From Diphasiastrum complanatum (Eukaryota; Streptophyta; Lycopodiopsida; Lycopodiales; Lycopodiaceae), in the NCBI GenBank assembly GCA_029204225.1, contig CM055097.1, positions 29,065,192 to 29,129,191 of the forward strand: a DNA stretch of 64,000 nucleotides, read 5' to 3'. Both the position numbers and the translations under genes were made by a program. Below, in pieces: positions 1 to 64,000 of this stretch. How positions within the stretch are numbered: the first letter of the stretch is position 1; each line of letters opens with the position of its first letter. The notes beneath the pieces were generated by a model, which did not search any database, had not been told where the DNA came from, and was given only the letters and a program-made list of their open reading frames with translations.

Positions 1-2473
1 CTTAATGATAGCAACACCTTGTATCCTCAAGAGACGGTACCGGTCGGTACTTTTGCATACATAGATCCTGAGTATCAGCGCACAGGTGTCTTTGGGCCTA
101 AGTCTGATCTATATGCATTGGGAATTGTTATTCTTCAATTGCTGACTGGGAAGCCAGCAGTGGGTGTCTATGAAATGGTTGAAGAAGCATTAAGCAATGA
201 AAGGCTTTATGAAGTCTTAGATGATTCTGCTGGTGAATGGCCTCACCTAGAGAGTATGGAGTTGGCTTCTTTGGCTTTGCAGTGTGCTGAAATGAAGCGC
301 AAACATCGGCCTGATCTTGAGAGCGGTGTGCTTCCAATTCTAGATAGAACAAGGGCAGTTGCTGAAGAGTTTACTGCACAGCAATCTTTTTCACCACCAG
401 TCTCAAAAGAGGATGAGATGGGTGTTCCTTCAAGGTTTCTTTGCCCAATATTACAGGTAAGTCTTGTACTTTGTTCCTAGGTTGTCTTTCTTCAGAATTA
501 TTGCATTTGCTAGCATTTTTCTCTGTATTTGTAATATGTTAGCAGAGTTTCTGTGTTTATTTGACAAACGAGTATACTTTGAAGCTGATATTACAGGTGA
601 TTGTAAACTTTTAGATGCATTTTACTGGAGTTTAGATGCGTATATTCTCTATTCTTTAACTTTGTGTTTTAAGGACTATACCATAGATCTCCGTTGCTGT
701 TAAACCATGACTTCTAAGATTCTTGTTAGCTTTGAAGCACACACCTTACTGAATAAAACACTCCTATGTATATAAAAGCTTAGGTTATCATTCATTAATA
801 TTTTAAATTTGAGTCTCTTCATTTGTTGTGAAAAAATACTGGGGTTATTTTATAATACGGCAAATTAAGGGCTGTTGAACAATCATGGGAGAATAAACAT
901 TTCTAAACCTTAGGTTGTTAGACGTGCTTGTTAAGCAAAAAACTTAAGGTTTGGGCATCATAAATAGACTTGAATTCTGAAATACACTTTTGTTCAAGGT
1001 TTTCTAATTAAAAGTAATAATGCTCATCTCCAAAAGATTCTTGGGTCAAATGTACAGCATGAGACTAGTGGTTCTTGTTGGAAGAGAGTTTTGCACATAT
1101 CTCACATGAGCAACCTAATATGAAGCAAATCAACTAGCCTCCATTGCTGCAGCCTGCCTTACAATAGGAGGTTTTGACTCTAGACCATGTGAGATTTTGC
1201 CTGTTAGAATTAACCACTTCGGCTGAGGATCATGGCTTTCCAGTTGTTCAGTCATCTCTATCTATTATACTTTAAGAAGTTGCATCAGCTCAAGGATATG
1301 CACGTTCTGTAATGGGCATTTGGTCCTTCTGAGATTGTTTGAAGTCTATGGTTACTTTGGAGCTATTTCCCAATTGCAACAGTAGCAAATAGATTCATGA
1401 GGGCAATAAATTTTTTGCTGCCTGAACTTCCGCAAGCATGAGTGTCTTTGCATATAATTTTTCTCCCAATCAGATCTGGTGGTGGTTTATGTCTAGTTTT
1501 GCAAGGTTTTATAACCATGCATACTAGCGCCTCAAATTTCAATGCAATTTATATTTAGCTACAATTTTCGGTTGACAATCAAGTGCTACATTTTATATTT
1601 CAATTTTATAAAGATTCAACGCCCATAGTCGTTCAATCAGCTTCAGACTTCACAGAACAATGTACACATGATTATTGGTTTCATGTTCCGACACATGGCT
1701 GAACTGAAAAGAGGATATTCATCCTTGACGAGTATGAGCACTTGACAGAAAGCATCCAAGATGGCTTATGAGGCTATGTTGTATATGTAGAGTAGCTATT
1801 GGAAACTAAGACTGCCCCTATAAGCTTACAGTTTTTGTTACTTCTGAGTATTATTTTAAACCTACCATTCTGTAAAATTCTGAGACTTCACACCAATTTT
1901 AGCTTTAGTTATGTGTGCTAGAATTCAAGTTTTACTTCAAAGTTCACTAATTGCCTGAACTTAATAAATTTCTTCTGGGTATGTGTTTTTCTTTTGTGTA
2001 ATCACTGAAAAGATTCGCATTTCTAGTTTTTCTGAATTTTTCTGCATGTGCTATTCTAGTCAACCATCTTGGACTTTAGGTACATAAGGTTTTCTTGGTT
2101 TTGGATTCCACTGCCCCTTTGAATTGCAAAAGATCCCTTCGGGTAGTTGGTGTGGGCCTTGAACAGCAGATTGCATTTTAGTTTGGTATGCTCTTTCCCT
2201 TCCGGCATTTCACAATCTTGTTTGCTGATGCTGTTAAGTGTTGATAGCGACTGGAAGATTACGATGATTGCGATGGTACATAATGTGTGTGTGCAGGAAG
2301 TAATGGAGGATCCAGTTATTGCAGCTGATGGTTACACTTACGATTATAAAGCAATCAAGCAATGGTTTAAGGAGCATGACACATCTCCACTAACAAACTT
2401 AGAACTCAGGCATAAACTTCTGACTCCAAATCATGCACTTCGCACAGTTATCCGTGAGTGGCAAGCCAAATAA
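1..2473 (+). CDS. Kinase plus U-box E3 ligase (PUB), 3' end
   Basis: Two exons: 1-456 (open to the window edge, reading from base 1) and 2297-2473 (stop TAA). They join in phase 0 across a consensus donor CAG|GTAAGT and acceptor GTGCAG|GAA. The visible 210 residues start in kinase subdomain VIII (VGTFAYIDPEYQRTG), continue through subdomain IX (KSDLYALGIVILQLLTGKPA) and the subdomain XI arginine (KHRPDL). They end in a U-box that begins VPSRFLCPIL, is cut by the intron, and resumes EVMEDPVIAADGYTYD with the usual WF and SPLTN positions. In plants this order (USP domain, kinase, U-box) belongs to class IV PUB proteins such as PUB33/34/51/52, cytoplasmic E3 ligases that receive ubiquitin from an E2. 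The N-terminal USP and kinase lobes lie off the window. Which paralogue it is cannot be said from this piece. Confidence 0.92.
457..2296 (+). other. Intron inside the U-box of the PUB gene
   Basis: GT...AG intron of 1,840 bp that interrupts the U-box right after CPILQ. An intron at this position is common in kinase-type PUB genes. The interior is AT-rich with no coding similarity, RNA gene or terminal repeat that I can recognise. Confidence 0.8.
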
Positions 2474-4313
2474 ACAGGATCATCTTTCTAGTTCTATATT
2501 TCTACTGGAGGGCTATTGTTGTGGCTGCTGCAATGACTTTTGATTTCTTGTGCGATAACAGTGGAAGCAGAAATCTGGATTGCAACGAAGAGTTTTTGTG
2601 AGATCTATTGCACACTTCTTGTCTATATTGTATGTTATGCAAAAATCAACAAAGAAAAAGTTTTCTGTATATATGGATTAGGAGCTCTGTGTATTTTGGC
2701 AGATGGGTCCTGTGAAATAGTTTAAACAGCTGATCATTATTATTTTGCTTGAATCTCTGTTGCATGGCCAAGCTTTTTGTATGCTGTGTTCCAGGAAGAA
2801 AATCTAACTGAGCGAGCTTCTCAGCAAAGATGCATTGGGACACCAAGCCTGTTCAATGCCCAATTGCAACCAGTTTCATACTAATTGGATTGTCAAAAGT
2901 GCTGCAACAAGCATGTGACCTTTAGTTTAACCCTGCTGGAGTCCTTTACGCCTTTGTATCATTGACGTTGCAGAATATTCTAGCATTGTCTCATAGTTAC
3001 CAGAAGATTTAAATTGAAAATATCCAAATAGAAAAGAATCGAATGGTTTCAAATAGAATCCAAGGGATTTTAATCGAATGGTTTTTATTGCAAAAAGCTG
3101 ATATTGAAAAAAACTCACATTTTTTTTATGTTTTCAGAAATCAGGGTGATCAGGTCAAAAGCTTAGAAGTGACCATCAAAAGCTTAGAAGTGACGAATGA
3201 TATTGAATAGGGATATAGGAGATGGGATAGTACGGTGACTGGTACCCTCAACTTGTAAATTAGTTGTAACCTATAAAGTCCTGTTCAGTGTGCACAAATT
3301 TTCAGGAAGGCAATGCCATTTGGGAACTAAAGGTTTTCATTTAAATATTGAAACACTCAGATGTTCAAACTGCAGTTCTTTGAGTCTATTCATAATCTGC
3401 AAGAAACTAGTATAAGCACTATAACCATAGTTGCCAAAGAACGGGAATGAGGGAACATCTGGACCCCTGGATATGGAAATGTTCCTTGGCGAGGGGAAAA
3501 CAGGGGAACCACATCATCGCAAATAATGATTTTCTAGAAGATGATGTATTATTTAGAATAGAGTTCAAGCACTCAAATTGTAGACACTATGTACACTGGG
3601 AAGGAAAAATTAAGTGTTCGATTTGAAAAAATTGGGCCGGAACGGAAAAATATTCGGCCAAAAGGGAGAAAAAAATGGTAAACATAAGCCACAGGGGAAA
3701 CACCCGGAGAACTGCTGGGAATGCATTGAATCCACTACATTGGTCAATTTATCCTTGGATTGTTGCAAAGGGTCTCAGTCATGTGTAGAGGGACATTCAA
3801 GATTGTTTGATAACTTTGATTCAATCCTATTTCTTTTTGAGAAATGCAATCTTAATGTAGAAAAATGAAGTCCACTAGCTCATTGTCATAATATCCTTCT
3901 TGTTTTTCAGCTTACATGAATGTGTCAATGTCATTTAAAACGAAATCTTTTAAAACGGGTCAAAATCCTTAAAAAGGGTAATCATTTATTAATTTTTAAT
4001 TTTTGCCCAAAAACATGCTTTTTCATGAAAAATTCTCGAAAATCACACAAAATTTTTCTAAAAAGTATGCTTTTTGGCCAAAAAAACCAAACACCATCTC
4101 CAAAACAATTAAATTCTCTTAATAAAACGTTACAAAATAAAAATGTCCAAAGTGAACAAACATTTATGGTGTTTTAATAGTCTAAATCGACTTTCATGAA
4201 AACAACTCGTAGAATCCATTTAAAGTCAGTTACGGTAAATCCACAAATGTTGAAAACACTGAAAATAATTTTTATATTGTTTTTATTTACAATTCAAATT
4301 CCAAAAATCCTCA
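2474..4313. other. 3' UTR and unassigned intergenic DNA
   Basis: The sequence after the PUB stop presumably begins with its 3' UTR. The rest is AT-rich, with short ORFs in several frames (for example 3614-3868 and 3920-4177) that have no recognisable motif. I see no gene here. Confidence 0.5.
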
Positions 4314-6500
4314 CTAAGTGTTTGAAATATTATCAAGACTTTCGTTTTTAGTCGAAGAAGTTGATGATCCATTTTCTTCATTAGAGTGTATTGGCAAATT
4401 CTCATCTGAGTCGGCATCCAATGTTGAGAGAAAATTTTGTATTGTGGCTTTGCTAAGTTGAAGCCGAGTCAAAAATGATGGTTGTGCATTTAACCCAAGA
4501 CGTTTTTGCAAAATAGTTATTATTGAATTTCGTAAATGGTTCGTCATTGTCAACTTGAAATTAAATGCAAGTACAGCCACACCTTGGAGATTTACATTAT
4601 CGACTTTTGGCTGATTTTTTTGTTGAACGCTTTTGCTTGCTTTTTGAATCTAATTGCAACATTTCTAATTTGTACCTTCACAAAAAAAAACATTTGTTGA
4701 AGGGATACGCATCCATTGCACAAGTACAATTTTTGCCAATGTGTCAACAGAGTTTGAAAATTGTTTTTTCCATAATAAAGTGATGTTATCAACATTATTG
4801 CAATTTTGAATTGATGTTGGAACTAATATTATTTATTGGTGCAATGCAATGTTCCTTCGACATTCTGAAATCTCTAGAATCAAATGTGCGTCGTAGTAAA
4901 AATACATTTGGTTTTGGGTGTACGATTGCTTGATAATACTTTGTAGTACTGGCAAGGAAAAAGTTTTTTTGTGTCTCAGCTTTTTAGAAAAGCAGCTAAA
5001 CACTTGGTCAATTTGATCGTGAGTGTGACCCACCATTAAAAATTTTATTTTGATTATTTTAAAAAATTTGGAAGCAACCAACATGGATAAATATGTCATT
5101 ATTGTTTGATTCTTATTTTCTCTGACAATATTCTCAAATTGCAAGTAAAGAATTTCAAGAATGCTATTCCCGAATTCGACTATTATTTTGTGAATTACGG
5201 TAATAGTCAAGTCTGTTTCATTTCGAACATTGGGATAATTGAAATACACTTTAGACTGCAAAGTGTCGTCGAATATAAGAGCTCCAAGCAAATGAACTTG
5301 AATAAAATCCACTTCGTTTAGATTTTTTGGCACCCTTACAAAATGTGGCAGTAGTTTTTTCTCTTTATCCATCCCACCGATTACGAGACTCAAATATTTT
5401 TTAAAAAACTCCAAACACTCTCTTGTGTTTTGCAACCTTTTGTCTTTCTGATGTTTGTTGCTCTTTGGGAATTTGAAGTGACTTTGTAATCTCTCCCAAA
5501 AAAATCACGTAAAGAAAATGATTTAGTATTTGAAAGCCTAAAAGAAATTTAAAATGAGTGTTCGCACATCTATGAAATGCGTCAACCACACTTTTGTAGT
5601 TAAGAAATCTAGAAATAGTTCGACCTTGAAGACTAGGATCTCTTTTTAATCTCGTGTGCATGTGAGCAAGTCTTGAATTTCCAATTGCATGGACAACCTT
5701 GAAAGCCTTGCGACAAACTTCAGTTGTTTCCAAAAAGTAAATGAAACCTTTCATATTAGGCTTTACAAACAAACAAAGATAATAATTTTGATCATTTTTT
5801 GTCTTTGGGAAAAAGTTCAAGCAAATTTGCTTAATTTTGGTAGAGGTTAATTTTTTGCAAACATGAAAAAACACAACAAATTAAGTTTCTGACTTTACAA
5901 ATTTTACGAGGTTTTTCTTTGAGATCACGTCATTTCTTGCCTTGCTTGTAAATCTCTTCGAAACTTTTCTTTGCCCTTGGATTCTACTTTGTAAGAGAAA
6001 CTTTCGACATTAGCACCTGAAGGTGGTAGTAATGAATCTGTACCTGTTACAATTGTTGGTTGAATCTTTGCCACATCATCATCTTGATTTTCAGTGGAAG
6101 GCTTTGAGCTCTCAAAAATCTCTGTTACATAAGGAAATATAGATCATTTTGACTTCACAACATTAGACGAAACAAGTCTTCGTGCTTGCCTTGACCTATT
6201 CAAAGAAAGAGTTCTTTGTTGTGGGATGGTGGATTGACTAGAATCACTAACTGAATGCTTGCTTGAATCCAACTCATTATAAATCTCTTTTGAAGGAGAG
6301 TAGTACACTGTTTGAGGATTTATGAGACACAATGATGAAGATGAAGTCGTACAAAATTTTGTCGCTTGTATTGAACCTGAGTCACTTCATAGTACACAGT
6401 TGTAACTTTAATGTCAGATGAAGAACTGATAGAAATTTCGTCATAGTAGTTTGGGGCAGGAGGAATTAAAGAAGATGAGCTCTCCCTTGTTGAACTATTT
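4314..6500 (-). pseudogene. Broken DUF7869-family gene
   Basis: Two overlapping minus-strand coding blocks (5874-5401 and 5435-4833) lie in different frames, so at least one frameshift separates them. The first reads VCRKAFKVVHAIGNSRL, the cysteine-containing block that precedes DUF7869 in family members. The second has the DUF7869 signature in order: IGGMDKEKKLLPHF, LYLQFENIVRENKNQ and LMVGHTHDQIDQVFSCFSKK (the HTHxxID motif). Weaker Ser-rich reading upstream (6332-6144) may be the N-terminal part, and 4795-4314 may be the C-terminal end. Family members occur in multiple copies in plants and animals; their function is unknown and a transposon origin has been suspected. I infer a dead copy from the frame changes and the lack of a continuous ORF. 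Exact ends are uncertain because I found no terminal repeats. Confidence 0.75.
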
Positions 6501-6842
6501 AGGAAATATCTTTTAGAGAAAATTTAAAACAATTGTAATTTTACTTTTACTCTCAACACATGCTAAAATAATTTGACAAGAAAAAAAAAAACCTAGAGAC
6601 TTAATTCTATGCTAAGCGTAGAAAGCTAAGCTCGTCATGGGTTTGAAAAACCTTCCTAGGATTGAGAATTTCATTTTTTTAAATGCCTTTGTCACATACA
6701 CAAGCAATTCAAAAATAACACTCTATTACACAATTGAACCATTATGCAAGCAATATGTTATGTGCTTGTGAATACATTATATAAAGATTAAAGAATTTAG
6801 GATTGATAGATTCAAAGCATAAACTTTTATATTAATAATATG

Positions 6843-7838
<996 letters not shown>

Positions 7839-8411
7839 CTCCCCCCCTCCTCTCTCTAGAAATTAAACTATCTCTCTCTCTCTTTAAAATATTCAATACA
7901 TTATCTATTACGTTTCTATCTTTACATTATTATATTTGCATTATCTTTACTATGCTAACAAACTTTATCTCTCAAAAAAAAAAAATCAAAACACAAACAA
8001 CTACCTCCAAAAGCTCCAAGCACCAAAAGCTCCAACAGCCCCAAGCACCACCAAACACCATGCTCCAAATGCGCCAAACACTCGAGATCTGCACGAGAAA
8101 GAGTGAAGAAATCTGTGGATCGCACAAAATCTCAAAATTCAAACAAACGTTGGATTTTCATGTCCCAAAACACATCGAAATCTAACGTCCATGTTAGTAC
8201 CATGTGTAATCAAAAACTCGGATGTCCACGTCGGATGCCAACTAATTTTTTTTTGATAGAAAATTTTTCACGTCAGGTTGTTGGATGCCAACATGTTGAA
8301 TCCGACGACAAGTTTGAAAATTGGTTGGCACCACAGTTTCCTGATCATCAGACGTCCAAAATGACAACTTTTACTTGGACATTGGAATCCGATGTGTCGA
8401 AGTGCGACGAA
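7839..8411. other. Low-complexity A/C-rich flank, no gene
   Basis: Next to the CT array is a stretch of short imperfect repeats around CTCCAAGCACCAAAAGCTCC, then AT-rich DNA. Two overlapping short ORFs have no recognisable domain. Confidence 0.45.
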
Positions 8412-9574
8412 TTATAAAATTTCTAGAAATCCATCGGACGCCCATGTTATTGTGTTACTAGTTTCCATTTTTGCACGCTCTTTGAATTGTCGAAAGATTT
8501 TGAAAGCCTCCAATTTCTGCTTAATAAAATAAACTGCTGTTCTTCTAGAATATTCATCAATGAAGGTGATAAAATACTTTGCATCAGCAACGATGGAGTT
8601 TGCATTGGACCACATATATCTGAATGAACAACATCTAGAACATCTTTTGTTGCATGCATATGACTCGATCTAAAAGGATTCCTAGTATGTTTTCCAAGGA
8701 TGCAGCTATGATAGACAAGGAGGTCGACTTTGTTAGCTGGATAGTCGAGATCAAGTGCTAAGAATTGTCTAGACATGTTCGACACAGATGTATGATTTGA
8801 GTTTCCTAATCTATTATGCCAAAGTAATGTCTTATTGACAAGAACAAAGATGTTCAAGGCATGGCTAGTGTCAGAGTAACAATGCACTAGTGTATATAAG
8901 TATTTATGCCTTTTGTTGAGTGCAAGGATCTTATTTGTCCTATCAATAATTCGGCATTGATTAGACTCAAACTCTATCCTATGACCTAAATCAGTGATTT
9001 TACTTACTGATAATAGATTCGTAGAGAGTTTAGGTCCATACAAAACATTTGATAATAGTTTGAATTGATCATGTTGGAACTTCAATCTTACAGTGCCCTC
9101 ACCTTCGATAGTGTGTGTAGTATTGTCGCCAAGATGAACGAATTTCTTTGCCTTGTAAGGTGTATAGGAGTGACAATGCTCACAATTACTAGTCATATGT
9201 TGAGTAGCTCCAGATCCAGTAACCAAAAATTATCGAATCGTGCCTTTTGGGCTTAGACCATTAATGATCCTTCGTCCATGTCGATTTTGTGAGAAAGAGA
9301 TGATACTGTGACATCATATAGTGAGCTCAAAATGTCCTATACTTCTTTCGAAGTTTGAGTTACGTTGAGAATAATAAGTGTGAAAGCTTTATCATCATTT
9401 GATTTTCATTTTGAGTCAGTTGTGTCGTCTTCAAGCTTCACTTTGATACATGTGACAACATCCCACAACTCATTGGCAATTAGCAAGGTCTTCATCTTAA
9501 ATTTCCACAACTAGAATTTGGATCCATTCAGCTTATCTATAATGAGATCGACTTTACTCTGAGAATCCATTTAG
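8412..9574 (-). mobile_element. Ty1/Copia remnant, gag to integrase
   Basis: Reading leftward, the fragment begins near 9574 with a Copia gag start (MDSQSKVDLIIDKLNG). It then shows the protease-adjacent segment (SGATQHMTSN), the GAG-pre-integrase domain (LLWHNRLGNSNH) and the start of the integrase core (DVLDVVHSDICGPM). No LTR in matching orientation flanks it. It is a broken partial copy with several breaks, older than the plus-strand Copia copies to its right. Family assignment rests on the order gag, protease, integrase, and on motif similarity. Confidence 0.85.
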
Positions 9575-9616
9575 AACTTAGCATGTCAATTAATCGATGA
9601 CTTAAGAATGATATCT

Positions 9617-10058
9617 TGTGAAGATTGTCAACTAGTTTCGACATTTTATTTGGCAATTTTGGAGGCCAAAGTGAAATCTTAACTTAGAGTTAGTTTCATA
9701 AATGTCAATAAAGTTCTAAATAGTGCTATTACTATTTTTAGCAAGTAGCTAAGTGGATGAGGTCGAGTTTGGACACATTCTAATTGGTTAAATTTGGTAC
9801 ATTGCATTGGGACTAGTTTTTTTAGGTTTTTGGTTAAGTACCTAAAAGTTGCCATTTTAGGGCATAGTTGGAGAACAGGGCCAAATGACATATTGGATGC
9901 TATAAATAGTTGCACCTGCATGGATAACATCTCGTTTGTGTGGAGATCTCATCTTTGTTGATTCTATGTCCATCTCATGTCATTTTCTCATGTATCTTGA
10001 GTTTCTATGTGTACAATGTTGATTTTTTTGTAGATCTTGAATCCACACGTGTGAAGGA
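9617..10058 (+). mobile_element. Copia 5' LTR, left part (split by insertion)
   Basis: It begins TGTGAAGATTGTCAACTAG and is clearly similar along its length to the LTR at 51768-52375, including a TATA box (GCTATAAATAG). It stops abruptly at GTGAAGGA, where the inner Copia begins. Its continuation is found on the far side at 15915-16117, followed by a primer-binding site. The two parts total about 645 bp, against about 608 bp for the related LTR. Confidence 0.75.
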
Positions 10059-10684
10059 TGTGAAAGATTCAACTAGTTTGATCATATTTGCTACATTTCT
10101 ATATTTGGAAAATTGAGGCCAATTTTATATTAGACTTAGAGTCTGACTTCAAAGCTCATTAGTCTAAATTTCATTTGAATAAACACTTTTTGAAAGTGTG
10201 GGAAAGTTAGAAGTCGAGTTTGAGTGGACTCAAATTTAAATGTTTGATACATTGAATCTAGACCCAAAAATAGTAGGGTTTACATTTTGGAGGGAAAGCC
10301 AAGTGGCCAAATAGGGTTTGGACCTACTATAAAAGGATGTAACTCATGGAGAGACATATCTTCTCTCTGCTCTATCTCGTTTCATGCTTATACATGGTTC
10401 CACTATCCATTGGTGCACTATACTTGTGATTGCTTGTAATTATATGTGTAGAATGATCTATATTTGTTATTTTTGTGTGAAATACAGTAACTTTCTGGTT
10501 TTGTATGGACAACAACAGTACTTTATTGTTTGTTTCATGTTTGATCAAGTTCTATTAGAGTTTGCATCTCATTCATAGAGTAGATGCTGATTTTTCTACA
10601 TTGGTAAGATTATTGATTTGTTCTCTTTCTAAACCCAAAATCAGTTGTTGGATTTGATTCATCATTGATCTAAAATTTTTCACA
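10059..10684 (+). repeat. 5' LTR of the inner Copia
   Basis: It matches 15295-15914 from ACATTTCTATATTT onward. It carries a TATA-like CTACTATAAAAGG (about 10330) followed by a pyrimidine-rich stretch, and ends TTTTTCACA directly before the primer-binding site. Confidence 0.85.
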
Positions 10685-10696
10685 TGGTATCAGAAC
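10685..10696 (+). other. Primer-binding site (initiator Met-tRNA type)
   Basis: TGGTATCAGAAC directly abuts the 5' LTR. The Copia consensus is TGGTATCAGAGC, complementary to the 3' end of plant initiator Met-tRNA. Confidence 0.85.
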
Positions 10697-11304
10697 TTGT
10701 GTTTCAGGTTATGAAGGAGAAATCATATCTATGAATAATTTGGTGAAGATATCAAGGCTAGAGCATGCTAGAGAGGATTTTACACCAAAATTGAGTTTCT
10801 TGCATTTTTAGATTAGATTTTTTGTAGATCAAAACTCTATATAGGTTTATAAACTTGATCAATTCCAATTTTTGAATTCACATACTGTATTTGGCCGATT
10901 TTTGGATCATTGGATTAGCCTAAGTGGTGGCTAATAGATTGCATATCAGAATTTCAGCATTTGCATGTAGTTTTGAAATAATCAATTTTTTGTGATTTTG
11001 CCAAAACTCTAATTTTGATTGGATCTCTAGATAGTGAGGTTTCTGGACTTCATTTGAGTGTGTTTCAATCTTAGGAATTGGCAAGTGTCATTAGATTGAG
11101 GATAGATCATAGGTTGATCAAGATTTCATGATTCTATGTGTTGATTTGCTTGGTATAAGTGCTAGAAGAGAATTTTTGAGTAGTTTCAAATCTTTGTGAT
11201 TTCTTTTGAAAACATTTATTTTTGTTCAAAGGAGTGCTTTGTGCATTGAAACAGATTGAAAGAGAAAATCAAGTAATTGCTATAGGGCAACATCAAGTGG
11301 AGTT

Positions 11305-12262
11305 ATGTTGGAAGCCAATGATAGGCTTACCTCAAGTAACTATTCATTGTGGAAGGTGAGGATGGAATCACTTCTTGAGATGAATGCATTTGACATTTTT
11401 TGCCACTTTGAAATTTTATCAATCCATTGTGGTTTTTTCGACCCCTATACTTGCTCAACCCTTTGCAATTTTTTCAATTCTCCATGTTTTGGATATTGTT
11501 GTAGGTTTGGAGGAGAGACCAACAAGACAACAAGATCAAATGAGGTATGATAAGAGGGCCAAAGGGCTCTACACACATGATCAAGATGAATATTGATACC
11601 AATAAGCTTCTCAAGGAAGGTGGTAAGTGTACTTCATCAAGTGAGGCTTGGGATTCATTGAAGAAGCTTTATGAATCCAAGTCTACTTCTAGAGTGTTGA
11701 CTCTAAGAAGAAGAAAATTTTCTTGTTTGCAAAAGAATGAAGAAAGTCCAAATACTTTTTTTTTGAGGATGAAAGCTTGAATGATGAGTTGGCTTGCATT
11801 GATGAGAGCATTAAGGAAGGAGAGCTTGTTCAAGTTATTCTTAATGGATTGTTGGATGCTCATGCTAACATTGTTCAAAGTATTGCTATTCAAAAGACTT
11901 TGCCATGTTTGATGGATCTTCAAGATATCTTGATCAATGAAGAATATATACTTCAAGCAAGAGGTGGATCTACATCAACACTTCAAGAGGAGGCTATGTT
12001 CACAAAGGGCAAATTCAAGGGCAAAAGCAAAAGGAAGTGGTCTAAAGGACAAGATCAAATGGATGCTTCTTCAAGTTGGAAAAAGAAGGATAGATCAAAT
12101 GGCATCAAAGGACACTTTGCAAGTGAGTGCTACAAGAAGAAGAGAGATCAAGGAGACAAGCAAGGTAATCTTACTCTTGATGAGGATGGTTTGGATGTTC
12201 AAGATGCAAATGATGATGCTTTTGTGATGTCTTCATGTATGTTGCTTTTGATGGAGGTCTAG
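11305..12262 (+). mobile_element. Copia gag region
   Basis: Gag coding blocks of the inner element. An N-terminal motif (RLTSSNYSLWKVRMESLL) is typical of the Copia gag family. A lysine-rich tail with a zinc-knuckle-like end (GHFASECYKKK) follows. It is a fossil copy. Confidence 0.8.
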
Positions 12263-12297
12263 ATCCTTGGTGGATTGATAGTTGAGCAATTTCACAC

Positions 12298-15249
12298 ATG
12301 ACTTTTCATAAAGAGTACTTCACTTCTTTGTTGGCATATGGAGATGACAAGAGGGTGATCTACACGACCAATGATGGTGAGTGTGCAATCAAAGGGATTG
12401 CCACAATTCCTATTTCTCTCTCTACAAATAGGAATGTTCATTTGGAGGATGTCTTGTTTATTCCATCTATTACCAATAATTTGCTTAGTGTGAGTCAAAT
12501 GCTAAGTAAAGGCCTCAAGGTTGAGTTTGATGGAGACACTTGTATGATCAAAAGGAAGGACATCTTGATTGGAAAAGGTAAAAGACAAGGGAAGTTGTTC
12601 AAACTAGATGCTTGTGTTATTGCTAACCAAGTTGGATGTGTTGCAATTCAAGAGGTTTGGCATAAAAGGATGGGACACCTCAACTTCAAGTCATTGGAGG
12701 TAATGGATAGAAAGAAGGTTCTGATAGGTCTTCCAAGTTTCTTAACTCGCATCAACCATGTTTGTGAGTCTTGTGCTTTGTCTAAGCCACATAGACTACC
12801 TTATACTAGATCTACATCTAGATCTACAAAGCCTTTTCAACTTTTACATTCAGATATTCATGAATTCGCTACAATTAGCAATAGTGGAGTTAATATGTAT
12901 GTAACTATCATTGATGATTTTAGTAGATTTTGCTGGATATATCTACTAAAGAGAAAAGATGAAGTGTATGATGTCTTTGTTAAGTTCAAGAATGCAAGGG
13001 AGAACCAATTTTTCACAAGGATCAAGTGCTTAAGTAGTGACAATGGTGGTGAGTACATATCTACCAAGTTCAAGGCCTTTTGTGTTGAGCATAGGATCAA
13101 GAGGGAGTATACAACATCAAGGACCCCACCACAAAATGGAGTGGCTAAAAGGAAGAATAAGATTTTATGTGAAAGTGCTAAAGCCATGAGGCTAAGTGCT
13201 AATCTTGATAAACCATTTTGGGATCAAGCTTTGTTGTGTGCCAATTTCTTGTGCAATAGGTGGCCGAGTGCTATTTTGAATGGAAGGACACCTTTTGAGA
13301 TGCTATTCAAGAGGAGGTCGACTGTCAACTTTCTAATTATAACTTCTGGATGCACATGCTATGTCAAATTTACTCTTGATGATAGGACCAAGGAGGATCC
13401 ATATTCAAGGAGAGGTATTTTTGTTGGATATAGCGAGGTGAGTAAAGCCTACAAGGTTTACATTCATGTTGCTAACAAAGTATATGTCATTTTTGATGAG
13501 GGGAATATTCCAAAAGTGTCTTCAAGTACTATTGATGGTGATGTGGATGGATCTAACATACTTGATGTTGATGTAAAAGATCCTACTTTAGATGATGATG
13601 ATGATGGACCTTCATCAAGTCAAAGGCCCAGGAGAACATCAAGGGAAAGACAAGTATCTTCAAGACTCACATATGATGAAAAGGATAAGCAAGTAGTTTC
13701 TGGAAATGATGTTGTTTTCCTGACCTCTTTTGATGAACCTACAAGTGTAGGTGAAGCAAGGAAAGAAGAGGAGTGGATCCAAGCAATGGATCTTGAGTAT
13801 CAAGCTCTTATGAAGAATGGAACATGGAGATTGGTGGAGTTACCTAAGGACAAGAAAGCTATTGGATGCAAATGGATCTTCAAGGTGAAGACAAACAAAG
13901 ATGGATCTATCAAGAAGTACAAGACAAGGTTAGTGGCAAAAGAATATGCTCAAGAACAAAGGATTGACTATGATGAGACCTTTGCACCCATGGCAAATAT
14001 GGTAAGCATTCGAGTCATCATCTCACTTGCTACACTTTATGGATGGGATCTATGGAAAATGGATATTACAAATGCATTCTTGAATGGTGATCTTGAGGAG
14101 GCTAAAAGCATGGTTTGGTGGTACAACATGTACTTTCAAGGACACTACCTTTTTTGGGTAGAAATGCACTTTTGTATTATTATACACTATTTTCAATTGA
14201 TAGATTTGAATTGCAATAACTTTTTAACCATACATTGAAAGTATGTCATCTAACATATCATTGGAAAGCGCTTGTCAAGCGCTTTCTAATGCACTAAACT
14301 CCGCTAAATTGGACTTACCAGTAAAGCGTTATGTCATTTTTAATGTGGACTCAAAAAATTATGATTAATAAAATCCCCATACTTTTGACTTGCCATAACT
14401 TTTTAACCGTAGCTTAGAAGTATGTCATCTAATTATCTTTGGAAAGCGCTCATCAAGCACTTCCTAAAGCACCAAAGTTTGCTAAAATTGGACTTACCAC
14501 TAAAAAGTTATGTCATTTTTAATGTGACTCAAAACAATTATGAGTAATAAAATCCCCAAAAAGTGAAATGTACTACCAAAAGGTACAATGAAAAATGGGT
14601 TCTTTTTTTGTAGCACCGAACCATGCTTTAGCCAGGAGGAAGTGTACATGGAGCAACCCGAGAGCTACATTTCTACTACAAAGCCAAATCATATGTGTCT
14701 ACTTCAAAAGAGTTTGTATGGCCTTGAGCAAGCACCAAGGATGCTAAGCTTAACACTTTTTTACTCTCTCAAGGCTTTGCTATGAGTGAGTATTATTGGT
14801 TTGCTAGAAATGATGGTATCATCTTGCTAATCTATGTGGATGATATCATCTTGAGTGGTGGAGACAATCAAGATGTGGAGGATATCAAGAGTGCTCTTAA
14901 GGAGTTTGAGGTGCATGATCTTGGTAACTTGCATTACATTTTGGGAATAGAAGTCATTAGATCTTCTCAATCTACTTTAATTTGTCAAGAGAAGTATGCT
15001 AATTCTATTCTAGAAAGATTTCACATGGTAGATGCAAAAGCTAGTGATACACCTATGGAGTCTCTTGTAAAGCTAACTATAAGAGGTAGTGAAAGATCCT
15101 TCAAGGACATTACTCTTTATAGAAAGCTAGTTGGTTCACTCATCTATCTAACCATTAATAGACCTGATCTAAGCTATTGTATTGGAAGATTGAGTCAATT
15201 CAAGCAAAATCCTAGTGAGGAGCATTGGAAGCTAGGAATCGAGTTTTGA
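12298..15249 (+). mobile_element. Copia pol: integrase and reverse transcriptase
   Basis: Blocks in Copia order: protease-adjacent HLEDVLFIPSITNNLLSVSQ, GAG-pre-integrase (VWHKRMGHLNFKSLE), integrase core (LLHSDIH and LSSDNGGEY), then Copia reverse transcriptase (KWIFKVKTNKDGSIKKYKTR and, after the inserted MITE, the YVDD box in LLIYVDDIIL). The coding region is broken, with a few breaks besides the MITE. Confidence 0.9.
14100..14633. mobile_element. MITE with internal direct duplication, inside Copia RT
   Basis: This 534-bp insertion has terminal inverted repeats of about 24 bp, GGCTAAA(A)GCATGGTT at the left and its complement at the right, differing by one indel and a few substitutions. 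It is flanked by AGGA on both sides (AGGAG if the left boundary moves one base). Inside are two direct copies of a roughly 180-bp unit, each with CATAACTTTTTAACC-like, GGAAAGCGCT and TTATGTCATTTTTAATGTG segments and each ending AATAAAATCCCC. It has no coding capacity. A 4- or 5-bp duplication does not point clearly to one DNA transposon superfamily. Confidence 0.85.
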
Positions 15250-15294
15250 GGTACATCATTGGTACTCAAGATTTTGGCATATTGTATGAATGTC

Positions 15295-15914
15295 GAAGAA
15301 AACATTTCTATATTTATAAAATTGAGGCCAATTTTATATTAGACTTAGAGTTTGACTTTTCAAAGTTTATTAGTCTAAATTTCATTTGAATAAACACTTT
15401 TTGAAAGTTTGGAAAAGTTAGAAGTCGAGTTTGAGTAGATTCAAATTTAAATGTTGGGTACATTGAATCTAGACCCAAAATAGTAGGGTTTACATTTTGG
15501 AGAAAAATCCAAGTGGCCAAAGAGGGATTGGAACTGCTACAAAAGGATGTAACTCGTGGGGAGACATATCTTCTCTCTTATCTATCTTATTTCATGCTTA
15601 TACATGGTTCTCTTGGGTTCTACTATCCGTTGGTGTACTATACTTGTGATTGCTTACAATTCTATGTGTAGAATGATCTATATTTGCTATTTTTGGATCC
15701 ACACGTGTGAATTACAGTAGTTTGTTGGTTTTGTATGGACATCAACAATACTTTATGATTTGGTTCATGTTTGATCAAGTTCTATTAGAGTTTGCATCTC
15801 ATTCATAGAGTAAATGTTGATTTTTCTACATTGGTAGGATTGTTGATTTGGTCTCTTTCTAAACCCAAGATCAGTTTATGGATTTGGATTATCATTGATC
15901 TAAAATCTTTCACA
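15295..15914 (+). repeat. 3' LTR of the inner Copia
   Basis: It aligns with the 5' LTR through TATTAGACTTAGAGTTTGAC, the CTACAAAAGGATGTAAC promoter region and the end CTTTCACA. It carries a perfect CACACGTGTG palindrome (15700-15709) that the 5' LTR lacks at that place. Confidence 0.85.
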
Positions 15915-16530
15915 AATGATAGTAGGCTGCCATTGTTGTATGGATAGGAACAATACCTTACTGTATTTTTATGTTCATAATCAGATCTATGTGATTTATG
16001 CAAGACTAGCATGCTAAAATTGGTGATTTCTACCTTCTAACTAGTTCTAGATGTGTTGATCAAATTGACCCAAGATCAAAGATCCATTCATTGAATTTTG
16101 GATCATAAATTTTCACATGGTATCAGAGCAGGTTGCAAGTCAAATTTGGAGAATCAACCATTTCTAGTGGTGGATTTGAGGGCGCTATAAATTTTATGGA
16201 TTTGGAGACTCTACACACTCAAATCAAGTTGTTGGAAGTATAGAAAGTGGATCTTTGTGATCCTATCACCATTTTAGGTCAAATCACTTGTATTAGGCCA
16301 ATATTTGAATCCATTCACTGGAATTTGGAGACAAAAATTGCCTATGGTAGAGAATCATGCATTCTAGTAGATGTCATATCAAGATTCTAGCTTTTGCATC
16401 TAGATTCTTCTTGATTCAATATTTTGCATTTTTGGAAAAACCCTAATTTTGGTAGGATCTCTTGATTTTCAGGTTGTTGGACTTTTCAAGAGTAGATTTC
16501 TATCTTAGTGTAAGAGTCACCAAGTGAAGA
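15915..16530 (+). mobile_element. Outer Copia: rest of 5' LTR, primer site, leader
   Basis: 15915-16117 continues the LTR broken at 10058 and ends TTTTCACA. TGGTATCAGAGC (16118-16129) is a perfect Copia primer-binding site. Behind it lies a non-coding leader similar in wording to the inner element's leader (10697-11290), cut off near 16530 by gypsy-derived sequence. Confidence 0.8.
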
Positions 16531-16539
16531 TCTTCAGGA

Positions 16540-19500
16540 TTCCAATCACATGCAAACCAAAAGGACACCTGTGGAGCATGAACCACCCAACCGATATGGA
16601 GAGGCTAGTCAATACCCTAAGCAATCCACCCCCAAGCCACAATGAAAAACACAAGAGAGGAGAGGAAAAACTGGCTCAAGAATCACAATTCACAATAGGA
16701 GGATGGGCGAGTTTCTACTAGACTTATTCTCGTCAAGAGAGAGAAAATATTCTCTTTAGGATTCTCATGCAACTTAAATTGAGCTATTGACCTCCTATTC
16801 TTGCATTAAAGTAGTCTTCACCATGCTTGTGCTCCTATGTCCAATTATAGGTCTGGGCCCTCATATGATTATTAATTATTTAATACGATCACTTCTGGAA
16901 TGACGTAACATAACTAATAACCACATACAACTGGAGTGACCGGCTATCCATGTCAGGAACTATTCCGATTCCCTTGTACAGGACATGGACATAACATTCT
17001 TCCCCCCTTAAACCATTTCTATCTCTAGAAATGAAAACTAGAGAAATTCTTCTTTATGCAGTCGACCCGTTCTGAGTACCTTTTCAGGTTCCAAAGGAAC
17101 ACTAAGCGATGAGTCCTCCAAATAGGTAAGATCTTCCTCTGAACCCACTACTTCACCTTCATGTAAACTTAATTTTAATCGGCTTACATGAAACACAGGG
17201 TGAGGTGTAGTCTTGTTCTGAAGATCTAGTTCGTAAGCTAAAGAACCAATTTTCTTTATAATCCAACATGGTCCACAATATCTCATAGACAATTTATAAT
17301 GCTTCCATGTACTCATAGTTTTAGAATCCTTAGGTATTCTAAAATATACCCAGTCATCAACTTTAAAATCTCTGGGAGACCTCTTAAGATCAGCATAATG
17401 CTTAGCTCTATCCTGAGCACTCCAGATACAATCACGGGCCACTTGCAACATTTCATGCATATCATGCAAAAAATCTACAACTTTCTGGATCTTAACAGAC
17501 TTTGTCTCCACATTTATCGAATATCTAGATTGAAAACCGTACATCGGCATAAACAGACTATAACCAGTGGCAGAATGTTTCCTACTGTTATAAGCAAACT
17601 CAATCAAAGGAATGTAGTCTTCTCACTGAGATTGTCTGTGAGACACATATGTTCTCAACATATCCTCCATAGTTTGATTAGTTCTCTCAGTCTGGCCATC
17701 TGATTCAGGATGATCAGAAGAACTAAAACTAAGCGAGGTTTCAAGCTTATGGAATATAGCTGACCAAAAGTGACCTGTAAATTTAGGATCTCTATCACTA
17801 ACTATATCACTTGGTAGTCCATAAAGCCTAAATAATCTTTCCACAAAGATCTAGGCTAAATCCGAAGCCTTAACAGTTGACTTGACTGGTATAAAAGTAG
17901 CTAACTTTGTCAACCTGTCCACCATAACCTGGTATAGAAGTAGCTAACTTTGTCAACCTGTCCACCGCAACCCAAATAGAATTATTTTGGCATTGGGTCT
18001 TTGGAAGTCCAACCACAAAATCCATAGATATACTTTCCCATCGCTTCTGAGAAATATGTAGGGGATGTAACAACCCTCCAGTCTTTGAGCGTTTTGCTTT
18101 GGCTAATTGCCAAGGTCTAGACTTAATCACATAAGACTTGACAAATGGCTTGAGTTTCGGCCAACAAAACTCTCTTCTGACCAAGTCCAAAGTCTTGTGT
18201 ATACGCGAATGACCTGCACAGGGAACGTCATGACACTCACAAAGAATCTTCTTCTTTAACTCATCATCTGCTGGTACACAAATTTTTCCATTTCAAAATA
18301 GTAACCCACCTCGGATAGAGAACTGTTCTGCTATCTTCTTATTTTTCCTAGGAACTTGAGACCCCTGTGAGTAAATCTCTATTCCATTCTCATTTTTTCC
18401 TATCTCACCATCTTCCAGATGGGACCAAAATGAGAATCTGATTCACATTTTTCTCTCAGTGAAAGATATCGATCAATGGAAATCTGGGTGAATGAAAGTT
18501 CATTTAATTCACCAATCCGACTAAGTGCATCCGCGACTTGGTTAGAGCTGCCCTTGACATATTGGATCTCATGATCAAATTCCTGCATAAGCTCAGCCCA
18601 GCGAGCCTTACGACCCCTTAGATCATTCTGATTACAAAAGTACTTCAGAGGTTGATGATCTGTATACACTATAAACTAACTACCATAAAGGTAATGCCTC
18701 CAGGTTGTAAGTGCATGAATCACAACAAATAACTCTTTCTCTTGAGTTGTATAACGCAACTGAGGCCTCGTGAGTTTCTTGATTTCAAACGCTATTGGCC
18801 TATCATCCTGTAGAAGAACTGCCCCTATCGCTGAATCACTTGCGTCAGTTCGCACAATGTAAGGTAAATCAGGATTTGCGATCTATAAAACAGGAGCTGA
18901 AGCACCATTTGCTTGAGTTTCTCAAAACATTGGTTCAATTCATCATTCCACTTTATAGGCTCACTAGGTTAACCTCTTTTTTTTTTTGTTAACTCTGCCT
19001 TTAGTCAAATTATTTAAAGGTGCCGCATAATCTTCAATTGACTTACGAAAGAAAACTGTAAAACCGAAAAAAGATTTAACTTCTCTAACCGTCTTTGGTA
19101 TCGGCCATTCAAGCACTGTCTTGACCTTACTCTCGTCAATCTCCAACCCACTATGGGTGATCTTATGATTGAGGTACAACAACTCATGCTTAAAGAACTC
19201 ACATTTAGATTCCTTAGCATAGAGTTTCTCTCGTATGAGAATATCTAAGACAATCTTAAGATGACTCAAATGCTCCTTAAGTGTCATGCTGGAGATAAGA
19301 ATATCATCTAAGAATACAACCACAAACTTCCCTAGATATGGACGAAAAAGATCGTTCATCATCTGTTGATCATTGCGTACATCAGTGAGCCGATGATGGA
19401 TTGAAACGCGTAGTGCTTCATTTCCTCCTTTTCTATCTCTGTTTGAGGAGATTTTTCCTTTGATAGTTTTAGTCCAAGGTCGAGTGGAAAGAGATCGGGT

Positions 19501-19575
19501 TTGCAGTTGGCCATTCCATACTTCTGTTTCGAAACGAGCCCGTTTCAGTGTTTGAAACGCGTTTCGATGAAACAC
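16540..19575 (-). mobile_element. Ty3/gypsy remnant
   Basis: Read leftward, it holds reverse transcriptase (GKFVVVFLDDILIS, then LTKG), RNase H (YTDHQPLKYF, GSSNQVADALSR), integrase (FVVGLPKTQ, FVKSY zinc-finger region, SDRDPKFTGHFW, HPESDGQTERTNQ) and the integrase C-terminus (HPVFHVSRLK). At its 3' end a polypurine tract (AAGGGGGGAAGAA on the minus strand, 16997-17009) is followed by an LTR that starts TGTTATGTCC at 16996 and runs left to about 16550. No matching 5' LTR is present on the right. The copy is incomplete and broken, with multiple breaks. Confidence 0.87.
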
Positions 19576-19633
19576 TGATAGACAATGACTTGCATTCGCA
19601 CATTGTTAACATATCGTTGTTGACTGATAAAGA

Positions 19634-19820
19634 TCAGTCTGCTGGGTCGATCTCATTGAATTTGGATTTTGAGACAATAGTGGGCTGGACCCTGTAGTTA
19701 TCTTGTTTTCCTGGGCCAACATGCATTTTGTATCCTTCCATAAGATTCAGATTATTACTGAATAAGAGTGTATCATCAACATAGAGAGTGATGATGATGA
19801 AGTATTCTGTTTTTCGCAAA
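19634..19820 (-). mobile_element. Copia reverse transcriptase fragment
   Basis: A short minus-strand reading contains YFIIITLYVDDTLLFS, the Copia YVDD catalytic box, separate from the gypsy remnant beside it. It is only a fragment. Confidence 0.65.
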
Positions 19821-20084
19821 GAGGTGAAAAAGACAAAGGTGGTTCAGAGATGGTATTTAGGTCATTTTGGCCAGTGTGTCGCTTTTTTCATGAAGGCACG
19901 AAAAAAGGGCGAGGAAGGCAAAAGCAAAGGTGCCTTAAATCATTTTAAGGCATAAATGGGAAAAAATTTAAAGGGGCAAAATGTGAAGGTCCGAAATCAT
20001 GTTGTCAGCCTTCTGTTTTCAAGATGCTCATTACTTAACGATGTTTAAGACTGACCATAAGAAATCTAACACCCCCATCTAGTG
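19821..20084. other. Unassigned spacer
   Basis: Purine-rich sequence between the Copia fragment and the target duplication of the next LTR element. No recognisable gene or repeat end. Confidence 0.4.
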
Positions 20085-20089
20085 ATTTC

Positions 20090-20900
20090 TTTGGAAAAAG
20101 TACAAAAAGGACCAAGAGTGGATCCTAATCTGATCCTCAAAAGGGATTGGTTGTCAGATTACTTGATCTATCAATCTACTTCAGATTAAGATCAATCTAG
20201 ATCAATTCTAGACACAAAATCCTAACAAGAACAATCATTAATTGAAGGTAAGTGTATTTTATGATTTCACACGTGCGAAACACTGTCTGAGTACGAACTC
20301 CAACCTGAAAATCAAGTACACATTGATAGAACCTCAAAACAATCAAAACAAATGTAGACAAATGGAGAGAATCACTCAAAATTGCTTCCAAAACCAAGAT
20401 TGGTGTCTCACACTGATTATGGCCAAATGTGGCTCTATATATACAATAAGTGGGAGCTCATGGTACTAATCATCCCTTTGATCCCACATGTGTGAAGGTG
20501 CTTTGTCATATGATGATCCATCATGACCTTCTATTTTGAGCACTTTTGGTCCATTTTCCTTCTATATGGAGATCTACTTGAAAATCTTCTAGAAGTCAAA
20601 ATTCGTCTACTTCAGCTTATTCCACCCATGTGAGCTGTCCTCTACACATGGGATGTGACACCTAACCAAAGGATGTGGCTCATTCAAGCAATAGATTGAT
20701 GCCATGTGTCATATGTCTAGAAAACTAGTTTTTGGCCTTTTTAGCCACTAGAACTTGAATTAAATCATATGTACAACCTATATGATTATGGTACATGACA
20801 AGTACACTATTTTCACATGTGGTAACAGGCTCCACACATGTGTGTTTATCTATATACAAGATTTTTGGCCTCTACCAAGCTTAATTTTGCATTTTTCACA
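20090..20900 (-). repeat. 3' LTR of the pol-less element
   Basis: On the minus strand it starts TGTGAAAAATGCAAAAT and matches 24473-25304 almost throughout. It holds a TATA-like TGTATATATAG on the minus strand (about 20443) and several CACA(C/T)GTGTG-like palindromes. Confidence 0.9.
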
Positions 20901-20916
20901 CTCCTCCTCAAAAATC
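20901..20916 (-). other. Polypurine tract
   Basis: Minus-strand GATTTTTGAGGAGGAG abuts the 3' LTR start, as needed for plus-strand DNA priming in LTR elements. Confidence 0.8.
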
Positions 20917-21009
20917 TAGCTTGATGGAAAATATGATGATCTTGAACTTGACTCCATGGGCTGAATTGGTCTTTGCTGGTTCAAAAGGTGTGAAGATCAG
21001 AGAATGAGC

Positions 21010-22861
21010 TTGATGTTGATCTTAAATCACCATATCCATGATAGTGCTTCTTTGATGTTGACATCTTTGATGAACTTGAGAGCTTTGCACCATCCTAGCA
21101 TCTTCAAAATTGATTCCTTCCAAATTTCATGTAGATGCTTGACTTTGAGGCTTGCTCCTTCTTCATGTGCATGCTCCTTTATGAGAAAATAAAGATTTCT
21201 TCTTGATTTATTAGGATCACAAAGATCTAACATCATGTTACCATGATATAGAGAATTAGACTTATCCAAATTGGCAAGACTGTGCATGCTATAATAACAA
21301 AGTGTTTGCATCATATATTCATGCTTGTTTACCATGCTAATCTCAGATCCAATGAGGCTAAATACTTCATTATGGAGATTAGTGTCTTTAGAAGATGATT
21401 CACTTACTCTCATAATGAGTTTACAATTTGGCTCAATACAAATTATCAAACTATGAGTGAACAAATCACTTTTGCTCTTACATGACTCAAGAGCATACAT
21501 TTGATGAAATAACCATTTGCTTTCTAATTGATTTAAAATCAATTTCAACCTTTTAAGAACATCATCTATGTTCTCAAGAGAGACTTTATACTCAACTAAT
21601 ATGGCTTTACTCCAATTTGGAGATGCAATGATCTCACTAAAGCAAATTGATTTACAAATGACATAAGAGAAGTAAGTATGAGATGTATACCACATGAGAT
21701 ATGCTCCTCTTTTTCTTGAAATGTGAGCCACATGGAATCAACCATATTTCTTGAGTTTCTTTTTGGAATCACAACTTGAGAAGATCTCTCCTCCTCAATC
21801 CTTGGCACACTTGAACCTTGAGATGATTCTTTAAGATCCTCTTCATGGTGCTCCTTCTTGATGGAAATCTGAGACCTCCATGTCTCATAATGATCACAAC
21901 AACTATGACCACACAATATGCACTTCCTATGATTATCAAAATTACTTATGTTAGAAACATAAGTCCAAAAATCACCACAACTTGGCATGATTTTTCTAAT
22001 ATTGAAATCAAAAGGCATTTCCATCTCAATAAGGCTAACTACTTGCTTATGGATATAAGTGTCCACTTTGGATGCTTCACTTATTCTCATAAGAAGTTTA
22101 CAACTTGCCTTTAATATTGAAAACTTACAATTTTCATCTTTATGAATGAACACATCATTCATGATCTTATTGAAACTAAAAGAATTTACATTATGAAGAC
22201 ATTTCCATTTTCTTGACTTCATAACTAATGTAAGATTACAAGGAAAACATGCTTTGCTATACTTTAAGGCATCACACTCAACTAGTATTGCCTTAAGCCA
22301 CCTTTGAGATACAAAAATCCCTTCAAAGCAAAATAGATCTTCATAAGTTGACATGAGAGCATAAATAAAACTATTTTCATTTTGTGACTGATGCTCCTTA
22401 TTCTTGATTGATTTCTCTTGGATCATAACAATAAGTTTGAATTTATCTAAAGTTCCAAGCAAAATACTTTCCAAGGACATAAAATAAATCCAAGTTACTT
22501 TCATGAAAGTGACATCTATCTTTGCATCTTGAACCAAACAATGCACTTCCAAATGAAAAATTTCAAAAGATTTGACATGTGTTGTGATGGACTCTTGAAG
22601 ACAAATCTTGCAAGTCCTTATGAGACTCCAAGCCTCATTCACCTTTCCACAAAGGAAACACCTTTCCTTGGACTTGTCCTTCTTGTATTTGCATTTCGAA
22701 CTTGAAGCTCCATCCTTCTCCTTGGCCCCCTTACTTTGGTCCTTCTTGGATGGATTGGTCTTCTTTTTGTAGCATCATGAGAAAAAATATCCTTCCTTGC
22801 CACAAAGGTTGCACTTAGGATCCTTTCTTTCCTTCAATAGGATGCCACCTATTGATGCCAT
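21010..22861 (-). mobile_element. Zinc-knuckle coding region with duplicated domain
   Basis: The only coding region of the pol-less element. From an ATG at 22861 the N-terminus reads MASIGGILLKERKDPKCNLC, running into a gag-like CCHC knuckle (CNLCGKEGYFF). A lysine-rich linker and a second Cys pair (RCFLCGK) follow, then more cysteines (TCKICLQ). Downstream are two similar blocks. Block one (about 22370-21850) has SQRWLKAILVE and CKLLMRISEASKVDTYIHKQ. Block two (about 21650-21070) has SPNWSKAILVE and CKLIMRVSESSSKDTNLHNE. I recognise no known domain in the blocks. It is a fossil with a small number of breaks. A capsid-like or captured host origin are both open. Confidence 0.65.
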
Positions 22862-24460
22862 GTGAATAAAAACCTGTGATATGATTCTACAAATGTAATT
22901 TGTGACTTTCAAGAGACTATATTTGAACATCTTCAACAATCTAGAAGGATCTACAAAAGATCTAGCTCACAAACCTAAGAATCAATCTTCATAGTAATGA
23001 CTAGTCACTTGGAAACTTTGCTTTGGACTCATCAAATACCAATGATTCTTTCTTTTGAAAGTTAAAATGGATATGAAAAAGATTTGACACCTAGATTTTC
23101 CTTTTCACTTGACTAGTTCTCTCAACACTTGAGATTCTTGAACAAAAGATGGGTTTTGTTTCAAAGATGGGTTTTGTTTTAGGTCTTAATCACTTCTTTT
23201 GGACTCTCTCTTGACCCAAATAATCTCACTCTTGAGATTTAGAATGAATTTGATTTGATTTGACAACAAACTAAACCACCAATTTTTCACAAAGCTTAAA
23301 AAATTAGACAACTAGAGATTCACAAAGATCTCAACCATGCATGAATACTCAAATATGGACTCCTCCTCATTCTAGACATCCAATGGGATCTCAAATTGAC
23401 CCTCACACTCTCACAAAGAAAGTTGAATAGAACTAATTTGAGTTTCATACATACTATGTCAATTTTTGCTCAATAAATTGATTCAATCACCCCTATTGGA
23501 TTCCACCAATTACTCTACCTCTTAAGACTTGGAATGAAATTCAAATCAAAAGTGGTGATTTTTCTCAATAAGATATTGTGCTTCAAAGAGCTAATGCCAC
23601 TTAGAAAGATTTGATCACCTAGGAAGAGACAAACTCTCCACCAATAACAACACATAATGAGCTTCTAGATCTTGCCCTCTACAAAGGAAGGAACTCTTAG
23701 AAAATTGGATCTCTCTCTACACATTTGCCATAGACACTTTAATGACTCTTTTCAAACCTTAAAATCACTCAAACAAATTGAGTAGGGTTGAACAATGTGA
23801 CTTGGATCTTAATGTCTTTTCTAGAACTCTCAATTGAAGATAATCTATGTCAAACTCTACAAAAGATTTGCATAGATGCTCTATATGCACTAGAAACTCT
23901 CAAAGGTTTCACTTGGAGGACAAATCCAAAGATGTTTTCTAGCAAATTGATGCTTCTAAACTTGACCCTATCACTCTTGAACAAATATAGAGTGATGGTA
24001 CAATGGATTTCAACCTCTCACCTTGCATATCACTCCTTAATCTATGATTTTTAGCAAAATCTCTCTTAACTTCAACATACACTCAAAAAATCAAAGAAGA
24101 TCAATTGAAGCACCTATTTCAAGCTTCAATTTTAATTTTTTGGCTGATCTAATCCAATAACTAATCAAAGGATTAGATTTACTATAGAAAATGCCTGATT
24201 TTGCACCAAAAATCACTCAAATTGGGTATGTGAGTCAAATTCTACAATTTTTCTAAATTTCTCAGCCAAAATTGGAGCTGTACGACCTCACACGTGTGAA
24301 AAGGGTTCCTACAGCCCACAACAAGATCTGGACCAAAAATTTTGAGGATGGCTATCAAATCCAACTCGCTACACAAAATTTGACTAGTTTCCAAAAAACT
24401 GCTAATTTTGGCTTTGATTTGGATTAACCCTATCAATTTCAACAAAACCTCTTGTACTAG
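22862..24460 (-). other. Long leader of the pol-less element
   Basis: Between the primer site and the coding region lies 1.6 kb without a supported reading frame on the minus strand. The one plus-strand ORF here (23788-24054) has no domain. A perfect CACACGTGTG palindrome is at 24289-24298. Confidence 0.6.
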
Positions 24461-24472
24461 GCTCTGATACCA
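24461..24472 (-). other. Primer-binding site (initiator Met-tRNA type)
   Basis: The complement is TGGTATCAGAGC, an exact Copia-type primer site directly abutting the 5' LTR end. Confidence 0.9.
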
Positions 24473-25304
24473 TGTGAAAAAAGAACAAAAAGGACCAAGA
24501 GTGGATCCTAATCTGATCCTCAAGAGGGATTGGTTGTCAGATTACTTGATCTATCAATCTACTTCAGATTAAGATCAATCTAGATCAATTCTAGACACAA
24601 AATCCTAACAAGAACAATCATTAATTGACGGTAAGTGTACTTTATGATTTCACACGTGTGAAACACTGTCTGAGTATGGATTCCAACCTGAAAATCAAGT
24701 ACACATTGATAGAACCTCAAAACAATCAAAACAAATGTAGACAAATGGAGAGAATCACTCAAAATTGCTTCCAAAACCAAGATTGGTGTCTCACACTGAT
24801 TATGGCCAAATGTGGCTCTATATATACAATAAGTGGGAACTCATGGTACTGATCATCCCTTTGATCCCACATGTGTGAAGGTGCTTTGTCATATGATGAC
24901 TCATCATGCAAAACTGACACTTGGACAAAACCTTCTATTTTGAGCACTTTTGGTCCATTTTTCTTCTATATGGAGATTTACTTGAGAATCTTCTAGAAGT
25001 CAAAATTCGTCTACTTCAGCTTATTCCACACATGTGAGCTGTCCTCTACACATGGGATGTGACACCTAACCAAAGGATGTGGCTCATGCAAGCAATAGAT
25101 TGATGCCATGTGTCATATGTCTAGAAAACTAGTTTTTGGCCTTTTTAGCCACTAGAACTTGAATTAAATCATATGTACAACCTATATGATTATGGTACAT
25201 GACAAGTACACTATTTTCACACGTGGGAAGTGGCTCCACACATGTGTGTTTATCTATATACAAGATTTTTGGCCTCTGCCAAGCTTATTTTTGCATTTTT
25301 CACA
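24473..25304 (-). repeat. 5' LTR of the pol-less element
   Basis: An 832-bp LTR, TGTGAAAA...TTTTTTCACA on the minus strand. It includes the 16-bp palindrome TTTCACACGTGTGAAA at 24648-24663 and a TATA-like TGTATATATAG (about 24826). Compared with the left copy it has an extra 20-25 bp near 24908. Confidence 0.9.
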
Positions 25305-25309
25305 ATTTC

Positions 25310-26852
25310 TACAAAAGCATAAAACCTAGCTAACTCCAAAAGGGATGGAAAGTAAGATAACTGATTATCCCATAAGTAAATACAAACAATCCAAAGGAGA
25401 AGGCCTAGTGGGGCTCGAGCACCTACCACAAGGTATTTCCCAACTCAAAATTGTTAGCACCTTCTAGCTTTGTTAGTTTCACCACGAATGTCCATAGTGA
25501 TCATTAATGCACTTGCTAACTCTGAATAACAAAATTAGCTTCAAAAATAAAATTTTTGCTTCAAATTTGATATATGACATCTCTAACTGCACCTAAATCC
25601 CACCTGTAGTTTGAAAGATATTACAAGTTGAAGATTTAGGCCTTAAATTGGCACACAAGTACCTCAAAACTTGAAAATTTTGAATTGTGTCTAAATTGCC
25701 CACTTTGAAAATTTAGCTATACGCATATAGATCTCCAATTTTGGATAAATTTTTTTTTATCAAAGTGTAGCTAATTATTCCCACATAACTCTTGTCTAAT
25801 TAAATCTAAAAAACAATCACTCCCTCAACGTGATTTAATGACTTTATTTTTGCATTTTCTACAAAAAAAAAGAACATCCATAGTGGATAGTGCCTTAGGA
25901 AATCGGAATAGCCCCTTAGACTTTTAGGGATTTTTTTGACATGGGGTTGGTCCAGCCAAAAAGTCCTATCGAGTGAAGGGCCCACACTACCCTTATGCCT
26001 ACAATCAAGGTATCGATGCTTCCAGTCCCAGGTGCTACCTTGACTACCTCATACCCCCGACCAAAGACGGTGCTTTTGTAGGCCTTCAAGAGCATGACTA
26101 TAAGAGAATGTTTCTAAACCATTCTAAGGACTGGGTAAGGCTACAAATATCAAGTGACATACTTGTTTGTAAACTCCCTCGTCATAATTCAAAGCTAAGT
26201 AGGCATAGTTCACCATAGTAGAGTCGAGCAAGGTCGAAATTCACCAACATGGTTGAAGTCGAAGATCAAGTCGAAATTGCAATTATGATTCTCGAGGATT
26301 TGTGAATTAATTATTGTTGTGCTATTCTAAACTCTCTTGGGTTTTGTGTGAAAAATCATTTTTGTAATGCTCAGTAGTTCTTTGCAACTCAATTTTTGTT
26401 AATTCTAAACTTAAGGTATTTATGATGTCCTAGGGATTCGAATTCCTATGGCTAATGAAAGATATGAGTAGTTACTCATTTTAGGTCTATTGACTAGTTG
26501 GGCAATGTTAATTTTGGGAGGTTCTAGCTATTTCAAAAATACATTGACAAGTCATGACTCTCCAATGATTGTGGCCAAAATGCTGCACGGGTCTCGTGTC
26601 AAATGTCTAAAGGAAAATCCTTGGGGCCCCCTCATGTTTTTTCATTTCTCTTCTCAGTTAGTCACGAGGGTCACTAATTTTTCCTTTGTAGCAAATATTA
26701 ATCACTTTCCATGGATGATGGACTCCCTATGCTACGGAGTTAGCACATAGATATAATATGGATGATCATCAGTTTAGGACTATGCATACACCTAGAAATA
26801 GAAAACAATCTAACACATATCCTTTGAATAGGCGGTTGAGTGATGGACAACT
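25310..26852. other. Unassigned repeat-like DNA
   Basis: AT-rich sequence between two LTR elements. The longest ORFs (25973-26218 and 26490-26750) show no family motif. I see no LTR end, primer site or terminal inverted repeat. Confidence 0.4.
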
Positions 26853-29800
26853 TGTAATGAAAAGACGTCTAGAAGACCATTGCATGAGAGAAGAAAGAAA
26901 TCACATTATATGCAAGAGTGAAGAGGTGCAATGTAATCAGTTGCAAAAAAAAAGTATCAATTGTCTTTTGTGGTGAACGCCAATACAATATATGGAGATA
27001 GGGAGGTGTCTCTCTCAAATGATGTGCATGAAGAAACAACACAAATGAAAACAACATGCTACGGGTTAACCACTTAACCTCAGTATGAATATAACTTTAT
27101 TCTAGCACACAATACTATCCACACTAATATTAACTTTTGGTCATATATGATGATCAAATGATCTCTAACACTCCCACTTGATCATATTGAGAAAATAGCA
27201 CATGTGCATTACTCACTAAATATCATGGCATATGCACTTTGAGCTTCACACAATCAATCTACCTTAAGAGCTCTAGCCACACAATCATAACATGCTTAGA
27301 ATCACACATTCATGTTACCACTAAAGAGGGAAAAGAGGCAAAAATCCCATCAGATTTTGTTTATTCAAAATCTAGTGAGAACCAACTTTCACACGATTGG
27401 CAGCAGCTCCAAGGTACTGTCCTAGACCTGCATAGAAGCCTGCGAAGGTTCCTACCAATCAGATCTTGAAAAATCTGAAAAAAACCATCAAAAAACCCCT
27501 TGAAAATAAAAAAGATTTCAAATCTTCATAAGAACCTTCGCAGAGCTCTCTGAAATACCATCTCAATGAGACCAAGGCACAAAGAAGCTTGCAAAGGTTA
27601 GTTCCCAGTTTAAGTGCTCTTGCAAAGATTCCCAATAAAAAAAAGATGGGAAAATCAGGCTGAACCTTCACAGACACCCAAAGTTTTCCCATTGGAGCAG
27701 ATTACACATGGCAATTACACAATATCTTTGCTTCATGCATCAAGCCAAAAGCATTAGCAAATTAAACTTTGGTCATCATTATGAAAAAATCATAGCACAT
27801 TTTGGTGGTCATTATGTTGATCTTCCACGTGAAAAAGATCATAGCACACAACATTCATTCACCATAGAGGAGACACAGAGAGAACATTGCTTTTGCATTA
27901 CATTATGAAGAACCATCACAATGCCGAAACCACTGCACCAGATGTCAACTAGCTACAAGATGGAGCCATTTCACGTTCTTAGATCATGGGCTGATTGCCC
28001 ACGCACTCCATCCATAGAACTCGTTGGTAGGCTGCTTATTCACGTTGTTGATCATCTCCAACTTGATGTGCATCAAGCTATAGTGGGCTTTTGATCTTAG
28101 TTTGATTTGGTTTCAAGTGGTTTAGTTCCTTCTCCGAAGAATCTTAGTTGCTGATTCAAGCATGATAGCACAAGGCCTGTAATTCAGCAAGCTTCTGCAC
28201 TTCACATAGGCATGGCAACATAATAAGGAGCACAAAGGCTCTGTGAATACTGCTGGATCGTCAAAGGATGCATGGGACACACCACCTTGATGACAAAGCG
28301 TATCCACTGTGAGATATTTCAGCTAGTTTAGTCAAATTTGCTACATTTGTTTATATGGCAATTGAGGCCAATTTCATATTAGACTTAGAGTTTGACTTTT
28401 CAAAATTATATTAGTCTATAGCATTTGAATAAACACTTTTGGACAACCTTGGGCCAGAGAAACGCAATATCAAGGCTTTTCCTGAAGAAAAGCTTCTACA
28501 AAATGCATATGATAGAAGGTGAGAACGTGGCTGCACCCGTAAACAATGCCACAACTATGGTGGATCAGCTTGCGGGAGATGGTGTTGCTCTACTAGCAAG
28601 TATGCCAAGATCCTATTAGACAGTTGCATCTATTGCAAATTAAATGAATGTCACAATGGCTGATGCTACTGTTGCATTGATAACTGTTGGGTCTGCTACT
28701 TTTCTTCTTGCCATTGCTCAACAGAAGTGGAACAAAGGTAAAGCTAGTAGATGGACGCAGCAAGAGTGACTATGTTTCTACTGCAAGACCATGCCATGAT
28801 CTCATTCATGACTGCAATAAGCTAGTGGAACATATCCAAAGTTAAAAGAAAGTGCTATATTTGCTTTTGCTCAAATTGAGCATAAAGAACATGAAAATTT
28901 GATTTCAATGATCTGATCAGATCCAGTGTCTAGAGCTCTTCAAAGATAATTGTGTGTGAAGTATGCATATGCTTTGAGTGGGAGCTGTGACTGTGTATGG
29001 AGCTCTTTAAAGGTAATTGTGCAAAGTGCTAAAATGCATATGGTTTGAGTGATTAATGCATTTTCATTATTGCAATCTCATCCTGACATATATGTAATCA
29101 GGTGGGATTGTTGAAAATAGGTTCAGGTAAGTTAGTGCACCTTAAGCATGGGAGAATGTTTTCTTAATGACCTTTGCACTCAGTAAACCAGCCCTAAAAT
29201 TAGGGCGAGGTTGTTAAACTGGGTATAAAGGTCACTAAAAAAAACTTTTCTCGAGCGTAAATGGTTGTCTTAGCATTCTACATTACGTTTGAAAATATTT
29301 TCATGGCCCATAGATTTTGACTTTTTAGGAGTTGTAATGTGCAATCCCAAATCCTTTATGGACATTTTATGAGCTATAAACTGCTTTTGAAAAGCTTTTT
29401 GGACTTCAAGTTTTTGTAATGTCTCTTGTCTCTCTCACCAATGATACTCTACTCTACATTTTATTTTACAGGCCATTTCCATAAAAGAACTCACGCACAA
29501 AGTTGAAACCATAATATTTAGAGGAATGAAGTTCTTTGCATGATTCAATCCAGACAACACCCCAATTCAAGCAAGCACAAAGAAAGAAATCCTCACTGGT
29601 TCTGATACCATTTAATGAATCCACATCTAGAAGATCATTGCATGAGAGAAGAAAGAAAGCACATTATACTCAAGAGGGAAGCAACAATATGCAACTAACT
29701 GCAAAAATGTATTGATTATCTTTTGTGGCGAACTACTAATAAAATACATGGAGACAGAAATGCATCTCTATCAAACAATGTAAAAGCACAACACAATCGA

Positions 29801-29911
29801 AGTGACATGTTATGACTTATTCGCTAAATGTTAGTGTGAATTTAATTTAATTCTAACACAATACTATTCATGCTAACATGGTAACATGAGATGGTGTAAT
29901 GACCTCTAACA
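26853..29911 (-). mobile_element. Old short-LTR element (TRIM/LARD-like)
   Basis: Two related direct repeats, 26853-27170 and 29611-29911, end TCTCTAACA and CCTCTAACA (TGTTAGAG on the minus strand). They bracket about 2.4 kb. Inside the right copy lies a minus-strand primer site (GTTCTGATACCA, 29599-29610, one base off the Copia type). Inside the left copy lies a polypurine tract (CAAGTGGGAG, 27171-27180). The LTRs are clearly diverged, near 80% by eye, so this is an old insertion. Flanking pentamers (CAACT and CAAAC) do not match well. The interior shows no pol of its own but contains later Copia debris. Confidence 0.75.
28318..29110 (+). mobile_element. Copia debris: LTR scrap and gag
   Basis: 28318-28440 matches the beginning of the 10059 Copia LTR (AATTGAGGCCAATTT, TATTAGACTTAGAGTTTGAC). 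It is followed by a Copia gag reading (LFLKKSFYKMHMIEG, MVDQLAG, ALLASMPRSY). Near 29100 GGTGGGATTGTTGAAAA looks like a polypurine tract running into an LTR start. This is a fragment. Confidence 0.65.
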
Positions 29912-32425
29912 CAAACAACCCATGCCACAAGGAACTACCCATGTCATGCACTCATCTCAAATAACATCTTTCTTTGAATAGGTCCCCCACACATAAATTT
30001 TGCAAACTTGCACCCCACCAAGGATCAAGTTCTTTACATTCACTTGACATGTCTCATTTGTTCTCCATGAAGACAAACATTTGCCCAAACTCACAAGGTT
30101 TAAGACTCTTTCATAAGCAACATCTTGCTCAACCCATTTTCAACAAACCTCTTGTGCCATTGACCAACTAGTTGGCTCCTTGATGCCAGATGGTGAGTTG
30201 GTTGAGTTTAAAGTCACTCCCACCGCTTAATACATAGTCTTTTAATCCATGTAACCATGTATGCACAATTCCAGCCTAGCCATCCACTACATATCAATGG
30301 AAACAAACTTAACACAAAGCTAACCAAGTCATTTGAATTAAAGCCATAGCTTTCTTTGCCCAACATGTAGGTGATATCCTCTTACTTGGTCCAACTTGGT
30401 CAAATATGAGCTCTTCAATCGGGCAATGATTGAAGACCAAACCTATAATAGTCTTTAGTCCCAATGTTTTCATCAAGAAATTGTAGATTGAATTCGACGT
30501 CTTGGCCCAATAGTATGCTCTAGGCCTGAAGCTTGATAACACTCTAGGCAGGGGACTTGAGAATTGGGCAAGCCTAGAATTGTCATGTTGTACTAGCTTT
30601 GCTATGACCATCTCCCTTCCTAGTTTTGATGTGATTTGGCACCTCCTCTCTTGTCAAATACACTCTCATGTTTATGGTATTGCACATCTTTTTTGGTTAA
30701 CATCACATGGTTGCTACTTGAGGTCAGTCAGTCAACTTGTTGGAGTTTAGTTGTAACTTTGTTCTACTAGACTTTAGGTGGCTTTTCCATGCTTATTATC
30801 TTCAAGGTCATCAAATTGCCAAGGCCATATCCCATTTGGTTGATTTTTGCAGTTTATGCCTAGTCAGTTCATTTTTCAAATCTAATTCTATATTTGATTA
30901 GAGTTTGTTGAGGTGGCTTTTGCATGGCTGTTTTTCTCATGGTTGTTAAGCTCATGTCGTAACATCACATTGGAACCTGATGAGTTTGGTTCTTGTTTCT
31001 TATCTCTTATAAAGAAATTCATTTCAATCTTATACTATATGTATTGCATCTTTATGTTGTCCATGTCTACGTCTATTTGTTATGGATCTATTCTTGTAAC
31101 ATTCTTAAGAGCCTCATTTTGTGTTATTTTTCTCTCTTGTGTCCACAATTGTGTTGTAAATTAGAGTCAATCCCCAATCTCAAGAAGAGATAGTCCTAAC
31201 CAACTCATTATTTATGGTTTTATGCTATTTTTTACAAGCACGAGTAGGAGATTTTGTTTTCTTCTTTATTATGTCTTGATTTGGGGGTGAGGGGTGGTTA
31301 ACAAGACCTCATTTTCACTTGGCACTCAAACCCTGATTTTAGAACATCTCAAGCTTTTAATTTTATCTTATTTGTACCATTTTTTGCGTACAACAACTAT
31401 TCTCATTTGATGAGCACGATTGGGAAACTAAGAACATTTCTACACTTCACTTAAATCTATGTAGACTTCACATTTTGCAATATTATTCAAAAACATCTTT
31501 AGAATCTTTTCCCTCATATGCTTTTTAAGTACATTGTCTTGTTGTACCACCATCGTACTTGGTGATGGTAGAAAGATGCATCCAAAAGTTTGAGAGACAT
31601 CAAACAAAGTGAAGCAAGTCAAAGTGTGATTTGAACATCACAAAATACCACCAAGGTACCACAATAGGAGGAGGATATCTACTCAATGCTCCACGATGAG
31701 GCCTCATTGTCTTCAGGTTGATTCCAGTTTGCAACTTAGAAATATTAATTTATTATTAAATTCACAACTCACAAAGTTTGAAAGTTCAAAATTCAAACTT
31801 GTAACTTGCGAGTTCTAACCTTTGTCCTTGTGTGCAAGACCTACAACTCGAGCTGCTTCACGTCGCAAAGTTGCCAGAGCAAATGAAGCAGGTGCTGTGG
31901 GTCCAAGCTCTCAAACAGCCGAGGAAGAGGATCTAGATGAAGGAAGAGGAGCCAAAGGCCTCAGAGGATGAGGATGAGAGTGAGGAGTCCTCAGGGACAG
32001 ATGAGAGTTCGAGTGGCGATGACAAGGTTCTAGAGCCAGAGCCAGAGCCAGAGCCAGATCCATGCAATTGATAAACTTTTGTTGGTTATTTGATACTTTT
32101 CTAATGAATATAAATCATTTATATGAATGTGGAATTGCATAAGTTGAGTGATGGATAAACACGAATAAGAGCTCTCGCCTTTAGAACGTAAAGCTAAATT
32201 TGAGCTTTGAATCCACTAATAATCATGAGGTCATTGACATGGGTGTGATTCAAAACTAACATTTCTATTCAAATCAACTACTCTCATGGTCCTAATGTTG
32301 GCTCTTGCCTTAAAAATGTTGAGCTGGATTAGCACTTTGAATGTACGATGTCCACTAGTGACAATGAGATCATTGACATACATGTGAACCCAATGGTCAA
32401 TTACTCACACATATAAAAGACCCAC
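29912..32425. other. Unassigned intergenic DNA
   Basis: No gene I can support. A short acidic open stretch at about 31950-32071 ends in a Glu-Pro repeat and a stop (EPEPEPEPDPCN) but has no upstream exon. Between about 32155 and 32395 two degenerate direct copies of roughly 100 bp share GAG(A/G)TCATTGACAT. ORFs such as 30913-31164 are hydrophobic but without motif or splice context. Confidence 0.4.
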
Positions 32426-32797
32426 ATGCCACATCTGCATTCTCCAATTTTGGTTGAACTCAAAGGTCTCAAGGTGCAAGTTGTAGTAAATTTCCTACAA
32501 GATATGCAAGAAATGTTGCTAGTGGCCAAGGAAAGCATGAAAACCGCTCAAGATAGAGCTCAATTTTATGCTAACCGCGGTCGCTCACCTTGGGAAATTG
32601 AGGTCGGAACCTGGGTGTATCTTAAAATCCCTAAGAATCCAAAAGTACTTGGGATGGGAAAATGCCATAAGCTATCTCCTCGATATAGTGGACCTTATAA
32701 GGTTGTAAAGAAAATCAACCCGGTCGCTTTCCAGCTAGATCTTCCGATTGGGGTTGGGGTTCATCCCGTTTTCCATGTAAACCTGATAGTAGATTGA
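32426..32797 (+). mobile_element. Gypsy integrase C-terminal fragment
   Basis: The reading VVNFLQDMQEMLLVAKE ... TAQDRAQFYANRGRSPWEI ... VGTWVYLKIPK ... KLSPRYSGPYKVVKKI ... HPVFHVNL is the C-terminal end of a Ty3/gypsy integrase. It is clearly similar to the same part of the minus-strand gypsy at 17038-17607. No LTR adjoins it. Confidence 0.85.
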
Positions 32798-33194
32798 TTC
32801 ATGAGAGGGCACTTTGCTGAATGGACCAACATGTGAATTGGAAATCCCTAGCAAGTCTTCCCTCCAAATAATGTAGGTATCGTAAGTTGTTGGAGTCCTT
32901 GACACAATTGAATAGGATCTGGACCTACATGCCACATAGTCCTAAAATCAATGGAGTACTGTCACTTCATTGGCATTTGTAAGATTCAAATTTAAATTGA
33001 AAAATCATAGTAACTTTCCATCCAAATAGAGGTGGTGGTACTCAAACCATGGAAAGCCTTCTGGCAGGAGTTTTCATTATACATTGATCTAGCATGGAGA
33101 AACTTGGAAAATGGATAAGATGAGTAGAAATAGATTTAAATTCTGTGAATATACAGTTCGCTTAGATTTAATTTTTGACCGGATTTGTTTTCAG
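32798..33194. other. Unassigned spacer before a splice acceptor
   Basis: AT-rich DNA ending in a good acceptor (GATTTGTTTTCAG at 33182-33194) for the exon that follows. Nothing else recognised. Confidence 0.4.
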
Positions 33195-33309
33195 AAAGCG
33201 CATAGAAGATCTTGAAAAGCAGAATGAGGAGTTCATTGCAGAGAAAGATCGACTAGTGGAGGAGGTCGGACGTTTTACCTCAGGAAAAAAATTTCGTAGA
33301 TCTTCTTAG
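33195..33309 (+). CDS. Coiled-coil terminal exon of an unidentified gene
   Basis: After a consensus acceptor, one base finishes a codon. The frame then reads KRIEDLEKQNEEFIAEKDRL followed by VEEVGRF, a basic tail (GKKFRRSS) and TAG. The heptad pattern of charged and hydrophobic residues is that of a coiled coil, and this is the only frame with such a pattern. No upstream exon is visible, so it is either the last exon of a plus-strand gene whose other exons lie beyond repeats, or a stranded gene fragment. It converges on MDN1. I do not recognise the protein. Confidence 0.45.
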
Positions 33310-34430
33310 TTTGAAATAAGAAGACTGGAATTGAAAGCATACGAAAACAAAGAAGTAACATTATTGATATGGGGATCTTGCAATGTCATTACTGATACAT
33401 TTGGCTGTTTATACTTCACCTCTGCATAGTGGTTTTGTTTTTGCTTCTCATTCAAGAGAGGAACATCTAAGGAGAAATTTATCTGCTCAATTTGATCAAT
33501 ACATCTCCATCTTTCCCAACGCTACTCCCCCTTTTGAATCTTCATCTTCATGCTCATCTTATATATTGAGTGTCGTAGTGTAGACAGACCTGGTGGGATC
33601 CTGAATGAACCAAAACTCTTGCGTTACATGATTGAACAGTATATAAGAGTTGAATTGTTGATGAAAAGGCCTGTCATAAATATAGAAATTTGGGGAACAA
33701 CTTCAGAAGTCATTTTATGCTGCATCTTCCATTAAAACGACAAAAGAGAGAGGGGGGGAGGGGTGTACAAGAATAGAAATGAAGAATGATTTTAGCAGCT
33801 TCATTTTGAATGGGCTACTGTACATGTCATTTAATGGAAGATCACAATGTGTACTAAAAAATACTTTGTGCTTCATTACTTGTTGCCGACTTCTTTTTGC
33901 CATTCCTTCTGGATTTGGGTCAATATCAAAACAGTGAGAAAATGCTATACATGTATCTCATTCTGTGAACAACCCAAATTTCCTTATGAAATAAAAGTCT
34001 AACTCGGCAAGACAAGCACCAAGGCAAGCTGCAGTGTGATGGTCACCTGTGAAAAAATGTGGTGTCCTGACTCTTTGACATCTACAAGAATAATTCCGTT
34101 CTCATCTTTCCTGATGTATGTTAAAAGAATATAGTTTATAAGCTAAATCCTTCAGAAGGCATCACCATTTAGACAATGTCACTTCTTATCTTTATTGATT
34201 TCTGGTAAAAGAATACAGTCAATTCTTTGAAGGGGATCGTCATATAGACAATGCAAGGTTTTTTTCGTATCGCTGGAACCAGTTCAATCCCTTAACTTGC
34301 ATGTAGAAAAGAGAGAAGAAGCTGAAGTCTGTCAAAAACCGTTGAAATGGCTGTGACTTCTGTTCTGACTTGAGAAGAACAGTTATTGCCATTTACTCAA
34401 TAGAATCTCTTGCTTTTATATGAGTAGTTA
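33310..34430. other. Convergent 3' region, probable UTRs
   Basis: This spans the possible 3' UTR of the small plus-strand exon and the 3' UTR of MDN1. A reading at 33550-33735 looks protein-like over about 30 codons but has no identified relative. Confidence 0.4.
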
Positions 34431-63855
<29,425 letters not shown>

Positions 63856-64000
63856 CTGTACAACATACGTAGATTTAATCAGTAATCATAGAGCATACAT
63901 TTCATATTTTTCAAAACACTAAAAAAAAAATTCTTCTGACATTGATACAAACTTAACTAGTAAGAAGATGAAAATAATTAAGCTATATTGACACCCCAAA

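Follow-up and report, generated by a model that had tools for sequence, protein, structure and literature searches.

The LARD type of LTR retrotransposon is reportedly owed to Kalendar et al. 2004. In the accounts of PMC6696364 and PMC5818461, LARDs are described as being without coding regions. The family found here in Diphasiastrum complanatum resembles them in being longer than 4 kb, uniform, abundant and non-autonomous, with no enzymes recognised, but it differs in having one long open frame, far above chance in length. Terminal-repeat retrotransposons with GAG domain, TR-GAG (PMC5818461; named also in PMC6696364), are similar in that they have LTRs and an ORF, are without pol enzymes and are presumably mobilised in trans. 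From TR-GAG, as described there, the family differs by having no recognisable gag shell domain, only a degenerate zinc knuckle, and a diverged pol-derived piece in the frame, from the integrase/RT linker and RT start. An earlier, sequence-only reading of this DNA had compared the element with both types; strictly it belongs to neither, since TR-GAG needs a gag and LARD needs the absence of a coding region. TARE1 of tomato, according to PMC3701649, is likewise a mutated Copia-like family with a recent amplification burst, but it has LTRs of 194 bp that start with TA, and its described mutation is in the LTR. Maize Bs1 likewise is an LTR element whose ORF is an unusual hybrid, but according to PMC13317346 it holds captured host gene segments, whereas the matched parts here are Copia-derived. 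One LTR-internal-LTR-internal array among the family copies recalls the tandem arrays reported for Cassandra in PMC7215508, an element that is far smaller and carries a 5S domain in its LTR.

The window analysed is a stretch of 64,000 nt (GCA_029204225.1, CM055097.1, positions 29,065,192 to 29,129,191, forward strand). The whole element is carried by the minus strand, which corrects the earlier note, and its features are collected in Table 1. The ATTTC duplication, the paired 0.8-kb LTRs, the perfect primer site and the polypurine tract noted previously were all confirmed by sequence reading and alignment. The paired TG...CA LTRs, primer site, polypurine tract and 5-bp duplication are those of the Copia superfamily, with the CA no longer present at the outer end of the 3' LTR. 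It is clear that the cis signals have been kept, namely the LTRs, the tRNA-Met-type primer site, the polypurine tract, the TG start and the 5-bp duplication. The two LTRs of the window copy are 94.6% identical counting gaps and differ by 16 transitions and 8 transversions over 809 sites (K2P 0.030), in agreement with the proposed fairly recent movement of a non-autonomous LTR element.

Table 1. Features of the element and their positions in the window
Feature	Position	Strand	Basis
Target-site duplication ATTTC, both sides	20085..20089 and 25305..25309		Sequence reading
5' LTR, 832 bp, TGTGAAAAATG...TTTTTTCACA	24473..25304	-	LTR alignment
Primer binding site TGGTATCAGAGCC, 13 nt, tRNA-Met-type	24460..24472	-	Sequence reading
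Leader, about 1.6 kb, apparently non-coding	22862..24459	-	Comparison of copies
Coding region, homologous to the family's frame of 611-635 residues	21030..22861	-	Comparison of copies
Degenerate gag zinc knuckle (CCYC)	22772..22813	-	Match to helper gag
Doubtful integrase-start relic	22436..22642	-	One of two Copia comparisons
Repeat 1 of internal duplication, limits approximate	21836..22396	-	Alignment of repeats 1 and 2
Integrase/RT linker and RT start relic, limits approximate	21507..21785	-	Alignments with helper and window Copia
Repeat 2 of internal duplication, limits approximate	21159..21710	-	Alignment of repeats 1 and 2
Short tail, stop codon to polypurine tract	20910..21026	-	Comparison of copies and helper
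Polypurine tract GAGGAGGAG	20901..20909	-	Sequence reading; tract/LTR junction counts in genome
3' LTR, 811 bp	20090..20900	-	LTR alignment

The window element is one member of an abundant family and not a one-off. The 1.74-Gb genome contains 709 exact 20-base tract/LTR junctions, and the reversed control gave 0. The search for further copies with the same interior, which the sequence-only reading had proposed, found them dispersed through the genome. Twenty were fetched, chosen for their open frames and similarity and therefore a biased sample; the leader end, the ORF and LTR sequence are present in all of them, and two full LTRs in nine. Together with the window copy, the ten two-LTR elements measure 5213-5356 bp, have an LTR K2P of 0.0146-0.0397 and show a perfect primer site in eight cases. 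An exact 5-bp duplication was seen in seven (by eye, with the LTR ends taken as CACA); in the other three it is one base different, offset or not matching. Among the seven loci other than the window that were picked by LTR similarity, the ORF lies within reach in three and the leader in one more, two have the LTR alone, and one is broken off after 110 bp of leader. At this last locus (L006), considered as a possible helper, family LTR and leader run into a Gypsy-type pol (by eye), and it was taken as a truncation.

When the LTRs were compared with those of autonomous Copia elements, as had been suggested earlier, an intact family was found to share the polypurine tract and LTR start. Of the 150 matches to a Copia query that were scored, 25 have an open frame of 1322-1323 codons. 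The helper used for comparison is one copy of this family read in pieces (L049-L052) and reached by a lucky query, so closer Copia families may exist. Its tract/LTR junction scored 54 against the family, whereas neither 2000 shuffles nor up to 5000 random segments of the window gave more than 28; another Copia of the window scored 17 and the Copia adjoining piece L027 scored 23. The family LTR against the helper LTR region gave 69 versus a shuffle maximum of 57 (200 shuffles), the TATA-like stretch of the 5' LTR aligns with the helper LTR, and CAAGCTAGA, near the end of the tail, is also present in the helper. Because the polypurine tract and LTR start are nearly identical and the LTR distantly related, the 1322-codon family is the best helper candidate, and on these sequence comparisons it is a plausible one. 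The earlier proposal that the enzymes came from another element is thus supported to the extent that an intact Copia family able to supply them exists as a candidate. For the leader, the helper piece reached 47 versus a shuffle maximum of 53, which is not significant and leaves a common origin of the two leaders unsupported. The 1.6-kb leader itself was confirmed and looks non-coding, with 14-20 ATGs and a longest open run of at most 101 codons in the nine of the 20 fetched copies that have it whole; the window leader misses about 65 bp relative to most other copies reaching that point.

Measured from stop to stop, the frames of the 20 copies, which had been chosen as open, span 643-670 codons, and their protein has about 611-635 residues. 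In 2000 first-order Markov sequences no frame exceeded 196 codons, against the 611 or more seen here. The frame contains an internal duplication, the two repeats scoring 179 versus a shuffle maximum of 59 (200 shuffles). The window copy has one stop (22775-22777, interrupting the knuckle) and one frameshift near 21690-21740. The common open state of the linker is found in 20 of 32 cases among the rows listed, some of which are the same place twice. Amplification of one frameshifted lineage was rejected, given that the window copy and several others leave the common state separately. The length of the frame and its common open state could both be read as signs of a functional protein kept by sequence selection, for example an accessory that binds RNA or a competitor of Gag, supplied in trans. 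This is unlikely, and the knuckle is part of the evidence against it: in the window copy it reads CX2CX4-Tyr-X4C, with Tyr in place of the zinc-binding His, the same Tyr stands in all 19 scorable copies of the 20, and one cysteine in the third Cys-rich motif is variable among copies. The zinc knuckle described at the start of the coding region stands as homology to the helper gag, but it has lost its His and is interrupted by a stop in the window.

Profile and structure-based searches, which had been recommended, gave nothing credible. Pfam was searched with five window pieces, eight family members and the thirds of one member (to E 10); the best E-values were 0.08-0.12, none reaching curated cut-offs, and a gag domain was absent in all eight members. 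PDB sequences gave a single match at E 0.28, which is not credible, viral and prokaryotic contigs contained no relative, and AlphaFold without alignment was uninformative (mean pLDDT 35). As a control, Pfam recognised Copia or Gypsy pol in five of ten other window proteins; this control is imperfect because it misses the Copia RNase H piece L027, itself assigned by eye and with no Pfam match at E 0.01.

More was learned by aligning the protein directly with Copia pieces from this genome. Residues 10-44 of one copy (L045) scored 78 against the helper gag (maximum 55; 0 of 1000 shuffles reach it); when the entire ORF was used, the match to the helper gag piece was marginal (71 versus a maximum of 68, 300 shuffles). 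The resemblance of the MASI start to the helper gag start is not significant, its score of 24 falling short of the average shuffle (31.9). The region of repeat 2 matches the helper integrase/RT linker and RT start as protein (113 versus a maximum of 56, 1000 shuffles) and as DNA (184 of 271 aligned bases identical; 87 versus 47, 300 shuffles), and it matches the window Copia with 77 versus 53 (1000 shuffles). The first 45 or so residues of repeat 1 match the helper RT start more weakly (59 versus 50, 1000 shuffles), and repeat 1 against the window Copia is not significant (38, reached by 85 of 1000 shuffles). A possible integrase start scored 58 against the window Copia pol (maximum 52; 0 of 1000 shuffles), but only 24 against a second Copia (reached by 936 of 1000), which covers at least the first part of the integrase start, so that this failure counts against the match; the score of a later stretch is reached by 38 of 1000 shuffles. 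The later parts of both repeats showed no match to RT, and the C-terminal 160 or so residues are unmatched by the Copia pieces compared. An RNase H origin of the C-terminus appeared plausible by eye and was rejected, since 998-1000 of 1000 shuffles did at least as well as the scores of 20-21 obtained.

These alignments establish, at the level of homology, that the matched stretches of the frame derive from gag-pol by shortening, duplication and divergence. As far as these relics go, they lie in Copia order, with the doubtful integrase start ahead of the linker and RT-start piece; no gag shell domain, protease, catalytic RT or RNase H can be recognised in the frame. An unknown protein family was rejected, given that the profile and PDB searches are empty yet the Copia pieces match directly. 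Capture of a host gene, of the kind seen in maize Bs1, would fit the failure of Pfam and PDB and the unexplained C-terminus, but the knuckle and the pol-linker homology in Copia order make it highly improbable. Of the picture drawn by the sequence-only reading, the absence of protease, integrase and RT holds as far as Pfam recognises none in the interior, but a diverged linker and RT-start piece is present. The idea of a post-knuckle part foreign to known retrotransposon proteins is not supported, given the repeat 2 match. The possibility that the interior would prove an ordinary Copia gag or pol came true by half: the interior is not ordinary, yet a portion of it has diverged from such a gag or pol.

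The element is, with good confidence, a high-copy non-autonomous LTR retrotransposon of Copia lineage with a relic gag-pol frame, probably mobilised in trans by an autonomous Copia. The proteins of such a Copia family would package its RNA, reverse transcribe it and carry out integration, and the protein from the frame, if made, would be without enzymatic role.

The one oddity is that, although selection on the amino acids can hardly be discerned, the frame has remained open: the two repeats have diverged at about 34% of their aligned DNA positions, and both are open in one register. Neutral simulation to this divergence gave on average 10.9 and 10.4 stops, with no stop-free run among 500 for either repeat, although the simulation is without indels, uses a recent, decay-heavy mutation spectrum and overstates stops. 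This is consistent with selection on the frame and not on its sequence, in which a frame of about 600 codons is kept for translation of the genomic RNA in cis and the amino acids drift. The benefit may be escape from nonsense-mediated decay, or the steering of the RNA to the site of helper Gag synthesis, and open masters would win over about 1.8 kb of translated RNA. The nearly flat codon-position identity between repeats (0.54, 0.61, 0.55) points the same way, as do syn/nonsyn counts that do not differ between shared and single-copy changes (p 0.87 and 0.16). In sub-samples not chosen on the measured half, dN/dS was 0.65 and 0.64, compatible with neutrality (12 and 15 of 100 simulations gave values as low or lower), which favours frame selection and leaves a functional protein without a clear synonymous excess. 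Nonetheless, dN/dS over all 20 copies, which were picked for similarity and openness, was 0.596 (a value as low was given by 0 of 100 neutral simulations), and the repeats against the helper show coding bias, with position 2 above position 3 by 0.07-0.21, only somewhat weaker than the 0.20-0.28 of three Copia-Copia comparisons. Both results favour a functional protein and count against selection on the frame, which is improbable and slightly less likely than that protein. The ORF halves, for their part, diverge about as fast (0.041, 0.037) as the LTR and the second leader half (0.042, 0.041), which again speaks against a functional protein. It may also be that amplification recently started from a master in which the frame was open by chance, with no selection on it. 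This is a tentative possibility that agrees with the youth of the two-LTR copies and the near-neutral values of the less biased samples, but the diverged repeats imply a long open history.

Whatever keeps its frame open, this relic-bearing Copia derivative has no description that we found in open-licence literature titles and abstracts, and an existing plant repeat-database entry is possible. The case shows that profile searches alone can disguise a diverged pol derivative as an unknown protein. With the enzymes gone, a fused gag-pol relic frame and high abundance, the family appears to be an intermediate between autonomous Copia elements and LARDs without coding regions. Should its frame be maintained under little selection on amino acids, it would offer a natural test of whether translation of its RNA helps a retrotransposon parasite.

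The sequence-only reading described the parts of the LTR retrotransposon in the window correctly and left its strand, which is minus, unstated. The two LTRs are separated by a K2P distance of 0.030 (16 transitions and 8 transversions over 809 sites), which bears out the fairly recent movement suggested in that reading. A grass rate of 1.3e-8 substitutions per site per year, uncalibrated for this plant, would date the insertion to about 1.2 million years ago.

Structural parts of the element in the window
Feature	Position	Strand	Remark
Element, whole	20090-25304	minus	ATTTC on both flanks
Target-site duplication ATTTC	20085-20089 and 25305-25309		flanks of element
LTR, 832 bp	24473-25304	minus	
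LTR, 811 bp	20090-20900	minus	
Primer site	24460-24472	minus	
Polypurine tract	20901-20909	minus	

The window also contains a decayed Copia at 10093-15914 (0.6-kb LTRs 87% alike, integrase and RT domains recognisable), fragments of a Gypsy-type integrase at 17041-18292 (minus strand), and CT-rich simple repeats with repeated segments at 6847-7883.

The window sits in contig C6 of the 1.74-Gb source assembly (G000), and the search suggested earlier did find further copies with the same interior: leader end, ORF and LTR sequence are present in 20/20 copies fetched by the criterion of a long open frame. Nine of these have two full LTRs, several others are cut at one end, and in one (L032) a small stretch where the tail meets the LTR start is inverted. 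With half an LTR as query there were 2154 first-look candidates (40 scored, identity 90-100%), while the first (392 residues) and last (236 residues) open frame pieces gave 24,953 (105 scored) and 14,934 (150 scored), loose numbers that do not measure how many copies exist. The 20-base tract/LTR junction was matched exactly at 709 sites (349 + 360; reversed control 0), a count that says nothing on the presence of the interior at each site. Eight loci were taken by LTR similarity, the window among them; for the other seven, the ORF is within reach in three, the leader in one and the LTR alone in two, and one has 110 bp of leader followed by other sequence. In ten two-LTR elements, the window counted, K2P between LTRs is 0.0146-0.0397, and the 5-bp duplication, judged by eye, is exact in seven, differs by one base in one, is offset in one and mismatched in one.

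At G000:C8:41303755-41322733, five coding-region copies with identical score and stops stand head-to-tail at a spacing of exactly 4465 bp, approximately one LTR plus one interior, which suggests either LTR-interior units arrayed in tandem or an effect of the assembly. On small contigs (e.g., C408 with C15, C2984 with C22), chromosome matches recur at equal or near-equal score, suggesting unpurged duplicate haplotypes, so that family copy counts may be inflated. A segment at 6880-7700 of locus L029, 69% identical to the family LTR, adjoins another copy, with no further family parts in the fetched flank; it belongs to a sister LTR family and may be a solo LTR.

The family frame spans 643-670 codons from stop to stop (20 copies), far above the longest chance frame of 196 codons in 2000 first-order Markov sequences, and 611-635 residues from the ATG (8 aligned copies). 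In the window copy a stop (22775-22777) and a frameshift break it. Part of the frame is duplicated internally, as repeats 1 and 2 (protein score 179 versus a maximum of 59 in 200 shuffles; 66% over 344 at the DNA level). The leader has 14-20 ATGs and a longest open run of at most 101 codons in the nine copies having it whole. Among the 9 copies listed, 8 have a splice-acceptor-like TATCACAG (window 22874-22881, minus strand) just 5' of the ATG, and a predicted spliced leader could let translation bypass the upstream ATGs.

A candidate helper was sought with the presumed RNase H of the Copia adjoining family copy L027. Of the 150 matches scored from 109,829 first-look candidates, 25, at 78-80% identity to the query, lie within an open frame of 1322 or 1323 codons; this group is apparently an intact Copia family with the frame open in many copies, and apparently it was active recently. 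For one copy, four pieces (L049-L052) were read. The gag piece contains a Copia gag domain (6.2e-21), a zinc knuckle of canonical form (2.2e-5) and the beginning of Pol_BBD (2.4e-13), and the RT-start piece shares 52% identity with the pol of the window Copia. Across the polypurine tract and the LTR start this copy reads CAAGCTAGA..GAGGAGGAGTGT.AAAAAT, nearly as in the family (54 versus a maximum of 28, both in 2000 shuffles and in up to 5000 random window segments), with 17 for the window Copia and 23 for the Copia adjoining L027. The comparison with autonomous Copia LTRs proposed earlier gave a distant likeness to this group's LTR region, its end guessed (69 versus a maximum of 57 in 200 shuffles, with 44 for the reverse complement and 48 for the LTR of the window Copia), while the leader piece is unlike the family leader (47 versus a shuffle maximum of 53). 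Taken together, these comparisons place the group as a relative within one lineage with the family, and make it plausible as a helper.

Concerning the encoded protein, Pfam gave nothing above cut-offs for window pieces (best E 0.11), 8 family members (0.081) or thirds of one member (0.1), and a PDB sequence search a single match (E 0.28). Given that the library, which recognised Copia or Gypsy pol in 5/10 other window proteins, fails on the L027 Copia RNase H piece, this silence is partial evidence only. The HMM and structure-database check proposed earlier thus brought no identity, whereas direct comparison with Copia pieces of G000 explains part of the frame. Residues are numbered after copy L045, whose frame has 14 more residues in the linker than the L029 frame. 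At residues 10-44 the frame matches the gag knuckle of the intact Copia (score 78, 0/1000 shuffles, maximum 55) and that of a second Copia (77, 0/1000, maximum 50); the following CxxC stretch is weaker with the former (64, 0/1000, maximum 54) and marginal with the latter (50, 5/1000). Results were weaker in less focused tests, with a score of 71 for the whole L029 frame against the intact gag piece (maximum 68 in 300 shuffles) and no more than 24 for the gag start. The zinc-binding His is replaced by Tyr in 19/19 scorable copies. The stretch 374-466 corresponds to the integrase/RT linker and RT start, both in the window Copia (77, 0/1000, maximum 53) and, more strongly, in the intact family (113, 0/1000, maximum 56; DNA 184/271 identical, 87 versus a maximum of 47 in 300 shuffles), a pol relic that qualifies the earlier statement of no pol. 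Residues ~155-200, where repeat 1 begins, match the RT start of the intact family (59, 0/1000, maximum 50; DNA 54 versus a maximum of 51 in 300 shuffles) and not the same place in the window Copia (38, 85/1000). Residues ~74-142 bear a doubtful resemblance to the integrase start in the window Copia (58, 0/1000, maximum 52) and none to a second Copia piece covering at least the first part of the region (24, 936/1000); with the test shifted, the score was only 37 (38/1000). Residues ~467-625 gave no match in any comparison, and an RNase H origin for them failed its test. The matched pieces thus follow Copia gag-pol order, with the bulk missing and two copies of the RT start.

Repeats 1 and 2 share one open register despite ~34% divergence. 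Neutral simulation to this divergence, without indels and with the recent mutation spectrum, which probably overstates stops, gave means of 10.9 and 10.4 stops and 0/500 stop-free runs for either repeat. The frame has probably been kept open over a long time. Codon-position identity between the repeats is nearly flat (0.54, 0.61, 0.55); against the helper, both repeats (four copies) show some coding bias, position 2 exceeding position 3 by 0.07-0.21, versus 0.20-0.28 in three Copia-element comparisons. In halves unused in picking, dN/dS was 0.651 (13 copies) and 0.644 (7 copies), with neutral means of 0.771 and 0.784 and 12/100 and 15/100 simulations at or below; the half used in picking (0.580, 2/100) and all 20 copies (0.596, 0/100) are samples picked for similarity and openness. 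Synonymous to nonsynonymous counts were 14:39 for changes shared by at least four copies, a proportion much like the 93:270 of changes in single copies (p 0.87), and 40:83 for those shared by at least two (p 0.16). In ten copies with all parts, distances for the ORF (0.041 and 0.037) were similar to those for the LTR (0.042) and the second leader half (0.041) and lower than that for the first (0.053). Amino-acid constraint during the recent burst appears weak or absent.

By published description, LARDs and TRIMs lack coding regions and TR-GAGs lack pol (PMC6696364, PMC5818461). Having a coding region, no proper gag and a pol relic, the family falls between these labels. There is precedent in TARE1 of tomato, a Copia family that is mutated and has recently burst (PMC3701649), and, for an odd hybrid frame, in Bs1, built there from host genes (PMC13317346). 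The family is real, fairly recent, abundant and non-autonomous, of Copia lineage with a relic gag-pol frame. It is ordinary in kind, and its novelty lies in details; the sole surprising aspect is a frame that was probably long open under seemingly weak amino-acid constraint.
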